Assembly (NCBI GenBank): GCA_900498245.1
Contig: LS998015.1
Coordinates: 983,225 to 1,047,224, forward strand
Length of the DNA: 64,000 nucleotides
Source of the DNA: Candidatus Zixiibacteriota bacterium
Lineage (GTDB): Bacteria > Zixibacteria > MSB-5A5 > GN15 > PGXB01
Direction of reading: 5' to 3'
Every line of letters starts with the position of its first letter. Positions within the stretch are counted from its first letter, which is position 1. Below the pieces are notes generated by a model that ran no database searches, was not told the DNA's origin, and saw nothing but the letters and a program-made list of their open reading frames with translations. Shown piece by piece: positions 1 through 64,000 of this stretch. The position numbers and the translations under genes were made by a program.

Positions 1-81
1 GGTTCCGGCGGAACTTATTTATCCCATATCGACGGCGAAGTTTATGGTGATGTCAGTCACTATCACCATTACCGCAAATAA
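1..81 (+). CDS. C-terminal tail of an unknown protein (partial)
   Basis: The first reading frame is open from base 1 and encodes 26 residues ending HYHHYRK before a TAA. The 5' part lies outside the window. The tail is rich in His and Tyr (SHYHHYRK), but no domain can be assigned from so little. A strong hairpin about 20 nt downstream supports a real gene end here. Confidence 0.45.
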   Translation, partial: GSGGTYLSHIDGEVYGDVSHYHHYRK

Positions 82-100
82 TTTTTTCTTGAAGTGATAC

Positions 101-133
101 AAAAAAGCCGGCTTCCCTATGGGCCGGCTTTTT
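101..133. terminator. Bidirectional intrinsic terminator
   Basis: A GCCGGC stem is flanked by an A run on the left and a T run on the right (AAAAAGCCGG...CCGGCTTTTT). It sits between the convergent ends of the partial plus-strand gene and the minus-strand LIM-peptidase gene and can terminate both. Confidence 0.8.
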
Positions 134-155
134 GCTTTTCTACCTATACTCATGT

Positions 156-1235
156 CTACCACGGCGGCTGTTCATTCTTCTTTAAATAATCCAGCCATGA
201 ATTGACATCATTTTTGTGCACCCAATCCATTACCCGCCGCAATCCCTCGCCATACACCGGCATTGTCTCGTTATAAAGTTTTTTTCGAAGATGTTCCGCT
301 TCCGGGGTCTGGTCCTCCTGAAGCACCAGCCAGGAGGCGAAACTGCAACTGCCCTCGGTCAGCATGGCGTCCATCTTCAGCGGCGCGTTCTGATACAGCC
401 AGGCGTGCATCAGTTCGTGCGCGGCCGTGGCGATAAACTCTTCCCGCGGCATCCCGTTAAGAATATAAATCGTCAGGCGGCGCTCTTTAAACAGCCCGAA
501 ATAATAACTGCTCTGCTCGAAACGGGTCGTCCCTTGGGCCTTGTCGCCCATGTCGGTGTTTATTTTTCCCATTTGACGGCTGTCGACCAGTTTCAACTTG
601 ATCTTATCGACATCGATCTTGATTCCATAGGCCGCCAATTTGTCGGCCGTCTCCGAAATAATCCTTTCGGCCGCGTCCTTGTCGTTGACAGCCGTTTTCA
701 AACAGATTCCGCAGACTGCCCGGCCGTCGGAATAGGTTTTCCCTCCATCGGAAGTCGATTCCGATATGAAGCGTCCGCAATAACGGCACTGCCGCTCATT
801 TTTCTCATGCTCGGCGTGATACTTGTTCCCCCAGTCATCTACCAGGTAATTCCCGGTGATTATTCCTCCGCACAAACCGCACCGCAGGGCGATATGCCCG
901 TCATAGCATTCCTTGTGATATTTCCTTCCGTTCGACTCGATATAGTTGCCGTCGATTGGAGTATTGCAATAGGCGCATTTGGGCAGGATGGCGTTGTAAT
1001 AGCAGGAACTGTCGTAATACTGCCCCCCGAGCATATAATATCGCTTGTCGCTTATCGGGCGATCGCAATAGGCGCAGAGAAAATGATTCTTGTGAAAATA
1101 TTTCCCCTCGACTTTCACATATTCGCCGGAATCGATCAATTTCCGGCAGTACGCGCAGGTCATCTGTTGGGTGGCTTGGGCCGAAACGGCGAAAATCAAA
1201 AACAGGGCGAGAATGGGCAACAGATATCTGGTCAT
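156..1235 (-). CDS. Secreted LIM-type zinc-finger protein with DA1-like metallopeptidase domain
   Basis: The 359-residue protein has a signal peptide (about residues 1-21, ending AQA). The ATG chosen is the one directly before it; the frame stays open further upstream but that part does not look coding. Residues 27-180 carry repeated LIM-like zinc knuckles (C27/C30, H48/H51, C54/C57, C78; C87/C90, H107/C110; C119/C122; C150/C153; C175/C178). Residues 260-300 hold a gluzincin-like motif, HELMH (H273, E274, H277), with E294 in TEGSC as likely third ligand. LIM fingers followed by H-E-x-M-H-A-W is the layout of the plant DA1 peptidase family. In a bacterium with a signal peptide it would act outside the cytoplasm; the substrate is unknown. 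The family call is from motif layout only. Confidence 0.8.
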   Translation of the reverse strand: MTRYLLPILALFLIFAVSAQATQQMTCAYCRKLIDSGEYVKVEGKYFHKNHFLCAYCDRPISDKRYYMLGGQYYDSSCYYNAILPKCAYCNTPIDGNYIESNGRKYHKECYDGHIALRCGLCGGIITGNYLVDDWGNKYHAEHEKNERQCRYCGRFISESTSDGGKTYSDGRAVCGICLKTAVNDKDAAERIISETADKLAAYGIKIDVDKIKLKLVDSRQMGKINTDMGDKAQGTTRFEQSSYYFGLFKERRLTIYILNGMPREEFIATAAHELMHAWLYQNAPLKMDAMLTEGSCSFASWLVLQEDQTPEAEHLRKKLYNETMPVYGEGLRRVMDWVHKNDVNSWLDYLKKNEQPPW

Positions 1236-1320
1236 ACTGCTAATATCGGCCGCAACCCCCCGCGATACAAATGAAATTATCATCTTCTTAAAATAATTCG
1301 CAGAATAAGAATTTATGAGT

Positions 1321-1482
1321 TGGTCGGGTCTCGAATCCGGCCTTTGACGGATGAGAAACCCGGCATCTTCTTGTAGGTCAATGACCCCTTGGGGGACGGG
1401 CGTGGTGCAAATGGGGGGTCTTGACATCTTTTCTGCCCCAATGCCCTATCCCGCGCCGTCAGGAGTCCCTCCTGACGGGACT
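1321..1482. repeat. Intergenic palindrome cluster (GTCGGGT and GTCAGGA families)
   Basis: This 340-bp gap between divergent genes holds at least two palindromic units. The first (about 1321-1367) starts GGTCGGGTCTCGAATCC and closes with GAAACCCGGC; related units lie at about 18310, 18643 and 19470. The second, at 1456-1478, is CCGTCAGGA-N5-TCCTGACGG, which recurs at about 2186, 2223 and 2913. I see no credible gene here. The open frame running into the transpeptidase gene is read-through of these repeats. Confidence 0.65.
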
Positions 1483-1575
1483 TCCCTCCGCGGAATTGTA
1501 AACCGAAAGCCGCTAATTTTGAAATCTTCGCCAATTTATATTTTATATCCGCCTTCAATTTCCGTCATTTGGTAC

Positions 1576-2085
1576 ATGAGGGGATTAATTTCCATATTCG
1601 TGATCGCGGTTCTGGCGACGCTTCTCCTTGTTGCACCAATCGCAGCCGGCACCCCCAGGAACCACGCCGACAGCGTTGTCGTCTTCAAAGGGAAAAGGGA
1701 ACTCATACTGTACAAAGGACACGATACGCTGAAAATCTATGATGTGGCTCTGGGCAAATCACCCGTCGGCCCCAAGGAACGTCAGGGGGACCAAAAAACC
1801 CCCGAAGGGCGCTATATCATCGACTGGCGCAACAGCAACAGCCAGTTTCACCTTTCGCTTCATATTTCCTATCCCAATGCAATAGACAGAGCCCGCGCCG
1901 ACAGCCTCAAAGTGAGACCGGGAGGGGATATCATGATTCACGGCCTGCCCGCCAAATACAGCTATCTGGGAAAAAGACATCTCTGGTACGATTGGACCAA
2001 CGGCTGCATCGCCGTCACCAACGAGGAAATCGAAGAGATCTGGGAGTTGGTCCGTGACGGCACTCCGATCGCGATATATCCTTGA
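1576..2085 (+). CDS. L,D-transpeptidase (YkuD family), exported
   Basis: The 169-residue protein has an N-terminal hydrophobic segment (residues 3-24) that looks like a signal peptide or anchor, followed by a YkuD domain. The catalytic signature is visible: H122 in the IHG motif and C144 in TNGCI, which is the usual S/T-x-G-C-[IV] box. Family members form 3-3 crosslinks in peptidoglycan or attach proteins to it from the periplasm. The ATG at 1576 was chosen because the hydrophobic segment follows at once; upstream in-frame sequence is repeat DNA. The protein is at the short end for the family, with no LysM or peptidoglycan-binding extension. Confidence 0.85.
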   Translation: MRGLISIFVIAVLATLLLVAPIAAGTPRNHADSVVVFKGKRELILYKGHDTLKIYDVALGKSPVGPKERQGDQKTPEGRYIIDWRNSNSQFHLSLHISYPNAIDRARADSLKVRPGGDIMIHGLPAKYSYLGKRHLWYDWTNGCIAVTNEEIEEIWELVRDGTPIAIYP

Positions 2086-2166
2086 TTTCCCCTCCGCTCA
2101 TCTATGTCCCCGGCAGGCGTCCTCGTCTGCCGCTCCGGTCCTATGCCCACCGAAACCTCATCTGCC

Positions 2167-2245
2167 CGAACACCCTATCCTGCGCCGTCAGGAACCTTTC
2201 CTGACGAAATCTCTTTTTCGCGCCGTCAGGAGTCTCTCCTGACGG
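2167..2245. repeat. Two tandem GTCAGGA palindromes
   Basis: Two adjacent hairpins occur: CGTCAGGAA/TTCCTGACG at about 2186-2206 and CCGTCAGGA-N5-TCCTGACGG at 2223-2245. The stretch before the first, CCCTATCCTGCG, is also found before the copy at 1456. They fill the 220-bp space after the L,D-transpeptidase and have no T-tract. Confidence 0.65.
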
Positions 2246-2306
2246 AATTCTTTAATTCTGTGCCTGGCAAATATCCCATCTGCCCACGCGATATTTATCT
2301 CGATAT

Positions 2307-2852
2307 TCAATTCCTTAATAATATCTTGGCTACGATTGACGCCAGCTCATTTTCATATTTGGTTATGCTCACTTCCGCGAGCCTCGCTTTGAGCCAGTCA
2401 TTGTCATAGAGCTCCCATTTCCGTCTTTTGAATAATTGCTCCAATTCCTGTTTATCCTTTGACGTGGCTATATTGCCCGCCGCAAGACATAGTATGATCT
2501 TGGGTGAAGGTCGGCACAGACCGCTGGCAGTCAATTGCCGTATTAGGCGCCTGAATACGACTCTTCTTAATTGGGCACTGTTAAATATTTTGTAGTGATT
2601 TCCCTCTTGTTCCGATTTTCCATTGAGTCCTTTGGCATGCACACCCACAGAATCAAAAAATGATTTACACTCTATTACACGCAGAACGTTGCCTTTAGCT
2701 TTATATGCAAGTAAATCCAATTCCCACCGGGGACTTGTAGGACGGCCCATTGCTATCTTATCCTTTTTGGTCAAATCGACTTTAAAACTGGTTTGTACCC
2801 AATAACCTTCTCGTCTCATTAAAAATGCCATCAAATTTTCAAATGAATCCAT
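2307..2852 (-). CDS. PD-(D/E)XK-type nuclease-like protein
   Basis: The 181-residue protein has a restriction-endonuclease-like active-site pattern: E44-L-D46 in WELDLLAY followed 14 residues later by E61-C-K63 (VIECKS). This is the D-x(n)-(E/Q)-x-K signature of the PD-(D/E)XK fold. No DNA-binding, methylase or helicase domain is fused or adjacent. Ribosome-binding site GGGAGGAA precedes the ATG. The gene looks richer in A/T than its neighbours and is bounded on both sides by palindromic repeats, so acquisition is plausible. Substrate unknown; it could be a solitary restriction/repair nuclease or a DUF with this fold. Confidence 0.65.
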   Translation of the reverse strand: MDSFENLMAFLMRREGYWVQTSFKVDLTKKDKIAMGRPTSPRWELDLLAYKAKGNVLRVIECKSFFDSVGVHAKGLNGKSEQEGNHYKIFNSAQLRRVVFRRLIRQLTASGLCRPSPKIILCLAAGNIATSKDKQELEQLFKRRKWELYDNDWLKARLAEVSITKYENELASIVAKILLRN

Positions 2853-2869
2853 TGCTTCCTCCCGTGGTT

Positions 2870-2935
2870 GTGCGCGGCAGATATCCTATCTGCCCGTATG
2901 TCCCATCCGGCGCCGTCAGGAGTCCCTCCTGACGG
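2870..2935. repeat. GGCAGA hairpin plus GTCAGGA palindrome
   Basis: A hairpin at 2876-2894 (GGCAGATA-tcc-TATCTGCC) is preceded by TGTGCGC; the same framed hairpin with different inner arms occurs at 19640-19657 and, inverted, at 22904-22923. A second hairpin, CCGTCAGGA-N5-TCCTGACGG, occupies 2913-2935. Together they fill the gap between the nuclease-like gene and the SDR gene. Confidence 0.65.
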
Positions 2936-2968
2936 ATCTCCTTCCTGCATGTTTCGTCACCCGCACCC

Positions 2969-3670
2969 TCACCAATCGATTACTTTCCCCGCCATCAAAT
3001 CATACAACCGGCACTCTGTCTTGTCATCTACCGTCGCCAGCCATTCATACAACTTCTCCGCCGCCACCTGCGGCTCGGTGTCGGCGTCGGCCGGGGCCAC
3101 CGACGTTTTCAACCGTCCCGGATGAACCGCCAGCACCTTGATATTGAATTTCTTCAATTCCTGATGAAGGCACGCCGTCAGCATATTCTGGGCGCACTTG
3201 GCCATGCAATAAGCATAAACAAAATCCCACTCCGTTTCAAGAACGTGGCTGATAGAGCCGAACCGCGATGAAATATTCACGATAACCGCCCTTGGGGATT
3301 TTTTCAGGAAGGGGAGAGCCGCTCGTACACACCGCGCCGCCCCGGCGCCATGAACATTGAAAATATCCAGAAGATCGTTCGGGTCCGCTTTTTCAATTCC
3401 GCGGTTTTTCCTGATATTCCCGGCATTATTTATCAATAAATCGAGCACGCCGCCGTGCTTGTCTATGACCTTCGCAATGGCCTTTTCAATATTGTCATCG
3501 GTCACATCGCCGACAATGGCATGGCATCGCGGGGCATAAACTGTTTCCAACTCCTTCGCGACCTTTTCATCCCGGACAAGCGGGAAGAGGCTCCATCCAT
3601 TCCTGCCATAAACTTCGAGTATTTCCCTTCCCAATCCCCTACCCGCACCTGTGATTAAAACTGATGACAT
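2969..3670 (-). CDS. Short-chain dehydrogenase/reductase
   Basis: The 233-residue Rossmann-fold oxidoreductase shows the SDR hallmarks: TGAGRGLG (residues 7-14) for NAD(P), NNAG (81-84), Ser134/135 and the catalytic Y154-x3-K158. The ATG at 3670 is preferred over an in-frame TTG two codons earlier. It begins a few bases after hypB and is probably the last gene of the hydrogenase operon. Nothing ties it to hydrogenase maturation; it may use reducing equivalents or simply be co-transcribed. Substrate cannot be read from the sequence. Confidence 0.85.
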   Translation of the reverse strand: MSSVLITGAGRGLGREILEVYGRNGWSLFPLVRDEKVAKELETVYAPRCHAIVGDVTDDNIEKAIAKVIDKHGGVLDLLINNAGNIRKNRGIEKADPNDLLDIFNVHGAGAARCVRAALPFLKKSPRAVIVNISSRFGSISHVLETEWDFVYAYCMAKCAQNMLTACLHQELKKFNIKVLAVHPGRLKTSVAPADADTEPQVAAEKLYEWLATVDDKTECRLYDLMAGKVIDW

Positions 3671-3676
3671 ATCCAA

Positions 3677-4342
3677 TTATTTCCGCTTCCCCTTCACCAA
3701 CCCCTTCAACCACCCATACCACTCTTCCAGCCCCGCCCCGGTCCGGCACGAGGTCTCAAATATCTTCAACTGCCCGTTTATCTGCAGAGCGTTCTTCTTC
3801 ACCTGATTGATATCAAAATCCGAGAATCCCAATAAATCTATCTTGTTTATCACCATCGCCGAGGAGCGGCGGAACATCGACGGGTACTTTAGCGGCTTAT
3901 CATCCCCCTCGGTGGTACTGATAAGCGCCACCTTCATATCCTCGCCCAGATCGTAACTCGACGGGCAGACCAGGTTGCCGACATTCTCGACAAACAGAAT
4001 CTCCACCCCGTCAAGGTTCATCTCTTCCAGAACCTTCGTGATCATTTTAGCGTCGAGATGGCACGCCCCGCCGGTGACAATCGGCCGCACCGCCTTCCCG
4101 CCCGCCTTAATCAGCCGATTGGCGTCGTTTTCGGTCTGCACATCCCCGGCAATCAGCGCCATATTGATTTTGTCCTTAAGTTCCGCCAAAGTCCGTTCCA
4201 GAAGCGACGTTTTCCCCGAGCCGGGAGAAGAAACCAGATTGAGCGATACGATTTTCCGTCTGGTCATTTCGGCGCGGATTTCCGCCGCCAGTTTATCGTT
4301 CTCCGAGAGAACCTTTTTTTCCACTTCGATTTTCTTGGTCAT
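3677..4342 (-). CDS. hypB: Hydrogenase nickel-insertion GTPase HypB
   Basis: The 221-residue SIMIBI-class GTPase has a P-loop GSGKT at residues 41-45 preceded by LNLVSSP, the GGACHLDA metal-site segment and NKIDLL for guanine recognition. HypB delivers nickel to the [NiFe] hydrogenase large subunit with HypA. The N terminus has no histidine-rich nickel-storage stretch. It follows hypA on the same strand after about 100 bp. The hypCDEF genes needed for Fe(CN)2CO assembly are not in this window and must lie elsewhere if the enzyme is functional. Confidence 0.93.
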   Translation of the reverse strand: MTKKIEVEKKVLSENDKLAAEIRAEMTRRKIVSLNLVSSPGSGKTSLLERTLAELKDKINMALIAGDVQTENDANRLIKAGGKAVRPIVTGGACHLDAKMITKVLEEMNLDGVEILFVENVGNLVCPSSYDLGEDMKVALISTTEGDDKPLKYPSMFRRSSAMVINKIDLLGFSDFDINQVKKNALQINGQLKIFETSCRTGAGLEEWYGWLKGLVKGKRK

Positions 4343-4385
4343 ATTATTCTCACGCTATGATTCAACCCTTCGATCCGGGTCTTAA

Positions 4386-4401
4386 AATCCCTTATGGGAT
4401 T
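4386..4401 (-). other. Small hairpin between hypA and hypB
   Basis: AATCCC-TTAT-GGGATT forms a 6-bp stem; on the minus strand it is followed by TTTTAAG. It lies in the only sizeable gap (about 100 bp) in the hydrogenase operon. It could be a weak attenuator or a processing site; no homology supports this. Confidence 0.3.
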
Positions 4402-4446
4402 AATATACTTAAAAAATTGGGATGTGCAACACCGATACGGACAAAC

Positions 4447-4788
4447 TCAATCCGTCTCAATATATGCGATATCGAGCTCCTGCCCCTGCGAAATCTCGAT
4501 ATCCGACGAATAACAATGCGGACAAATAAAAATAAATTCTTTGATTTCGAAATCTTTCTTGCAGGCGTGGCATTTTCCCTTGACCGGCACTTCTTCGATT
4601 TCCAGTCTTACCCCCGCCAGCGGCGTGTCGACCGTGATCGCCTCGAACCCGAAAAGCAATGAATCGGCGTTCACCCCGGCCAGCGCCCCGATCTTCACCC
4701 CGATCGCCCTGACCCCGGTCAAATTCTGCCGCTCGATCTCTTTCAGACTTATTTCAACGATTGATTCGGCTATGCGAAGTTCATGCAT
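4447..4788 (-). CDS. hypA: Hydrogenase nickel-insertion protein HypA
   Basis: This 113-residue protein begins MHE, the nickel-binding N terminus of HypA, and carries a zinc site formed by CHACKKDF and a second knuckle, CPHC. HypA hands nickel to the hydrogenase large subunit together with HypB. Its start lies one base after the stop of the maturation protease gene, so the two are probably translationally coupled. Length is normal for the family. Confidence 0.93.
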   Translation of the reverse strand: MHELRIAESIVEISLKEIERQNLTGVRAIGVKIGALAGVNADSLLFGFEAITVDTPLAGVRLEIEEVPVKGKCHACKKDFEIKEFIFICPHCYSSDIEISQGQELDIAYIETD

Positions 4789-4789
4789 C

Positions 4790-5254
4790 TCAATCCGGCT
4801 CGTTCCATATCCGTAACTGCTTTTTGACCATCTCTTTCAATTTCAGCATCCCCTCCTGGGCCGATACTGTCAGCGATTCTCTCACCGAATATGGATCCTC
4901 CACTTCCAGAGCCAAGATCTTAATTTCTTTGGGAAAATGCAAATTCAATTCGCCGGCGATATGAAGCATCTCCGGCAGGCCGGAATAATGCGGCGATGGT
5001 GCCGTAACCGCCCCCAGATCGGCCGGTTCCAGTTCGATAACCGTCCCCGGTTCATACTGCCCGGTCTGGATGGCGTCGATAATTATCGCCCGGTCGTACC
5101 CGATAAATAACTCAAGAAGGGCCAGGCCGTGGAGGGCTGATTCATTTATTTCAACCTGACCCTTCTCTTCGTCTTTAAGCGCCCGTGCCGTCAAAATTCC
5201 GACTGCGTCATCGGCCAGAATATCGTTTCCCAGACCTAGCACCAGCGTTTTCAT
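4790..5254 (-). CDS. [NiFe] hydrogenase maturation endopeptidase (HyaD/HycI/HoxM type)
   Basis: The 154-residue protein has GLGNDILADDAVG at the N terminus (family G-N-x-L-x-x-D-D-x-x-G), IIIDAI with the second acidic ligand and a histidine in PSPHYSG. These are the nickel-sensing residues of the protease that trims the C terminus of the large subunit once nickel is in place. It lies directly after mvhA, whose product keeps a 26-residue tail beyond its DPCxxCxxH motif, the expected substrate. Confidence 0.9.
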   Translation of the reverse strand: MKTLVLGLGNDILADDAVGILTARALKDEEKGQVEINESALHGLALLELFIGYDRAIIIDAIQTGQYEPGTVIELEPADLGAVTAPSPHYSGLPEMLHIAGELNLHFPKEIKILALEVEDPYSVRESLTVSAQEGMLKLKEMVKKQLRIWNEPD

Positions 5255-5260
5255 AAAATC

Positions 5261-6724
5261 CTAATCGCGCCGCAGTTCTTTCAGGACCTGATGGTTCGCA
5301 TCATATATCCGAACCATCAGCGGCATCTGTCCCGGCAGGGCATGCGTGGCGCAGCCGTGGCACGGGTCATAGGCGCGGAAACCCATCTCGACCATATTTA
5401 AAAGTCCGTCATCCACTTTTCCGCCCTTGATTACACCCCGCGCCGCCTTATCGACCGACATCGCGATTCGCGCCGCATTGTTCTGCGTGGCGACAATCAG
5501 ATTGGCCGCCGTCACCACCCCGCGTTCGTCGGTTTTGTAGTGATGGAATAATGTTCCGCGCGGCGCCTCGACAATCCCGATCCCTTCGACCGGCATCTCT
5601 TTCGGAATCGTCCGCACATTCGGATTGACAATATCCGGATCCTTGGCCAACTCCAGCGACCGCTCGGCGGCATAAAGCAATTCTATTAAACGGGCCCAGT
5701 GATTGGCCAGGGTGTGATGCACCGGCTTTCCGCCCAGGGTCTTATAAAACTGCTCATAAGCGGCCTGGGCCTTCGGGGTGGCCATACCGTCCGAGGCATT
5801 CAGCCGCGCCAGCGGCGCCACGGCATAAACCCCGCTGTCGGGACCGTCCTCGAACCCTTTCCAGCCGACTCCCTTAAGATAGCAGAATTTGATATAACTC
5901 CACGGCTCAACATGTTCGCCGACATGCTTGTGATAATCCTGCGGTTTGAATTTGATATATTCTTTGCCGCTCGGATCGACCACCCGGATATCGCCGTCGT
6001 AGAAATTGATCTTGTTGTTCTTGTCGACCATACCCATGTAGTACGTCTTATGGGTGTAAGTATCGGAAAGAATCCAGTCAACATACTGCTTATTCTTGAG
6101 CACTATGTCATTGAAAACCTGAAGCGAGAACTCCGCGAATTTTACGGCATGCTCCGCCCCGGCGATATATTTCTGCTGATCTTCTTTCTTGATCGGTTTG
6201 GAAATGCCGCCCGGAAGACCGAACACCGGATGAATCACTTTGCCGGCGGCCAGGATTATCAAATCGCGAATCTCCTTCCGCAGGCCGATCACTTCCTTGC
6301 CGACTTCGAGCCCCACTTTACCCAGTACGCCCAATATGTTCCGTTCCGCTTTGGGGGCGGTCGGTCCGACCACGAAATCGGGCCCGCCGAGGAAGAAGAA
6401 ATGCAGCGCATGATCTTCGACAAAGAATAAATTATAAACCAACTCGCGGACTTTCTTCGCCGCCGCCGGCGGATCGACCCGGTACAGATCATCGAGGGCC
6501 TTGGTGGCCGCCATATGGTGCGCCGTCGGGCAGACCCCGCAGATACGCGATGTAATCTGCGGCATATCTTCCGCGGGACGCCCCTCGGCGAATTTTTCGA
6601 ATCCGCGCAGTTCCGGAATCTGCAAATAGGCCCGGTCCACATCCCCCTTGTCATTGAGGAATATATCGATTTTGCCGTGCCCTTCCAGACGGGTAATCGG
6701 ATCTATCAGTATTTCACGTTTCAT
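5261..6724 (-). CDS. mvhA: [NiFe] hydrogenase large subunit, MvhA-like (group 3c type)
   Basis: The catalytic large subunit (487 residues) has both nickel-binding motifs: RICGVCPTAHH near residue 60 and DPCHGCATH near the C terminus, followed by a 26-residue extension (ALPGQMPL...) removed during maturation. The neighbouring mvhG, mvhD and hdrABC place it in the class of cytoplasmic hydrogenases that feed electrons to heterodisulfide reductase. The ATG at 6724 is preferred over an in-frame GTG at 6730 because it has better spacing to the GGGAGG ribosome-binding site. Confidence 0.93.
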   Translation of the reverse strand: MKREILIDPITRLEGHGKIDIFLNDKGDVDRAYLQIPELRGFEKFAEGRPAEDMPQITSRICGVCPTAHHMAATKALDDLYRVDPPAAAKKVRELVYNLFFVEDHALHFFFLGGPDFVVGPTAPKAERNILGVLGKVGLEVGKEVIGLRKEIRDLIILAAGKVIHPVFGLPGGISKPIKKEDQQKYIAGAEHAVKFAEFSLQVFNDIVLKNKQYVDWILSDTYTHKTYYMGMVDKNNKINFYDGDIRVVDPSGKEYIKFKPQDYHKHVGEHVEPWSYIKFCYLKGVGWKGFEDGPDSGVYAVAPLARLNASDGMATPKAQAAYEQFYKTLGGKPVHHTLANHWARLIELLYAAERSLELAKDPDIVNPNVRTIPKEMPVEGIGIVEAPRGTLFHHYKTDERGVVTAANLIVATQNNAARIAMSVDKAARGVIKGGKVDDGLLNMVEMGFRAYDPCHGCATHALPGQMPLMVRIYDANHQVLKELRRD

Positions 6725-6726
6725 CG

Positions 6727-7710
6727 TCACTTACCTCCCTCTGCCGGGGCCTCATATTTGCGGTGCAAAAGCGATGCCGGCAGGCTGTAGCGGAAAAAGG
6801 TCCCGGCCGGATCGACAATCTTATCCAGAATCGCCGCGATTTCGGCCTCATCATTGGAGGCTGTCAAGGAGGCGATCGCCGAAAGCGCCTTGGTTCCGTG
6901 ATCATGCACCCGGCTGATCGGCCCCATGCACCCCGTGCACGGCATGTTTCCGTTGATACAGACCCAGCCGCAGCCGCTCCGCGTGGCCGAGCCGAGACAG
7001 AGAAGACCCTGCGCCAGAAGGCACTTTTCCTCGTCGATTATCACCTCGTGCGGGCGCTTGAATTCCTTGATAGCCACCTTCTCCGGCTTCGAAGCTTTCC
7101 TCGGGCATTCATGGCAGAGGGCCGTATCCGGCGCCAGGACCGAACCCTTGGCCGGGAGTTTCCCCTGCAGGATGGTGTTTACCGCGTCAGCCAGAAGGCT
7201 CGACGGCGGCGGGCATCCGGGAATGTAATAATCGACATCGATCACCTGATCCAGGGTCTTGACCGTGTTCCAGAGCGAGGGGAGAGTCAGGTTCCCTTCC
7301 GGCACCTTGTGTGATTCCACCGGATAGGTGTTGCTGTCATTGACCGTGGTGACCGTATCTTTGTAAGCGGTTTTCATCACCTGCTCTTTGTTGTACAGAT
7401 TGGCCAGACCGGGGATGCCCCCCATATGGGAACAACTGCCGAAAGCGATCACCAGTCCCGCTTTTTTACGAAGCAACTCCACCATTTCCCCCTGCTCGGA
7501 AGAACGGATCGCCCCGTTGATAAAACAGACCGCCATCTCCTTATCCTGCATCTTCTCGACATCCTCGCGCTTGAAATCGAGCGCCACCGGCCAGAAGACA
7601 ATATCGACCGCGCCGACCACATCGAGAATGCCGGCCGCCAGGTCAACCACCGATTCTTCGCACCCTCCGCAGGCGGCGCACCAGTAAAATCCGACTTTCG
7701 GTTTACTCAT
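6727..7710 (-). CDS. mvhG: [NiFe] hydrogenase small subunit, MvhG-like
   Basis: The 327-residue protein carries cysteine motifs for the proximal and further Fe-S clusters: WCAACGGCEES near the N terminus, GSCSHMGG and PGCPPP. It has no Tat signal, so the enzyme is cytoplasmic as expected for group 3. It passes electrons from the NiFe site to MvhD. Its ATG overlaps the mvhD stop by four bases (ATGA), indicating translational coupling. Confidence 0.92.
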   Translation of the reverse strand: MSKPKVGFYWCAACGGCEESVVDLAAGILDVVGAVDIVFWPVALDFKREDVEKMQDKEMAVCFINGAIRSSEQGEMVELLRKKAGLVIAFGSCSHMGGIPGLANLYNKEQVMKTAYKDTVTTVNDSNTYPVESHKVPEGNLTLPSLWNTVKTLDQVIDVDYYIPGCPPPSSLLADAVNTILQGKLPAKGSVLAPDTALCHECPRKASKPEKVAIKEFKRPHEVIIDEEKCLLAQGLLCLGSATRSGCGWVCINGNMPCTGCMGPISRVHDHGTKALSAIASLTASNDEAEIAAILDKIVDPAGTFFRYSLPASLLHRKYEAPAEGGK

Positions 7711-8204
7711 CGCGCCACCTCCTGCATCATCGGTTTGCCTGCTCCGTGAAGGGCGGCATGCAGATTGATCGCCTCCGGTTCCAGATGAAGCGGGCCGAGA
7801 CGACGGATATCATTGGCCATCTCGTTCATCACCTTCTGTACCCGGTCTCCCTCCGACGCCGCGATCCATTCCAGCCGCACCCGTTCCTTTTCGATCCCCA
7901 TTGTCTCGAGAAGACGACGCAAAAGAACGAAACGGCGGTAGGCCTTATAATTTCCTTCCATATAATGACAGTCGCCGGGATGACAGCCGCCGATCAATAC
8001 CCCGTCGGCGCCCTCCCTCAGGGCCGTCAGAACAAATTGCGGGTCGAGCCGCCCGGAACACATGATCCGTACCACCCGGGCATTCGGTGCATACGTCATC
8101 CGCGCCGTCCCCGCCAAATCGGCGGCGGTGTACGTGCACCAGTTGCAGAAGAAGGCCACGATCCGGGGCTCGAACGGTTTATTATCACTCTTTATATCAG
8201 ACAT
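7707..8204 (-). CDS. mvhD: Hydrogenase iron-sulfur subunit MvhD
   Basis: The 165-residue protein of the MvhD/FrhD-type family shows FFCNWCTYTAAD, RIMCSGR and GGCHPGDCHY, the cysteine set that binds a [2Fe-2S] cluster. MvhD bridges the hydrogenase (MvhAG) and the flavin site of HdrA. It overlaps hdrA by eight bases and mvhG by four, in the canonical order. Confidence 0.93.
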   Translation of the reverse strand: MSDIKSDNKPFEPRIVAFFCNWCTYTAADLAGTARMTYAPNARVVRIMCSGRLDPQFVLTALREGADGVLIGGCHPGDCHYMEGNYKAYRRFVLLRRLLETMGIEKERVRLEWIAASEGDRVQKVMNEMANDIRRLGPLHLEPEAINLHAALHGAGKPMMQEVAR

Positions 8205-10203
8205 AGCTGATTACTCCCTTTATTTCTTCGTAAATCTGGTCGTCCATGAAGAGATTCTGCTGCAGCGCCGCCGAGGGGCAGGCCGCCACGCACGTTCCGC
8301 ACCCCTTGCAGAGTGCGCCGTTGACTGACGCCACATTCTTCTTCTCGTCGAAGGTTATGGCGCTGTACGGGCACAAAGCCACGCAGGTCTTGCATCCCGA
8401 GCAGAACTCTTCCTGCACGAACGCGGTGTTCGGTTCCAGTTCGACAAAGCCCTTATCGATCAGGGCCATCGCCTCGGCCGCCGCGGCCCCCGCCTGGGCG
8501 ACCGCATCAGGAATATCCTTCGGCCCCTGACAGCACCCCGCCAGCGATATCCCGTCGGTGAAAGTCGAAACCGGGGCCAGTTTCGGATGACGTTCCAAAA
8601 ACCACCCTTCACTGCCGCAACTGATATTGAACATCCGCCGGACATCATCGGCATTGGCCTGCGGCTCCAGGCCGACCGCCAGAACGACCATATCGACCGG
8701 GATCCGGCGCACCGCGCCGATCATGGTATCTTCGGCCCGGATCACCAGTTTCCCTTCTTCGTCCTTGGTCATCGCCCAATCGGTCACTTCGGCGACACGG
8801 CCCCGGATGAAATGCACCCCTTCTTTGAGGAGTTTGTCGTAGAATTCCTCATACCCTTTGCCGGCCGCCCGCATGTCGATATAAAAATTATAGACTTCCG
8901 CGTTGGTTCTTTCATGAATCAAGTGGGCCAGTTTGAGCGACGCCATACAGCAGAGCCGCGAGCAGTACTTATTGGTATGCTCGTCCCGGCTCCCGACACA
9001 GTGCACCACCGCCACCGATTTCGGCTTGGTTCCGTCTTTCAAAAGAATCTCTCCGCCGGTCGGACCCGAAGCATTAACCAGCCGTTCCACTTCCAGGCTG
9101 GTATAGACATTCTTGTACTTGCCGTAGCCGTAGCGCGGGATCCGCGTGGCATCGAATGTTTTGTACCCCGTCGCCAGAATTATGGCGCCGACATCGATTT
9201 CCTTGATCTCTTCCTTCTGATCAAAATCGATGGCCTCCCGTTCACAGGCGTCGGCGCACGGTTTCTTACATTTGCCGCCCCGGAACCAGGCGCAGGTTTC
9301 TTTATCGATCAGGGCCACCAGCGGGGTCGCCTGCGGGAACGGAATATAAATCGGTTTCCGCAAACTCAATCCCTCGTTGAACTCATCCTGGAATTTCCCC
9401 TGCTTGAAAATGCACTTCTCGATACACTCATAACAGCCGACACAGAGACTCTCATCGACATAACGCGGTTTCCGCCGCACCTTCACCTTGAAATTCCCCA
9501 CATACCCTTCCACCTGGGCAACCTCCGAGTAGGTCCACATGGTGATATTGGGATGCGATCTTACCGCCGACATTTTCGGCGTCAGAATGCAGGCCGCGCA
9601 ATCGAGGGTGGGGAAGGTCTTGTCGAACTGGGCCATGTGCCCGCCGATCGTCGGCTCCTTCTCCACCAGATAAACCTTCTTGCCGGAGTCGGCCATCGTC
9701 AAGGCTGCGTGAATACCGGAGATACCGCCGCCGACCACCAAAACATCGGGATTCACTTTGACCCGGGTTCTTTCCAGCGCCCGATGTAGCGAAATCCTCC
9801 GTACTGCCCCGGCCACCAGCGCCTTGGCTTTTGCCGTCGCGGCCCCTTTGTCCGAGGTCACCCAGGAAACATGCTCCCGGATATTGGCCATCTGGAAAAA
9901 GAACTGATTCTGCCCGCCGGCCAAAGTCGCTTTGCGGAAAGTCGGCTCGTGCATCAAGGGCGAGCACGAGGCCACCACCACCCGGTCGATCTTGCCGTCG
10001 CGGATATCCTGCTGAATTATCTCCTGACCCGGATCGGAGCACATGAACTTGTATTCCTGCACCACCGTCACATAGGGGAGAGTCTTGGCGAATTCGACCA
10101 CTTCCTTCACATCGACTTTACTGGCGATATTGATACCGCAGTGGCAGACATAAACGCCGATTTTGGGGGTGCCGTTCGTTTTATTATTGCTAACCGCGGA
10201 CAT
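8197..10203 (-). CDS. hdrA: Heterodisulfide reductase subunit A-like flavoprotein (electron-bifurcating)
   Basis: This 668-residue protein has an FAD-binding GGGISG (about residues 158-163), the HdrA signature TLDCAACILTPKM, an inserted ferredoxin-like CVGCYECIEKC and two C-terminal [4Fe-4S] motifs, CSGCKTCVALCP and CKGCGTCVAACP. HdrA is the bifurcating flavin subunit: in methanogens it splits electrons from H2 between ferredoxin and the heterodisulfide. The ATG at 10203 was chosen because GGGAGGT lies just upstream; an in-frame GTG two codons earlier overlaps that site. In bacteria the terminal disulfide or other acceptor is usually unknown. Confidence 0.93.
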   Translation of the reverse strand: MSAVSNNKTNGTPKIGVYVCHCGINIASKVDVKEVVEFAKTLPYVTVVQEYKFMCSDPGQEIIQQDIRDGKIDRVVVASCSPLMHEPTFRKATLAGGQNQFFFQMANIREHVSWVTSDKGAATAKAKALVAGAVRRISLHRALERTRVKVNPDVLVVGGGISGIHAALTMADSGKKVYLVEKEPTIGGHMAQFDKTFPTLDCAACILTPKMSAVRSHPNITMWTYSEVAQVEGYVGNFKVKVRRKPRYVDESLCVGCYECIEKCIFKQGKFQDEFNEGLSLRKPIYIPFPQATPLVALIDKETCAWFRGGKCKKPCADACEREAIDFDQKEEIKEIDVGAIILATGYKTFDATRIPRYGYGKYKNVYTSLEVERLVNASGPTGGEILLKDGTKPKSVAVVHCVGSRDEHTNKYCSRLCCMASLKLAHLIHERTNAEVYNFYIDMRAAGKGYEEFYDKLLKEGVHFIRGRVAEVTDWAMTKDEEGKLVIRAEDTMIGAVRRIPVDMVVLAVGLEPQANADDVRRMFNISCGSEGWFLERHPKLAPVSTFTDGISLAGCCQGPKDIPDAVAQAGAAAAEAMALIDKGFVELEPNTAFVQEEFCSGCKTCVALCPYSAITFDEKKNVASVNGALCKGCGTCVAACPSAALQQNLFMDDQIYEEIKGVISYV

Positions 10204-11086
10204 ATGCACCTCCCGCGAACTGGGATGATTTGATCGGCACGAACAGCCGGTTTATCCCCAGTTTGCTGTCCTCCATACCGAAGGCCAGACCCATCAATTG
10301 CGAGAAATAGGCCACCGGCATCTTCACCTTGTCATGATATTCACTGCCCATCTGCTTCTGATAACATTCCAGGTTGAATTGACAGAGCGGGCAGGCCGTG
10401 GCGATCACATCCGCGCCCCGCTTCTCCGCCTCTTTCAAAATTACATAACTCAGCCGCATCCCGGTTTCCTGCACCGTCCCTGTCAGGGACCCCCCGCAAC
10501 AGCGCGTTTTGAGCGGCCACTCCAGGGTCTCGGCTCCCAGCGTTTTCATCAACACATTCATCGATGACGGGTTATGCTGATCGTCGAAATCGGCATACGG
10601 CCGAACAATCTGACAGCCGTAATAGCAGGCCACTTTCAGACCCTTCAAAGGCTTTTTGACCATTTTCGAAATCCGCTCCATCCCGATATCATTGACTATG
10701 ATATCGAGCGGGTGGCGCACCTTGACCGTCCCTTTGTACGATAAGGTCGCGGCATCGAGCGCCGAATTGATTTTCTTCCGGATATCGGGGTAATCCTGAA
10801 AATACTTATTGGTCTTATTCAGGACCAGATAACAGGCCGCGCACGGGGCAATCAGGTCGATCGAATCGGCGCTTCCCTTTTTGGCCTCGGCCAGCGCCAG
10901 GTTGCGCGCCGACAGGGCAAATGCCTTGAGTTCGCTGATCGCCATGTAGGCCGTCGCCCCGCAGCAGTTCCAGTCTTCGAGTTCTTCCAGCGCCGTCTCC
11001 AAAAGCTGAAAAACCGCCAGCATCGAATCCTCATAGGCGCGCCCCGTTCCCTTCAGGGAGCATCCCGGGAAATACAGGTAACTCAT
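10190..11086 (-). CDS. hdrB: Heterodisulfide reductase subunit B-like protein
   Basis: The 298-residue protein has two cysteine-rich CCG domains: C9 with NCCGAT and APCAAC in the first half, YGCQ with RCCGGS and CPLC in the second. In HdrB these bind the non-cubane [4Fe-4S] clusters that reduce the disulfide. The start has a perfect GGAGGT and overlaps the hdrC stop by four bases; the end overlaps hdrA. All key cysteines appear present. Confidence 0.92.
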   Translation of the reverse strand: MSYLYFPGCSLKGTGRAYEDSMLAVFQLLETALEELEDWNCCGATAYMAISELKAFALSARNLALAEAKKGSADSIDLIAPCAACYLVLNKTNKYFQDYPDIRKKINSALDAATLSYKGTVKVRHPLDIIVNDIGMERISKMVKKPLKGLKVACYYGCQIVRPYADFDDQHNPSSMNVLMKTLGAETLEWPLKTRCCGGSLTGTVQETGMRLSYVILKEAEKRGADVIATACPLCQFNLECYQKQMGSEYHDKVKMPVAYFSQLMGLAFGMEDSKLGINRLFVPIKSSQFAGGAYVRG

Positions 11087-11709
11087 CTGACCTCCTTGCG
11101 CGTGACCACTTCACCCTTGCGCACCATATGCTCCGGCTCGATCGCCTGCAGAAGTCTCTGCAGTTCCCCTTTTCTCTTGATCGCCTCCGAGCCGACCCCG
11201 ATCCGTCCCTGCGTCCAGAGTTTCAGTCCCAGGCTCGCCTGCTTCAGGGCTTTGAATGGATTCGATTTCATGTAGAGCCGCATGATCAGCCGCCCTTCGG
11301 TGCTCCGTCCCTTGCTGTGGACCTGGTTGAAAAATTCCCGCGCCAGAACCGATATGGGGAACCGCGACGGGGCCACGCCTTCCTTGATCGCCAGCCGCTT
11401 GGCCGCATACATGATATCCGTGATCTTCACGTTCTTCGGACATTCCACGGCACAGGAATAGCACGATGCGCACAACCAGCAGGTATAACTGCTCAAGACT
11501 TCCTGGCGGAATCCCGCCCGTATCATCGCTATGATCCGCCGCGGAGTGTAGTCCATTTCCGGACTCAACGGGCACATCCCGCTGCATGTCCCGCACTGGA
11601 TGCAATTGAATAAATGCTCGCCCCCCGGTATCGACGCGATCTCGTCGGCGAACCCGGGATCGAGTTCCTCTTCATATTTTATCTTACGCCATCCGGCCTG
11701 GTCAGGCAT
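11083..11709 (-). CDS. hdrC: Heterodisulfide reductase subunit C-like ferredoxin protein
   Basis: The 208-residue protein has two [4Fe-4S] motifs, CIQCGTCSGMCP and CWLCASCYSCAVECP, relaying electrons between HdrA and HdrB. It is the first gene of the operon: GGAGGA precedes the ATG, and about 100 bp further upstream lies the Rex-type palindrome. Confidence 0.92.
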   Translation of the reverse strand: MPDQAGWRKIKYEEELDPGFADEIASIPGGEHLFNCIQCGTCSGMCPLSPEMDYTPRRIIAMIRAGFRQEVLSSYTCWLCASCYSCAVECPKNVKITDIMYAAKRLAIKEGVAPSRFPISVLAREFFNQVHSKGRSTEGRLIMRLYMKSNPFKALKQASLGLKLWTQGRIGVGSEAIKRKGELQRLLQAIEPEHMVRKGEVVTRKEVR

Positions 11710-12456
11710 AAGCGTCCTCCTCTCTTCGAAATGTATATGACATGTTTTAATTCCTTATCGTTTTCTATCGTAGAACCCCACGACCGCCTCGAAATAATGG
11801 GCCAAATATGTGAAATAATTCACAAATATAATTAAATAAAACGACCCCCGCCGCCGGTGCCATAATTACGCCGGTGCCGTTTGCATCATTCGTCCCTATC
11901 ATAGTACAACGGACCGATACCTTCTGGCCTGATCCGTATTTTTTTAACATCATACAACCATGCCTGAATGAAAAATCGCGAACGGTGCCGATTATAAATG
12001 CGGGTTCCAATTGTGACGTCCTTTCTACAGAGTAAAATCTATAAAACAGGTCATAAAATGTCAAGAAAAAGGTCACTAATTTCACTCTCTTTTATCGTGC
12101 TTGTCATCATACAAATCAAATTTTGTCCCCTTTACATCTTATCGTCAAAAAAACAATATAAGATTACTCTCCATTTGATTTTTGTCTTTCATGTGCACTT
12201 CAACTTTACTTATTTGTAATCAATAATTTTTTGACAGAATTACCCCTTTCTGCAAAATATACTTATTTGTCCCTTATCGCTTTTCCTGTTCTGGATTACT
12301 AAGTCTATTTATGAAATGCTATAAATCCTATCCTGATTTGTAACTTTGCAGAAATTCCCGGCAATTTGACTATTATTATTGCCTAAATTGCAGATATTTG
12401 TTTAATTGCGCAATGGCCATCCGGATTAACCCCCGGAATGGCTTATATTTATTAGT
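11710..12456. other. A/T-rich divergent intergenic region, no gene seen
   Basis: About 750 bp separate hdrC (minus) from the CDF gene (plus). Apart from the palindrome at 11808-11825 I see a direct repeat CGCCGGTGCC (about 11858-11880) and a TTGACA at 12231 with only weak -10 candidates. Two short open frames have low-complexity hydrophobic translations and no ribosome-binding site. The 12000-12400 part is strikingly A/T-rich and lacks the palindrome families found in other gaps. Confidence 0.5.
11808..11825. promoter_or_regulatory. Rex-type redox operator upstream of the hdr-mvh operon
   Basis: The 18-bp inverted repeat ATGTGAA-ATAA-TTCACAA differs at one position from the TTGTGAA-N4-TTCACAA consensus of the NADH-sensing repressor Rex. 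It also fits a CRP/FNR-type TGTGA-N6-TCACA site. It lies about 100 bp upstream of the hdrC start in an A/T-rich region where the promoter should be. Repression relieved at high NADH would suit a hydrogenase operon. No rex gene is in the window. Confidence 0.6.
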
Positions 12457-13395
12457 ATGAGTCACGACCGCGCTAAACAAAACACCGCCGCCCTTTCGGT
12501 GGCTTCCAACACCACCCTGGTCGTCGGGAAACTGATTGTCGGGCTTGCTATCGGCTCGATAAGCGTTATCAGCGAGGCGATCCATTCCGGCATTGACCTT
12601 ATCGCCGCCATTGTCGCCTTCTTTGCCGTTCGGGAATCGGCCAAACCGCCGGACCGCGAGCACCCGTTCGGCCACGGCAAAGCCGAGAGCCTATCGGGAG
12701 CGTTTGAAGGCCTTCTTATTTTCGTGGCGATTGTAATTATTCTATATGAGGCTGCGCAGAAGATAATAGGACGCGGTGTGGTCGAAAAAGTCGATCTGGG
12801 ACTTGTTGTCATGGGCATATCTGCCGCCATGAATTTCGTGGTCTCGAGACGACTTCTCCGGGTCGCCAAAGAAACCGATTCCCTGGCGCTGGAGGCCGAT
12901 GCCCTGCATCTTTCCACCGATGTCTTCACTTCACTCGGCGTTTTCGCCGGGCTCCTCCTGATAAAACTTACCGGCTGGCATATCCTTGATCCCCTTATTG
13001 CCATCGGGGTGGCTGTTGTCATAGGACATGCCGCGTTTGGTATCCTTCGCCGTTCCGTCCGCGATCTGATGGATGAAAAACTCTCAGATGATGAGACAGA
13101 TATAATTGTGAAGATTCTTGATGAACATCGCCCTCATTTTGTCGGATTTCATGACCTGCGCTCCAGAAAATCCGGCAATCGCCGCGAGATAGACCTTCAT
13201 TTGGTTCAGTGCCGCTTCATAGATCTGGAGAACGCTCATAAAATCTGTGATCATCTTGAGGAGGAACTGGTGAAAAAAATTCATCACGCTCATGTTACCA
13301 TCCATGTTGAACCGTGTGACGATGATTGCGACGGCGACCCGACCCATTGCCAGATCGATCTCAACCGATTCCGCTCTCACCTTTCAGGACACTGA
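12457..13395 (+). CDS. Cation diffusion facilitator (CDF) family transporter
   Basis: The 312-residue protein has about six membrane segments in its first 210 residues and the two H-x3-D metal sites of CDF exporters (AIHSGID and LHLSTD), the signature HPFGHGKAES and a cytoplasmic C-terminal domain. The extreme C terminus adds a Cys/Asp/His cluster (PCDDDCDGDPTHC) that may sense or bind metal. It exports divalent cations such as Zn, Fe or Mn in exchange for protons; specificity cannot be read. The P-type ATPase gene follows after 57 bp on the same strand. Confidence 0.9.
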   Translation: MSHDRAKQNTAALSVASNTTLVVGKLIVGLAIGSISVISEAIHSGIDLIAAIVAFFAVRESAKPPDREHPFGHGKAESLSGAFEGLLIFVAIVIILYEAAQKIIGRGVVEKVDLGLVVMGISAAMNFVVSRRLLRVAKETDSLALEADALHLSTDVFTSLGVFAGLLLIKLTGWHILDPLIAIGVAVVIGHAAFGILRRSVRDLMDEKLSDDETDIIVKILDEHRPHFVGFHDLRSRKSGNRREIDLHLVQCRFIDLENAHKICDHLEEELVKKIHHAHVTIHVEPCDDDCDGDPTHCQIDLNRFRSHLSGH

Positions 13396-13452
13396 ATGCT
13401 GTTTCCAGTTGAGGCCATTTAATGATCGGCGTATCAGGGGAAAGTATTTTTA

Positions 13453-16011
13453 ATGGCGAATTTTGATACGGAATCCTTAAGGGGACTATCGGATAGCGAA
13501 GCCGCGCGGCGGCTGTCGATCGACGGCTATAACGAATTGCCCTCTACCAAGAAACGAAGCATTTTTGCCATCGCTTTTGATGTGCTGCGGGAGCCGATGT
13601 TTATTCTTTTGGTGGCCTGCGGTACCCTATATTTCTTTCTGGGGGACTTTCAGGAAGCCATCATGCTGCTGGGATTTGTCATGGTAGTTATAGGCATCAC
13701 ACTGTACCAGGAAAGAAAAACGGAACGGGCTTTGGAAGCTCTCCGGGATCTCTCCAGCCCCAGGGCGCTGGTCATACGCAATGGTGAACAGAAGCGAATC
13801 GCGGGCCGGGAAGTCGTTACCGATGATATTATTTTACTGCATGAGGGCGACCGCGTTCCCGCTGACGCCCGGATTCTAAACAGCATAAATCTTGCCATTG
13901 ACGAATCACTCTTGACGGGAGAATCGGTGGCCGTCAGAAAGACGAATTGGGATGGCAAAAGCGCCTCTGTTCAGCCGGGTGGAGACGATCTCCCGTTTGT
14001 CTATTCCGGTACTTTAATCGTTCAGGGTCAGGGAATTGGGCAGGTCTATGCCACCGGCACAAGAACGGAAATCGGCAAAATCGGACGGGCCCTCCAGGCG
14101 GTGGAACAGGAAAGCACATTACTGCAAAAAGAAACCGGCCGCCTTGTGAGAAATCTCGCCATCCTCGGTATCTCCTTGTGCCTTCTTGTAATAATTGTTT
14201 ATGGTCTTTCCAGAAACGATTGGATTAGTGGATTTCTGGCCGGCATAACATTAGCCATGGCGACTCTTCCCGAGGAGTTCCCTGTGGTCCTGACCATATT
14301 TCTTGCGCTTGGCGCGTGGCGCCTTTCCCAGAAACAGGTCCTGACACGACACGTTCCAGCCGTCGAAACACTCGGTTCAGCAACCGTCCTATGTGTTGAT
14401 AAAACCGGGACCCTGACCCAGAATCGTATGAGCGTCCGCAGCACTTTTGTCGACAATGAATTTTATGTCTTCGATGGATCGGATAAGGGCAACCTTCCGG
14501 ACAAATTTCATGAGATTGTCGAATACGGTATCCTGGCCAGTAAGAAAGATCCATTCGATCCGATGGAGAAAGCCTTCAAGAAACTGGGCGATGACTATCT
14601 GGCGCAAACTGAACACCTGCATAATGATTGGACCTTGGTCCAGGAGTATCCCTTATCCAAGGCCCTCCTGGCTCTAACTCATGTCTGGAAGTCCCCGGAC
14701 GGAAACGCTCACCTCATTGCCGCAAAGGGGGCTCCGGAAGCGATCTTTGATTTGTGCCATCTGCAACCCGAGAAAGTAAAGGAACTTACCGAAATTGTTA
14801 GCCGGATGGCCTGTGACGGCCTTCGGGTTCTGGGAGTGGCAAGGGCTGAATTCGGCGGAAGCGAACTTCCCGGGCAACAGCACGAATTTGAGTTCTCCTT
14901 CCTTGGGCTGACCGGTCTGGCCGATCCCATCCGCCCCACCGTTCCTCTCGCCATCAAGGAATGTTATACCGCCGGTATGAGAGTGATTATGATTACGGGT
15001 GATTACCCGGGAACCGCACAAAGCATCGCCCGGCAAATCGGGCTCAGCCCCGCCGATAAATATGTCACCGGGGCGGAGTTGAACGTTATATCCGACGAGG
15101 AACTTCCCCATCGGATCAAAGATATCAATATATTCGCCCGGGTGGTTCCCGAACAAAAACTGCGGCTTGTCAATGCCCTGAAAACCAATTGCGAAATTGT
15201 CGCCATGACCGGAGATGGTGTCAATGATGCCCCGGCTTTGAAATCGGCTCATATCGGAATCGCCATGGGGGGGCGGGGGACTGATGTGGCGCGGGAATCG
15301 TCGTCGCTGGTTCTGCTCGATGATGATTTTTCCTCGATTGTCGGGGCGGTGCGCCTGGGACGACGCATCTTCGACAATATCAAAAAGGCGATGGCTTACA
15401 TTCTCGCCGTCCATGTTCCCATTGCCGGAATGTCTTTTATTCCTGTGGTGATGCAGTGGCCCCTGGTACTTCTTCCGGTTCATATCGTCTTTTTGGAACT
15501 GATTATCGACCCGGCGTGTTCGGTGGTCTTCGAGGCCGAAAATGAAGAGGCCGGCGTCATGAATCGCCCCCCGCGAAATCCCAAAGAACCGCTGTTTGGA
15601 AAGAGAACCATAATCTTGAGTCTTCTGCAAGGACTGATGGTTCTGGCGGTGATCCTGGCCGTGTTCATAATCACCAGAGAACTCGGTCGGGGCATTAACG
15701 AGGCCAGGGCCCTCACCTTTACAACCTTGATATTCGCTAATCTCGGCCTGATTCTGACCAATCGTTCCTGGACCCGAACCATCTGGCAGACTCTCAAATC
15801 TCCCAATGCCGCACTCTGGTGGGTTATTGGCGGCGCCTTTGCGTTTCTGGGACTGGTTCTATTCATCCCGTTTTTGCGGGATCTTTTCAAGTTTTCGCAG
15901 CTGCACCCCATTGATTTATTGATCTGTCTGGCCGGCGGATTGGTGAGCATTATGTGGTTCGAATTGCTTAAATATTTCCGCGGACACAAAGAAGGCGGGG
16001 CAATTTCATAG
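13453..16011 (+). CDS. P-type cation-transporting ATPase (P2-like, divergent)
   Basis: The 852-residue ATPase has the N-terminal cation-ATPase domain, the actuator loop TGES (near residue 155), PEEFP in M4 (near 273), the phosphorylated aspartate in DKTGTLT (D316) and the hinge GDGVNDAPAL (near 587). The layout is that of Ca2+-ATPase-like P2 pumps. However, M4 has PEEFP instead of PEGLP, and M6 has LELIIDP in place of the SERCA-type NLVTDG, so ion specificity is uncertain (Ca2+, Mn2+ or other). It probably forms an operon with the CDF transporter. Confidence 0.9.
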   Translation: MANFDTESLRGLSDSEAARRLSIDGYNELPSTKKRSIFAIAFDVLREPMFILLVACGTLYFFLGDFQEAIMLLGFVMVVIGITLYQERKTERALEALRDLSSPRALVIRNGEQKRIAGREVVTDDIILLHEGDRVPADARILNSINLAIDESLLTGESVAVRKTNWDGKSASVQPGGDDLPFVYSGTLIVQGQGIGQVYATGTRTEIGKIGRALQAVEQESTLLQKETGRLVRNLAILGISLCLLVIIVYGLSRNDWISGFLAGITLAMATLPEEFPVVLTIFLALGAWRLSQKQVLTRHVPAVETLGSATVLCVDKTGTLTQNRMSVRSTFVDNEFYVFDGSDKGNLPDKFHEIVEYGILASKKDPFDPMEKAFKKLGDDYLAQTEHLHNDWTLVQEYPLSKALLALTHVWKSPDGNAHLIAAKGAPEAIFDLCHLQPEKVKELTEIVSRMACDGLRVLGVARAEFGGSELPGQQHEFEFSFLGLTGLADPIRPTVPLAIKECYTAGMRVIMITGDYPGTAQSIARQIGLSPADKYVTGAELNVISDEELPHRIKDINIFARVVPEQKLRLVNALKTNCEIVAMTGDGVNDAPALKSAHIGIAMGGRGTDVARESSSLVLLDDDFSSIVGAVRLGRRIFDNIKKAMAYILAVHVPIAGMSFIPVVMQWPLVLLPVHIVFLELIIDPACSVVFEAENEEAGVMNRPPRNPKEPLFGKRTIILSLLQGLMVLAVILAVFIITRELGRGINEARALTFTTLIFANLGLILTNRSWTRTIWQTLKSPNAALWWVIGGAFAFLGLVLFIPFLRDLFKFSQLHPIDLLICLAGGLVSIMWFELLKYFRGHKEGGAIS

Positions 16012-16122
16012 CTTTGCGGTGAGAACCCGATCGCGCCTCGGATTGATGATCGGGACAATCTGAGCAGGTTGAAACCGTTATCAAAGGTTGGGCCCCTTAG
16101 GGCCGGATATTTCTTTCGAGCT

Positions 16123-16990
16123 CTATTTCTTCTTTACTTCAAACCTTTCCTTTCTTGAATTCCATTGGAGTTTATCCTTATTTGCGCTCCACCACTCCTG
16201 CCACCACTCGTATTCATGTTTATCTTTTACGCCTGTAATTAAGGTCAAATAGCCGTAAGTATAATTGTCCGGGTCGCATAGCCGCGCCGGCGAATCCTTT
16301 TCTTTCGGCAAAGTCTCCAATCCATACACATTTTGCAGACAGTCTTTGATATATTGATCTTTTTGATCACTCGGTTTCAGGGATTGGATCAGCGCTTCCA
16401 GCGCCTCCATACTCTCTATTTCGGTTATCCCTTCCTCGGATTCCGGCTTCACTTGAATTTCCGCGACATCTTCGCCGTTGTTCCATTTTTCCCACTTATT
16501 CTGAATTTCCCTTTGCTCCTCAACGCTGCTGGCGGGTTTGATATAGCCAAAATTCTTTGAAGTCATATTTCGCAGCATCCAATTGGCCCGTCCCCCGACC
16601 GAAAACAAATCATCCTCGACCTGAAAGCCTTTCCCTTCGAAAAATATCTCTCCCGTCGCTATTCTCTCCCAGATAATCAGTCTTTTCGTATCGGTCAGCG
16701 TTTTTTTTTTCGGAATCGCCGACCTGCTCGATCAGACCGTTCAAGAAATCCTTATCTTTTTCATGATTGAAGGCCGCGACCAATAGCAAATAAGTTTCCG
16801 GCCAGGATGCGACCTTCTTATTTCCATTGATTATCTCTTCCGGCTTCATTTCTTTGGCGGCTTCATATTTTTCCTGCGTCATGCCGACCAAATCTTTGGC
16901 GCCCCATGACATCAGGATGCCCTCGGTTCTCCCTGTTTCCGTGAGAAAACACACTGCCGCCGCCATTAGAAATATTCTTAGATTTCTCAT
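16123..16990 (-). pseudogene. Exported protein of unknown function, frameshifted at a 10-base homopolymer
   Basis: The N-terminal part (from 16990) begins with a signal peptide (MRNLRIFLMAAAVCF...) and runs in frame to about 16701. There a run of ten A on the coding strand (plus-strand T run 16701-16710) shifts the frame. With nine A the reading becomes EKKTLTDTKRLIIWERI and joins the downstream frame ending KKK at 16123, giving one protein of 288 residues. The second half has a W-rich motif (YEWWQEWW). The frame break may be a sequencing error, slippage-based switching or decay. No known family is recognised. Confidence 0.7.
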
Positions 16991-17117
16991 TTTTACGATT
17001 ACCTCATTAAGTTTTGAATGTTCTCCCGATTTTCGATTTTACAGGAAATTAGCGCTTTTGCGAATTTGAGTCAAGCCTTGATAGGCCTGGTTTTTGTAGG
17101 TCACGTCCACTCGGGGC

Positions 17118-17146
17118 TTGACGTCTTTTGTCAATATAATTATTAT
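17118..17146 (+). promoter_or_regulatory. Sigma-70-type promoter candidate
   Basis: TTGACG at 17118-17123, a 17-bp spacer and TATTAT at 17141-17146 lie 65 bp upstream of the GTG start of the EreA/ChaN-like gene. Spacing and both hexamers are good. Confidence 0.5.
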
Positions 17147-17210
17147 TCATACTTCGAGAGCCTGATCTCGAATTTGCCCGCTGGATTTCGATAAACGGGG
17201 AGGAGTCATT

Positions 17211-18311
17211 GTGAACAAATCAATTCCCGATCATCAATTGCATCACTTAAAACAGTATCTGACTGACAATTATCGGACACCCGAAAATTATATCCTTCAC
17301 AAATTTAAATCTCACGATCTAATATTTCTTGGCGAGAGCCACTATACCAAACATAATCTACGACTTTTTCACAGGATCATGCGGCTCTTACCCGCGCACG
17401 GCATCTTTTATTTGTTTACGGAATTCGCCCGCCGGGAAGAGCAGCCCTTGATTGATAAATTAATATTCGGGCGGAATTATGACGAGGCCCTGGCGAAAGA
17501 AATTATGTTCCGCTTTTCGGTCGATTGGGGCTTTCAGGAATATATGGATACCTTTAAAGTGGCATGGGAAATAAATCAAAAATTGACAGGTGACCAGAAA
17601 TTTCATGTCATTGGCCTGAATGATTCCCATCGCTGGTATCTTCTGCAGAAACCCGAGGACTGGCGCAATCCCGAAATCATGAAAAAAGTGATGGCAGATT
17701 ATGATGAGCAAATATGGGCCGATTTAATTTTGAGAGAAACAATAATGAAAGGGAATAAGGCCCTTATCTATTCCGGCCTCAACCATGCCTTTACCGAATA
17801 CAGATTCCCCCTTTACAGAAATAACCGTCTCGAAGGGTATGTCGACAAAATGGGTAACTTTGTCTTCCAAAAAGCCCAAAAGCGAGCCATAACCGTATCT
17901 ACCCATGTTCCCTGGCTGTCGGACAATCCCGATATTTGGGTGCAACCGGTTGACGGCGCCATTGATGCGATTATGAGAACGATACCGGAAGAATACCGCT
18001 ATGTCGGCTTTGATGCGAAAAACTCTCCTTTCGGCGAACTGACTTCGACCGACAGCAGCTTTAGGCACGGCTATGACAATTTTAATCTGGGGATATTTTG
18101 CGACGGTTATATTTATGAAATTCCCTTTGAGAAATTTGAAATGGTATCGCCAATTCCTGAATTTATAAACGAATCTAATCTGAATGAAGCCCGGCGCACC
18201 ACTCGCGACGTGGGGCTACGCCACGCCATTCTGGAGGAATTTCAAAAAGCGTTCGCGCAACAATCGCTTCATGACTTGTTCGTGCAGACCGGCCTGATAA
18301 AGTCCTCGTAG
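17211..18311 (+). CDS. EreA/ChaN-like superfamily protein
   Basis: The 366-residue cytoplasmic protein has no signal peptide. It starts at GTG behind GGGGAGGAG. The N-terminal DLIFLGESHYTKHN (G-E-x-H), then LFTEFARREEQPLID, GLNDSH and IYSGLNHAF with a late histidine recall the EreA (erythromycin esterase) / ChaN / TIKI fold, where the acidic and histidine residues line a metal or haem site. Antibiotic hydrolysis should not be assumed; the family is functionally broad. The gene stands alone between a frameshifted gene and a palindrome mosaic. Confidence 0.6.
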   Translation: MNKSIPDHQLHHLKQYLTDNYRTPENYILHKFKSHDLIFLGESHYTKHNLRLFHRIMRLLPAHGIFYLFTEFARREEQPLIDKLIFGRNYDEALAKEIMFRFSVDWGFQEYMDTFKVAWEINQKLTGDQKFHVIGLNDSHRWYLLQKPEDWRNPEIMKKVMADYDEQIWADLILRETIMKGNKALIYSGLNHAFTEYRFPLYRNNRLEGYVDKMGNFVFQKAQKRAITVSTHVPWLSDNPDIWVQPVDGAIDAIMRTIPEEYRYVGFDAKNSPFGELTSTDSSFRHGYDNFNLGIFCDGYIYEIPFEKFEMVSPIPEFINESNLNEARRTTRDVGLRHAILEEFQKAFAQQSLHDLFVQTGLIKSS

Positions 18312-18700
18312 GTCGGGTCTCGAGGCCATGAAAACCGGGTAACCCACCCCTTGGGGTGGGCCGGGTGCCCCACAGCTCTGCTGTGGGAATGACCGATTAT
18401 GCGTCTTTGTCAAGCCTTCGAAGGTTGGCCTCGAGGTCCCAAAGGGACCGAGAAACCCGACAACTCCATTCCCGTGAGCAGTCCGGCAATTGCCGGATCC
18501 GGCCGCTGAATTGAATTGCGACCTTTCCATTTTATATCATTCCGGGCTTAACCCGGAATCCAAATATATTCGTGGGTCGAAATCCCCCGAGTCCGGCTCC
18601 TGCCGGACGACGGGGTTTCGACATCTTGATTTGCACCAGCCGTAGGTCGGGTCTCGAGGCCTTGAAAACCGGGTAACCCACCCCTTGGGGTGGGCAGACC
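18312..18700. repeat. Mosaic of at least six intergenic palindromes
   Basis: Nearly 390 bp consist of hairpins. There are two copies of a TAGGTCGGGTCTCGAGGCC unit each followed by GTAACCCACCCCTTGGGG (18337-18360 and 18671-18694). Others are CCCACAGC/GCTGTGGG (18369-18387), the perfect TCCGGCAATTGCCGGA (18482-18497) and ATTCCGGG/CCCGGAAT (18539-18559). A GAGAAACCCGAC motif near 18450 is complementary to the GTCGGGTCTC start, suggesting a long outer stem. No coding potential seen. Confidence 0.75.
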
Positions 18701-18705
18701 GGATC

Positions 18706-19359
18706 CTAATCGCAGGTTACTTTTAACGTATTCTTGTCAATATTCCACACCGCCGGGGGAACGCTTTTTCTTATTGCGGTCAGATGATTCTCGACCTTTT
18801 TAAGCGATACATCGCTCGCTTCAATCGGCGGCAGATTGACATGGATCAAATATACCCGATAAATTCCTTTTTCGGTCGATGCATGCAGGGAAATTTTGAT
18901 TTTGGCGCAATTACTGAAATCGCACGCCACCGTTTCGAACCACCCGCTCCGACCCGTCAGCCCGTAAAGTATATAATAGTGCATGGTAAAAGGATTGGCC
19001 CGGAGGAGATCGCTTAAAAATTGATCATTTTCCCTTTCCGTACGCTTGATCGATGAATCGCTTATCCGGTAAAGAGTATCGAGAAGTATTTTCAAGTTTG
19101 CATCTTTCATGCCGACCTTTATGACTTTATCATCGATTTCTACGGTGGTTGGCGCGATCGTCCTTCCGGCCAGATCGGCGGCGTAGTTTCCCAGGCCGAC
19201 AGGACAAGGCTGGCCGACAAAATCCACCCAATTTTCGGGAAACATCATCCTGCCGAGATCAGGCATCGGGCTCCTTCCGGAATCGGGCTCATCCCCGGAT
19301 ACACCGGAGACAAAAACAACTAAGAAAAATATCAATATGGCGCTTTTTCGACCCGTCAT
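18706..19359 (-). CDS. Small exported protein of unknown function
   Basis: The 217-residue protein has a signal peptide (ILIFFLVVFVSGVSG). The ATG at 19359 was chosen because it follows GGAGGGA; an in-frame TTG four codons upstream overlaps that site. The mature part contains four cysteines (PCP, CDFSNC and a terminal TCD) that could form disulfides in the periplasm. No family recognised. It lies between two palindrome mosaics. Confidence 0.65.
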   Translation of the reverse strand: MTGRKSAILIFFLVVFVSGVSGDEPDSGRSPMPDLGRMMFPENWVDFVGQPCPVGLGNYAADLAGRTIAPTTVEIDDKVIKVGMKDANLKILLDTLYRISDSSIKRTERENDQFLSDLLRANPFTMHYYILYGLTGRSGWFETVACDFSNCAKIKISLHASTEKGIYRVYLIHVNLPPIEASDVSLKKVENHLTAIRKSVPPAVWNIDKNTLKVTCD

Positions 19360-19467
19360 GGCTCCCTCCAATCAATATAATTATATAGGCGAATCGTTCT
19401 TCGGCCTTTCCCCATAATCAAAATAGATTCCATTTTGATTCTCTGCAATATGAAATTATTCATTCTT

Positions 19468-19862
19468 GGTAGGTCGGGTTCTGAATCCGGCTACGCCGGA
19501 TGAAAAACCCGACATCGCAAGTTCGTAGGGGCGTATTGCAATACGCCCCACGATACCTTGCATCATCCTTCCCCATATTGTCACTCCGGCGAAGGTTCTC
19601 GGACCCAGCCGTTGACGGGCCGCAATCCACTTTGTGCGCGGCAGACTTCAGTCTGCCCGTCAAATATTGCTTCAAACCAAAGTTGTTCCCGCGCAGCTTT
19701 TCGAACCCGGCCCCTGAAGGGCGGGAATCCAATATTGCATGACAGGTCTTTTGGGGGCCGTGCAGAATAGGGAAGAATTCCGACTATTTTGTACCGTGCT
19801 TGAAAATGTAATAGGACAGTTTAGCCCTATTGAAAATCACCGCCCGATGGGTGGGTTACCGG
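19468..19862. repeat. Second palindrome mosaic
   Basis: The 500-bp gap between the small exported protein and the HD-eIF2B gene contains GTCGGGTT...AAACCCGAC (19472-19512), a perfect GGGGCGTATTG/CAATACGCCCC inverted repeat (about 19528-19549) and GGCAGACT-tc-AGTCTGCC (19640-19657) framed by TGTGCGC. An inverted GGTGGGTTACCGG fragment ends at 19862, next to the gene's stop codon. No gene seen. Confidence 0.7.
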
Positions 19863-19879
19863 ATTTATATATTTAATAA

Positions 19880-21985
19880 CTATATCTTAATGTTTGCCTT
19901 TTCCGCGAAATGTTCGTCTATGAGATATTTCCAGTTCTCCTCATTTATCTCGTCATAGCCGATATTGCTAATCATGTAGTCAATATTATGAATTGGAATA
20001 TTGTCTTCAAGAGGATTATAAAATACAGCGCCAGATTCAATTATTCTTTCTAAAAGTTTACTGTCCTTAAGCATCCAATTAGTCTCACGTACGGCAATAT
20101 CTGCAACCTTAAGGAATTCGCAGCCATCTACTATGTGAATGGAGTTCTCAATCCAATTTTCAGTACCTTCAACAGAAATGTTTTCTGGTGCGAAATCACC
20201 CTGTGCCTTACCTGGCCGATATTTTTCACTGGATGCGACCAAAATTACCTTAGTATTTGGCTTATCAACAGGTCTATTCCTTCTGAATTCACGTACAAGA
20301 TTCACAATGGCGCAATGGCCGGCTGAATGCCAAAAACTATTACTACTTATGCCATTTGCACCTACCATGACAAAGTCAATATTGTGATGTGCGATTATGT
20401 ACCCAGCGATTATATCCGGGATTAGAATTATGTTGCTAAAGTTTCTTCTATGCAAATGCAAAGCATACTGACTACCGTCATGGTACACATAGTGGTCGCC
20501 AGTAGCAGTCTGCGTTTTTGGCTGCCCTTCGCATACATAAATATTGATTATCTTTGAAGTTTCCTTTTCAATTTTGCTATTGTAAACACCTTGTGGGTCT
20601 TTAATACCATTATTTTTTAGAAATGAATCACGAAATCCACAGAGCGCCACCGTTACCAATTCACTATATCCATAGAGTAAAATGTTTAGACAATATTTAT
20701 CCAATAACCCTGGATAATTTGCTTCCATAAAATGTTGGGCATTAGTTCTTATTTGAGAACGAATTGACTGATGTTTTCGATAACAATCAGAAATTGACCT
20801 TACAAATTCCTCTTTCTTTCTTTTTTCATTAATCATTTTCCTGAAATTATCTACAATTACTTTTAATCCCAAATGGCATGGGCGGGCCTGGATTGGTCCA
20901 TTCTGAAGAGACTCAAGGAAGCCATTGAGTTTATTCAGGACCTCTTCGTCTGGCTTTTCTGAAATAATATTCTTGGATACTTTGGACTTATGTAATTCGA
21001 CACCCAATATATTTCCAATTGACACAATTATCATTTCTAGTAATTTTGACGCGCTAGGATTCATCATAATGTCATAATTTACAACTAACTCTTTCAGGTC
21101 ATCCAATGTTTGCGTATCTAGAATTATGGATGAGTCTGTACGTGATATATCTAGATAAGGACATGGCCCATATTTCGTGAGAACATGCGAAACACTCTGT
21201 AATTCGCTACGCAGATCCTCTAATACCAGATTGGATACAGATAGCAGCTTTTTCCTGAGTGGTTCAGTATCCGACGAATCGGTGTCACCATTTAAGACGG
21301 GCTTTTTGAATTGGACTATGATGTTGCGATTTTCGGCATTTGGCTGTATTCCGCTGACTATTCGGCTTTTTATCCAGTGCAATTTTATATCGAGAGGGAT
21401 GCCATAAGTTAAGCATACTACGTAGGCTTCCATTGGAGCCCGGGATGACCCCACATCAAGAGCATCTGCCAGTCTTAGATATGCAGCGAGAACTTTTAAC
21501 TTCACCCGCTCCAAGCCCACCAGAATATATTCTTCACATTCTTCAATAGATGCTTTCCTGCTATGAAAGCGACAGAGCCTAGAAATTGGCTCTTTATCCT
21601 GCTCATTTAGCCCAAGAGCGGCCCAATGATCAACCACAAATTTTTCTGAAATTAGATGATGTCTATTTCTTATTTCGCTATATGCAAGCGCCTTTTCTGG
21701 ATATACTTGCGAGACAGTAGAAGTTAGCATACCAAGATCGTGAACCCAGGCTGAAACTAGCAAGTAAAACCGTTCTTGAATTGTAAACGCTTCTGATCGA
21801 TTCTCCGGAATGAGATGATGAATCATGTCCTCTACTGCTTTAAAGTGAGATATCCCGTGTGGTGTATAAAATGGCAATTGAGTATATTGTTGTTTATCCT
21901 GATCACATAGTTCCTTCACTCTATTTTTTACAAATTCCAGATAACTGGAATAGTATTCGTCCAACCAATTATCCCACGATTTCAT
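19880..21985 (-). CDS. Fusion protein: HD phosphohydrolase domain plus eIF2B-like domain
   Basis: A 701-residue cytoplasmic protein. Residues 40-200 form an HD domain with ligands H47, H82-D83, H109/H110, H141 and D174; HGISH, WVHDLG and LRLADALD resemble the Ppx/GppA-type HD module. Residues 350-700 match the eIF2B alpha/beta/delta - MtnA - ribose-1,5-bisphosphate isomerase fold: ILLYGYS (436-441), IYVCEGQP (482-489), DIIAGYII...FVMVGANGI (524-546), VILVASSEKYRP (580-591) and NPLEDNIPIHNIDYMIS. Where the isomerases have their catalytic Cys (THCNS), this protein has YGYS as in eIF2B alpha, so ligand binding rather than isomerisation is likely. The gene looks clearly A/T-richer than its surroundings and stands alone between repeat mosaics. 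Function unknown; the fold calls are by eye. Confidence 0.75.
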   Translation of the reverse strand: MKSWDNWLDEYYSSYLEFVKNRVKELCDQDKQQYTQLPFYTPHGISHFKAVEDMIHHLIPENRSEAFTIQERFYLLVSAWVHDLGMLTSTVSQVYPEKALAYSEIRNRHHLISEKFVVDHWAALGLNEQDKEPISRLCRFHSRKASIEECEEYILVGLERVKLKVLAAYLRLADALDVGSSRAPMEAYVVCLTYGIPLDIKLHWIKSRIVSGIQPNAENRNIIVQFKKPVLNGDTDSSDTEPLRKKLLSVSNLVLEDLRSELQSVSHVLTKYGPCPYLDISRTDSSIILDTQTLDDLKELVVNYDIMMNPSASKLLEMIIVSIGNILGVELHKSKVSKNIISEKPDEEVLNKLNGFLESLQNGPIQARPCHLGLKVIVDNFRKMINEKRKKEEFVRSISDCYRKHQSIRSQIRTNAQHFMEANYPGLLDKYCLNILLYGYSELVTVALCGFRDSFLKNNGIKDPQGVYNSKIEKETSKIINIYVCEGQPKTQTATGDHYVYHDGSQYALHLHRRNFSNIILIPDIIAGYIIAHHNIDFVMVGANGISSNSFWHSAGHCAIVNLVREFRRNRPVDKPNTKVILVASSEKYRPGKAQGDFAPENISVEGTENWIENSIHIVDGCEFLKVADIAVRETNWMLKDSKLLERIIESGAVFYNPLEDNIPIHNIDYMISNIGYDEINEENWKYLIDEHFAEKANIKI

Positions 21986-22185
21986 GATGGTTTCCTCCCC
22001 ATTAAAACAGAATTATTCACCGCCTTGAAATTGCCTTCTTCTGCAATAAAATATTTATTAAGAGATTCTACCCCAAATTATCATCCAATTTTATTTATAA
22101 TATGTCCAATATGCGAATTCTGTCAATAGCTCAATTTCTGATAATTCCTATGTAATATTAACTCTTCGGCCTTTCAATTCCTCGC

Positions 22186-22930
22186 GGAAACCCGGTAATC
22201 CACCCAACGGGTGGGAATTATCGGCCGAGCTGAGCCATGCAATATAATTTTCCAATTTCATTGGACGCCTTTCGTGGTACTGCAAGGGCAGGTCGGAACC
22301 CCCGCGGTTCCAAACCGGGTAACCCACCCCTTGGGGTGGGAAATTATAATTCCGTCGCATCGTGCAAAATCGATATCAATTTGGTGTGACTCGTCTCATA
22401 GGGCCAATAGGTACAGAGTGGTCTATAATTATGTCTATACATTGTCAAATGCCGATTGGTCTTTGCACCGGCAAATTATCGCGCAATAATGCGCCAAAAC
22501 ATTCCTGCAATCCACACCCGTTCAACCGCTTGAGGGAAAAGACGCAAAAAATGGGGCCCCCTTTTGTATCAGAAAAGCGAACCCAAATATCCGCCATCCC
22601 CACACCGCCCATTCCCTTACACCAAAAATCAATCGGTTTGTTTCCTTTTGGAGAAAGTTATATTCTTGTCCCACAACTGGTAACCCACCCCTTGGGGTGG
22701 GCATCAGGAAGACATCCCGCGAAAGAACGGCGGACAGGGATCTGGCAGTTTGCCGGATTATCGCACAGGGAAAGACAATCGGTGGGCCGGACATTCTTGT
22801 CCGGCTCCCTGGTGAAACATGGCAATGTCCTCCCCACCTCTGGGGGAATTTGTGTCGGGAGAAAAGGAGGGCGGACGCGCAGGTCCGCCCCTACAACTGC
22901 TCGGGCAGATGTGGACATCTGCCGCGCACA
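22186..22930. repeat. Third palindrome mosaic upstream of the HD-eIF2B gene
   Basis: The 1-kb gap before the HD-eIF2B gene holds, in order: a GGTAATCCACCC/GGGTGGG unit (22194-22215), GGAACC/GGTTCC and a GTAACCCACCCCTTGGGG unit (22317-22340), and a second identical unit (22679-22701). Then come GCCGGACA-ttct-TGTCCGGC (22786-22805), GGGCGGAC-N6-GTCCGCCC (22869-22890) and GGCAGATGT-gg-ACATCTGCC (22904-22923). Open frames crossing it are mostly antisense extensions of the serine hydrolase gene and look non-coding. 21986-22185 is A/T-rich and should hold the HD-eIF2B promoter, but I cannot fix one. Confidence 0.7.
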
Positions 22931-22988
22931 GCGCCGCGCATCGCATCTGCCGCGGTGCGGGGAATTGGAGGTTACACCACCGGCAATT

Positions 22989-25124
22989 CTATTTCTTCCT
23001 CGTCGCTGTGAAATTGCCGTTCGGTTGCTTGAAGGTCGCCGAAAGGACCGCGCCCGATTTATCGACCTGGAATTCGACACTGAAACCGCTGACCCCCTTG
23101 AGGAGGAATTCGGTTCCCTTGTACGGTTCCAACTCGTAGGTCGGCTGGCCGGGAACCGTGACCGTCAGAATACTGTCGCCGCGCAACTCGAATTTGACCG
23201 TCTGGCCGGGGAACTCGTAATCGCCAACAAATTTGGTCAGAAACTTTGGATCGCGCATTTCGTCGGCCGCCCGGCGGGTGAAAACAATCGCGGCGACCGT
23301 CGGCTCCAGTACCGACGATACCCGGTCGATATCGCCCTTGTCGTTGGTCATGAAATTGAAGAAAAGTTTCTGGTCCGCCAGTTCCCGCAACTTGACGCGG
23401 AAAACATCATAGTGCCAGTGCTCCAGCCCGATCTGAAGGCCGTTGTAGAGGGCGCTCAACTGCCTGCCGTCGAACGTGACCTTCACCGGCCCGTAACCGG
23501 GATTGACATAGGTGCCGGCGAAGTCGGCGAGAGGATGCGACGGTTTCGTGTTTTTGACCTGCTCCATCTCGGTCGGGGGGGCCTTCTTGCGGGCCTCTTC
23601 GGCCTGCGCCTGAGTGGTTTTATTACGGGCGTTCCAGTCGATCGGGTCGAGCCCGAGCATCAGGTCGGCGGCCCGGTGATTGGCGATACCCGTAACCGGC
23701 GTGCCGTCCATGTTGGTCAGCACCACTATCCCCAGATTGTCCTGTGGATAGAGCGACACCAGCGCCGAGAACCCGTCGATATTCCCGCCGTGATAGACGC
23801 GGGTATGGCCTCGGTACGACGCAATAAACCACCCTAACCCATAACCGGCAAGGGAGACCTCCTCGTACATCTGGGGCTGGGAAATCGCCATGTACGGGGT
23901 ATGCATCTGGGTCAACTGCGCGGCCGAGACAAGTTGCTTATCGCCGACCTTGCCGTTGTTCAGGTGAAGCATGACCCATTTGGCCATATCGTTGAGGTTG
24001 GAATTTATCGAGCCGGCCGGCCCCATCTGGGTGATCTGGCGGAACGGTATCTCATTGACCACGCTGTCTTCTTCCTTGTAGGGAAGGGCATAATCGGCGG
24101 CTTTCTGCGATTCCAGGACCGAGAAATTGCTGGCGGTCATGCCGAGCGGATTAAATATCCGCTCCCGGACATTATCCTCCCAGCTTTTGGCGGTCAGTTG
24201 TTCCTCCAGATACCCAGCCGTCATGAACATCAGGTTCTGGTATTGAAAATCGGTGCGGAAATCTTTGTTCGGCTCCAGGTACTGCAGACGCTCGACAAAA
24301 TCTTTTCTGGAAGCGGTCAGGTTGTTGTACCAGACCAGATCGTGACGCGGGAGACCGGAGCGGTGTGTCACCAGATCGCGCGGGGTCATTCGTTCCGAAG
24401 CGAACTGATCCTTCATTTTGAACCACGGGATATAGTTGCGGACCGGCTTGTCCCATTCGACTTTGCCGTCATCGACCAGCATCCCCATAATCATGGTGGT
24501 GAAGGCCTTGGTCGATGACCCGATGGCAAAAAGGGTTGCCGATGTTACGGGAAGTTTGTCTTTCACCTTGCGATAGCCGAAACCTTCGGCAAAAATCACT
24601 TTACCGTCTTTGACAATCGCCAATCCCAGCCCCGGGACTTTCCAGTCTTTCATGGCGGAGTCAACATATTCGCGGAGATTTTTTAATTTATCATCCAGCG
24701 TCTGCTTCTCTACGGCCGCTTCGACGGCATTCAGGCGGGCCAGATGGAATTCATACTGCCCCCCGCTCTGGGAAAAATCGCCGGTGATAGAATCCCCGCT
24801 GGTTCCAATAGTGCCATTGAAAGTCGGCGCGCCCGGAATATTCGGTATCTGAAATTGGACGGTATTTTCAATTTGAGAGACATTTCCCAGGGGAAGATTA
24901 TTGGCGCCCTGCTGGGGAATATCGATCGTGCCGGCAAGTGCACCAGTGGAATCATTGGTAAAATTTACGGTAATTTTGAGTTCAGTTCCCGGAAGGGAGA
25001 TGGCGCCGTCCCAGTGGCCGGTGACATCGGCGGCCGCGGAAGCAGAACTCGATATAAATACCGCCAGGAGAATAAGAAACAGCGCTCCCAGCGCGATGAA
25101 CAATCCTTTTTGCCAATTTTTCAT
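22989..25124 (-). CDS. Periplasmic serine hydrolase (class C beta-lactamase/esterase fold)
   Basis: The 711-residue protein starts with a signal peptide or anchor (residues 7-31). Residues 33-130 form a beta-rich domain; from about 140 follows the beta-lactamase-related domain with SSTK (S203, K206) and YNN (Y266), plus HGGNIDGF further on in place of the KTG box. The C-terminal 160 residues (from about 550) resemble the DUF3471-type beta domain often attached to such hydrolases. Substrates of this class range from D-Ala peptides to esters; no resistance role should be inferred. Confidence 0.88.
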   Translation of the reverse strand: MKNWQKGLFIALGALFLILLAVFISSSASAAADVTGHWDGAISLPGTELKITVNFTNDSTGALAGTIDIPQQGANNLPLGNVSQIENTVQFQIPNIPGAPTFNGTIGTSGDSITGDFSQSGGQYEFHLARLNAVEAAVEKQTLDDKLKNLREYVDSAMKDWKVPGLGLAIVKDGKVIFAEGFGYRKVKDKLPVTSATLFAIGSSTKAFTTMIMGMLVDDGKVEWDKPVRNYIPWFKMKDQFASERMTPRDLVTHRSGLPRHDLVWYNNLTASRKDFVERLQYLEPNKDFRTDFQYQNLMFMTAGYLEEQLTAKSWEDNVRERIFNPLGMTASNFSVLESQKAADYALPYKEEDSVVNEIPFRQITQMGPAGSINSNLNDMAKWVMLHLNNGKVGDKQLVSAAQLTQMHTPYMAISQPQMYEEVSLAGYGLGWFIASYRGHTRVYHGGNIDGFSALVSLYPQDNLGIVVLTNMDGTPVTGIANHRAADLMLGLDPIDWNARNKTTQAQAEEARKKAPPTEMEQVKNTKPSHPLADFAGTYVNPGYGPVKVTFDGRQLSALYNGLQIGLEHWHYDVFRVKLRELADQKLFFNFMTNDKGDIDRVSSVLEPTVAAIVFTRRAADEMRDPKFLTKFVGDYEFPGQTVKFELRGDSILTVTVPGQPTYELEPYKGTEFLLKGVSGFSVEFQVDKSGAVLSATFKQPNGNFTATRKK

Positions 25125-25147
25125 TTATTCCTGCTCCATATTAAATT

Positions 25148-25175
25148 GCCCCGGTATGTTATGTAAAACCGGGGC
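25148..25175 (-). terminator. Intrinsic terminator after the DUF6249-like gene
   Basis: On the minus strand GCCCCGGT-N12-ACCGGGGC is followed by AATTTAAT. It lies 30 bp after the stop of the small membrane protein gene and just before the serine hydrolase start, so it separates the two units. Confidence 0.65.
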
Positions 25176-25206
25176 ATATTTCAATGAGAATCGGATTGCA
25201 GCCAGA

Positions 25207-25569
25207 TCAGATTGAGGTATTGGAGTCACGGTCTTTTTTGGATGTCCGCGATGATATGGCATAGTATAGAATCAAGGCGATACCGCCCAAAATGAGCATC
25301 ATCGAAATCGCCAGCGTGGAATCGTACTCGTCCGGCCGAAACATCCCGGTCAGCGCTCCCAGACCGATAGCCACCAGCACCATGCCCCATTTCAGCGATG
25401 ATCCATTGGTCATGCCGCTGTTCTGGAAGAAAAGGTATTTGACTTTTTCGTCGACCAGCCCCTTGTCGATAAGTTTCTGGCGGGTCTTGAAATCGAGGGA
25501 GTATTTCACCACCAAAACCGCCGCTCCAAAGACCGCAATTACCGGAAAGATTTCCCAAAAATGTTCCAT
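25207..25569 (-). CDS. Small three-helix membrane protein (DUF6249-like)
   Basis: The 120-residue protein has three predicted membrane helices (about residues 7-21, 61-78 and 87-105) and a cytoplasmic loop with KTRQKLIDKGLVDEK. This resembles DUF6249-type proteins, which often neighbour sigma/anti-sigma genes. AAAAGGAG precedes the ATG. It is divergent from an ECF sigma factor gene, with which it shares a 130-bp promoter region. Role unknown. Confidence 0.65.
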   Translation of the reverse strand: MEHFWEIFPVIAVFGAAVLVVKYSLDFKTRQKLIDKGLVDEKVKYLFFQNSGMTNGSSLKWGMVLVAIGLGALTGMFRPDEYDSTLAISMMLILGGIALILYYAISSRTSKKDRDSNTSI

Positions 25570-25626
25570 TATTGGCTCCTTTTAATTTACCGTTCTGACT
25601 GATTAGACCGGACAGGCGAACTTAAG

Positions 25627-25657
25627 GTTGCAGAAATTTATTATTTGAATCTGCAAC
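25627..25657. promoter_or_regulatory. Inverted repeat between divergent sigma-factor and membrane-protein genes
   Basis: GTTGCAGA and TCTGCAAC form an 8-bp perfect inverted repeat with a 15-nt A/T-rich loop, centred in the 130-bp divergent space. It could be an operator shared by both genes or a 5' leader hairpin of the sigma gene. No promoter is clearly visible. Confidence 0.35.
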
Positions 25658-25698
25658 ATTTGGCCTGTAAAATAAGTCCAATGATTACAGGTAACTCT

Positions 25699-26271
25699 AT
25701 GAACGATAACCGCACCCTTGTCGAAACCATCCTTAAGGGCGATACTGACGCGTTCCGAATTCTGATTCGTGACCATCAAAGGCTGGTGTCTCATATTGTT
25801 TGCCGGATGGTGAAAAACAGGGAAGATGTCGAGGATGTCTGTCAGGAGGTTTTTTTGAAAATTCACCGGAGCCTGAAGGACTTCAAGTTCAATTCGCAAC
25901 TTTCCACCTGGGTGGCGGCTATCGCATTCAATACGGCCGTCTCCCATTTGCAGAAAGGGAAAGGGGAGCCATCGCTTGTGAGTGAAGATGATGCGACTGA
26001 ATCCTCGATGGCTATCTCCGAAGATGCCGGGCCCGACAGATTATCCGAACGAGCCAGCCTCTCAAATTTTTTGCAGGCCGAAATCGACCGTTTGCCGCCG
26101 CTTTTCGGTACCATAATAGCGCTGTTCCATCTTCACGAAATGAGTTATCAGGAAATCGGAAATATCATGAGGTTGCCCGAAGGAACGGTTAAAAGCTATC
26201 TGTTCCGCGGACGGCGCCTTCTCAAGCAAAGATTGACCGCCAGAATCCCGCAGGAGGATTTATGTCTATAA
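25699..26271 (+). CDS. ECF-type RNA polymerase sigma factor
   Basis: The 190-residue protein contains sigma region 2 (DHQRLVSHIVCRMV...DVEDVCQEVFLKI) and region 4 (MSYQEIGNIMRLPEGTVKSYLFRGRRLLKQ). The ATG at 25699 is preferred because AGG precedes it; another ATG at 25681 is possible. The end overlaps the next gene by ten bases, the usual arrangement with its anti-sigma factor, so it likely directs transcription in response to an envelope signal. Confidence 0.92.
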   Translation: MNDNRTLVETILKGDTDAFRILIRDHQRLVSHIVCRMVKNREDVEDVCQEVFLKIHRSLKDFKFNSQLSTWVAAIAFNTAVSHLQKGKGEPSLVSEDDATESSMAISEDAGPDRLSERASLSNFLQAEIDRLPPLFGTIIALFHLHEMSYQEIGNIMRLPEGTVKSYLFRGRRLLKQRLTARIPQEDLCL

Positions 26272-26726
26272 ATCATTTGACCGATGATCAAATTCAGCAA
26301 TTTCTCGATGGTTCTGCCGATATATCGGCCTGTCACCACCTGGAGAATTGTTCCATTTGCCGAGAGCATTTGAAAGTCTATGAGGGTTTATATAACGAAT
26401 TAAAACGTGATACTCCCGTTGAACTCTCGGCTGACTTTCCCCGGAAAATTATGGATATTCTAAATTCCGGCAGCGGCCAAAGCGCGATCAGCTGGATTAC
26501 CGTAGTCCTGTCGCTATTGGGAGTGGCAGGGGCGTTCCTGACGATTTTCTTCTATTATGGAGTTGGTTTCATACGGGGACCGTATGAACAGATTGTCGTA
26601 TCATTTGAGAAGGCGGCCGAGGCTCTCAACAATGGTTTCATTCTGGTCGTGGCGACAGTCCTGATTTTGATTTTTCTGGGGATCCTGGACCGGAATATCG
26701 CCCGGGTCCGACGCCGGATTTTATAA
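26262..26726 (+). CDS. Membrane anti-sigma factor with zinc-finger (zf-HC2) domain
   Basis: The 154-residue protein has an N-terminal H26-x3-C30-x2-C33 motif (HLENCSIC), the anti-sigma zinc-binding domain, followed by two membrane helices (about 72-95 and 125-145). It overlaps the preceding ECF sigma gene by ten bases and should hold that sigma factor at the membrane. The short periplasmic loop between the helices suggests sensing within the membrane or through a partner. Confidence 0.85.
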   Translation: MSINHLTDDQIQQFLDGSADISACHHLENCSICREHLKVYEGLYNELKRDTPVELSADFPRKIMDILNSGSGQSAISWITVVLSLLGVAGAFLTIFFYYGVGFIRGPYEQIVVSFEKAAEALNNGFILVVATVLILIFLGILDRNIARVRRRIL

Positions 26727-26809
26727 TATTTCCCTAACTGAAAAAAACCGTTTGCCTTTATCTTCTTCAGGATAATACTTTGCCATGTGCCTTTTGGACA
26801 GTGAGATAA

Positions 26810-27904
26810 ATGAAAAAGTATTGGATTCCTGCCGCCATCTTTATCGCTTTCGCCGGCCTTTATATAGGCTATTCGGCATATAAAAATACCCGCTTTCTTT
26901 ATCGCCCGGTCTGGGATGTGGCCCAGTATGTCGATATTTCGGAGCGCGGTTATGACGCCCATCCGTGCACGCCCACCGATTACCCGCCGGGAAGGATTTG
27001 CGGTAATGTCGGCTGGTACCCACTCTGGCCCCTCTTGATCGCGGCCTTCCGGCCGCTGGCGGGAGGATCATCGCAATCCGCCTACCTGATACTCTCTTTT
27101 TTATTTTCGTTCCTTGGCCTGATCTTTCTTTTTCGCTTCATGGACCGCAAATTCGGGACGATCCCGGCAACTTTGACTCTGGCATCGCTCGTTCTCGGGC
27201 CGGCGTCGTTTTATTTCCTGTCCGGATTTCCGTACGCCCTGATATTGTTCCTGTTCTCGTTCTATATGATATTGCTTTATTTCGTAAAGGGGCCGACTCG
27301 GGAAATTGGTCTATTTTTCACGGCTCTGGCCATATCATTAAGTTATCCATCGGCCATGCTGTTTGCTATAATTCCGGCGGTTCTGCAAATCTCTGATGGC
27401 AAACCTTTGGTGCGAAATCTAAGAGACTACCATTTCTGGCTCAAACTGGCCAAATTTACCATCCCGTTTATCCTTGGGCCCCTCCTTTTGTGGAGCTATT
27501 TCTATTTTCGCTTTGACGATTTTTTCCTGCAACTCCATTTTCAGGAGAAATATCATCGAACGGCCGAAATCCCTTTTGTCACAATTTTCAAGAGTTTGAC
27601 CCGCTATCCGATTTTCAGTCCCGAAAATGGCGTAATCTTATGGTATGGACTGATCCTGCTTCTCTTTATTCCTTACGGGATTGGGGCGGAATTGTGGCTT
27701 ACGGCCATCGTTCTATACCTTTTTTCGCTGTCCACCGGGACCACCCTTTCGATTTACCGCCACTATCTTATTATTTTTCCGGCTTATATGATTATCGGGG
27801 CATCCCGGCGCCCTCTCTGGTTCAGGATTCTCTTCATATTGCTTGGACTGCTTCTGGCCGTCCTAATCATGTTTCCGGGATTCATTTCCAACCGCCTTAT
27901 TTGA
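26810..27904 (+). CDS. GT-C family glycosyltransferase (PIG-V-like)
   Basis: The 364-residue polytopic protein has about nine membrane segments. The first periplasmic loop carries WDVAQYVDISERGYDAHP, the acidic W-D-x-x-x-Y motif of PIG-V and related polyprenyl-phosphate-sugar-dependent mannosyltransferases, followed by GWYPLWPLL. It would transfer a sugar on the outer face of the inner membrane; donor and acceptor unknown. It lies 84 bp downstream of the sigma/anti-sigma pair and may be in their operon. Confidence 0.75.
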   Translation: MKKYWIPAAIFIAFAGLYIGYSAYKNTRFLYRPVWDVAQYVDISERGYDAHPCTPTDYPPGRICGNVGWYPLWPLLIAAFRPLAGGSSQSAYLILSFLFSFLGLIFLFRFMDRKFGTIPATLTLASLVLGPASFYFLSGFPYALILFLFSFYMILLYFVKGPTREIGLFFTALAISLSYPSAMLFAIIPAVLQISDGKPLVRNLRDYHFWLKLAKFTIPFILGPLLLWSYFYFRFDDFFLQLHFQEKYHRTAEIPFVTIFKSLTRYPIFSPENGVILWYGLILLLFIPYGIGAELWLTAIVLYLFSLSTGTTLSIYRHYLIIFPAYMIIGASRRPLWFRILFILLGLLLAVLIMFPGFISNRLI

Positions 27905-27973
27905 GGGTTTCGGATTTTTATCTATTTCCGCCTTCGCGAGTTCAGATTTGTATAAGTTTAGATTTTTGTGCGG

Positions 27974-28002
27974 TTGAAATATGCGATTATTTGGTTTATT
28001 TT
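27974..28002 (+). promoter_or_regulatory. Promoter candidate with overlapping palindrome
   Basis: TTGAAA (27974-27979), a 17-bp spacer and TATTTT (27997-28002) lie about 55 bp upstream of the fusion protein gene. An inverted repeat TGGTT-N10-AACCA (about 27992-28011) overlaps the -10 and could be an operator. Confidence 0.4.
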
Positions 28003-28056
28003 AATTAACCAATACATAATTATGATTTTGCCCGGTACCCGATGAAAGGACAAAAT

Positions 28057-30378
28057 ATGAAAAAAGCATTATTGTTTATTATTCCGATTATATTACTACT
28101 GAACATTTCCTTGTACCCGTCAACAGCGCCCAGAACCTTCCAGATCGGTTATTTTGAAGGCGGCCCCTACTTTTTCCATAAACTTCTTCTGAGCGATATC
28201 AAAAAATATCTCGATTTGAGAAATTCCGACAGCCTGAATATCCAGTTCTATCCGGATGGGTATTTTTCGGCCGCATGGGATCGGGTAAAATGCCGGAAGA
28301 TGGCCCACGACATATCCTCCCGTAAAGATATCGATATCATCCTTGCCGCCGGTCCCTGGGTGGTGGAGGATTTACTGGACGCCGGATGCAAGATTCCCAT
28401 TTATGCAATCTACCAATTCGATCCCGAAGTCACCGGCCTGGTCGACAGCACCGGCAAACCGAAAACCAAAAATCTGGCGGTCCTTATCCGTCCCAATAAA
28501 GTGAAATCCGATCTGGCCGTGATGGAGCGGCTGTTTCCTCAACGGAAATTGGGTTTTCTCTATTTCCCGTCCGGCGATGAATTCGTGCGAATGAAAGAAA
28601 AATTTTATAATGAGGCCGGTGCCGCGATCTTTGCAGGTGAAGGGTACAATGATCGCGGCCTTTACAGTTTTTTCCTCGGCCTGAATCAGATCAAGGGTGT
28701 CTCGAACCTGATATACCTGCCGCCCCTCTGGGGAATGGACCTGGACCAGATTCGTCAGTTCTTCTATGAAACCCAAAATGCCAAAATGCCGACCTTTGTT
28801 TATGATGGCTATTTCCTGCTGGAAAAGGACGCCACGGCCGGAAATACCCTGAAACCGTATCAGGGCATGGCCCGGCTGATCGCCGATAATATTGTCAAAA
28901 TTAGAAACGGCGCCGCGCCGGATACGCTGCCGAATAAACTGGATGATGTTGAAGATCTGTGCCTCAATCTTGAAGCCGGCCATAAAATCGGGGTGACTTT
29001 TCTCCGCAAGGACATTCTCGATGCCAAGGTAATTCCGATCCAGGCCGGTGACACCTTGAATACTTATACTTTGCCTCAGGCCCTGGAGCAGGCCCTCCGG
29101 GAAAATGCCGGACGGCTGGCATCGGAGCAAATTTATAGTGCGGCGGAGGCGGCCGCGCGGAACGCCTATGTCAATTATTATCCCGAATTCGGAGTGTCGG
29201 TATCGTCGGCGCAGACCGATGAAGGGGCGCTGGCCTCCAAATATAATAATGATCTTAATCAAAAATTTCGGACGGCGGTCGCCCTAGATCAAACCATTTT
29301 TTCCTATCCGGTCATAAAGGCGATTCAAATCGCCCGGAAAAGACTGGGTCAGGAAAAATTGACCCGTCAGCAGGCTGAATTCGATTTGCGCCAGGCCGTA
29401 ATCACGGCCTACCTCGGCGTCATTGAAGGCGAGGAAAAGGAAGCGACGCTGTATGATATTGTCGATCGCCTTAGAGATATGCGCGATGAAGTCGATGCCG
29501 GAGTCCGCATCGGCGATAACGACAAAGATGATCTCCCGCTTCTGGAGGAACGGCTGGTCGAAGCCAAAATTAACCTTTTCGACGCGCACCGCGATCTAAT
29601 CGTGGCCCGGGCCGTTTTCAATTGCCTGGTCAACCGTCCCGGCAATTACGATTTCCTCCTTGATCGAAGTGAATTCAATCCTGATGTTATGGCCGGAATG
29701 GTCCACAAATACGATGAATATATCGCGGATGCCAATAAAGAGAAAAAATTGACGCAGTATCTGGTTGATATCGGTATTGAAAATGACCGGGGACTGCAGT
29801 TCTCGGATCTGTCGGCGGATATCCAGCGCGACCTAATCGCCCGAAGCAAATGGTCGTTCCTGCCCGACCTGCACCTGCGTGCCGGCTACATAAACGAACG
29901 TGAATTCAGTCCGGCCGTAAGTGATGACCACGACTACTGGACGTTCGGCGGGATTCTCAATTTCCCTCTTTTCGGAAACAAGAAGTCGCCGGGCACCAAG
30001 TCGCTTCAGGTGGAGATGGAGGCGATGATGTATCGGAAAGATTCCCTGCGGCTGAAGCGGATGGAAACGGTTGTCGCCGGCACTCAGGAATTCATTGCCC
30101 GCATGACCACCCTCCCGCTTAATTATTTTTCCCGCAATATGTCCCTCACCACTTTGGAAACGGCCCGGGATCGATATCTATCGGGGAAGATATCGGTCTT
30201 TGATCTGTTAGCGGTCGAGAATCGTAATTCGACTCTATCGCTTCGCACACTCGACGATCGATTCAGTTTCTTTCGGGCTTATGTAGATTTGCTGGGAACT
30301 CTGGGAGTCGGATACTTGAAACACGGCACATCCGAGGAAACAGCCTTTTATAAAGCTCTTGAAGATTATCTGAGGTAG
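28057..30378 (+). CDS. Fusion of ABC-type substrate-binding-like domain and TolC-like outer-membrane efflux domain
   Basis: A 773-residue exported protein; the ATG at 28057 follows AAGGAC and the signal peptide (KKALLFIIPIILLLN). Mature residues to about 340 resemble the periplasmic substrate-binding fold of the ABC_sub_bind (PF04392-like) group: ILAAGPWVVEDLL, IPIYAIYQFDPEVTG and NLIYLPPLWG. From about 350 the protein reads as an outer membrane efflux protein: TYTLPQALEQALRENA, QAVITAYLGVIEGEE, long coiled-coil helices and the closing DRYLSGKISVFDLLAVE. One polypeptide would thus join a ligand-binding lobe to a TolC-type duct. No inner-membrane pump or adaptor gene is adjacent. Confidence 0.8.
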   Translation: MKKALLFIIPIILLLNISLYPSTAPRTFQIGYFEGGPYFFHKLLLSDIKKYLDLRNSDSLNIQFYPDGYFSAAWDRVKCRKMAHDISSRKDIDIILAAGPWVVEDLLDAGCKIPIYAIYQFDPEVTGLVDSTGKPKTKNLAVLIRPNKVKSDLAVMERLFPQRKLGFLYFPSGDEFVRMKEKFYNEAGAAIFAGEGYNDRGLYSFFLGLNQIKGVSNLIYLPPLWGMDLDQIRQFFYETQNAKMPTFVYDGYFLLEKDATAGNTLKPYQGMARLIADNIVKIRNGAAPDTLPNKLDDVEDLCLNLEAGHKIGVTFLRKDILDAKVIPIQAGDTLNTYTLPQALEQALRENAGRLASEQIYSAAEAAARNAYVNYYPEFGVSVSSAQTDEGALASKYNNDLNQKFRTAVALDQTIFSYPVIKAIQIARKRLGQEKLTRQQAEFDLRQAVITAYLGVIEGEEKEATLYDIVDRLRDMRDEVDAGVRIGDNDKDDLPLLEERLVEAKINLFDAHRDLIVARAVFNCLVNRPGNYDFLLDRSEFNPDVMAGMVHKYDEYIADANKEKKLTQYLVDIGIENDRGLQFSDLSADIQRDLIARSKWSFLPDLHLRAGYINEREFSPAVSDDHDYWTFGGILNFPLFGNKKSPGTKSLQVEMEAMMYRKDSLRLKRMETVVAGTQEFIARMTTLPLNYFSRNMSLTTLETARDRYLSGKISVFDLLAVENRNSTLSLRTLDDRFSFFRAYVDLLGTLGVGYLKHGTSEETAFYKALEDYLR

Positions 30379-30395
30379 ACTAGAAGATTAAAAAT

Positions 30396-30423
30396 TCGGG
30401 GTGCATTGTTTGATGCACCCCGA
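30396..30423. terminator. Intrinsic terminator between convergent genes
   Basis: TCGGGGTGCA-N8-TGCACCCCGA, a perfect 10-bp stem, lies 18 bp after the fusion gene. Flanking A/T runs (AAAAAT before, TATGTTTTAG after) let it serve both strands. Confidence 0.75.
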
Positions 30424-30466
30424 TATGTTTTAGGACTTGAGGCAAGCCTATTGCGGCATAGCGATC

Positions 30467-31885
30467 TTACCATTCTGTCTTAATATTGGCAAACGACGTC
30501 TTATTGTCGCGCCAAATGAAGAAGACCACTTCTTTCGGCTTTTTCTCGGCAATTTTCTCGAATATGCTCTTAGCATCTTCGATTGAGGTCACTTTTTTCC
30601 CGTCAATCGCCTGAATAATATCTCCGGGCATGATTTCCCCCACCGCGGCCCAGCCGCCCGGTTCCAGTTCCTTTACCACCACCCCCTTGAACTGCCTTCG
30701 GTCGAGGTTATTGAGATTATAATCGGCGAAAACCATATTGCGAACGGTAAGATCGAAATTGGTATCTTTGTAGTGGGGAGCCTCGGAAGGCGAGAGCGGC
30801 GCCGCCGATAGAATTACAGCCAGATTAAGGGTATCAATAGTACCGTCACGGCGGCGCAAAACTTCAAAGTCGGTCTTGGCCCCGGCTCCCAGTTCCGCGA
30901 TCTGGCGCTGGAAAATCGGCAAATTCTCATCCTTATTTATGCCGATATCTTTCCCGTTGACTTTTATCATGATATCGCCCGTCTTAAATCCGGCGGAGTC
31001 GGCGGGGGAGTCCTTGGCGACTTCGTTGATTATGATTCCCCCCCGGCTGTTCAGGCCCCAGTAGTCGGCCAGATCAGTGGTCAGAACCTGCATATAGATT
31101 CCCAGCCAGCCCCGGTTGATCTCTCCCTTTTTGGGCGGGTTGGCGATCAATTTCTCCAACTTATCCGGCTGAAGGACCCCGAGAAGCGGAAGCGTCTGTT
31201 GTGCCTGCGACATCGACTGCATCATCTGTCCCGATTCGAGGCCGGACCCTTCGCCGCTCATTTCGCCCAGGACACCCACGGCATTGCCCAGAGAATCGTA
31301 AAGCACCGATGTCATTTCCAGATCATTAAAGCCGACTGTCAACGCAAAATTCTCCGGGACTTTGATGAGCGAGGCCACCATGCCGACATCGGCGGCCAGC
31401 GACGGCTCAATATATTCGGGCATTAGAACATAGACGGCGAGCCATTCGCCGACCTGGAAATCGTCCCGCTTCTTAAAATTGACGAATTTGAATTCCTTCT
31501 TTTTATCGGAATTTATCTTGCAGAAACCGATATGGGTGTAACGGTCGGTTCCGATATATTCGGCCGGATACTTAGTCCCGTCCATCATGACAATCTCAAT
31601 ACTTTTCGGCTTGGTATCGATCTGCATTCCGGACATCAGCGAAAAAGGTGACTCGCCGTCCAGAGCCAATCCGTCAAATATCACGAGGCCGTCTTTGGAA
31701 ACGATCGTTCCGATGGTCCTGTCCTGGGTTTCGATCGACTGCATACCCATGGAGATCGAAATGGTCATATTGACCGCGACCGTATATTCACGGGCCCTGC
31801 TGTCGAGTTTGGAAAAGTCAAAACTGAGGCTCCAGGCGTTGACAGCAATCAAAATCACGGCCAGAGCGAGTATATATTTTTTCAC
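30467..31885 (-). CDS. HtrA-like pseudoprotease with two PDZ domains
   Basis: The 472-residue exported protein starts at GTG behind AAGGAGT (signal peptide ILALAVILIAVNAWS). It keeps the two-barrel plus two-PDZ layout of its upstream neighbour, but the catalytic His, Asp and Ser of S1C proteases are gone. Where the neighbour has NSGGPLVDLNGKVVG, this one has VLYDSLGNAVG. PDZ1 is around RGWLGIYM...SPADSAGFKTGDI, PDZ2 around GGWAAVGEIMPGDIIQAIDG. Five bases after the active htrA stop, so co-expressed; probably a scaffold, chaperone or regulator of the active protease. Confidence 0.8.
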   Translation of the reverse strand: MKKYILALAVILIAVNAWSLSFDFSKLDSRAREYTVAVNMTISISMGMQSIETQDRTIGTIVSKDGLVIFDGLALDGESPFSLMSGMQIDTKPKSIEIVMMDGTKYPAEYIGTDRYTHIGFCKINSDKKKEFKFVNFKKRDDFQVGEWLAVYVLMPEYIEPSLAADVGMVASLIKVPENFALTVGFNDLEMTSVLYDSLGNAVGVLGEMSGEGSGLESGQMMQSMSQAQQTLPLLGVLQPDKLEKLIANPPKKGEINRGWLGIYMQVLTTDLADYWGLNSRGGIIINEVAKDSPADSAGFKTGDIMIKVNGKDIGINKDENLPIFQRQIAELGAGAKTDFEVLRRRDGTIDTLNLAVILSAAPLSPSEAPHYKDTNFDLTVRNMVFADYNLNNLDRRQFKGVVVKELEPGGWAAVGEIMPGDIIQAIDGKKVTSIEDAKSIFEKIAEKKPKEVVFFIWRDNKTSFANIKTEW

Positions 31886-31889
31886 GTCG

Positions 31890-33266
31890 TTACTCCTTAA
31901 TATTCTCGGCATCGCTTTTATCGTTTTCGATCTTGAGCAGAATGAATTTTGTACTGCCGAATCTCTTGACAGTCAGAAGAACCCGATTGGCCGCGGCGGT
32001 CGTCAGCTCCGTATAGCGATCATAAAATTCCTTGAAAGTGGTCACCGGCCGCTCGTCAATTTCCCGAATCACGTCGCCCGGCAGAAGACCGCCGTCGCCG
32101 GCCGCGCCGACTTTCTGGACACCGGAGACATAGACGCCGATAGTATCCTCCAATTGATTGTCCACCGCCATCTGCTTGGTGATCCCCTTCACTGTGAAAC
32201 CCCAATCCTTGCACTCCAGATCTTCGCCCAGGACATCCCCGAGTTCGTGGGTGATAAGTTGGATCGCTTCGGTGGAATCGCCGCGCTGGACGGTCAGGGT
32301 CAGTTTGGACCCGGCCGGATAGTCGGCGATCAATTTATAAAAGGCCGGCAATTCCTCCGCGAAACGGGCCGAGACCGGCTTGCCATCGACTTTAAGAATG
32401 ATATCTCCGGCTTTGAGACCGGCCGAATCGGCGGGAGATTGGGGATCAATCGATGATATCAGCACCCCTTGGTTGCGATTAGTGCGGAACCATCCTTCCA
32501 GATCCTGCAGTTCCTGGCACTGCACGCCGATCCAGCTTCGTACCACCCGCCCCTTGGTTAAAATGGAACTGGTTACATATTTGACAATATTAATCGGTAT
32601 GGCAAAGCCGATATTGTTAGCGAACAGCGTGGCGCGGGAATTGATACCGACCACTTTGCCGTTCAAATCGACCAGCGGCCCGCCGGAATTCCCCGGATTT
32701 ATGGCGGCATCGGTCTGAATCCAGTTGTTATACATCCCGGTTTTTTCACCCGACGGCAAACGGACGTCTCCGGCGAAGAAGCGATCCGTGGTTGAAATCA
32801 CCCCGCAAGAAACGGAACGGGAAAGCGCCAGAGGGGAGCCCATGGCAAGGACATACTGCCCCACCTGAACCGAATCCGAATTCCCGAATTCGGCCACATT
32901 CAACGTGCCCTTGTAATCAGTCAGGTCGAGTTTTATGACGGCGATATCGGTCATCGGGTCGCCTCCGACCAACTGGGCCTTGACCTGCTCTCTATCGTAC
33001 AGCGTACAGATAATCCGTTCCGCCTTTCCGGCGACATGATAATTTGTCACTACATAGCCGTCTTTCTGGAAAATGACTCCTGAACCGACCACCGATTGCT
33101 TGATCATTTTGCCGGTGCGGTAATCGGTAATGACCGGCTGGATATGAACCAGGGCCGGCAAAACCTTATTGCGGGCGAAATATATGGCTTCCTGAAGGGG
33201 CGGGACCGCGGCCGCCATGACTGCCGTCTGCATCGTCAGGAGCAAAACCAGAAGTATTTTTTTCAT
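31890..33266 (-). CDS. HtrA/DegP-family periplasmic serine protease
   Basis: The 458-residue protein has a signal peptide and an S1C protease domain with H77 (TNYHVAG), D107 (MTDIAVIKL) and S194 (GNSGGPL), followed by two PDZ domains (SPADSAGLKAGDI and GLLPGDVIREID). It degrades or refolds damaged envelope proteins. GAGGTG precedes the ATG. It forms an operon with the catalytically dead paralogue downstream. I leave the symbol blank because degP/degQ/degS cannot be told apart here. Confidence 0.92.
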   Translation of the reverse strand: MKKILLVLLLTMQTAVMAAAVPPLQEAIYFARNKVLPALVHIQPVITDYRTGKMIKQSVVGSGVIFQKDGYVVTNYHVAGKAERIICTLYDREQVKAQLVGGDPMTDIAVIKLDLTDYKGTLNVAEFGNSDSVQVGQYVLAMGSPLALSRSVSCGVISTTDRFFAGDVRLPSGEKTGMYNNWIQTDAAINPGNSGGPLVDLNGKVVGINSRATLFANNIGFAIPINIVKYVTSSILTKGRVVRSWIGVQCQELQDLEGWFRTNRNQGVLISSIDPQSPADSAGLKAGDIILKVDGKPVSARFAEELPAFYKLIADYPAGSKLTLTVQRGDSTEAIQLITHELGDVLGEDLECKDWGFTVKGITKQMAVDNQLEDTIGVYVSGVQKVGAAGDGGLLPGDVIREIDERPVTTFKEFYDRYTELTTAAANRVLLTVKRFGSTKFILLKIENDKSDAENIKE

Positions 33267-33399
33267 TTAACACCTCAAAAAAATTGACTCATAATATTCC
33301 AATTTAAGCCGCCGCCGGACTATAGACAATATTATTACCGGCGGCAAGCTCTTATTTAACACCCTTGATAGCTGAAAGTTCAATCCCTCCCGGATGAGT

Positions 33400-33434
33400 A
33401 AAAAAGGCCGCCTTCATGGCGAAGGAGGCCTTTT
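33400..33434 (-). terminator. Intrinsic terminator of the ECF/DUF4097 operon
   Basis: On the minus strand AAAAGGCC-t-CCTTC-N5-GAAGG-c-GGCC is followed by TTTTTTAC. It lies 20 bp after the stop of the LiaF-like gene and ends that operon before htrA. Confidence 0.8.
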
Positions 33435-33454
33435 ACGTGTCTTTTTCAATAGGG

Positions 33455-34309
33455 CTAATCGACCCAGATAATTTCTACCGAGCCCATACCAACGTCGATT
33501 TTCAAGTCCAGACCGATCTTTGATTCCCGAAAATCTTTAGACTCGAAATAATTGTCCTCAACTTCAAATCGATCGCGATTACGGAACTTGACGGTGGAAA
33601 GGAAATTATCCTCGGCCTCGATTCTGACCGGTAGATTCGACGGGATATAAATTAGGGCCTTGCCCAGTCCGATGGAAACACGGGCCCTGGAGCGGACTCT
33701 ATAATCGCCGGAAAAGTCGAGTCGGAATTTCCCCACGCCGCCATCAAATGAAAGGCGGCTAAAATTCAGATTTCCCAGTTTCTCGGCCTCGAAACTGGCC
33801 GCTCCGGCATCCAGGATAACATCATCGGCCGTATCCGGGTTGGCGGTACTAATTTTAAGTGTCCCGTCGGCGGCGCCCAAATCAAGTTTCAAGTAAGTTA
33901 TCGGGACCCCACCCAACTCAATATCGGTTTCACACAGCCCGATATCGAAAGTCAATTCCGAAGGGTATCTGCGGGACAGGCCCACCTCCCAGATATTATC
34001 CTCGCTTTCGACATGCATCTTATTCAGCAAATCCGAACCGACATCCAGCCGTCCCACGGAGCCCCTTTTCTTGTATTCAGCAAATACCTCAACATTGCGG
34101 CTGTCGTATTCAACGTCGGCTTCAAGTATACCGACCGTATCTTTTGGCATAAAAATAAATTTTCCCGCTCCCAGGTCAAAATTGGCGATCAGCGTTTTGA
34201 TATCATCGCCCGGATACGAAAAATGCCTTTTTTCGATATCGCCGGCCCAAGCCATTCTTCCGCAAATCAGGACCGCTAACAAAAAAAGGGGAAATATTGT
34301 CTTTCGCAT
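33455..34309 (-). CDS. LiaF/toastrack-like exported protein
   Basis: The 284-residue protein has a signal peptide (PLFLLAVLICGRMAWA) and a mature part of regular beta strands: repeated blocks such as FDLGAGKFIF, LDLGAADGTLKIS, LSFDGGVGKFRLDF and a closing IGLGKALIYIPSNLPVRIE. This matches the beta-solenoid 'toastrack' domain of LiaF C-termini and DUF4097/DUF2154 proteins, which take part in cell-envelope stress responses. GGAGGT precedes the ATG. Last gene of the ECF operon; a terminator follows. Confidence 0.75.
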   Translation of the reverse strand: MRKTIFPLFLLAVLICGRMAWAGDIEKRHFSYPGDDIKTLIANFDLGAGKFIFMPKDTVGILEADVEYDSRNVEVFAEYKKRGSVGRLDVGSDLLNKMHVESEDNIWEVGLSRRYPSELTFDIGLCETDIELGGVPITYLKLDLGAADGTLKISTANPDTADDVILDAGAASFEAEKLGNLNFSRLSFDGGVGKFRLDFSGDYRVRSRARVSIGLGKALIYIPSNLPVRIEAEDNFLSTVKFRNRDRFEVEDNYFESKDFRESKIGLDLKIDVGMGSVEIIWVD

Positions 34310-34327
34310 TTTTAGACCTCCGATATT

Positions 34328-35611
34328 TTATCGATCGCCTTCCGGCTTTAGTGGGGGTGGTGTCGGCGGGGGAGGAGGAGTTGGTGGGGGGGGAGGTGTC
34401 GGTGGCGGCGGGTAGGACTCAAAAGTCATGGTCACCGTCATCGATCCTTTGCATTCCCGCGTTCCGAAACGAGTCAACAAAATCGCTCCGAGGCCGGCCG
34501 TAATAGCCAGCGACCAGATTACAATTGCCAGGACCAGGAAAAAGGTGCTGAAGGCGCCGCTGGCTCCCGACGGGGTAATTCTGAATAGCGCCATGATTAC
34601 CCAGGGGGAATAAAGGACGGCTCCGCCGAGGAGCGCCTGGAACAGGGAGGAACTGAGATTCCCCGAAATGTGCCGGCTGACCTTTTCACCCACCAGTTGT
34701 CCCGATGCCACCGCACCAAGTATGACGGCCAGAAGAAGGGCCAGCGGCAGAATAAATATCGCAATCGGGATTCCGACGATGGTCAAACAGAGAAGGGCAA
34801 AGGCCGGGGCAAAAAGGATCCAGATGGCAAAACCGACGAAAAACACCTTGACCGGATGAAGTTCCATACAGTTTCTGATTTTGGCCAGTGGTTTGGGGAC
34901 GATAGCGGCCGCCAGGAAACTGCAGAACAGCAGGATGAACAAAAGAATGAGATTTACGATCAAAGCCGTGTATGACGATTCCTGGAAAATTTCGATTTGA
35001 GGAATATCGGGGACATCAGTTTCAATCCGCTCCCCGCCGATGATACCGCCCCTCATTTTTACTATTTCCGGGGCGCGGGCGTCGCCGGTAATTTCACCGG
35101 TTGAAGTTACGGTGATTCTCTTGTATGATACAACGTCACCGTCGACAAGACCCTTGACCGTGATCGGCCCCATGGCCATCAGAGAGCCGGATACTTTTTC
35201 GTTTTCCCCCACCTCCACGGAGCCAAACTGGAGGCCGCGGAACCGCCGCATCGTCGTATAAATGATTTTCCGAAGCGAATCTTTCTCTTTTTGAAGCGCC
35301 ATCGCCTCTTCGATTAGCGAATCGGTATCGGGGATGGCAGGTATCTCGATGCGCCGTGCCGATTCCGGTCCCCCCAGAACAAATATGTCTCGGCTGAAAT
35401 CGTATTCCCAGTCTTTGCCGTCTTTATCGATCCCGTACACCCCGTCGGACGACAGATGCAGTTCTTTGAATAAAGTATCCTTTTTGGAGGAATCGCGGCC
35501 AGGGCTTTTCATGGTCGCCGTCGTACTCCCCGCCAGGATCGCCGGCGCGGAAGAAATTATTATACTGACCGCCAGAAAGGCCGGAATCATGTATTTCAAT
35601 TTTGAATACAT
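34328..35611 (-). CDS. Membrane protein with polymer-forming (bactofilin-like) domain and poly-proline tail
   Basis: The 427-residue protein has a signal peptide (1-27), a soluble part with a short beta-helical stretch (VGENEKVSGSLMAMGPITVKG then GDVVSYKRITVTSTGEITGD, about 145-185) like polymer-forming/bactofilin segments, then four to five membrane helices (about 215-390). It ends in a tail of three P5T-type repeats (PPPPTPPPPP). The soluble part would be periplasmic and could bind neighbours through the beta-helix. Located between DUF4097 and LiaF-like genes in the ECF operon. Confidence 0.7.
   Translation of the reverse strand: MYSKLKYMIPAFLAVSIIISSAPAILAGSTTATMKSPGRDSSKKDTLFKELHLSSDGVYGIDKDGKDWEYDFSRDIFVLGGPESARRIEIPAIPDTDSLIEEAMALQKEKDSLRKIIYTTMRRFRGLQFGSVEVGENEKVSGSLMAMGPITVKGLVDGDVVSYKRITVTSTGEITGDARAPEIVKMRGGIIGGERIETDVPDIPQIEIFQESSYTALIVNLILLFILLFCSFLAAAIVPKPLAKIRNCMELHPVKVFFVGFAIWILFAPAFALLCLTIVGIPIAIFILPLALLLAVILGAVASGQLVGEKVSRHISGNLSSSLFQALLGGAVLYSPWVIMALFRITPSGASGAFSTFFLVLAIVIWSLAITAGLGAILLTRFGTRECKGSMTVTMTFESYPPPPTPPPPPTPPPPPTPPPLKPEGDR
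34351..34412 (-). repeat. Coding microsatellite: poly-proline/threonine repeat
   Basis: A run of CCX and ACX codons encodes PPPPTPPPPPTPPPPPTPPP at the end of the membrane protein. The G-rich plus strand (GGGGGTGG-type units) makes copy-number change by slippage likely, so tail length may vary between strains. Confidence 0.7.
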
Positions 35612-35621
35612 TCGTTACCTT

Positions 35622-36686
35622 TCAGAACTTGCCGATCACGATATCACCCGACATCGACATAAGCGATATTTTGGGTCCGCCTTTGCCGAATTCGCCGGTA
35701 AATTTAGTCCGCGATGACACCCTGGCCGTCATATCCAGGCGTGTTTCTATCGCCCCTGAAACAGTCTCTATACGCACCGAGCCGGAGGAAGTTTCCGGGA
35801 CCAAAAAATCGATCGTTCCCGAAGTCGTTTCGACGTAATACTCCTTCCGGGAATCGAGTTCCGAGCGCACCCGAACCGTCCCGGATTGCGTGATAATATC
35901 GATGGCGCCGGATTCCTGCTGAATATTGATATCGCCCGAAATTGATTTAATGCGGACATCACCGTTCATGCCATTGAGAGTCACATCTCCCGATGTTTCC
36001 GAAATGGTAATTGGTCCCCTGATATCATCGGCCCGGGTCTCGCCGGAAGTGGTATGGATGTCGATAATGCCGTCGATAACCGACAGGCGGGCCTCCGAAC
36101 TGGTGGCCGAAATGCTGACATCGCCTTTAATGTTATCCAATTCAATTTCGCCCGATACCGTTTCGACATCAATCAGCCCCGTTATATCCTGAAGTCTCAT
36201 TCCGCCCGAAGTGGTCGAAATATATGTGGACGATTTGGTTCCCGTAACGAAGACTTCGCCCGAGACATTATCGATTTCGGTGCGGCAATCGTACGGCACC
36301 GTGATAGTGTAATCGACATCACCGTATGAGTCCTCGCCGCTCCCGAACAATCTTTCCCAGAGGGAGCGGGAGCCAGGTCCCCCTTTCAGATAATTGGTTT
36401 CGACCGTAACTTGATGATCGGTTCGGGATACCCTGATTTCGATGCGGTCGGCGATTTTTTCGGCCTCTTCGGCATCGACAGCCCGCACATTTTTCACGGC
36501 GTTTATGGTTACTTTGTCGACGGCGGCGGCGGCAATCTCGATCCGCCCCGAGATATTGCTTACGGATAATTCGGCCCGGTTGCCGGTTTCGATATTTTTC
36601 TCAAACTCAAAACGATATGCTTTGCCCATGGCTGACGAGCCGGCCACCGATAAGAGAATCAAACTGCAGGCGATTGCTTTTTTCAT
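35622..36686 (-). CDS. DUF4097 beta-solenoid (toastrack) protein, exported
   Basis: The 354-residue protein has a signal peptide (KKAIACSLILLSVAGSSAMG) and at least nine repeats of about 20 residues with the core V-x-T-x-S-G-x-I (VSGEIELDN, TSGETRADD, ISGDINIQQ, QSGTVRVRS, TSGTIDFLV, VSGAIETRL, MSGDIVIG). This is the DUF4097 toastrack fold, often encoded beside sigma/anti-sigma genes and proposed to form surface or periplasmic scaffolds. It directly follows the ECF sigma gene in place of a conventional anti-sigma factor. Confidence 0.85.
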   Translation of the reverse strand: MKKAIACSLILLSVAGSSAMGKAYRFEFEKNIETGNRAELSVSNISGRIEIAAAAVDKVTINAVKNVRAVDAEEAEKIADRIEIRVSRTDHQVTVETNYLKGGPGSRSLWERLFGSGEDSYGDVDYTITVPYDCRTEIDNVSGEVFVTGTKSSTYISTTSGGMRLQDITGLIDVETVSGEIELDNIKGDVSISATSSEARLSVIDGIIDIHTTSGETRADDIRGPITISETSGDVTLNGMNGDVRIKSISGDINIQQESGAIDIITQSGTVRVRSELDSRKEYYVETTSGTIDFLVPETSSGSVRIETVSGAIETRLDMTARVSSRTKFTGEFGKGGPKISLMSMSGDIVIGKF

Positions 36687-36703
36687 GGTTCGTTCTCCTA
36701 TCC

Positions 36704-37267
36704 TTACATCGACCGGAGTTTTTTCTTCAACAGTTCCCGGGCGCGAAAAATCCTCGCCTTGACCGTCCCGATCGGAATATTCAGCGACTCCGCGATCTCT
36801 TCGTACGACTTGTCGTCTTTATGGCGATAAAGAATCACCAGGCGATATTTTTCCGGCAGAGAATCGATGGCATCCTGAATGGAAAAGCGCCGTTCCCGTT
36901 CTTCCAGATCCTTTTCCGGGCTGTAAGAATAATCGGCGACATCGATCCCGCCCTGGTCGTCGTCGGTCTGCCCGGCGCTGTCCAGGGAAAGGGTCTTGAT
37001 CCGCTGTTTGCGAAGATGATCGATGGCGGAATTGGCGGCGATCCGGTAGAGCCAGGTCGAAAATTTATATTCCGAGCGGTATGTCTCCAGCGATGCGAAC
37101 GCTTTCATAAACGTCTCCTGTACCAGGTCCGCGGCCGCCTCTTTTTCCTGAACAAATTTATAGACAATGTGATAGATTGCCGGCCGGTGGCGCTCCATTA
37201 GTTCCCGATACGCCTCCTGGCTCCCGGCCAGGGCACTCGCAATCAATTTCTTGTCTATCTCAGGCAA
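36704..37267 (-). CDS. ECF-type RNA polymerase sigma factor
   Basis: The 187-residue protein shows region 2 (ADLVQETFMKAFASLETYRSEYKFSTWLYRIAANSAIDHLRK) and region 4 (DDKSYEEIAESLNIPIGTVKARIFRARELLKKKL) of RpoE/SigW-like sigma factors. The start is TTG at 37267 with AAAGG six bases before; no good ATG is available. It heads an operon of envelope proteins, but no zinc-finger anti-sigma gene follows, so control may be unusual. Confidence 0.92.
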   Translation of the reverse strand: MPEIDKKLIASALAGSQEAYRELMERHRPAIYHIVYKFVQEKEAAADLVQETFMKAFASLETYRSEYKFSTWLYRIAANSAIDHLRKQRIKTLSLDSAGQTDDDQGGIDVADYSYSPEKDLEERERRFSIQDAIDSLPEKYRLVILYRHKDDKSYEEIAESLNIPIGTVKARIFRARELLKKKLRSM

Positions 37268-37289
37268 CCGAGCCTTTCAGTACAGGTTA

Positions 37290-37313
37290 CGTTCACTGAA
37301 TAATTCAGTTTCA
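37290..37313 (-). promoter_or_regulatory. Possible ECF-type autoregulated promoter with palindrome
   Basis: On the minus strand TGAAAC, a 16-bp spacer and CGT resemble an ECF promoter (AAC-type -35, CGT -10). The spacer contains the perfect palindrome ACTGAA-TAA-TTCAGT (37295-37309). It lies about 25 bp upstream of the TTG start, which leaves only a short leader. Speculative. Confidence 0.35.
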
Positions 37314-37447
37314 AGATAGACGCTAAGATAATAATAAACGACCCGTTTATAAACAAAAAAATCATCACCCCCGAAGCGCCCGAAGAGGTTACGAGGTCAG
37401 GGCCGCAATGACCTATTTTTGCACACTGATTATTGCCGTGGCCGACA

Positions 37448-38800
37448 TTATCGCGATGATTTGATTATCGAAACATCCCTGTCCTGATAAATCGTCGCTC
37501 CGGCAAACGACGCCCCCGGGAAATACTTCCGTTCCACCGGACCGTAAAAGACGTAATCGGCTTCGGGCGGGATCTGGCCGCTCTGAAATGCCAGGATTGT
37601 TTTGTCATAGCGCTCTTTCCAGTTAATCCCGAGATGCGCCAGATGCCCGATATACCCGATATAAACGGGGCGCTCTTCCATCACGAGCGCCAGATCTTTT
37701 TCATCGGCGGTCAAGGCCAGGAAAGAGGCCCCTTCGGGGGTATTTTTCGCGATCCAGTTCAGGGCCGGCCGGACACGGCTGTCGCTTCTGGGATAGTAAT
37801 CCCCCCTGAAAGGATTGTACTTCTGATATGCCGCCAGAAGGAAACCGATAAAAAGCAACCCGACCACCAGAACGCCCAGTAATTCGCCATTCCTCACTTT
37901 GGCTTCATTTGCGGCAATCATCATGGCCCCGCAGAAATAGATAAGAAATATCGGGAAGAATGGATTGTGATGGACGAAGGTTCCGAAAACAGCGGCTACG
38001 GCCAGAAGAATAATCATTTCCCGGCTCCGATAAACATAGGCGAGAATGGCAAAAGGAATAAGATGTTTTATAATTTCCCGCGGGTCGAAATAAATTGACC
38101 GCAAAATCATCCCGGCGGCCGGCTGTGCAGGAGCCGCCAGCCAGATATAAAGAAAGGCCAAAGCCGACCCGGCCGCTCCGGCCATAAGCAAATATAACCA
38201 TTCCCGCTTCTTCTGAATTAAGAAGAGGATGAGAAGAAAGGGAAGGATCATCATCATCATGTACCCATTCACCAGCGCCGCCAAAAATAAAGCGACGGCC
38301 CTCCCGATTATTTGACGTTCATACAGGGCTATCAGAAATAATATATAAAAGGGGGCGTGGGCGAATCCGCGAGCGATTAAATCGATTCCGGCCGAATTCA
38401 ATCCCGGCGCAAAGGTGGAGCCGGCAAACAGAATTAAAAGCGGTAGACCATATCGTTCCGGGAAATACCTTTTTAAAAGCAGCCCCGCCAAAATCAGATA
38501 AATTATTCCCAGCACCCGAATACCATTGTACGGGTTTATTATTTTCGCGAGAAGCGCCACCGGATAAAATTGCAGAAACGGCTGGGTGAGGTTGGTGCCG
38601 CTAAAGGCCGGATCCTGGGGAGGAAAATTATTCAGCAATTGCGTGCCGATGGCCCCGTAGTATAAAAAATCAACATCGGCCGGCGTGTCAAAATGAAAGT
38701 GGCGGTCAGTCGGGCTGAAGGTCCCGATCAGAAATTGCCCCAGAATATAAATAACAATGAGAGCGATGAAAATCAGAAGATTGATGTCGATCTTTTTCAT
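37448..38800 (-). CDS. Polytopic membrane protein, GT-C glycosyltransferase-like
   Basis: The 450-residue protein has about ten membrane segments and a soluble C-terminal domain (from about 345). The first loop (DRHFHFDTPADVDFLYYG) has acidic residues as in GT-C enzymes, and RVRPALNWIAKNTPEGASFLALTADE before the C-terminal region resembles the periplasmic domain of such transferases. The ATG at 38800 sits behind GGGGAG. Donor and acceptor unknown; no sugar cluster around it. It follows RNase G on the same strand. Confidence 0.6.
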   Translation of the reverse strand: MKKIDINLLIFIALIVIYILGQFLIGTFSPTDRHFHFDTPADVDFLYYGAIGTQLLNNFPPQDPAFSGTNLTQPFLQFYPVALLAKIINPYNGIRVLGIIYLILAGLLLKRYFPERYGLPLLILFAGSTFAPGLNSAGIDLIARGFAHAPFYILFLIALYERQIIGRAVALFLAALVNGYMMMMILPFLLILFLIQKKREWLYLLMAGAAGSALAFLYIWLAAPAQPAAGMILRSIYFDPREIIKHLIPFAILAYVYRSREMIILLAVAAVFGTFVHHNPFFPIFLIYFCGAMMIAANEAKVRNGELLGVLVVGLLFIGFLLAAYQKYNPFRGDYYPRSDSRVRPALNWIAKNTPEGASFLALTADEKDLALVMEERPVYIGYIGHLAHLGINWKERYDKTILAFQSGQIPPEADYVFYGPVERKYFPGASFAGATIYQDRDVSIIKSSR

Positions 38801-38836
38801 CACGCTCCCCGATTCTGATGAACTATGACCAATCCC

Positions 38837-40375
38837 TTATGATTGATAGGCCTCGGTTATGTCGGCGTTCCCCTCGGCTTCGAAAACCTTGAATTCCTGA
38901 ACCGGAATAGTCGTGTCTCGAACCAGATTGATTTTGAAGCCGTGCGCCTTCATGATTTTGCCGACCCGATTGACTTCGCTCGAGATCAAGGTCTCGGCCA
39001 TGGCCGGGTTAACGACCAGGCTGAATTTGCTGTAATGACGGTCGCTGCGGGCGCGGCGGAACCATCGCTCGATCTTGGTCGCCATAGTGTCGCGGGATAA
39101 AATCCGTCCGAAACCGTGGCAATGCGGGCAGGGTTCGGAAAGGGTGAACATGAGCGACGGGCGTATCCGTTCCCGGGTCAATTCAATCAGCCCGAATTCA
39201 TTTACGGGATTAATAGCCCTCTTGGCACGGTCGTTACGAAAAGCATTTTTAAACTCTTCGAACAGTTTGCGGCGGTTTTCCCGGCTGTACATATCGATAA
39301 AATCACAGACAATCAAACCACCAATATCCCGCAGACGAATCTGGCGGGCGATTTCTTTGGCCGCTTCCTGATTGGTTCGAAAAATGGTTGATTCCTGATC
39401 CCCTTTGCCGACAAACCGCCCCGTGTTGACATCGATCGTCACCATCGCCTCGGTTTGATCGATTACCAGGTAGGACCCCTTCTTGATCCAGACCTTCCGG
39501 TCCATCATCTTATCGATTTCCGGTTCCAGTTTGTAGAGATCGAACAATTGGGTGGCGCCTTTATAGAATTCCACTCGCTTTTTGAGATGCGGCATGACCT
39601 GACGTACATAGGCCATGATCGCCCGGTAATCAGTTCGGTTGTCAACCCGCAATTTGTCGACGTCATCGGTAAAAATGTCGCGGATTATCGAAGTCGTAAT
39701 TTCGACTTCTTTATGAATCAAAGCCGGGGCTTTCATCATTTCCGAGCGGCGTTTGAGCCGGGTCCAGAGTTTCTGCAGCCGCTTGATATCGGACCGGAAG
39801 TCTTCTTCCTCTTTTCCTTCCGCCTCGGTGCGGATGATGAGCCCGAAACCGTCCGGCCGAAGGGGCGTCAGCACTTTTTTAAGCCGCCTTTTTTCCCCCC
39901 AGTTGGAGATTCGTTTCGATACCCGGACATGATCGTCATCGGGAACCAATACCAGGTACCGTCCGGGAATGGAGACATCGGTCGCCACCCGGGGCCCTTT
40001 GGTAGATATCTGCTCTTTGATCACCTGGACCAGGATATCCTGACCCTCTTTGAGGACCGTTTCGATGCCGGCCCGGCGCCTTTTGCGGATTATTTCCGCC
40101 GGCGGTTCTTCATCGACATATTCCGAATCGAACTGCGGGCCGTCATTGACATCGCCGATATCGGAGGCGTGCAGAAAAGCCGCTTTATCCATGCCGATAT
40201 CGATAAAGGCCGCCTGCATCCCCGGCAGGACAGTTTTAATTTTGCCTTTGTAAATATTTCCGACCAATCGTTCCGCCTGGGGTCGTTCCAGATAGAGTTC
40301 CACCAGTCGTTCATCCTCGAGAATTGCGATTCTGGTTTCGTACTCGGTTGAGTTGATTACAATTTCTTTCTTCAT
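38837..40375 (-). CDS. rng: Ribonuclease G/E family protein
   Basis: The 512-residue protein begins with an S1 RNA-binding domain (IYKGKIKTVLPGMQAAFIDIG), then the RNase E/G catalytic region with IDVNTGRF and GLIVCDFIDM carrying the metal-binding aspartates, and the zinc-link CPHCHG. It lacks the long C-terminal degradosome scaffold of RNase E, so RNase G type. It trims rRNA and starts mRNA decay. Adjacent to fmt and def. Confidence 0.92.
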   Translation of the reverse strand: MKKEIVINSTEYETRIAILEDERLVELYLERPQAERLVGNIYKGKIKTVLPGMQAAFIDIGMDKAAFLHASDIGDVNDGPQFDSEYVDEEPPAEIIRKRRRAGIETVLKEGQDILVQVIKEQISTKGPRVATDVSIPGRYLVLVPDDDHVRVSKRISNWGEKRRLKKVLTPLRPDGFGLIIRTEAEGKEEEDFRSDIKRLQKLWTRLKRRSEMMKAPALIHKEVEITTSIIRDIFTDDVDKLRVDNRTDYRAIMAYVRQVMPHLKKRVEFYKGATQLFDLYKLEPEIDKMMDRKVWIKKGSYLVIDQTEAMVTIDVNTGRFVGKGDQESTIFRTNQEAAKEIARQIRLRDIGGLIVCDFIDMYSRENRRKLFEEFKNAFRNDRAKRAINPVNEFGLIELTRERIRPSLMFTLSEPCPHCHGFGRILSRDTMATKIERWFRRARSDRHYSKFSLVVNPAMAETLISSEVNRVGKIMKAHGFKINLVRDTTIPVQEFKVFEAEGNADITEAYQS

Positions 40376-40396
40376 TGCGCTTTCGGTAACCCCTTT

Positions 40397-41335
40397 CTAT
40401 CGTGCGCTTAACATTTCCCGTTCTTCGGGTCGGTAACCGCGGACAAATTCCGCGCCGGTAATTTTTGCTTTCCCTTCCGGGACCAGTTCGGTTATTTCCA
40501 CTGCGCCGGCGGCCACGGCGGTCAGCAGACGCCGTTTGCCCGGGATTATCTGGCCCGGTTCATATTTGGCCGGCAGCGGTTCGGAATAAGGCTTCGCCCG
40601 GAGGATTTTTAATTTTTTGCCACGGAAATAAGTGAAGGCCCCGGGAACCGACGACAATCCGCGGATAAAATTAATGACATTAAGGGCCGGGAATCCCCAA
40701 TCAATAGTGCAATCGTACGGCGCAAGTTTCGGCGCCGGGGTGGCCAGGGAATTGTCCTGGCGAATCGGCGTCACCCGACCGGATTCGATCAAATCCAGGG
40801 TTCGTCCCAGAACCGGCCCAGCCATCGTCGACATCCGAAGATAAAGTTCGTCGAATGTTTCTTCCGGCCCGATGGCAATTTTTTCCTGATAAATCAGGTC
40901 GCCGGTATCGACTTTTTTCTTCAGGAAAAAGGTCGAGAGCCCGGTTTCTGTCTCGCCGTTGATTAACGCCCAGTTAATTGGCGCGGCCCCCCGATATTTC
41001 GGAAGTAAAGAGCCGTGAAGGTTAATGGAACCGTGCCGAGGAATTGAAAACAGCGCCTCCGGAAGAATTCGGAACGCCACGACCACGAAAATATCGGCCC
41101 TGAAAAGGCTAATCTTTTCCAAGAATCCGGAATCACCCAGGGAGTCCGGAGTCAGGACCGGAATATCCAAAGCGAGAGCCGTCTCCTTGACCGGGGTTGG
41201 CGTCAGTTTTTGGCCCCGTCCCGTGGGCTTATCGGGGCCGGTTATGACCGCCACCACATCATGGCCGGTATTTTTGTACAAATGCTCGAGCGGTCGCCGG
41301 GCGAATTCCGGCGTCCCCATAAAAACAACTTTCAT
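40397..41335 (-). CDS. fmt: Methionyl-tRNA formyltransferase
   Basis: The 312-residue protein has MKVVFMGTPEFARRPLEHL, GRGQKLTPTPVK and the substrate loop SLLPKYRGAAPINWA followed by GETETGLS, all hallmarks of Fmt. It formylates initiator Met-tRNA using 10-formyl-THF. The ATG at 41335 is preferred to an in-frame TTG three codons upstream. It lies 33 bp after def, the usual def-fmt pair. Confidence 0.95.
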   Translation of the reverse strand: MKVVFMGTPEFARRPLEHLYKNTGHDVVAVITGPDKPTGRGQKLTPTPVKETALALDIPVLTPDSLGDSGFLEKISLFRADIFVVVAFRILPEALFSIPRHGSINLHGSLLPKYRGAAPINWALINGETETGLSTFFLKKKVDTGDLIYQEKIAIGPEETFDELYLRMSTMAGPVLGRTLDLIESGRVTPIRQDNSLATPAPKLAPYDCTIDWGFPALNVINFIRGLSSVPGAFTYFRGKKLKILRAKPYSEPLPAKYEPGQIIPGKRRLLTAVAAGAVEITELVPEGKAKITGAEFVRGYRPEEREMLSAR

Positions 41336-41368
41336 CCGAAACAATCCGCGGCGGCGGACAGATACGTC

Positions 41369-41875
41369 TTAAAGGGCGGCGGCCAGTCTTTTGAGTTTCC
41401 CTTTGAGAAGGGCGCGGGAGACCGGCGAAAAATAATCGATAAATAATTTTCCCTCAAGATGATCAAATTCGTGCAACATGGCCCGGGCCAACATACCCCC
41501 GGCATACACCGTGAAACTTTTTCCGTCAAGACCGGTCGCTTTCATTTTGACTCTTTCCGGACGGTTTATTTTCTGGTAAATACCCGGAAAGGACAAGCAA
41601 CCTTCCTCCAATACGACTTCACCTGAGGTTTCCATGATTTCGGGGTTGATAAACACCCGAACCGACTCGGTTAAATCCACCGCTGACAGATCCAGTATGA
41701 AAATTCTGACCGGTTCGCCCACTTGAGGCGCCGCCAGACCGAGCCCTTTGGCATTTTTCAGGGTGGCCGTCATATCGGCCACCAAATTTTTTACCGCCTG
41801 GTCGATTTTTTCGACCGGCTTGGCCTTTTCCCGCAAGACCGGGTCACCGTATAATACGATCGGTCGTACCGCCAC
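41369..41875 (-). CDS. def: Peptide deformylase
   Basis: The 168-residue metalloenzyme has the three family motifs: GLGLAAPQVG, EEGCLSFPG (metal Cys) and HEFDHLEG (the catalytic HExxH). It removes the formyl group that Fmt adds. Start is GTG with AGGAG seven bases upstream. Lies between yajC and fmt. Confidence 0.95.
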   Translation of the reverse strand: MAVRPIVLYGDPVLREKAKPVEKIDQAVKNLVADMTATLKNAKGLGLAAPQVGEPVRIFILDLSAVDLTESVRVFINPEIMETSGEVVLEEGCLSFPGIYQKINRPERVKMKATGLDGKSFTVYAGGMLARAMLHEFDHLEGKLFIDYFSPVSRALLKGKLKRLAAAL

Positions 41876-41892
41876 AATCTACTCCTGCAAAC

Positions 41893-42210
41893 CTATTCCA
41901 CTCGACCCGCTATCGAGGATTTCAGGAATTCCACTTTAACATCTTCGGTTAGCTTCAAGACGATGATGTTTTTTTCGTCGTTGATGGCGAAAATCGTCCC
42001 AAACATCCCTCCGTTCGTGACGACCTTATCGCCCTTTTTCAATTCACCGAGCATTCTCTCATGCTCCTTCTGCCGTTTTCTCTGGGGTCTGATAAGCAAT
42101 AAATACATTATCAAAAACAGCGGGATCAACATTCCCCAGGTGGCAATGAGGCTCCCCGCTCCGCCCTGTTCGGCGCCGGGGTTGGCCATAAACAATAGAA
42201 GAGTCTGCAA
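41893..42210 (-). CDS. yajC: Preprotein translocase subunit YajC
   Basis: The 105-residue protein has one membrane helix (MLIPLFLIMYLLLIRPQRKRQKEH) followed by the basic YajC signature and a soluble domain (LKKGDKVVTNGGMFGTI). YajC joins SecDF at the Sec translocon. The start is probably TTG at 42210 because GGAGGAG precedes it; an ATG seven codons later lacks such a site. No tgt or secDF neighbour here. Confidence 0.92.
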   Translation of the reverse strand: MQTLLLFMANPGAEQGGAGSLIATWGMLIPLFLIMYLLLIRPQRKRQKEHERMLGELKKGDKVVTNGGMFGTIFAINDEKNIIVLKLTEDVKVEFLKSSIAGRVE

Positions 42211-42240
42211 TCTCTCCTCCTGGACTATATATATAAAGTT

Positions 42241-42260
42241 CCCGTTCTATTATGAACGGG
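42241..42260. other. Hairpin in the yajC leader
   Basis: CCCGTTC-N6-GAACGGG forms a 7-bp stem 30 bp upstream of the yajC start. On the minus strand AACTTTATATATA follows. It may be a weak terminator of the zinc-ribbon gene or part of the yajC 5' leader. Confidence 0.35.
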
Positions 42261-42429
42261 CAAGCTCCTGTTAACAGCATACTAATATACCATTTCCATA
42301 TAATTAAACAAGTCAATTGTTTAAGGTAACTAACACCAAGGGCGGCAGAATGTTCCGCTATTTGAGCGGAGAAGCCGAATGGCGGCAATAAAAATGCGTT
42401 AATTATTTATCCCGCAATAACTAAATGGG

Positions 42430-42690
42430 CTACACCGTTTGTTTGGTCATTTGGTTCCAGGCGGGAAGACGTTTCATTAAGTTGTCGACTGCTTCCGCCG
42501 CTTCTTCTTCGTTCAGACCGCGGCTTTTCACTCTCATCCGGATCATGTTGGCCCGGATTACCTCTTTCGGTTTCAGTGTTCCCTTGGCGTCGACACAGTC
42601 TGTGCAGAAAGCACTTGAAAAATTACCGCGCGGGAAATCGTTTTTTTCCCTCATCACCCGGGCGCAGGTCTGGCAGGTTGATACCGGCAT
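42430..42690 (-). CDS. Small zinc-ribbon protein
   Basis: The 86-residue protein starts at ATG 42690 behind GGAG and has two CxxC knuckles (CQTC and CTDC) about 24 residues apart in a ribbon, followed by an amphipathic helical segment (GLNEEEAAEAVDNLMKRLP). It looks like a nucleic-acid- or protein-binding zinc ribbon. The specific family is not recognised. Divergent from the metalloprotease gene. Confidence 0.65.
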   Translation of the reverse strand: MPVSTCQTCARVMREKNDFPRGNFSSAFCTDCVDAKGTLKPKEVIRANMIRMRVKSRGLNEEEAAEAVDNLMKRLPAWNQMTKQTV

Positions 42691-42783
42691 CTTGTAACTC
42701 CATCGAAAAAGTTTTCGGCTTAACTGCATAGAAAAATCGGACGCGATTCCAAAAACTTTAGATGCCGGAACTTCTAAAAATGT

Positions 42784-42800
42784 TTACCGTATTACAGTAA
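42784..42800. promoter_or_regulatory. 17-bp imperfect palindrome in a divergent promoter region
   Basis: TTAC-c-GTA-t-TAC-a-GTAA is palindromic except for one pair and lies midway between the zinc-ribbon gene and the HELGH metalloprotease gene. It could be an operator; the regulator is unknown. Confidence 0.35.
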
Positions 42801-42835
42801 TAACTGGAAGATAGACACTTTCGATTGGAGCCCCC

Positions 42836-44380
42836 ATGACTTTGTCTCATGACATCAAGTATCTGGCCGTAACCGCCGGGCTATTACTTTTGGCATTTTC
42901 GGCATTTGCGCAGAGCCGGGACAGTCTTATATTCCCCGATCCCTCACATCAAATTGCCGTCGTCATTCAAGACACTTGCGACGATACGACTCTTTGCGGC
43001 AGACCGGCGCCCGATTCCGACCCGACCGCCCGAGCCATTTTGGAGCAACTACAGTTTCCCTATCATAAATCCGTTATTGCCGTCAGCCAGTGTCTGAGAA
43101 ATTTCTCGGGAGATACCGCTGGCCCCAATGTCCTGTTTCTCTCAAGCAATGAAGGTGGGTATCCGCGAACCGGCCTGATTCTTGAAGAAGGCGCCATGAA
43201 GTATTTATATCCTCATCTCAACTTTGTCGATTTGGTGCTTGACCAGAATCGGCTGAATGATGGGGCTCTTTCTATCTACTCCCATGAGTTGGGGCATGTT
43301 ATGATGAGCATAGTTGGTCTCGATTTTTCCTTCAGGCCGGACTCGAAACAGCATGTCAGTATGGGAATCACCGATTATGCCACGGCTTTCATGGAGGGGT
43401 GGGGGGAGCATTTCCAACGGCTGGCCTATGATAATGTGGAATTATATCATGCTCAATTCGATGCCCGGTTTCAGCCCGGACGCATTTTCAACCGTCTTTG
43501 GCACTCCAATCTCGATGAGGAACTGCGCGTGGACAATGTGTATGCGAATGGCTACATTTACCGCAAACTGCTTCCGGAAGTCGATACGGCGGAAATGTCT
43601 CTGGGACAGCTTATTTACTTAGAGCACACATCCCCTATTTTCGACCCCTGCCGGCTAAAGAGCGGACAGGCGATGCTTTCCTGCGAGGGAGTTTTGGCGA
43701 CCCTGTTTTACCGTTTTGACACCGATTCACTTTTGACCAATAATTACAGGGATAGGGATTTTTATAACCGGTTTCTTCTCAAACCGCTTCCCGACGATGC
43801 TGATCCAAAGGCGGTTTTCTCCCCGCTCGAAAATGTCCTTTTGAAAAATGCCTATGTCTGGAATCTAATGAAAGATCGTGTGAACGACAGCACGGTCCCG
43901 ATTATCGAATTTGTCAAAACCTGGGGCGAGGCGTTTCCTGATGAAAAAAGAAAGATCTTTTCCCTTTTTCTACTGACTACGATTGGAAAGACGGTGAACG
44001 ACAATGTCGGCCAAATTTATGAGCAGACCGCCTATTTCGGCATGGTTGGAGATATAAAAAAATACCGCGAGTTGTCGTCACAATTTATGACGGCCTTCAG
44101 CGCCCTGCGCGACAGCGTCCTGGCCGGACAACTGGCGCTTGACGGCAATCTCGGACCGCAACTCTGGGTGGAAAACAAGGATTTCATGATTCCCGCCACG
44201 ATCTTTTTCCCCGAACCGACCATCCCGCTCAATGTCAATCTCAATACCGCCTCGGTCTTTGAACTGGCCGGGTTCAAAGGGATGACTATCGACTCGGCGC
44301 AGAAGCTGGTCAAAGAGCGCGACCGCCTCGGATATTTTCAATCCGTAGAGCAGGCCAAATCGCTGGGGCTAAAATTGTAG
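42836..44380 (+). CDS. Exported zinc metallopeptidase with C-terminal ComEA-like helix-hairpin-helix
   Basis: The 514-residue protein has a signal peptide (KYLAVTAGLLLLAFSAFA) and a zincin motif SHELGH (H150, E151, H154) with downstream MEGWGEHF (E187, E191) as likely third ligand. The last 45 residues (LNVNLNTASVFELAGFKGMTIDSAQ...) match the helix-hairpin-helix segment of ComEA/T2SK-type proteins. Four to six cysteines in the first third may form disulfides. Probably acts in the periplasm or at the surface. Natural target unknown; the helix-hairpin-helix could bind DNA or protein. Confidence 0.75.
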   Translation: MTLSHDIKYLAVTAGLLLLAFSAFAQSRDSLIFPDPSHQIAVVIQDTCDDTTLCGRPAPDSDPTARAILEQLQFPYHKSVIAVSQCLRNFSGDTAGPNVLFLSSNEGGYPRTGLILEEGAMKYLYPHLNFVDLVLDQNRLNDGALSIYSHELGHVMMSIVGLDFSFRPDSKQHVSMGITDYATAFMEGWGEHFQRLAYDNVELYHAQFDARFQPGRIFNRLWHSNLDEELRVDNVYANGYIYRKLLPEVDTAEMSLGQLIYLEHTSPIFDPCRLKSGQAMLSCEGVLATLFYRFDTDSLLTNNYRDRDFYNRFLLKPLPDDADPKAVFSPLENVLLKNAYVWNLMKDRVNDSTVPIIEFVKTWGEAFPDEKRKIFSLFLLTTIGKTVNDNVGQIYEQTAYFGMVGDIKKYRELSSQFMTAFSALRDSVLAGQLALDGNLGPQLWVENKDFMIPATIFFPEPTIPLNVNLNTASVFELAGFKGMTIDSAQKLVKERDRLGYFQSVEQAKSLGLKL

Positions 44381-44569
44381 TTGGGGAAATCCCGGGAAAG
44401 GGCGTTCCCGGCTTATTGCTCAACTCCGAACCGTTACGGCTCGGGACTCGACTCTTCGGAAAGATTTCTGCAATTCGACGTTTGCCGTCAGCGTATATAT
44501 TCAAGATAAAAACTATCCATGATTTTCCATTGCGGCTCACGTAAGTCTCTGTGAGCCCGAGGAGCAATT

Positions 44570-46780
44570 ATGATCAATGATCCAAACCCGGCTTCCCTCC
44601 AGGAATCTCCCGCCGGGGTAAGGCCCAAGCCCATTCTAAGATTGCTACTGTTGATGGCCGCGGCGCTCTTGCTAGGGCTAATTTACAGTTGTGGCAAGAG
44701 CAACAAGCCGACTGCGCCATCGCAAGGCAATAACGGTGGGGGCGGGGGAAATTTTGGTGGCGACACCATCTCCATTCCGGCCCGAATGGCCGCCCTTGAT
44801 TCGGTGCAGAACAAATTCGAGTCGCTCGGTTCTTTTTCCCATGACTCCATTGCCAAGGCGCTTCTGGCCTACATCAAGTCTCGTCCGGAATTTGAGGATG
44901 CCGGTATTACTAATGGCACAACGGTCTGGGGACGGTTCAAAGATGGTCGGGTCCTTATAATTCCCAATAACCGCGACCCGTCTTATCCGCCGGATAGCGG
45001 CACGGTGGATACTCTTTCGACGGCGGCCATGATTCCCGGCGGCTCGAATCGAGCCGGCGGTTATCAGAAAAATTACATTTTAAGAAAACCGGGCGCCGTT
45101 GCCGCCGGCACCGCGGTGGAAATACCCGACAATGCCGATGCCTTCTTGCTCCGCAGTATGGGAAATACCTGTTATTTTAACCCCGTACCGACGCTTAAGG
45201 CCCTTTTGGGAAAGCAGCATTATACCATATTAAGTAATGGTGAATACAGTTCCAACGGGACTATCGCCAATCTGAAAGCTGTTCAGAACGCCGGGATTTT
45301 CTATTTTGACGGCCATGGCGGGGAGGGAAAACTCCGCGACAGTTCCGTGCTCTACGGTCTCTGGACGGCCGACTTTGCCAACGACGCCGGCGAAGTTACT
45401 TACGATGCTATGTTGTCGGCCGGCGAACTCTGCTATATGATTGAAAGAACAGTCATCAATGGCACCGTTCCGGCCTGCGGAGATCTGAAGCATTATGGCA
45501 TCACGCCGGCCTTCGTCAAGAAGTATATGACTTTCGGTAATAATAGCCTGGTATATATCGATGCCTGCGACAGTGACGAGCCGAATTTTCAGCAGGCCTT
45601 CAAGGGGAAGGGAGCGTCGATGTATCTGGGATGGAGTGGAGGGGTTTCCGACGGATTTGCGGTGGGGCTGGCCTATTATATTTTCGACCGTCTCCTTGGT
45701 ACCAATTTAATCAGTCCGCGCGAAAATCCGCCCCAGAGGGCGTTCGATATCAACAGCATTATCGATGAATTGGAAAGCCGGGGAAAAACGCTCGACCCTA
45801 TATCCGGGGCCAATCTCGTCAAAGTCCCTCTTCGAGATCATTTTGGTATCCTGGCACCCAGTATCGAATTTCTCTCCATTACCGAAGAAGAAACAAAATC
45901 ATACCTGACACTGGCCGGAATTTTCGGCTCCGATCGCGGGGCGACGGAGCGGAATGTGACGCTTAACGGCCAGCCGCTAAATGTCCGCTACTGGACCCAG
46001 GATTCGATTCTCTGCGATCTGGATGTGTCCGGACCCCAATCATCTGGGACCGTCCAGGCCGAAGTCAAGCCGCAGGGGGAATTGGTCGGCCCTGACCAAC
46101 TGCAGAAAAGCAATAAAATCAACATTTCGGAATGGAACGGCGAAATCCATTACTCCAAATCGGGTCCCGATTCGCTTTTGGCCGATATCTACATGGGCAT
46201 ACATTTCCGCGGCGATGTTCATCCGTTCCGGGAGAAACCGCATCAGAATCCCTATGTCACCGAATACCTGTTTCAAAATGGTCTGGCCGACTCCGGAGGG
46301 TACGCCAAATTTTCCGGGGCCCATACCTTCCCGCCGTCGGGATCATGCACGATGTCGCTGGTATTGAGTGATTCCTTTAATATCGGCAACGCCTGGCAAT
46401 ATACGCAGTTGGGCAGTTTCACCTATAATGGCGCCATTGACATGATCCACGATCAACTCCAGCTCAATTTGTCGTTCACCGCCGGCGATTCGGTGGGACA
46501 TCTGGTCTATGGCGGAGGCAATGGCTGTCCCTCGGGGCAATACGAATTCGATACTCAAATCGGCGGCGATACCTGCATCTATGATGAATTTACCACGGAC
46601 TATCAGGATTTCCTGATGCCGATCGATCCGGCCACCTACAATGTTGTCAAAGGTCAACGGCAGTGTCAGGCCTCTTCAATGTATTATTTGTATATGTTTG
46701 ACGATATGAAAGCGACCGCGAAAATCGAATGGGACACTCTGAAAGTCAAGTACCCGCCGTTACCAAATGAAGGGCATTGA
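44570..46780 (+). CDS. Caspase-fold (clan CD) peptidase-like lipoprotein with TIG-like domain
   Basis: A 736-residue protein with a hydrophobic stretch ending in a lipobox-like IYSC (C41), then a glycine-rich linker (GNNGGGGGNFGG). Residues 195-370 contain IFYFDGHGGEG (H249) and, 80 residues on, LVYIDACDSD (C333) with KGASMYLGWSG. This is the His/Cys dyad layout of clan CD peptidases (caspase, gingipain, CHAT). Residues 430-515 resemble an IPT/TIG immunoglobulin-like domain; the last 220 residues are beta-rich with several cysteines. Probably lipid-anchored in the outer membrane. The plus-strand metallopeptidase gene lies 190 bp upstream. Confidence 0.7.
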   Translation: MINDPNPASLQESPAGVRPKPILRLLLLMAAALLLGLIYSCGKSNKPTAPSQGNNGGGGGNFGGDTISIPARMAALDSVQNKFESLGSFSHDSIAKALLAYIKSRPEFEDAGITNGTTVWGRFKDGRVLIIPNNRDPSYPPDSGTVDTLSTAAMIPGGSNRAGGYQKNYILRKPGAVAAGTAVEIPDNADAFLLRSMGNTCYFNPVPTLKALLGKQHYTILSNGEYSSNGTIANLKAVQNAGIFYFDGHGGEGKLRDSSVLYGLWTADFANDAGEVTYDAMLSAGELCYMIERTVINGTVPACGDLKHYGITPAFVKKYMTFGNNSLVYIDACDSDEPNFQQAFKGKGASMYLGWSGGVSDGFAVGLAYYIFDRLLGTNLISPRENPPQRAFDINSIIDELESRGKTLDPISGANLVKVPLRDHFGILAPSIEFLSITEEETKSYLTLAGIFGSDRGATERNVTLNGQPLNVRYWTQDSILCDLDVSGPQSSGTVQAEVKPQGELVGPDQLQKSNKINISEWNGEIHYSKSGPDSLLADIYMGIHFRGDVHPFREKPHQNPYVTEYLFQNGLADSGGYAKFSGAHTFPPSGSCTMSLVLSDSFNIGNAWQYTQLGSFTYNGAIDMIHDQLQLNLSFTAGDSVGHLVYGGGNGCPSGQYEFDTQIGGDTCIYDEFTTDYQDFLMPIDPATYNVVKGQRQCQASSMYYLYMFDDMKATAKIEWDTLKVKYPPLPNEGH

Positions 46781-46835
46781 GACCCGGAAAAGGCGTTCTG
46801 CAGCGGCGCACTTATATCAAAAGGGTTCTGTCGCG

Positions 46836-46859
46836 GGTCGGGCTGTCTAGCGCCCGACC
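46836..46859. terminator. Hairpin between convergent genes
   Basis: GGTCGGGC-N8-GCCCGACC, an 8-bp G/C-rich stem, lies between the caspase-like gene and the minus-strand metallo-beta-lactamase-fold gene. There is no T-tract, so Rho-independent termination is uncertain. Confidence 0.4.
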
Positions 46860-46869
46860 TGTGACAAAA

Positions 46870-47730
46870 TTACGGGATAATGCATTGCTCCAGCATCCGT
46901 TCGGGAACAATAATATTCCTGTCGGCGCAGGCTTTTTGATTCTCCGGTCCGGAAAAATTCTGACCGGGACGAAGATGCATCAGAATAATTTTTCCGGGAT
47001 TTAATGTCTGCCGTACCAGATTTTCCCGAAAACTTATCGCCTTCCGCGGTACGAACCATTGTACCAGAGCCAAATCAACATTATGATTGGCGAATCCCGG
47101 TCGGGAATAGCGTGTCATATCATTCAACGGGGCATCGCCGCTGTGAAAAATAGTCCGTCCGCTTGTGGTAATCAGAAACTCCAGATGCTGGACATCTTTG
47201 TGACGATCCATCTTTACCCCGGTTGCTTCATCGGTTTCATAATACGGGCCATGTTTCCCCGGCAGGGCCGAAATATTTATGCCGTTTATTCTTAGATTCA
47301 CTATCGAATCGACCGGAGCATCAACTATTTTAATTTGGTTGCTGATTTCGGAGAATGCTTCAAGGCCCGCCAGTTTTTCCGCGACTTGAGGTGAGCAGAC
47401 CAGGATGGCGTCGGGATTATGCCGCAAGCATGAAACGACCAATTCCGGTGCGAAATGATCGCCGTGATAATGGGTCACGGCAATCAGGTCTAGGCCATCG
47501 AATGGGGGAAGAGCCTGTTTCATCAGGGTGATAATGCTGTCGGTCGGCATCTGATATTCATCGGATTTCCCGGAGCCGAAAAGGGCATCGATAGCAATCT
47601 TTTTGCCGCCGCATTCAATTATGAAACCTTCGTTGGCGACATAGGTCACGGTCAGGGGAGACTTCGGATTATTCCCTCCAAAGTCAGGTAGCGCCGTCAG
47701 GAGCGCAAATGTCAAATACAATATTTTCAT
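46870..47730 (-). CDS. Metallo-beta-lactamase-fold hydrolase (UlaG-like), exported
   Basis: The 286-residue protein starts with a short signal-like segment (ILYLTFALLTAL) and has the metal motif THYHGDH (H87, H89, D91, H92) and HSGDAP with a further ligand. The spacing and VTYVANEGFIIECGGKKIAID fit the UlaG/YtnP-like branch, which hydrolyses lactones or phosphoesters. The ATG at 47730 lies directly before the hydrophobic stretch. Substrate unknown. Confidence 0.8.
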   Translation of the reverse strand: MKILYLTFALLTALPDFGGNNPKSPLTVTYVANEGFIIECGGKKIAIDALFGSGKSDEYQMPTDSIITLMKQALPPFDGLDLIAVTHYHGDHFAPELVVSCLRHNPDAILVCSPQVAEKLAGLEAFSEISNQIKIVDAPVDSIVNLRINGINISALPGKHGPYYETDEATGVKMDRHKDVQHLEFLITTSGRTIFHSGDAPLNDMTRYSRPGFANHNVDLALVQWFVPRKAISFRENLVRQTLNPGKIILMHLRPGQNFSGPENQKACADRNIIVPERMLEQCIIP

Positions 47731-47792
47731 TAATAGTGTCTTACGGTTTTCAATCCCCAACGGTTGCATCGGGTATCAGAAATGCCGTGTCC

Positions 47793-47823
47793 CAAAGAAA
47801 ACGGCGGGCTAAATCACCCGCCG
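47793..47823 (-). terminator. Intrinsic terminator after ytfJ
   Basis: On the minus strand CGGCGGG-N8-CCCGCCG is followed by TTTTCTTTG, 25 bp after the ytfJ stop. Confidence 0.8.
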
Positions 47824-47847
47824 AATAATTTAATAAATAACCCTCGG

Positions 47848-48249
47848 CTATCCGCCGAAATTGCCGCCGGAGTTTTCTTCGGGTTTCTTCTCCTTGTCTT
47901 TCGATCCCTTTAATTCCATCAGCCGTCCGATCAGAGTCGGGATAGATTCGATAAGCGAATCATACTTGCCCGGTTTGGCCGCCATCAGGAAGATTTTTTC
48001 GCCGTCGATAACAATAAAGGCCGCCGGCTCCACTTTGGCGCCGCCGCCGCCCCCGCCGCCGAAACTCGGGCCCTCGCCCTGCTTTTCCTGCTGGGCGCCT
48101 CCCGCCCCGAAACCGACCGAAATTTTAACCAGCGGCACGACAATTTTATTGCCGATATGGATCGGCTCTCCGGTGACCGATTGCGAGCGGGCCATCTCTT
48201 TGAGTTCACCGACAATATTCTGAAGAATTTCCGAGACATTGTTAGGCAT
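47848..48249 (-). CDS. ytfJ: GerW/YtfJ family protein
   Basis: The 133-residue protein has an N-terminal helix (SEILQNIVGELKEMA), then TGEPIHIGNKIVVPLVKISVGFG, a glycine-rich loop and VEPAAFIVIDGEKIFLM, the pattern of the GerW/YtfJ family. In Bacillus it affects spore germination; its role in non-sporulators is unknown. It overlaps the upstream DUF2953 gene by eight bases. The C-terminal tail (KPEENSGGNFGG) is low-complexity. Confidence 0.85.
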   Translation of the reverse strand: MPNNVSEILQNIVGELKEMARSQSVTGEPIHIGNKIVVPLVKISVGFGAGGAQQEKQGEGPSFGGGGGGGAKVEPAAFIVIDGEKIFLMAAKPGKYDSLIESIPTLIGRLMELKGSKDKEKKPEENSGGNFGG

Positions 48250-48859
48250 ACGAGGCTCCTTTCTTTTTCAAATATAATGATTCACCAAAAAGCGATTTAC
48301 GTTTCTTTATGACAACTTTCAGAATCCAAAAAATCAGGGCATAGGGACGGACATAAATCAGCCCCTTGCCATCAAAATGCAGAATGTCCGTCGTAAAATC
48401 GGGACGGAAATTTATATGACGCATAATCTTTGGAAGTATTCCCGACACGGCGGTATAAATCCCGAAATATTTCCCGGTCTCATAGGGATCCGAGAATCCG
48501 CCTGAAATATTCAAAGCCAGATATTTGATATGAAATTTTTCTATCAAGGATTTCAATAAATTCAAATCGCTCCAGCCAAATTCGGGCCGGCGGAATTTCC
48601 TTTTCTTCTTCGGCGCCTCCGGCTTTTCTTTTTTAACTTCAGCCCGCTTTTCTCCGCCTTTCAAATCGAGCTGCTTGATATTTATCCCGGCCAGAGAGAT
48701 CCGAATGTTCATTTCACGGAAGTCAATGACGGCCCTCAGCAGGAGGTATGACAGAAAAATCTCCTTAACTTCCCGGTCATAGCGAAAGCCGAATCGTACT
48801 GCGGCCGCCAGTAATAGGGCCGCAACCGCGACAAATATAATTAAAATGGAGATCAGCAT
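48242..48859 (-). CDS. DUF2953 membrane-anchored protein (YtfI-like)
   Basis: The 205-residue protein has an N-terminal membrane helix (ILIIFVAVAALLLAAAVRFGF), a charged middle part (EKRAEVKKEKPEAPKKKRKF) and a C-terminal half with YLALNISGGFSDPYETGKYFGI, typical of DUF2953. In Firmicutes this gene (ytfI) precedes ytfJ, as it does here with an eight-base overlap, which supports the call. Function unknown. Confidence 0.75.
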   Translation of the reverse strand: MLISILIIFVAVAALLLAAAVRFGFRYDREVKEIFLSYLLLRAVIDFREMNIRISLAGINIKQLDLKGGEKRAEVKKEKPEAPKKKRKFRRPEFGWSDLNLLKSLIEKFHIKYLALNISGGFSDPYETGKYFGIYTAVSGILPKIMRHINFRPDFTTDILHFDGKGLIYVRPYALIFWILKVVIKKRKSLFGESLYLKKKGASYA

Positions 48860-48903
48860 ATCTTATTATACTATATCGGACAGAAAAAGGTTTTGGCAAG
48901 TAG

Positions 48904-49554
48904 TTATACTTTCCCTGCCGACGGACATAATTTCGCCAATGGGCAACGGCCGCAGTCCGGTTTACGCGCCCGGCAGACCGCCCGTCCGTGAGCGATCATC
49001 AGATGCGAGAGAATTATCCAGTCTTTCCCGTCGATAATCTTCATCAAATCGGTCTCGATTTTGACCGCATCCTTTTCCCGGGTAAAACCGAGCCTTCTGG
49101 ACAGTCTTGTCACGTGGGTATCGACCACAATCCCTTCGGCGATTCCAAATGCCGTTCCGAGCACCACCGAAGCGGTTTTTCTCCCCACCCCCGGCAATGC
49201 CGTCATCTCCTTCAGGGTTTTCGGCATTTTCCCCTTATATTTCTCGGTCAGAATCCGGGAAGATTCCTTGATGGCTCTGGCCTTATTACGGAAGAAACCG
49301 GTCGACCGGATATCATCCTCCAATTCCGCCAAATCGGCGCGCGCAAAATCGCTTGGGGTGCGATATTTTTCGAATAATCCCGGCGTGACGGCATTAACCC
49401 GTTCGTCGGTGCATTGCGCCGAAAGAATGGTGGAAACCAGGAGTTGGTGCGGTGTTTTGAAATCGAGCGAGCAGGCGGCGTCAGGGTACGCTTTTTTCAA
49501 TAGCGCCACGATTTTCGCGGCCCGACTTTTCAATGATGTCAGAGATTCTTTCAC
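48904..49554 (-). CDS. nth: Endonuclease III (DNA glycosylase/AP lyase)
   Basis: The 216-residue protein has the helix-hairpin-helix LPGVGRKTAS, the downstream VDTHV with the catalytic Asp, and the C-terminal [4Fe-4S] loop C-x6-C-x2-C-x5-C (CRARKPDCGRCPLAKLC). It removes oxidised pyrimidines in base excision repair. Start GTG at 49554 has no strong ribosome-binding site; it follows the ATC-hydrolase-like gene by 15 bases and may depend on coupling. Confidence 0.95.
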   Translation of the reverse strand: MKESLTSLKSRAAKIVALLKKAYPDAACSLDFKTPHQLLVSTILSAQCTDERVNAVTPGLFEKYRTPSDFARADLAELEDDIRSTGFFRNKARAIKESSRILTEKYKGKMPKTLKEMTALPGVGRKTASVVLGTAFGIAEGIVVDTHVTRLSRRLGFTREKDAVKIETDLMKIIDGKDWIILSHLMIAHGRAVCRARKPDCGRCPLAKLCPSAGKV

Positions 49555-49569
49555 GAATTCGGCTATTCG

Positions 49570-50028
49570 TTATTTAGCTTTGAACCGCCAGCAGTGATTG
49601 CAGTACGGTGCACCCTCGGCGAGCGTCTGCGTGCGCGACAATTCAATCCCCGGGTGAATCTGCTTACAGGATGTGAAATCGGTCTTGCAGTACAACGGCA
49701 CGAAGTCGGCCAGCCCGAAATCCCGGAAAATATTGAGGAAAGTACATTGATGGTACAATATTGCCACTTTGTTATCGTCATAATCTTCGAGTTCATAGGT
49801 GATTTTGTCGGCGCCGTTGATTATCGATTCGCGATACTCCGCCCAGCGCTCCTCCATCGGTACGGTATCGTACGGCCGGACAAAGCGATCATAGGCATAT
49901 TTTCCGAAGGCCGCCGCGGCGATCTCCCGCGCCTTCTCCCGCCCGACAACCTCGACGGCCGCCTGGATGGTCCGAATCATCGGAAGCAGTTCCTGCAGAC
50001 GTTCCTGGTATTTCTCGTCATCTGTCAT
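49570..50028 (-). CDS. L-2-amino-thiazoline-4-carboxylic acid hydrolase-like protein
   Basis: The 152-residue protein resembles the ATC-hydrolase family (PF14196-like): an N-terminal helix, YHCTFLNIF-type core (LYHQCTFLNIFRDFG), KTDFTSCKQIHPGIEL and a closing RTQTLAEGAPYCNHCW. In Pseudomonas ATC hydrolase converts ATC to N-carbamoyl-cysteine; most relatives are of unknown function. Its start overlaps the prmC stop by four bases. Confidence 0.7.
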   Translation of the reverse strand: MTDDEKYQERLQELLPMIRTIQAAVEVVGREKAREIAAAAFGKYAYDRFVRPYDTVPMEERWAEYRESIINGADKITYELEDYDDNKVAILYHQCTFLNIFRDFGLADFVPLYCKTDFTSCKQIHPGIELSRTQTLAEGAPYCNHCWRFKAK

Positions 50029-50885
50029 ATACTTAATATCACCACCCGGTCAATATCGTTCAGGTCCCGCATGATGGCGATAGAGCGGTAGCGCCCGTCA
50101 TTTTCGGTCATTTGGGCCACCCTTTCCGCCTGGTTATATCCGATTTCGAACATTAAACGACCTTTATCCATGAGAAACTCCGGCGCCCGCTCAATAATCA
50201 CCTTAATGAAATCGAGCCCTTCCGCTCCCGATGTCAGGGCAATCCGGGGATCGGCCAGAACCTCGGGCGGAAGTTCCCGATACTCCTCTTCAGAAATATA
50301 CGGCGGATTGGACAAAATCAAGTCGAACTTCAAATTTTTTTCAAGGGCGGTGAAACCGTCCGATTCCACGAATTGAACTCGCTCTCCCACTTCCATTCTG
50401 GCGGCATTTTGCTCGGCAATCTGCAGGGCCTCCGGGGAAATATCGAGCGCCGTCACGACGGCCCCCGGAATTTCGCAGGCCATGGTTACGCCAATGACGC
50501 CGGAACCGGCCCCGATATCGAGAATTTTCGGGGCCGCCAATTTTTCGTTGCGGATATAGCCGATGGCCAGATCACACAGGATTTCGGTTTCCGGGGTCGG
50601 TACCATCACGGCGGGGGAAACGAGGAATTTTCGTCCATAAAAATACATTTCTCCAAGGATGTATTGAAGGGGACGACGGGTGCATCGCTCCGCGATTATT
50701 TTATCGAATCGTCCCAGAGTTTCATCGTCCAGAAGGGTTGCGCCGTGAAGGTAGATATCAATCCTTTCCACGGCCAAAAGATATTCCAGGATGATTTCAA
50801 CTTCGGCCGTGGCCGATTCAATTCCGGCGGCTTTTAGGCGCTTTTCGGCCCCTTTGAGAAGACCATGGAACGACCGCTCATCCAT
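50025..50885 (-). CDS. prmC: Release factor glutamine methyltransferase
   Basis: The 286-residue SAM-dependent methyltransferase has an N-terminal helical domain, DIGAGSGVIGV for SAM binding and the NPPYI motif (SNPPYISEEEY) that holds the glutamine of the GGQ loop. It methylates RF1/RF2. The gene for its substrate, prfA, is in the same strand run, but five genes away instead of adjacent as is usual. Confidence 0.95.
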   Translation of the reverse strand: MDERSFHGLLKGAEKRLKAAGIESATAEVEIILEYLLAVERIDIYLHGATLLDDETLGRFDKIIAERCTRRPLQYILGEMYFYGRKFLVSPAVMVPTPETEILCDLAIGYIRNEKLAAPKILDIGAGSGVIGVTMACEIPGAVVTALDISPEALQIAEQNAARMEVGERVQFVESDGFTALEKNLKFDLILSNPPYISEEEYRELPPEVLADPRIALTSGAEGLDFIKVIIERAPEFLMDKGRLMFEIGYNQAERVAQMTENDGRYRSIAIMRDLNDIDRVVILSI

Positions 50886-50886
50886 C

Positions 50887-51111
50887 TCAGAGGTACGGGG
50901 TCACCGCGAACCCCTTTTCCAGAAACGGCGCCAGTTCGGGCCGCGAGGCGCACCCGGAGCGGGGATGACCGTGCAGGTGATAAACCGGGCGATACGGCTT
51001 AACCGGTTCCTTTTCTTCCGGCAGAATATGTTTCGCGAACGGAATTCTTCGCAGGATAAAGAATCCGCCGACCGTCAGCGCTGTGGCCTTTATGAAATTC
51101 CGTCTCAGCAT
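50887..51111 (-). CDS. 74-residue Tat-signal protein, unknown function
   Basis: This short protein starts MLRRNFIKATALTVGG: a twin-arginine box (RRNFIK) and hydrophobic stretch. The mature part is about 45 residues, His- and Pro-rich (PVYHLHGHPRSGC) with a single cysteine. The ATG overlaps the tldE stop by seven bases and prmC starts one base after its stop, so all three are coupled. Its size and position next to TldD/TldE, which process small peptides in some systems, make a substrate role possible but unproven. No family recognised. Confidence 0.7.
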   Translation of the reverse strand: MLRRNFIKATALTVGGFFILRRIPFAKHILPEEKEPVKPYRPVYHLHGHPRSGCASRPELAPFLEKGFAVTPYL

Positions 51112-52460
51112 TTATTGGTCTCCTCTTCTTCGGCGGCCAGGTTGAAATTATTGATTTTCATCGCCGGCACCTTCATTAGAACCGAATACTGCGGATAAAC
51201 GATTTCGTCTTTCGATATCGCGGCTATATTGGAGAAAGCCTCCAGAATCGATTGATTGGTTCGCATCGTCTTGACTGCCGGGCCGAGTTTCCCCCCCTCA
51301 ATCAGAAAGGTCCCGTCGCGGGTGGTCCCGGTCACCATGGTTTTCATCGGGTTGAGATAATTTATGTACCAGAAATGCGTGATCAAGATTCCTTTATCGG
51401 TTGCTTTTATCATGTCGTCAAAACTGCTGTCACCGGGTGCGACCACCATATTTTTCGGATAGGGGCCGAAACTGTTGTTGGGGGGAAGGGCGTTGCCGGT
51501 CGATTTTTCGCCCATCAGGTCGGCATAATATGAATTATACACCACGCCCTTGGCAATACCGTTCTCCACCAGTGGAACTTTAATTTTCGGCGTGCCTTCA
51601 TAATCAAAGGGCGGATTATTGAATGATTTGTCGAACGGGTCCTCCGCCACCGAGAAATTGTCTCCGGCTATTTTCTGGCCGATTTTGCCTGCCATAAACG
51701 ATCTATGCTCATACAGGGTTTTGCACCCGAAGCCCATAAAGGCCAGCATAAGGAGAAGTTGCCCCACCGCCGCCGGTTCCAGGATAACCGTGTACTGCCC
51801 GTCCGGCATAGCAATGGCATCACGGGACATTACCGCTTTCTGCGTTGCCGTCTTGGCCAGGCTGTCAAAATCAATCTGGGACGCATCCGGGTCGAAAGCC
51901 GACGCCCATCCCGAATTATTCTCTTTCCCGGAAAGAGTCATTGACAACTGAGCATTATTTCCCGCGAAATATCTATCCACTCCGAGGCTGTTGACGACGG
52001 ACAAAACCTTGGTTTCGATACGATATGCTCCCGACGCCTCCAAATTCCCCTTTCGCCCGATAGCCGCGATCCGTTCCACCGCTTCCGCCCGCTTCTCCGG
52101 GGAACAGCCGGTCGTGCCTTCGGAAAGGGAATTTTCATTGAGGTTCGTGCCATCAGGTTTGGGCAAAGAGACAAAATTGTCATCGGTTTGAGCATGCACC
52201 AGCAAGGCGGCGCTGTCAGCCAGGGCCTTTCTTATCCCTTCGTCGGACATATCACCGGTCGCCAGAACACTTATTTTTTTATCCTTGACCGTCCTGATAT
52301 AGAGAGTAGTTTCTTCGGTATCGATATTCTGGTGGATTTTCGATTCGGCGAAACGGGTCAGGCTGAGACGATTATTTTCCAGAACCGCTTCGGTCATATC
52401 CCCTTGGGAACCCTTAAGAACCGCCTGCAGAATCGCCTGAGCTTTTGATTTTTCAATCAT
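51105..52460 (-). CDS. tldE: TldE/PmbA-type metalloprotease subunit
   Basis: The 451-residue protein lacks the HExxxH motif of TldD and has the TldE-like C-terminal region (GTTRDGTFLIEGGKLGPAVKTMRTNQSILE). TldD and TldE form a heterodimer that degrades unfolded peptides and matures some ribosomally made peptides. The ATG at 52460 follows GGGAGGG; the frame is open further upstream over tldD but not coding. Four bases after tldD. Confidence 0.9.
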   Translation of the reverse strand: MIEKSKAQAILQAVLKGSQGDMTEAVLENNRLSLTRFAESKIHQNIDTEETTLYIRTVKDKKISVLATGDMSDEGIRKALADSAALLVHAQTDDNFVSLPKPDGTNLNENSLSEGTTGCSPEKRAEAVERIAAIGRKGNLEASGAYRIETKVLSVVNSLGVDRYFAGNNAQLSMTLSGKENNSGWASAFDPDASQIDFDSLAKTATQKAVMSRDAIAMPDGQYTVILEPAAVGQLLLMLAFMGFGCKTLYEHRSFMAGKIGQKIAGDNFSVAEDPFDKSFNNPPFDYEGTPKIKVPLVENGIAKGVVYNSYYADLMGEKSTGNALPPNNSFGPYPKNMVVAPGDSSFDDMIKATDKGILITHFWYINYLNPMKTMVTGTTRDGTFLIEGGKLGPAVKTMRTNQSILEAFSNIAAISKDEIVYPQYSVLMKVPAMKINNFNLAAEEEETNKC

Positions 52461-52464
52461 CGCC

Positions 52465-53913
52465 TTACCCTCCCACCTGAATATTATCGAAGCGGCATGG
52501 CGAGGCGCCCTGTCCGGTGCGGGCATTCTGCCCCGGTTCTCCCTTGCCGCAGTTGGGCGTACCCCAGACCTTCCAGCTTTTGGCCTCGGCGATCGCCGTG
52601 CATTTGTTCCAGAAATCGGTGGTACAGCCTGAATAGGTGGGACTCTTGATCGGCCCGGCCAGTTTGCCCCCATTGATCAGCCAGCCGATTTCACACCCCA
52701 TCTGGAAATACTTACGCTGATCGTCAATGGACCAGGAATTGACAGTATCCATGAATATGCCGTCGTCGATACCGGAAATAATTTCTTCGAGCGTTTTGTC
52801 ACCGGGGAGAAGATTGATATTTGTCATCCGCACCAGGGGAACATTAGCCCAGCCGTCGGCCCGCATGGCGCCGGTGGAGACTTTACCGATTCGGGCCGCC
52901 GTTTCCCGCGACGATAAATAATTTACCAAAATCCCGTCTTTAATCAGTTCCACTTTCGCCGCCGGAACCCCTTCATCATCGTAACCGTATGAACCCAATC
53001 CATGCGGATCGGTCGGATCGCTGACCACGGTCACGATCGATGCGCCGTATTTCAGTTCATCCAGATTGTCCGGGGTGGCGAACGATGTCCCCGAAAAATT
53101 TCTCTCCGAGCCAAAGACCCGATCCAGTTCCAGGGGATGCCCGATCGATTCATGAATCTGGAGCGACACCTGGTCGCCGGAAAGGAGCAGAGTCGTCACT
53201 TTATTGGGACAGGGCGAAGCATTCTGAAGCATCCCGACCTCTTCGACAAGACGCGGGATGGCTTCCTCCATTTTCAATTCATCGAGCAGTTCGTATCCTT
53301 TGCACTGATATTGTCCCGAGGAAGAGGGGAAAGAGCGTTCATACCGCTCGCGTCGGGATTTGGTCATTCCCAACGATAATCCGCCCCCGGTCTGGATGAT
53401 TATCTGTCTGATTTCGGCCCCGTCGCTCGAAGCAAAATATTTGTCGATTTTGCGGAAACCGGCGAAGCAATTTCTGGAATTGATTTTGTCGGCGCCGGCA
53501 CCGGCGATGGCCGAGTCCAGATTCATCAAGAATGAGAGCTTTTTGTCCAGGGGAACGGTGAAGGGATCGATTTCATAGGATGATACATATTCCCCCTTGG
53601 CCGCCTTGAGAGGGGAGAGGGTTATCCTCCCTTTGTTGACCAAAGCCGAGGCTTTGGCGATCTCAACCGCCAGAGCCGCTTTCTCCTCTATTGACTTTTC
53701 CGAAACGTCATCAGTGGCCGCAAATCCCCAGGCACCATTCTTAATTACCCTGATCCCGATGCCATATGATTGACTCTCTTCGATCGGCGCCACCTTGCCG
53801 TCGGATACGGAGAGGTTTTCATCCTGAATTTTTTCGACGCGGACATCGGCATACTCAACTCCCAGGGAGCGGCATTCCCTGAGAGCCATTCCGGCTAATT
53901 TTTCTCTGTCCAT
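52465..53913 (-). CDS. tldD: TldD-type metalloprotease catalytic subunit
   Basis: The 482-residue protein has the catalytic zinc motif HESIGH (in QIHESIGHPLELDR) and TldD-type elements (YGYDDEGVPA, LVRMTNINLLPGD). It is the catalytic half of the TldD/TldE protease. It overlaps the upstream membrane-protein gene by 19 bases. Confidence 0.92.
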   Translation of the reverse strand: MDREKLAGMALRECRSLGVEYADVRVEKIQDENLSVSDGKVAPIEESQSYGIGIRVIKNGAWGFAATDDVSEKSIEEKAALAVEIAKASALVNKGRITLSPLKAAKGEYVSSYEIDPFTVPLDKKLSFLMNLDSAIAGAGADKINSRNCFAGFRKIDKYFASSDGAEIRQIIIQTGGGLSLGMTKSRRERYERSFPSSSGQYQCKGYELLDELKMEEAIPRLVEEVGMLQNASPCPNKVTTLLLSGDQVSLQIHESIGHPLELDRVFGSERNFSGTSFATPDNLDELKYGASIVTVVSDPTDPHGLGSYGYDDEGVPAAKVELIKDGILVNYLSSRETAARIGKVSTGAMRADGWANVPLVRMTNINLLPGDKTLEEIISGIDDGIFMDTVNSWSIDDQRKYFQMGCEIGWLINGGKLAGPIKSPTYSGCTTDFWNKCTAIAEAKSWKVWGTPNCGKGEPGQNARTGQGASPCRFDNIQVGG

Positions 53914-54860
53914 TTTTGCTTTCTGCTTAGTCCCAGTATATATAAGGCAATTATTATCGCTGTCAAACCATAAGCAAAAACCGCCGTCGCCGCAACCGAA
54001 AACTGGATAGAATGCGGTATCAAATATATCGCCATCACCAGGAGATACCCGACCAGAGCAAGATATCCGAGCGTTTTGTCCGAATAATTGTTGCTTCCGA
54101 AGCGTCCCTTATAAAGAGTTCCCAGCATGGAGAGATTCAGAAATATCAGGTAGAGCAGTACAATCTGGGTCTTGTTATCGGTAAAATCCCAGCCGAAGGG
54201 GATTCCTTCCCAGATCGTGCCGAAAGCAAAATAATTCATGGCCCAGCCGAACGGGTATCCTCCCAGGAGCACGGCCACCGTCGCCCACTTAAAATTCCTC
54301 GCCATTTGCGGCAGGCTGTCTTTGTCCCAGACCACATTGAAAGCATCAAAGAGCGCCAAGGTTGCCAGGAAAATCCCCACAAACATCAGAAATATATGAG
54401 GAATTACAATATACAGGGGGACCGACCCTTCATACTTTATCAAAATCGGTTTCGTCCCGTTATTCGGGAAATTGAATGAAATTTTTCCGTCGCGACTATG
54501 AATGTAGAAGTAATAAAGGACTTTTTTGCCCTTGGGGAATATCGGGAGGGGAGCCCGATAGAGTCCGGAGTCGGCCGGAAGCAGATCAAGATTGCCATAT
54601 GTCCCGGGAAGAGATAGCCGTCCCTCGGCCATGGCCCAGCGCATCGTGACAAACAGAAAGGTGCTGTCGGGATTGGTGATCCTTAGGGAAATTATATCGG
54701 GTTTTCCGTCGACCGTCTTGCCGACCGTGGTATGCTCGACTGTGACCCCCTCTATCGTTTCCCTGATTTTTTCGGAGTGCACCGGCGACAGGCGCCGCGC
54801 AATCATTAACATCAAAACCGTGACTATTATCGCAACGCCGTACCGAAGCACTTTCCTCAT
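53895..54860 (-). CDS. Membrane protein of unknown function
   Basis: The 321-residue protein has an N-terminal anchor (residues 7-23), a periplasmic beta-rich domain to about 145 ([25 protein letters not shown]...), then about five membrane helices. Short cytoplasmic tail (RKQKWTEKN). It overlaps prfA by four bases and tldD by 19 bases, so it is locked into the translation-coupled run. No family recognised. Confidence 0.75.
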
Positions 54861-55945
54861 GCCGCTTTCTCCGTTTCCTTTCCTGTGGCCTTGAGCCGTT
54901 TCTCCAAATCGTCTTTCTTGAGGGCCTCTATGATTTCATCGAGGTTCCCCTGCATGATATCGTCGAGCCGGTGCAGAGTGAGTCCGATGCGATGATCCGT
55001 GACCCGCGATTGCGGGAAGTTGTATGTCCTGATCTTGGCGCTCCGGTCGCCGGTGCTTACCATGGCCTTGCGTTCCTTGGCGATCTGACGATTCTGCTCT
55101 TCAAGGGCATGATCATAGAGACGGGCCCGAAGCACCTGCATCGCCTTCACTTTATTCTTCAACTGCGACTTTTCGTCCTGACAGGTAACGACGGTTCCGG
55201 TCGGAATATGGGTTATCCGTACCGCCGAATCAGTGGTGTTGACCGATTGCCCGCCCGGCCCGGACGAACGATAGACATCGATTTTAAGATCTTTTTCTTC
55301 TATTTTGATATCGACTTCTTCAGCTTCCTGAAGAACCGCTACAGTCGCCGCCGAAGTATGAATCCGGCCCTGGGCCTCCGTCTGGGGAACTCTTTGCACG
55401 CGGTGGACACCGGACTCGAACTTCATCTCGCCGAAAGCCCCGTCGCCCTTGACCATGAAGATAACCTCCTTCAACCCGCCAATTCCGGTCGGATTTGATG
55501 ACAGAAGTTCCGTTTTCCACCCTTTGTTATCCGCAAAACGGGTGTACATCCGGAATAGGTCGGCCGCAAATATGGCCGCCTCTTCGCCCCCGGTTCCGGC
55601 TCTTATTTCAATGATGGCATTCTTGGCATCATTGGGATCGCGGGGAACCAGAAGGAAATTCAATTTTTCTTCGAGAATGGCCAATTGCTCGGTTGTTTCA
55701 TACAGTTCTGCTTTCGCCATTTCCATCAGTTCCGGATCGGCCGAACTCTGCAATATTTCCCGGGCCTCATCGATACTCCGGCGGCAATTCTTGTACTGCC
55801 GGCCAGTCTTGAGTATGTCCTCAACCTGACGGTGTTCCTGCGACACGACTCTCAGGCGCGACGGATTTCCCAGAACTTCGGGGGAGGACAATTCAATATT
55901 CAATTCCTCCAGCCGCTTTTCCAATTTTTCTATAATTGCAAGCAT
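54857..55945 (-). CDS. prfA: Peptide chain release factor 1
   Basis: The 362-residue class I release factor has the GGQ loop ([14 protein letters not shown]), normal length and domain order. It ends translation at UAA and UAG; the stop-codon recognition tripeptide cannot be confirmed by eye beyond family resemblance. PrmC, which methylates the GGQ glutamine, is encoded downstream. Confidence 0.95.
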
Positions 55946-56001
55946 AGTAATATTATCTCTTCATGATTGTGAACATGGGCAAGGATAAGGATTGAGGGCC
56001 G

Positions 56002-56967
56002 CTAAAGGCAAGTCTTTTTAACGGTCAGTTTCGATTCGGTGATCCCGAGAGCCGTCTCCAGCGCCACAATGGCGACTTCCATCTGGGCTACCGACGGTTC
56101 TTTGGTCGTGATCCGCTGTAACCATAGCCCCGGCTGAATAAGAACCTTGGTGACAGAATTGTCCCGGGTTCTTCCCGATAATTTGAGAAGTTCATAGGCT
56201 CCGCCCGCCACAAAAGGGAGAAGCATGAAGTGGAGCGCAAAGCGGGTCACCAGGGCGGGAGGGTTACCCGTAATTACGGCGTAAATGGTATCGGAAAAGG
56301 AATAAATGACAATGGCGAAAAGCGCGACAATAAGAATAAAACTGGTCCCGCAGCGGGGGTGAAAAGTGGTAAAGCGAGACACATTCTCGGGTGTCAGATC
56401 CAGACCGTTTTCATAGGCGAATATCGATTTATGCTCGGCGCCGTGATATTGAAAAACGCGCTTGAATTCTCCAAAAAAAGAAATTCCCCAGACATAAATC
56501 AGAAATAAAGCCACGCGGAAAGCACCGGCAACCAGATTGAAAGCCACCGCCCCCTTGCGGACGTTCAGGAGAGTCGATATTGCCAGAGGAAGAAAGAAAA
56601 ATACGGCGATTCCCAGAGCCAGGGCGAAAATGGCGGTGCCAAACAAGACAAAACTGCTGGTTTTCTTTTCCTTGTAGACGTACGGTTTGCCGCTTTCCAG
56701 GGCTTCCTGCTTTTCGATTTCCCGGACCGCAATATCCGCCGAAAAGTTCAAGGTGCGAATGCCGATGACAAGCATTTCAAAAAAGGCCACCACTCCCCGC
56801 ACTACCGGAAGCGCCAGGAATTTGTATCGGGCGGAAACGGATTTGAAATCCTCGGATTTGACCAGAATCTCACCCGAAGGTATCCGCACGGCCGTTGCGA
56901 TACGGTCCTTGGCCCGCATCATAACACCTTCGATTACAGCTTGTCCGCCGACTCCTAAGTCAGGCAT
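56002..56967 (-). CDS. DUF1385 membrane protein (YqhQ-like)
   Basis: The 321-residue protein starts LGVGGQAVIEGVMMRAKDRIATAVR, the DUF1385 signature, and has several membrane helices plus RVFQYHGAEHKSIFAYENG and FHPRCGTSFIL, also conserved in the family. YqhQ-like genes commonly lie between rpmE and prfA, as here. Function unknown. Confidence 0.88.
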   Translation of the reverse strand: MPDLGVGGQAVIEGVMMRAKDRIATAVRIPSGEILVKSEDFKSVSARYKFLALPVVRGVVAFFEMLVIGIRTLNFSADIAVREIEKQEALESGKPYVYKEKKTSSFVLFGTAIFALALGIAVFFFLPLAISTLLNVRKGAVAFNLVAGAFRVALFLIYVWGISFFGEFKRVFQYHGAEHKSIFAYENGLDLTPENVSRFTTFHPRCGTSFILIVALFAIVIYSFSDTIYAVITGNPPALVTRFALHFMLLPFVAGGAYELLKLSGRTRDNSVTKVLIQPGLWLQRITTKEPSVAQMEVAIVALETALGITESKLTVKKTCL

Positions 56968-57078
56968 GGTACCTCACTCCGCTAAGATTCCTGCATTTGC
57001 CCGTATGTTGACCTTACACCGGCTTACATCAAGAGTATATACGCAGGCGCCCCCCATTTTGAGGCAAAAATTCTGCGG

Positions 57079-57333
57079 TTAGGCTTTGGTGTTCTTGGTC
57101 TTCTTGGCCGCGGCCGGCTTGGCGCCATCTTTCTTATCAAGACCGTATTTCTTGCGGAAACGGTCGATACGACCGGCCGTGTCCACCAGTTTCTGGCGGC
57201 CGGTAAAGAATGGATGGCAGTTGGAACAAATTTCGACCTTGATATCCTTCACCGTGGAGCGCGTCTTGATGACATTGCCGCAGGCGCAGGTTATGGTAGT
57301 GTCGAAATATTTCGGATGGATTTTTTCTTTCAC
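57079..57333 (-). CDS. rpmE: Ribosomal protein bL31
   Basis: The 84-residue protein starts, by my choice, at GTG 57333 ([13 protein letters not shown]), which fits the usual bL31 N terminus and has AAAGGA upstream; an in-frame TTG eight codons earlier is possible. It is a zinc-type L31 with CACG and CSNC. The C-terminal tail is Lys/Ala-rich ([18 protein letters not shown]), longer than in many species. First gene of the release-factor run. Confidence 0.93.
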
Positions 57334-57484
57334 TTTCTCACAATCCTTTATTGCCAATTCACTTTTGCCAATTCAATCGAACCCCAAGTATAACGACTAA
57401 GTTCCCCGATGGCAAGAAAAATCCGAACGGGAGGTCGGCTCCGGCCTTGGCTTCGAGTATTGGGCCGGCAACCGGCAAACGGCC

Positions 57485-58306
57485 CTAATTCCTTGATTCT
57501 TTTGAAAATACCATGATTAAAGCGGTTCCTTTAGGGTCATAGCTCTCATGGCCGTAACCCCCGAATAGTTCCCCGGTCGCGAACCCGCTCCGTTCGGCCA
57601 TAGTCGTCATTTCCTCCGGTCCGTATTCCTTTTCGGATATGCCAAACCAGCGAAAATCTCGTGTCACGGAGTTGATGGCGAAATCACGGACAGTTTTCAC
57701 CCGTTCTTCGGCGAAGTAATATTGCTCGCGATGAACCAGCGACTCCTGTTCGAAATAGAGGGGGCTTTTTTCCCTGTACCACATGGTTCGGTTGTGACGG
57801 TCTCCGTCTTCAAGCCGCGACAGATGTATGATAAAAATGCCGTTTTCTTTCAGGGCCCGAAAAGCCAAGGTGAAAATTCTTTGATTGTCGGCAGGGGAGA
57901 AATGCCCCATCTGGCCGCAAATCAAATACGCCAGATCGAATTCGTTTTGGAATGCAGTATTGAGGATGTTCTCACAATGTAAGTTGATCTGCAGATTTTT
58001 TGCACGGGCCCTTTCCCCGGCGAGATCAATCGGATACGGACCGATATCTACCGCCGCTACTTCGTGACCCCTCTCTGCCAGGGCCAGGGCGTGGCGTCCG
58101 CCCCCGCAGGCCATATCAAAAATTCTGGCGCCCGGTTTATTAATATATTGCTCCAGGAAAGAGATTTCAGTTTCAGTGGGAATGCCCCAGTCGTGCACCA
58201 GTTCATACAGCCGGCGGGAAAAGGAATAATCATCATAGGGAAGAGTCCATTCAAAAGGAAATGGCCTTCCCAGTTGTACGTTTGGATCATGGTTCCGTGG
58301 TGTCAT
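57485..58306 (-). CDS. Class I SAM-dependent methyltransferase
   Basis: The 273-residue protein has the SAM-binding motif IFDMACGGGRHALALAERG and the acidic AAVDIG after strand two, followed by DLAYLICGQMGHFS. Small-molecule type; acceptor unknown. No conserved partner next to it. About 150 bp from the L31 gene on the same strand. Confidence 0.85.
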   Translation of the reverse strand: MTPRNHDPNVQLGRPFPFEWTLPYDDYSFSRRLYELVHDWGIPTETEISFLEQYINKPGARIFDMACGGGRHALALAERGHEVAAVDIGPYPIDLAGERARAKNLQINLHCENILNTAFQNEFDLAYLICGQMGHFSPADNQRIFTLAFRALKENGIFIIHLSRLEDGDRHNRTMWYREKSPLYFEQESLVHREQYYFAEERVKTVRDFAINSVTRDFRWFGISEKEYGPEEMTTMAERSGFATGELFGGYGHESYDPKGTALIMVFSKESRN

Positions 58307-58432
58307 TATCCCCTTCGTTTCCTTACCCTTCTGATTCGGAACACTTTTTCCGGCGTAAAGGAAAGGGGCACTGTAAATTGTTACGGTAAAAATAATTGTC
58401 AGGAATTTGACCGAATTATGGGGAGATTCCCA

Positions 58433-59047
58433 TCAAATTTGTTCGGGCGAACCGGCTTTTGCGGCCAGTATTTTTCCCAGTTTGTATGCTTCATCCAATT
58501 TGGGGCGGTCACCTGCGACCGGACCGATTTTGGTCCATTCGGACCCGGCATAAAATATCGCGCCGGAATTTATAATTTCCACCCATTTGAAAAAGCCGGC
58601 CACCACCTTCCGGGCGCATTCAAATTCCCCCCGCTCGCCGCCGACCAGGACCATGGCGCCATATCTTTGGCGCGTGATTATCCTTTTGAAATGATGTCCC
58701 GATTTCCCTTCAAAATCGGGCGGGCGAAGGCAGTTGCAGCGATCGATAAACATTTTGGCCTGTGCCGACACCGAGTCGAAATAAACCGGCGAACCGAACA
58801 GTATGATGTCATATTTTATCAGGCGCTCATAGACCGCATCGAGATCATCATGATAGAAACAGTATTCCGGCTCGGGACTTCTCCCGCAGGCCTGGCAGGG
58901 AATATAGCGGAGATCATTCAATCGCGTCAATTCGGCGCGGCATTCCTGCCCCGCATTTTCCCGAACCCCCCGGACAATTTCCTCCAGGAGAATTTCGGTC
59001 GAACTTCCCTTAATCGGGCTGGCTGTCAGACTCAGTATATTCAGCAT
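58433..59047 (-). CDS. Flavodoxin-fold NAD(P)H-dependent FMN reductase-like protein
   Basis: The 204-residue protein has the flavodoxin-like N terminus ILSLTASPIKGSSTEILLEEI, a cysteine pair PCQACGR and DIILFGSPVYFDSVSAQAK with FMN-binding pattern, as in iron-sulfur flavoproteins and related reductases. It overlaps the ABC-F gene's 3' end by 38 bases. Physiological partner unknown. Confidence 0.8.
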   Translation of the reverse strand: MLNILSLTASPIKGSSTEILLEEIVRGVRENAGQECRAELTRLNDLRYIPCQACGRSPEPEYCFYHDDLDAVYERLIKYDIILFGSPVYFDSVSAQAKMFIDRCNCLRPPDFEGKSGHHFKRIITRQRYGAMVLVGGERGEFECARKVVAGFFKWVEIINSGAIFYAGSEWTKIGPVAGDRPKLDEAYKLGKILAAKAGSPEQI

Positions 59048-60926
59048 CTAACTGCTTCAACTCCTCGAGGTGGTCGTATAATTTCAGCAGGATTTCTTCA
59101 ATCCGTTCTTTTTCTTTATGGGCCTCGGTCAATTTTTCCCAATCCGTTTTCGGAATATTATAGGTTATATCGTTTTCAAGGCGGTGCAATATCGTCTCGT
59201 GATCTTTTATCTTGGAGTCGGTGGAGCGAAGTTCCTTTTTAATTCTTCCCTTGGTCTGGGATAATTTCTTGAAATCGGCATACTGCCGGATTTTGTCCGG
59301 ACTGGTCGGTTTTTTTTCCGGCCGAACCGTTTCCGCATCTTTCTTTTCCCTAAAATATGAATAATTCCCTTCATAGAGCCGCATGGCTCCGCCCTCTATC
59401 GACAGGATTCTCTGTGCCACCTTGTCAAGGAAATATCTGTCGTGACTGACCACCAGATAGGTCCCGCCGTAATTCAACAGCGCTTCTTCCAGCGCCTGGC
59501 GCGACTCGATATCCAGGTGATTCGTCGGTTCGTCGAAAATCAGAAAATTGGCCGGAAGGAACAGCAGTTTGGCCAGCGCCAGCTTGGTCTTTTCACCCCC
59601 GGACAAAACCACTACTTTCTTCAGTACATCTTCTCCCCGAAAGCCGAAGCGCGCCAGAAAGGTCCTTAATCGTCCCGCTTCCGTCATCGGATCAACCTGC
59701 CACAGTTCGTCTATGACCGTGTTGTCATCATTGAGGTCAGAAAGTTCCTGGTCGAAATAGGCGATTTCGACTTTCTGACCCAGACTGACCGAACCTTCCA
59801 GTAAATCCAGTTCTCCCAGAATCGACCTGATGATGGTGGTCTTGCCGGACCCGTTGGCCCCGATCATTCCCGCTCGGTCGCCGCGGTACAGATTGAAGGA
59901 GACATCTCTGATCACGGCCCGATGTCCATACCCGAAATCGGCTTTCTCCGCCGCCAGGACCAGATTGAATGATCGCTCTCCGGAATCGACCCGGAACGAG
60001 ACCTCCCGCCGCTCCTCAACCGGCAATTCGATTCTTTTAATGCGCGACAGATACTTCATTTTCGATTGGGCCTGCTTGGTCTTCTGACCCGCCATGTTGC
60101 GGCGGATAAAGTCTTCGATCCGCTTTATCTCTTCCTGCTGGTGCTTGTACCAATGTTCGATCTGGGAATAACGATCTTTTCTTTCCGTCAGATATTTCTC
60201 AAAACCGTTGAAGTATTGCTCGATTTTTCGCCCGGTCAGTTCCCATACCTTATTTACGGTATTGTTCAGGAAAGTCCGATCGTGAGATACGATAATATAT
60301 GCTTTATTGAGTCCTGACAGATATTGCTCCAGCCAGATCGTGGAATCGATATCAAGATGATTGGTCGGTTCGTCCAGCAGCAGAAGCGTCCCCCGTCCGG
60401 CCAGTATCCGCGCCAGTGACGCCCGGTTCCTTTCGCCTCCGGAGAAACTGTCCATCCGGCTCCGAAAACGGAACTCCGCAAACCCCAGACCCATCAGAAT
60501 GGCCTTTATTTCGGCTTCATATTCATAGCCGCCGGAAGTCTCGAAATGATGCTGGAGATCTCCCAGTTTTTCGAGAAGGGGTTTCGAATCGGGATTTTCC
60601 TCCAGGTCCTTTTCCACCTGCCGGATTTCCGAGCGCATCGTGAGCAGGTCGCCGCGCGCCGCCGAGACGTAATCGAACAATGTACTCTCTTCGGATCCGG
60701 CAAATTCCTGCTCCAGATAGGAAAGGGTGCAGTTTTTGGCTTTTGTGATTGCCCCCGAATCAGGCGTCAGGTGTCCCGCCATCAATTCAAACAGGGTCGT
60801 CTTGCCGATACCGTTGGGTCCGACCAGTCCGATTCTATCCGTATCGATTATGGAAAAAGAGAGGTCCCTGAAAATTTCCCGTCCGTCGAATTCTTTGCAG
60901 ATATTTTCACCGGCCAGAAGGGTCAT
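59010..60926 (-). CDS. ABC-F family ATPase (ribosome-associated)
   Basis: The 638-residue protein has two ABC domains without membrane segments: Walker A GPNGIGKTT and GANGSGKTT, signatures FSGGERNRAS and LSGGEKTKLA, the interdomain linker rich in K/R (KTKQAQSKMKYLSRI) and a C-terminal coiled coil (KKLSQTKGRIKKELRSTDSKIKDHE). Resembles Uup/YdiF-type ABC-F factors that act on the ribosome. The ATG at 60926 overlaps the upstream gene's stop (ATGA). Resistance function should not be assumed. Confidence 0.9.
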   Translation of the reverse strand: MTLLAGENICKEFDGREIFRDLSFSIIDTDRIGLVGPNGIGKTTLFELMAGHLTPDSGAITKAKNCTLSYLEQEFAGSEESTLFDYVSAARGDLLTMRSEIRQVEKDLEENPDSKPLLEKLGDLQHHFETSGGYEYEAEIKAILMGLGFAEFRFRSRMDSFSGGERNRASLARILAGRGTLLLLDEPTNHLDIDSTIWLEQYLSGLNKAYIIVSHDRTFLNNTVNKVWELTGRKIEQYFNGFEKYLTERKDRYSQIEHWYKHQQEEIKRIEDFIRRNMAGQKTKQAQSKMKYLSRIKRIELPVEERREVSFRVDSGERSFNLVLAAEKADFGYGHRAVIRDVSFNLYRGDRAGMIGANGSGKTTIIRSILGELDLLEGSVSLGQKVEIAYFDQELSDLNDDNTVIDELWQVDPMTEAGRLRTFLARFGFRGEDVLKKVVVLSGGEKTKLALAKLLFLPANFLIFDEPTNHLDIESRQALEEALLNYGGTYLVVSHDRYFLDKVAQRILSIEGGAMRLYEGNYSYFREKKDAETVRPEKKPTSPDKIRQYADFKKLSQTKGRIKKELRSTDSKIKDHETILHRLENDITYNIPKTDWEKLTEAHKEKERIEEILLKLYDHLEELKQLDAEYTESDSQPD

Positions 60927-63004
60927 GATTCGCCGCTCTCTGTTTCCTTTTCTCGCGCCAGAATCATTTCCACGGCCAGGAGAACCACCGCCGCCCAAAG
61001 AAATATTTTCCAGAGTTCGCGTCCGTATCGGGCCTGGGTAATAACAGTATCGGATGATTGACTGAACGGCAGAACCGTGTATTTCTTGAGGCCGAGGGCC
61101 TTTCCGATCTGCTCCGGCTCCGCCGCGGCCAGATCGCTTTCCGACATGACGACATTGGCGGGGAATATATCTATCGTCCGCCCCTGCGACTGCAGCTGAT
61201 AGATGCCGGGAATCTGAATCGGCTGGCAATCGTACGAGATTTCGTCTCCTGTTTCTTTCCCTGTTATCGTACTGATGTTCTTATCGGGCGCTGTCATTTC
61301 CACCGTTTCGGAGTGCACCAGTTTTGCTGGTACGGTCCGGGTGATTTTGCCGCCGACGTAATTCTTCAGCTCGTAGGATGATTCCGCCCCGGCCAGATAC
61401 TCCATGGTTCTGATGATGAGAGGAACAAAAAAGGAATGGGCGGCCAGGTCGGTATATTCCGGGCGGAGCGGCGCGGTCATGACAATCATTTTGCCGGCGC
61501 CAAAAGCCCCCTCGGCAAGCGCCGCCGAACCGTTCGAGAAATAGGCCAATATCCGGCAATCGGGGCTTTCCTGCAGCGTCGGCAGGGCATAGAACTTTAT
61601 GCTCGGCATATCCTCTTTCTGAAACTGGGCGAAAGCCCGGAAGATCGGGTGCGCGTAATCGAGCCGCTCCAGAGAATAATATCCGGCTCCGCTGAAGGAT
61701 GTTGGCACCGGCTTGACAATCCGGAGACCGATTTTGGCGGAAAAATTCCTGTCGAAATATTCGGTCTTAATATTCGCGCTCATGACGAAAAACACGCCGC
61801 CGCCGTCATCCATGAATCTTTGAAGTTGCAGCGTTTCCACCGCCCCCAATTCGGGAACCCCCGCCAGCACCACGGCATCGTAGTCATTCAGATTGACCGC
61901 GGCCAGTTCATCGGCGGCGACCGTCTTAACCGACCAGTAACGCCCCAGGTCCTCCGACGGGACCAATGCCAGGCGCACCAGATTACCGCTCCCGTCACCA
62001 TTGACAATCAGAATATTGAACTGCTCCGGAATCTTGAAAGTAAAATAGTACCTGTTATCGGGAGAATAGCCATCATCGCCGATTTCCACCCAGCCGGAAT
62101 GAAAACCGGCCGACGGGACGGTATGCTTGAATTGTACACTTTGCTTGCCCAGGGCGTCGATCCGGAACTCGCTCTGCATCACCCGGTTCCCGTCCACAAA
62201 AAGCGACGCCAACTGCTCGTTTTTGGGGCGGTTGTCGAAATTGCGTATCTCCGCTTCCACCGTGAATTCGTTGCCAACTTCGATTAGTTGCCCGCCCAGA
62301 TTAACCCCGGTCACACCGCAGTTGCCGTCGGTCTCGACCGGCAGGTCTGCCAGATAGACGGAAAAATCGCTCCCCAGACTCTCCGGCGCGGAGGGCAAAG
62401 AATTGGCCTGGAAATCACTGATAAGATAGCATTCCTTGTTCAGGTTCTTCGCCCGGACCAGCAGTTCCGCTCCTTTGCGAAAAGCTTCCCCGAAATTGCC
62501 GCTGTCATACCCGACTGTTTGGGCCTTCAATATATTTTCCGCCACCTCCCGGCTGAAGAATTGTTCCCCGGCGGGGAAATAGGCTTCGCGATCGAAAGGT
62601 ATGAGCAGTAGTTCGTCACCCTGACCGAAATTTTTCAAAATCTCTTCGGCTTTCTTCTTGGCCAGATCAAACAGGACGCCGTCTTTGACCTGCCGTTGCA
62701 TCGACGCCGATTTGTCCAGCAGGACCACCGCCGAAACCCCGGCGTGCGAGCCGATATATCCGCCGCGCGTCGCGGGGCGGGCGAAGGCGAGCACCGCCGC
62801 CAGAATGATAAGCATCCGCAACAGGAGAAGAAGCAACTGACGGATTTTGATGCGCCGGACCTGCCGTTTCTGCATCTCCTTGAGATGCTTGAGCGACGAA
62901 AAAGGGACTATTTTCACCCGGCGCCGCGAGAATAAATGAATCAGAAGCGGTATCAGGGCGGCCGCCGCCGCTATCAATACAGCCGAATTGAGAAAATTGA
63001 ACAT
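60923..63004 (-). CDS. BatA-type membrane protein with von Willebrand factor A domain
   Basis: The 693-residue protein begins with the BatA N-terminal domain (FLNSAVLIAAAAALIPLLIHLFSRRR) with two membrane helices, then a VWA domain with the MIDAS motif DKSAS, a large extracytoplasmic beta-rich part and a final membrane helix (KIFLWAAVVLLAVEMIL). Such genes often occur with MoxR ATPase and DUF58 genes upstream; these are not in the window but may lie beyond its end. Possible role in envelope stress or complex assembly. Confidence 0.8.
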   Translation of the reverse strand: MFNFLNSAVLIAAAAALIPLLIHLFSRRRVKIVPFSSLKHLKEMQKRQVRRIKIRQLLLLLLRMLIILAAVLAFARPATRGGYIGSHAGVSAVVLLDKSASMQRQVKDGVLFDLAKKKAEEILKNFGQGDELLLIPFDREAYFPAGEQFFSREVAENILKAQTVGYDSGNFGEAFRKGAELLVRAKNLNKECYLISDFQANSLPSAPESLGSDFSVYLADLPVETDGNCGVTGVNLGGQLIEVGNEFTVEAEIRNFDNRPKNEQLASLFVDGNRVMQSEFRIDALGKQSVQFKHTVPSAGFHSGWVEIGDDGYSPDNRYYFTFKIPEQFNILIVNGDGSGNLVRLALVPSEDLGRYWSVKTVAADELAAVNLNDYDAVVLAGVPELGAVETLQLQRFMDDGGGVFFVMSANIKTEYFDRNFSAKIGLRIVKPVPTSFSGAGYYSLERLDYAHPIFRAFAQFQKEDMPSIKFYALPTLQESPDCRILAYFSNGSAALAEGAFGAGKMIVMTAPLRPEYTDLAAHSFFVPLIIRTMEYLAGAESSYELKNYVGGKITRTVPAKLVHSETVEMTAPDKNISTITGKETGDEISYDCQPIQIPGIYQLQSQGRTIDIFPANVVMSESDLAAAEPEQIGKALGLKKYTVLPFSQSSDTVITQARYGRELWKIFLWAAVVLLAVEMILAREKETESGES

Positions 63005-63019
63005 CGGACTCTGATCGAA

Positions 63020-64000
63020 CTAAAGGTGATATGCTTTATCGATGTACTTCGTACAGAGATCCCGCTGATACACCGCCAGCGGCAATCGCAGACCCTGCTG
63101 ATAGTACTCTGTCGCCGCCTTACGCTTCCCTTGAAGGTCCTCAAGGTTTCCCAGGGCCAAAAGAACTTCTCCCAAATAGTAACTTCTCTGCTCGGTAAAA
63201 TAGGCGACATCGAGATATTGCCCGGCTTTGTCATATTCATGCAGACCGAGGCTGGCCAGCCCGGCCCGAATCTTATAGGTCGGGTCATCGGGAATTTGGG
63301 CCATCATCTGAAGAGTCATCCCCAGGGCCTCGGAGAAATGATTTTCGGCTTTGGCGGTATCCCGCCAGACACCCGGACTCCCTTCCATTTTTCCCATAAA
63401 CAGCAGAAACTCGATCTTCCCCGGAACGGACTTTTCTATATCATACACTTTTTCCGCGATGCGAATGGCTCCGGCGGTATCGCCCCGTATCGCCGTTATT
63501 TTGGCCTGCAGGAGGCGGGCCGTGGCATAGGTGGAGTCTTTCAAGAGAACGGTATCAAGGGCGCTCCACGCCTGGTCGTACTGTCCGTCTATAAGATAAA
63601 GATTCCCCAATATTTGATAATAGATGGAACGCGCCGAGTCCAGTTTGACCAGCAGCCTATACCCGTCGAGCGCGTCGTAATAACGCCCGAACTGATAGCA
63701 GACCGCCGCCAGTTTTTTCCAGGTATCGATGGAGTCGGCCCGGTTCGAATCATATTTGGTCATTTCCCGGTAATATTCGATCTGCTGGTCAATACGGAAT
63801 GTCGCCCCGGCCCGCGCCGCATAGAAATCGAATTGGCGGCGGTTCAGTTCCAGGGTATCGACATAATGCGTCCATTCGGCCTGAAGGGAATCGAGGGATA
63901 TCTGGCATATTTTTTGAAGATTATTCGCCAGCGTCAGATCATCGGATTCCTTATATATCCGGCGAACTGCATTCATACCGTATTTGTCGGCGATAAATTT
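63020..64000 (-). CDS. TPR-repeat protein, 5' end outside the window
   Basis: The frame is open to the window edge; residues encoded at the edge (KFIADKYGMNAVRR) look like the helix that follows the active site in peptidase MA-like gluzincins, but the HExxH would lie outside. The visible 326 residues contain several TPR-like units (KLAAVCYQFGRYYDALDGYR, ILGNLYLIDGQYDQAWSALD, VLLALGNLEDLQGKRKAATEYY). It is upstream of the BatA-like gene and probably in one operon. Confidence 0.75.
   Translation of the reverse strand, partial: KFIADKYGMNAVRRIYKESDDLTLANNLQKICQISLDSLQAEWTHYVDTLELNRRQFDFYAARAGATFRIDQQIEYYREMTKYDSNRADSIDTWKKLAAVCYQFGRYYDALDGYRLLVKLDSARSIYYQILGNLYLIDGQYDQAWSALDTVLLKDSTYATARLLQAKITAIRGDTAGAIRIAEKVYDIEKSVPGKIEFLLFMGKMEGSPGVWRDTAKAENHFSEALGMTLQMMAQIPDDPTYKIRAGLASLGLHEYDKAGQYLDVAYFTEQRSYYLGEVLLALGNLEDLQGKRKAATEYYQQGLRLPLAVYQRDLCTKYIDKAYHL

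What the first reader, a model, noticed from the sequence alone, without database searches (positions are those of the whole stretch)
19880..21985. HD phosphohydrolase domain fused to an eIF2B-like domain
An N-terminal HD domain with all expected metal ligands (H47, H82-D83, H109/110, H141, D174) is joined to a C-terminal half with the chain of motifs seen in eIF2B alpha, MtnA and ribose-1,5-bisphosphate isomerase (GYS, YVCEGQP, DIIAGY...VGANGI, VASSEKYRP, NP-x4-IP). I know of no described protein with this pairing. The isomerase Cys is replaced by Gly (YGYS), so the domain probably binds a nucleotide or sugar phosphate and may gate or feed the HD hydrolase: a candidate signal-sensing or defence enzyme.
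Basis: partly seen in the sequence, partly recalled or inferred. Interest (0 to 1): 0.75.

Follow-up and report, generated by a model that had tools for sequence, protein, structure and literature searches.

The report
HD hydrolase fused to dead eIF2B-like sensor
This bacterial gene joins an enzyme domain used by microbial immune-type proteins to a catalytically dead relative of the sugar-phosphate sensor in eukaryotic translation factor eIF2B; the pairing recurs as a mobile family across bacteria and archaea and is probably a metabolite-sensing stress or phage-defence switch.

Summary
The fusion is real. One 701-aa ORF on the minus strand (19880-21985) carries an N-terminal HD-CE domain (Pfam E=1.5e-34) and a complete C-terminal IF-2B module (above Pfam's cut-off; the predicted structure's best PDB matches are ribose-1,5-bisphosphate isomerase and eIF2B). 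Eleven further intact fusions occur in Zixiibacteriota, SAR324, Bacillota, Bacteroidota, genomes of the phylum of one "Proteobacteria" MAG, and methanogenic archaea. The HD metal ligands are intact in nearly all. Both isomerase catalytic residues are lost in all twelve (Cys to Gly439, Asp to Asn544). The 5-phosphate Ser441, Arg368 and, up to a one-residue shift, Lys588 are kept, and H553/H557 replace an Asn-Lys-x-Gly-Thr motif. Relatives carry extra N-terminal effectors: a metallophosphatase homologous to that of the validated anti-phage protein DS-8, or a trypsin-like domain with a Trypco1 partner gene. HD-CE without IF-2B fronts STAND NTPases. Two Methanothrix genomes with about 95% identical flanks hold different members, in opposite orientation, at one site that is empty in eight related genomes. 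Best reading: a horizontally mobile, probably immune single-protein switch in which a dead eIF2B/R15Pi-type ligand binder gates an HD phosphohydrolase. Defence is not proven; most genomic neighbours are ordinary genes.

The parts
19880..21985 (-). Whole fusion gene, 701 aa, ATG start with a good ribosome-binding site
21116..21985 (-). HD-CE phosphohydrolase half (aa 1-290; Pfam HD-CE aa 37-247) with H47, H82-D83, H109, H141, D174
   Evidence: Pfam PF24391 E=1.5e-34; invariance across 18 HD-CE proteins; AF2 pLDDT 90.6, nearest PDB fold PPX/GppA HD-like domain
19883..21118 (-). IF-2B half (aa 290-701): helical N-terminal lobe plus Rossmann-like lobe; R368-P-C-H371, G439-Y-S441, D503-G504, D524, G542-A-N544, H553-x3-H557, K588, R633, NP-x2-D661
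   Evidence: Pfam PF01008; hmmsearch of the family profile against PDB: R15P isomerase 1.4e-16, eIF2B delta 4.8e-14, MtnA 2.9e-13, eIF2B alpha 1e-11; Foldseek; invariants
22200..22700 (.). Dispersed repeat beside the gene (45 matching places in the genome); related palindromic repeat copies lie on both sides of the gene

Best explanation
The protein is a single-gene, horizontally mobile switch of the multidomain 'conflict system' type. Shown: an HD-CE metal-dependent phosphohydrolase with an intact metal site is joined to a complete IF-2B module that has lost both isomerase catalytic residues but keeps several phosphate-pocket residues. Inferred: the IF-2B module is a ligand-gated (probably oligomeric, like hexameric R15P isomerase and eIF2B) sensor for a 5'-phosphorylated sugar or nucleotide, as eIF2B-alpha is for sugar 6-phosphates. 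When the level of that metabolite changes during stress or phage infection, the module activates or releases the HD domain, which hydrolyses a nucleotide or nucleotide signal and arrests growth. In relatives a metallophosphatase or trypsin-like effector is added in front.
For: Fusion and family: Pfam, PDB-profile and Foldseek results; twelve intact fusions in several phyla; a tree that contradicts species relationships. Dead isomerase that keeps a pocket: PH0208 C135 aligns to G439 and D204 to N544 in all twelve, while S137 and R65 are kept as S441 and R368, and K240 as K588 up to a one-residue alignment shift (PMC5789824). In PH0208 the D204N mutant still binds ligand with Kd about 10 uM. In eIF2B-alpha, sugar phosphates occupy this ancestral pocket and promote assembly (PMC8187479). 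HD is intact. Conflict-type wiring: Trypsin_2-HD-CE-IF-2B with an adjacent Trypco1 gene in L014, Metallophos-HD-CE-IF-2B in L011, and the L011 metallophosphatase matching NCBIfam DS8_antiphage at 1.3e-38. DS-8 defence needs its metallophosphatase residues (PMC13092281). HD-CE is N-terminal to STAND NTPases in L005, L018, L019. Gene swapping at one Methanothrix site. In the window: GC 0.383, about the lowest of any gene-length stretch, and GC3 0.35 against 0.51-0.70 for neighbours.
Against: No defence island around the window gene or most relatives. No hits in phage or plasmid records or viral contigs. PADLOC is silent on the window protein. R15Pi C135A lost substrate binding (PMC5789824), so Cys to Gly may also alter binding. 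The ligand and the HD substrate are unknown. H553/H557 and other new invariant residues could mean a new enzymatic activity instead of sensing. Oligomerisation was not tested.
Confidence: 0.5

Rival explanations
1. Metabolic regulator rather than immunity: the HD domain controls a nucleotide or phosphate-ester pool, and the IF-2B module is an allosteric sensor, in ordinary nutrient or stress homeostasis.
For: Neighbours are mostly housekeeping or unrelated genes; the closest HD structures are PPX/GppA, enzymes of polyphosphate and alarmone metabolism; no phage or plasmid carriage.
Against: Patchy, strongly horizontal spread; gene swapping at one site; conflict-type effector fusions and a Trypco1 partner. 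The window genome also keeps a separate canonical IF-2B enzyme (320.5 bits).
Confidence: 0.28
2. The IF-2B half is a new enzyme, not a sensor: H553/H557, H371, D503, D524 and K490 form a new active site, and the HD half performs a second step or removes the product.
For: A large set of family-specific invariant residues (R368, H371, K490, Y501, D503, G504, Y507, D524, H553, H557, R633) in proteins only 21-38% identical to the window protein; several replace known ligand contacts of R15Pi (N214 to H553, K215 to S/T554).
Against: Such invariance is equally expected of a conserved ligand pocket; both ancestral catalytic residues are gone, as in eIF2B-alpha, a known non-enzymatic sensor.
Confidence: 0.17
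3. It functions with archaeal RuBisCO and the AMP pathway, because two methanogen members sit next to rbcL and the IF-2B fold includes R15P isomerase.
For: rbcL directly adjoins the fusion in L012 and L014.
Against: The two cassettes differ, lie in opposite orientation, and occupy a site between rbcL and FBPase that is empty in eight related genomes; bacterial members are not beside rbcL in the neighbourhoods read. Both R15Pi catalytic residues are lost.
Confidence: 0.04

Closest known systems
Ribose-1,5-bisphosphate isomerase (R15Pi, PH0208; TIGR00511)
   Same: Full IF-2B fold, best PDB match by profile and by fold; 5-phosphate Ser and 1-phosphate Arg65 equivalents kept, Lys240 kept up to a one-residue shift
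   Different: Catalytic Cys135 and Asp204 replaced by Gly and Asn in all members; N214/K215 replaced by His/Ser-Thr; extra invariant K490, Y501, D503-G504, H557; fused to HD-CE
eIF2B alpha/beta/delta regulatory subunits
   Same: Same fold; isomerase Cys lost (Ala in human, Gly in S. pombe eIF2B-alpha, PMC5789824); likely a sensing rather than catalytic pocket
   Different: Prokaryotic single protein; pocket residues differ (Asn544 at the D204 position, His553); output is an HD enzyme instead of GEF assembly
HD-CE (PF24391) multidomain proteins, including HD-CE/STAND NTPases
   Same: Same HD-CE domain with the same metal ligands
   Different: STAND NTPase and TPR sensor half replaced by an IF-2B module
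DS-8 anti-phage protein (metallophosphatase-NACHT, PMC13092281) and Trypco1/trypsin conflict systems (PMC7159879)
   Same: Relatives L011 and L014 carry the homologous effector or partner domains in front of HD-CE-IF-2B
   Different: No NACHT or STAND NTPase; the window protein has no extra effector

Membership tests
IF-2B superfamily (PF01008) | Curated profile score and IF-2B fold | tested here: met
   31.7 bits vs cut-off 22.4; relatives up to 92.6 bits; Foldseek top hits all IF-2B fold
Ribose-1,5-bisphosphate isomerase | Catalytic Cys135 and Asp204 (PH0208 numbering) | tested here: not met
   Gly439 and Asn544 in all 12 members; NCBIfam TIGR00511 hits in relatives far below its cut-off
MtnA (5-methylthioribose-1-phosphate isomerase) | NCBIfam salvage_mtnA cut-off and catalytic Cys | tested here: not met
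   14.3 bits vs cut-off 279; Cys is Gly
eIF2B regulatory subunit | Part of a GEF decamer acting on eIF2 | not testable with these tools
   Only fold and pocket similarity shown
HD-CE (PF24391) | Curated profile score | tested here: met
   120.3 bits vs cut-off 27
HD metal-dependent phosphohydrolase | H...HD...D metal-ligand set intact | tested here: met
   H47, H82, D83, H109, H141 invariant, D174 near-invariant; activity not tested
Known anti-phage defence system | Match to a PADLOC or NCBIfam defence model | tested here: not met
   Window protein: no PADLOC hit. Only parts of relatives match: DS8 N-terminal domain in L011, RT_UG24 HD region in L005, L010, L015, L020
Conflict-system architecture (Kaur et al. 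2020, PMC7159879) | Exchangeable effector domains plus partner genes such as Trypco1 | tested here: met
   Met in relatives L011 and L014; the window protein has only HD-CE-IF-2B
Conflict or defence function | Protection against phage | not testable with these tools
   Needs an experiment

The most novel reading that the evidence does not exclude
A new prokaryotic immune sensor class built on the eIF2B/R15P-isomerase fold: a catalytically dead sugar-phosphate or nucleotide pocket that detects infection-altered metabolism and gates exchangeable effectors (HD, metallophosphatase, protease), a bacterial and archaeal parallel of eIF2B as a metabolite-tuned stress hub.
Probability: 0.35. Interest if true: 0.85.

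Novelty: new variant of a known kind. Interest (0 to 1): 0.66.

Why it matters
It would show the eIF2B fold, the control point of the eukaryotic integrated stress response, used independently in prokaryotes as a sensor wired to hydrolase and immune-type effectors. Isomerase loss with pocket retention gives a short list of candidate ligands (5'-phosphorylated sugars, NMPs, R15P) and precise point mutants, so both the metabolite sensed and the effector chemistry are directly testable.

Tried and rejected
RuBisCO/AMP-pathway link: rejected because two different cassettes in opposite orientation sit at a site empty in eight related genomes. C485 as a new catalytic Cys: looked invariant in nine members but is Leu in L062 and L063. 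D524 as the isomerase Asp: my first assumption, corrected by the PDB alignment, where the D204N mutant sequence aligns its Asn to N544. Defence island at the window: none found. Phage or plasmid carriage: none; plasmid hits with L011 are its metallophosphatase only. No Rfam RNA or tRNA at the site. The meaning of 'CE' in HD-CE could not be confirmed in papers.

Full report
Observation. The reading frame reported is real but lies on the minus strand: window 19880-21985 translates to 701 aa without a stop on the minus strand and is full of stops on the plus strand. GGGGAGGAAACCATCATG gives a good ribosome-binding site and start. Pfam finds HD-CE (PF24391, E=1.5e-34, residues 37-247) and IF-2B (PF01008, 31.7 bits against a curated cut-off of 22.4, residues 357-550). 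The own-genome search with PF01008 finds the same match and, elsewhere, a canonical IF-2B enzyme at 320.5 bits, so the fusion is not a replacement of the housekeeping gene.

The fusion is a family. A second member lies in another genus of the same class (L004, identical to L013, titled Zixiibacteriota), where HD-CE and IF-2B score 91.5 and 65.7 bits. A scan of 84,980 species genomes with the two-member alignment found further full-length fusions in SAR324 (L006), Desulfosporosinus (L007), Formimonas (L008, frame broken), Flavobacteriales (L009), Methanosarcinales (L010), a 'Proteobacteria' MAG (L011), Methanothrix (L012) and Methanosaeta (L014). Whole-genome searches added three more in the phylum of the L011 genome (L062, L063, L064). 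Carriage is sparse. Counting fusions and including the genomes used as search centres: 2 of 132 genomes in the window's phylum, 3 of 238 in the Methanothrix class, 4 of 395 in the phylum of L011, 1 of 299, 1 of 395 and 1 of 52 elsewhere. Members are 21-42% identical to the window protein region by region. In the tree the window protein groups with SAR324, Bacillota and L064, while the other Zixiibacteriota member falls inside the methanogen clade with strong support. That pattern means horizontal transfer.

Structure. AlphaFold2 on the 12-member alignment gives mean pLDDT 76.9 and pTM 0.66. The 50 listed PDB matches are all IF-2B-fold proteins: R15P isomerase of Pyrococcus horikoshii (E=4.5e-10, TM 0.71 by target length), eIF2B subunits and MtnA. 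Independently, a profile of the IF-2B half retrieves R15P isomerase (1.4e-16), eIF2B delta (4.8e-14), MtnA (2.9e-13) and eIF2B alpha (1e-11) from PDB sequences. A profile-profile comparison with MtnA/R15Pi homologues found in these genomes gives probability 98.8-99.5. The HD half alone, on 18 HD-CE proteins, folds at pLDDT 90.6; its nearest solved folds are the HD-like domains of PPX and GppA, matching weak Ppx-GppA_III hits.

The IF-2B pocket. PH0208 uses Cys135 and Asp204 for catalysis. Ser137 and Lys240 bind the 5-phosphate; Arg65, Gln166 and Lys215 the 1-phosphate; Asp204, Asn214 and Lys215 the sugar (PMC5789824). The alignment maps C135 to G439, D204 to N544, S137 to S441, R65 to R368, K240 to K588 and N214-K215-x-x-T to H553-S/T-x-G-H557. 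Across the 12 members G439, N544, S441, R368, H553 and H557 never vary. K588 is invariant in the MAFFT alignments; three members need a one-residue shift to bring a Lys into register. Both catalytic residues are therefore lost in the whole family. The best-scoring PDB sequence is in fact the D204N mutant, which still binds R15P with Kd about 10 uM (PMC5789824). Human eIF2B-alpha, which also lacks the Cys, binds sugar 6-phosphates in this ancestral pocket and assembles in response (PMC8187479). I infer a ligand-binding, non-isomerase module for a 5'-phosphorylated sugar or nucleotide. A caution: C135A in PH0208 lost R15P binding, so the ligand is probably not R15P itself.

The HD half. H47, H82, D83, H109, H141 and R171 are invariant in 18 HD-CE proteins and D174 nearly so. 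L011, which has gained an extra metallophosphatase effector, is the one fusion with D174 replaced (Ile), as if its HD were no longer the effector. This is one sequence only.

Wiring seen in relatives. L014 is Trypsin_2-HD-CE-IF-2B, and the gene directly upstream is Trypco1 (8.2e-16). Trypco1 was named as a partner of trypsin-like peptidases in conflict systems (PMC7159879). L011 is Metallophos-HD-CE-IF-2B; that metallophosphatase matches the N-terminal part of NCBIfam DS8_antiphage at 1.3e-38 and PADLOC PDC-S60 at 2e-37. DS-8 was shown to defend E. coli, dependent on its metallophosphatase residues (PMC13092281). HD-CE without IF-2B is N-terminal to STAND NTPases in L005, L018 and L019, and the HD part of the RT_UG24 defence reverse-transcriptase model matches HD-CE proteins L005, L010, L015 and, weakly, L020. 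HD-CE therefore behaves as an exchangeable module in conflict-type proteins, and IF-2B takes the place of the STAND sensor.

Mobility. Two Methanothrix genomes share flanks at 96.5% over 4,065 bp and 94.8% over 8,278 bp of DNA. Between rbcL and FBPase one has a 672-aa fusion and the other, in the opposite orientation, Trypco1 plus a 905-aa fusion only 31% identical to it; the first is closer (44%) to the Zixiibacteriota protein L013. Eight other Methanothrix genomes have rbcL and FBPase adjacent with nothing between; others have unrelated genes there. This turnover is typical of defence and other accessory loci. It also removes any RuBisCO-specific reading. In the window the gene is about the most AT-rich gene-length stretch (GC 0.383 against 0.508; GC3 0.35 against 0.51-0.70 in neighbours) and lies between copies of a dispersed repeat. 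A relative with the same flanking ATPase and beta-lactamase genes has other genes there and no fusion.

What is not shown. No enzyme activity, ligand, oligomeric state or phenotype is known. Most neighbours are not defence genes. There are no phage, plasmid or viral-contig copies in the collections searched. Confidence by step: fusion and family about 0.97; dead isomerase about 0.95; ligand sensor about 0.7; HD as catalytic effector about 0.7; immune function about 0.55; whole model 0.5.

Verdict. A well-founded finding. It is a new variant of a known kind (HD-CE conflict-type proteins) with an unusual sensor, and I found no description of the pairing in the papers searched.

Noticed in passing
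window 22200-22700; palindromic motif at 18338, 18672, 19838 (minus), 22318, 22679: Dispersed non-coding repeat with 45 matching places in the genome; GGTAACCCACCCNNNGGGGTGGG occurs 5 times in the window against 0 expected and brackets the fusion gene.
   Followed up: partly
L008:9992-12131: The Formimonas member is split into two frames at a run of eight C; this could be phase variation, decay or a homopolymer sequencing error.
   Followed up: partly
L012:2902-6348, L014:8277-11916, L066-L081: The rbcL-FBPase intergenic region of Methanothrix looks like an insertion hot spot: two different HD-IF-2B cassettes, a different two-gene cassette in other species (L069, L075, L080), or empty.
   Followed up: partly
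L011:8855-11644: The member with an extra DS-8-like metallophosphatase has lost the HD metal ligand D174 (Ile), suggesting effector hand-over.
   Followed up: no
L014:9134-9900: The Trypsin_2 domain keeps a GFSGCP serine motif but has TCGY where TCAH with the catalytic His is usual; it may be inactive (by eye).
   Followed up: no
PADLOC RT_UG24 model, HD region (about 690-910): Matches HD-CE proteins L005, L010, L015 and weakly L020, so this defence reverse transcriptase class probably carries an HD-CE domain.
   Followed up: no
L005, L018, L019: HD-CE fused to nSTAND1, nSTAND3-like with TPR, and nSTAND5 with TPR: candidate immune proteins in a relative of the window genome, a Methanophagales archaeon and a bacterium MAG.
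   Followed up: partly

Follow-up and report, generated by a model that had tools for sequence, protein, structure and literature searches.

A single open reading frame in a Candidatus Zixiibacteriota genome encodes a substrate-binding protein (SBP) domain joined covalently to a TolC-type outer-membrane factor (OMF), and this SBP–OMF fusion is real and old. It was found in what we call the window, the whole stretch of 64,000 nucleotides that was analysed. Both halves belong to known families, and their combination seems to be undescribed: the parts of the literature covered by our search contained no description of a fusion of PF04392 with OEP. Relatives of the fusion lie within drug-pump operons in three bacterial phyla. 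The best reading of the protein, to which we give slightly less than even chances, is that of an outer-membrane factor with a ligand-sensing collar at its equatorial belt, through which export is tuned. The chief alternative is that the protein serves as a sensor or scaffold in the periplasm, with the TolC-like part as its anchor.

A substrate-binding fold joined to a TolC-type duct

The open frame runs through both halves, and its features are collected in Table 1. We favour a start at 28057 over the start of the longer open reading frame at 28042, because the sequence AAAGGAC lies just 5' of 28057. In the predicted structure, the N-terminal helix is followed by residues of low confidence (18–22). 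A simple lipobox pattern search found no lipobox cysteine, as in OprM/CusC-type proteins, at the N terminus of the window protein; the pattern was matched by three rows of the relatives searched (L038, L095 and L053).

Table 1. Features of the fusion gene, its upstream neighbour and two shortened relatives (window positions unless a locus is given).
Feature	Position	Strand	Basis or remark
Whole fusion gene, SBP–OMF type I, 773 aa	28057..30378	+	Open reading frame, Pfam, orthologues, AlphaFold2, start context
Probable Sec signal peptide, about residues 1–25	28057..28131	+	Hydrophobic N terminus; predicted helix 2–17; putative cleavage site
Class I substrate-binding domain (SBP), PF04392 type, residues 26–327	28132..29037	+	Fold Z score and profile E value
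Trp74, present in 34/34 orthologues counted	28276..28278	+	Orthologue conservation count
Gly99-Pro100-Trp101, 34/34 orthologues; aligns with the A-T-P loop of aromatic-amino-acid SBPs	28351..28359	+	Alignment, conservation count
Trp225, 82% of 34; aligns with the Asp of the D-N pair of aromatic-amino-acid SBPs	28729..28731	+	Alignment, conservation count
Short linker, about residues 328–336, about 10 residues	29038..29064	+	Gap between the two structure-aligned ranges
TolC-type outer-membrane factor (OMF), residues 337–757, OEP repeats	29065..30327	+	Z score to TolC; PF02321
First predicted outer-membrane β-hairpin, strands 377–386 and 402–415	29185..29301	+	AlphaFold2 model
First long helix and coiled-coil hairpin, residues 417–524	29305..29628	+	Model and TolC alignment
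Second predicted outer-membrane β-hairpin, strands 604–616 and 623–635	29866..29961	+	AlphaFold2 model
Second long helix and coiled-coil hairpin, residues 647–749	29995..30303	+	Model and TolC alignment
Membrane protein directly upstream, no Pfam or NCBIfam match	26810..27904	+	10/10 same-family loci
Hairpin-less SBP–OMF relatives	L085 7584–9443; L086 8278–10128		SBP and coiled-coil helices kept

A preliminary description of this DNA, made from its letters, had proposed an ABC_sub_bind-type domain at the N terminus and an outer-membrane efflux duct in the rest of the protein, and domain searches of both halves bear this out. The window protein matched OEP (PF02321) in two stretches with an E value of 2e-24 (86.9 bits, cut-off 22). 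Its match to ABC_sub_bind (PF04392) was at E 0.0014 with 18.4 bits, which is below the Pfam cut-off of 25.9; many orthologues exceed that cut-off, and among 35 relatives including the window protein, OEP was found in all 35 and ABC_sub_bind in 34, at E values up to 0.01 with a best value of 2.9e-22. A profile of the SBP half matched the solved SBPs 3lkv (1.5e-21), 6hni (1.6e-17) and 3lft (8.7e-16), and a profile of the whole protein matched TolC-type proteins, the best at E 2.5e-32. When the single window protein was searched against the PDB, the matches were at chance level only, and its scores stayed under the curated cut-offs of the NCBIfam TolC models (22 bits against 495 for NF007002, and 41.9 against 225.15 for TIGR01844).

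Structure prediction agreed with the profiles. An AlphaFold2 monomer model, computed from 25 sequences, had a mean pLDDT of 87.2 and a pTM of 0.77. Residues 26–327 of the model aligned with VC_1101 (3lkv) with a VIA-align Z score of 27.8 (rmsd 2.8, 289 residues), and the same domain gave Z 26.4 with 3lft and Z 26.3 with 6hni, with 286–289 residues aligned across the three SBPs. Residues 337–757 aligned with E. coli TolC (1ek9) with Z 29.1 (rmsd 4.0, 400 residues); the modelled OMF half has the TolC fold, with four β-strands per chain and long coiled-coil helices. The tip of the first-repeat hairpin appears by eye to have diverged from that of the relatives. The SBP ends about ten residues before the position that aligns with TolC residue 1. 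On the evidence of profiles and the predicted model, the window protein is thus a complete PF04392-type SBP fold joined covalently to a complete TolC-type OMF.

Distribution and conservation

Our survey covered Zixibacteria genomes and a plasmid collection. By our own count from a profile search, 56 of 132 Candidatus Zixiibacteriota genomes encode the fusion in one open reading frame that covers at least 750 of the 784 profile positions. These genomes fall in families f1, f3 and f4, and several more copies are cut by contig ends; in family f2, the profile search gave a full match in none of seven genomes. A search with the single protein matched 49 of 60 genomes, that of the window among them. 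A scan with the single protein through a collection of genome contigs returned no relative, and a second scan of contigs with a closer alignment returned 24 loci, all of which rest on one peptide pattern and therefore carry little information on other phyla. After removal of one row with a run of X (L026), which left 34 of 35 orthologues, the mean pairwise identity was 40% in the SBP half (residues 26–332) and 27% in the duct half (338–773).

That the fusion could be an assembly or annotation artefact, or that the similarity of one half could be due to chance, has next to no probability: the single-protein PF04392 score under the Pfam cut-off speaks for it, whereas the genome is one 3.5 Mb contig, the same fusion recurs in dozens of other genomes and in other phyla, and the PF04392 matches of the relatives and the SBP fold score argue against it. 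An assembly join, which the preliminary description had named as a result that would overturn its reading, is ruled out on these grounds. Public records give the same architecture different names, 'ABC transporter substrate binding protein' in Sulfuricurvum and 'TolC family protein' in Cetobacterium, and this is a warning to annotators who meet it.

Two types of fusion and their operons

The fusions fall into two types. Type I is that of the window; type II comprises more distant fusions from seven Zixibacteria loci, together with those of Sulfuricurvum and Cetobacterium. In all seven Zixibacteria type II loci, genes for an adaptor and an RND pump follow the fusion gene, with one of the RND genes cut by a contig end; in Pfam searches, each of the seven adaptors matched HlyD families, and the identity of one RND was confirmed. 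The fusion of Sulfuricurvum kujiense, from the plasmid collection, is 31.5% identical to a type II query over 92% of that query, exceeds the cut-offs of both OEP and ABC_sub_bind, and is followed by genes for an HlyD adaptor, an ABC ATPase-permease and an ABC permease. Cetobacterium somerae encodes TolC-type proteins of 726 residues followed by adaptor and RND genes, and the third of the three Cetobacterium records examined shows this gene order too, with a TolC-type gene of about that length. The N halves of these proteins had no Pfam match in the two that were scanned. A two-sequence profile of them matched the SBP profile with 90.7% probability (E 1.3e-6), a comparison in which alignment A7 also serves; A7 holds four type I rows, and a very strong match with it is therefore not independent. 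With moderate confidence, we regard the Cetobacterium N halves as shortened SBPs.

Type I loci are organized differently. Local HMM profiles found an adaptor or RND gene in none of 39 type I loci, 25 of which extend at least 4 kb on both sides, so that a more distant pump is possible in the rest; when run on control loci in the genome of the window, these profiles recovered 11 adaptors and three RNDs. The earlier remark that no adaptor or pump gene adjoins the fusion is therefore correct here, but the sister type does have them.

Trees of both halves recovered the two types. In careful trees, which contained 19 of the 38 type I rows, no hairpin-less rows and narrow outgroups, the duct half supported type I at 100/98 (bootstrap/SH-aLRT) and type II with Sulfuricurvum and Cetobacterium at 99/98, and set all fusions apart from seven stand-alone OMFs of the window's genome at 96/92. 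The SBP half supported type I at 100/98 and type II with Sulfuricurvum at 100/99, and placed the fusions together at 96/89, apart from 15 stand-alone SBPs and a Nitratidesulfovibrio SBP. An earlier, quick tree of the duct half had the same split with only 56% support. The first trees omitted L029, L051, L026, L092, L093, L096, L097 and L100; the first SBP tree included only the first 15 stand-alone SBPs, and the first duct tree was built without the two hairpin-less rows. Because the trees of both halves share the same deep split, there was probably a single fusion event before types I and II separated, an origin that is supported, not proven, given the narrow outgroups.

Genomic neighbours of type I fusions

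In many type I loci, a single-domain response regulator or a membrane protein is encoded upstream. The membrane protein directly upstream of the window's fusion (Table 1) is a possible partner; relatives have a response regulator gene, divergent ABC transporter genes or other genes in this place. We rejected a fixed genomic partner for type I, as the upstream neighbours differ between families. In the window, this region (25645–27904) encodes an ECF-type sigma factor, a short membrane protein, which may be its anti-sigma factor, and the unmatched membrane protein.

Pfam recognized no ABC importer permease or ATPase among the fusion and seven neighbouring open reading frames of the window. Several relatives have divergent pairs of ABC transporter genes in which the membrane and ATPase parts are fused. 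Exporter-like ABC genes, mostly paired, lie less than 1 kb upstream of the type I fusion (2.7 kb in L034) in nine of the 39 loci (L034, L037, L038, L044, L045, L047, L049, L050 and L051), and a functional link of these genes to the fusion is possible.

Besides the fusion, the duct profile found seven stand-alone OMFs in the window's genome, each with an adaptor gene nearby. Two adaptor–RND pairs of this genome have no adjacent OMF, with RND genes at 546689 and 3393995. The former has close homologues (at least 80% identity over the listed match) in two other genomes; the distribution of homologues of the latter is patchy and includes families without type I. A dedicated RND partner for type I was rejected, since neither orphan pair tracks the fusion through the 129 genomes examined for each. 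It is possible that the type I fusion is a shared duct.

Downstream of the fusion, the window encodes two adjoining HtrA-like genes (30467–33266), one of which combines a trypsin-like domain with two PDZ stretches and one of which has only PDZ-type matches over the Pfam cut-off; members of this HtrA-like cluster lie directly downstream of the fusion, convergent with it, in six of the 39 loci. Three further adjoining genes (33455–36686) encode a protein with a weak LiaF-like/toast_rack match, a bactofilin-like protein with a proline-rich tail and one more protein, and their order is retained in several relatives of the same family. A gene similar to alanine racemase/D-serine dehydratase lies downstream of the fusion in L085, with a Pfam match, and in L086, L044 and L050. 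A PF04392 family search of the window's genome, which did not flag the fusion itself, returned one protein, encoded near 790505 (L100, 4857–7540) and followed by genes for a membrane protein of 550 residues and response-regulator-like proteins. No RNA elements or tRNAs were found in the window.

Relatives without outer-membrane hairpins

Two genomes of one genus but different species, G030 and G089, encode proteins in which nothing but the segments aligned with the coiled-coil helices follows the SBP. Both outer-membrane β-hairpin regions are missing, and the frames remain open over 619 and 616 residues. Identity between these proteins is 48.7% over the SBP and 37.4% over the remainder, their gaps fall at matching places and they group together in the SBP tree (SH-aLRT 86); a third genome of the genus (L094) retains the full form. 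Because G030 and G089 lack both hairpin regions, the SBP has been kept where the usual pore cannot form, which suggests, on the sequences of these proteins, that the SBP and helices can act without a normal pore, at least in these two species. No other evidence weighs as heavily as this loss against a reading of the protein as purely an efflux duct, and it argues against any role that always needs a pore.

The binding site

Solved members of PF04392 bind phenylalanine, tryptophan and tyrosine (PMC6816091). In the alignment, the A-T-P loop of these SBPs is replaced by G-P-W in type I, and the aspartate of their D-N pair by W225. Glu263 of CD0873, which contacts the tyrosine hydroxyl, aligns with D250 of the window protein and with a glutamate in the profile consensus. 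The conserved motifs would face the binding cleft, where the pocket is likely to differ from that of the aromatic-amino-acid binders and is possibly larger or lined with aromatic residues. As the motifs on the cleft side have changed in the fusion, its ligand should not be taken to be a free aromatic amino acid, and binding of such a compound in the manner of the solved members is improbable. The lobe that the preliminary description called 'sugar- or amino-acid-type' is refined to a PF04392 class I fold, the solved members of which bind aromatic amino acids.

A possible ligand-sensing collar and its alternatives

By alignment and model, the SBP is attached just before TolC residue 1, at helix H1. 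Helices H1 and H5 are part of the equatorial belt in the middle of the helical barrel, and the belt affects function and adaptor pairing (PMC8277102). We favour a ligand-sensing collar because the SBP joins the duct at this belt and because YbjP sets a precedent at the belt of TolC. In a trimer of the fusion, three SBPs would lie in the periplasm and encircle the duct like a collar at its equatorial belt. Ligand binding would open or close the SBP, this movement would alter duct opening or adaptor docking, and small molecules of the periplasm would thereby tune export. E. coli TolC is common to several pumps, and a type I duct, if it still exports, would have to borrow adaptors and pumps that are encoded elsewhere. 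The two complete folds, the higher conservation of the SBP half, the TolC-type helical hairpins kept in both repeats, the pump operons of the sister type and the agreement between the trees of the two halves speak for the collar, as does the fact that the stand-alone OMFs of the window's genome lie near adaptors and the fusion does not. Against it stand the type I loci devoid of adaptor and RND genes, the orphan RNDs that are not tied to the fusion, the hairpin-less species and the seemingly diverged first-repeat hairpin tip of the window protein. The 'ligand-controlled efflux' proposed earlier is plausible, because the sister fusions head adaptor–pump operons.

The main rival, which we consider rather unlikely, places the function in the SBP and the periplasmic helices, for sensing or scaffolding, and makes the TolC half mainly an outer-membrane anchor that is no longer an export duct. 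It would account for the stronger conservation of the SBP, for the open frames of G030 and G089 after loss of both hairpin regions, for the lack of adaptor and RND genes at type I loci and for the response regulator or membrane protein upstream of many of them. However, the entire duct, including its β-strands, is kept in 56 of the 132 genomes, and the upstream neighbours vary by family and include no constant signalling partner.

It is improbable that the SBP is only a structural collar that binds no ligand and anchors or spaces the duct in the manner of YbjP. YbjP does sit at the same belt of TolC (PMC13095208), and the N half of the Cetobacterium proteins is shortened and degenerate, but residues G99, P100, W101 and W74, expected on the side of the cleft, are present in 34 of 34 type I proteins, which would be unexpected for a mere spacer.

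Still less probable is the 'capture-and-export device' of the preliminary description, in which a periplasmic substrate captured by the SBP is handed on to the duct or pump and exported. The covalent link and the place of type II fusions in pump operons fit such a device, but the SBP joins the duct outside the helical barrel, at the equatorial belt, whereas cargo enters by the periplasmic mouth; the substrate gates of pumps are far from this attachment site. The linker of only about ten residues, and the shortening of the N half in Cetobacterium while the pump operon was kept, also argue against it.

A tentative and somewhat doubtful proposal is that an export duct senses a specific small molecule through a built-in equatorial domain, and that in one genus this domain has become a ligand-responsive periplasmic part without a barrel. 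The known controls of tripartite pumps work through gene expression, the pump or the adaptor. A ligand-binding domain borne by the duct would bring a chemical signal to bear directly at the exit. As a natural series for testing this, the family provides fused ducts with pumps, the orphan duct with its highly conserved binding half, the relative with a shortened SBP and the two hairpin-less relatives.

Comparison with known systems

The OMF half resembles TolC and other OEP proteins (E. coli TolC, 1ek9) in its two OEP repeats, two β-hairpins and two long helices with coiled-coil hairpins; the fusion differs in its additional N-terminal SBP of about 300 residues and in having no adaptor or pump gene nearby. 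The N-terminal domain shares the class I SBP fold with the PF04392 proteins VC_1101 (3lkv), SP1069 (3lft) and CD0873 (6hni), but it is not a free protein, being fused to a duct, and it carries the G-P-W and Trp225 replacements. Type II fusions have the same domain order as type I and form its sister clade in the trees of both halves, but their genes are accompanied by those for an adaptor and for a pump of RND or ABC type, and they lack the G-P-W motif.

A stand-alone SBP encoded on a Nitratidesulfovibrio vulgaris plasmid (DVUL_RS15115) scored 105.7 bits with the type I SBP profile, compared with 18–39 for the stand-alone SBPs of Zixibacteria, and has G-T-W at the position of the type I G-P-W; the next gene encodes an MFS transporter. 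The MFS protein of this plasmid locus (L106, 5827–10015) has 987 residues, the first 560 or so without a Pfam match.

YbjP offers a parallel in position. It attaches to the equatorial domain of E. coli TolC in a 3:3 complex and is not released on opening of the duct (PMC13095208). It is a small domain at the equatorial belt, three per trimer, which is the place that we propose for the SBP of the fusion; YbjP, however, is a separate lipoprotein, whereas the domain of the fusion is covalently attached and has an SBP fold.
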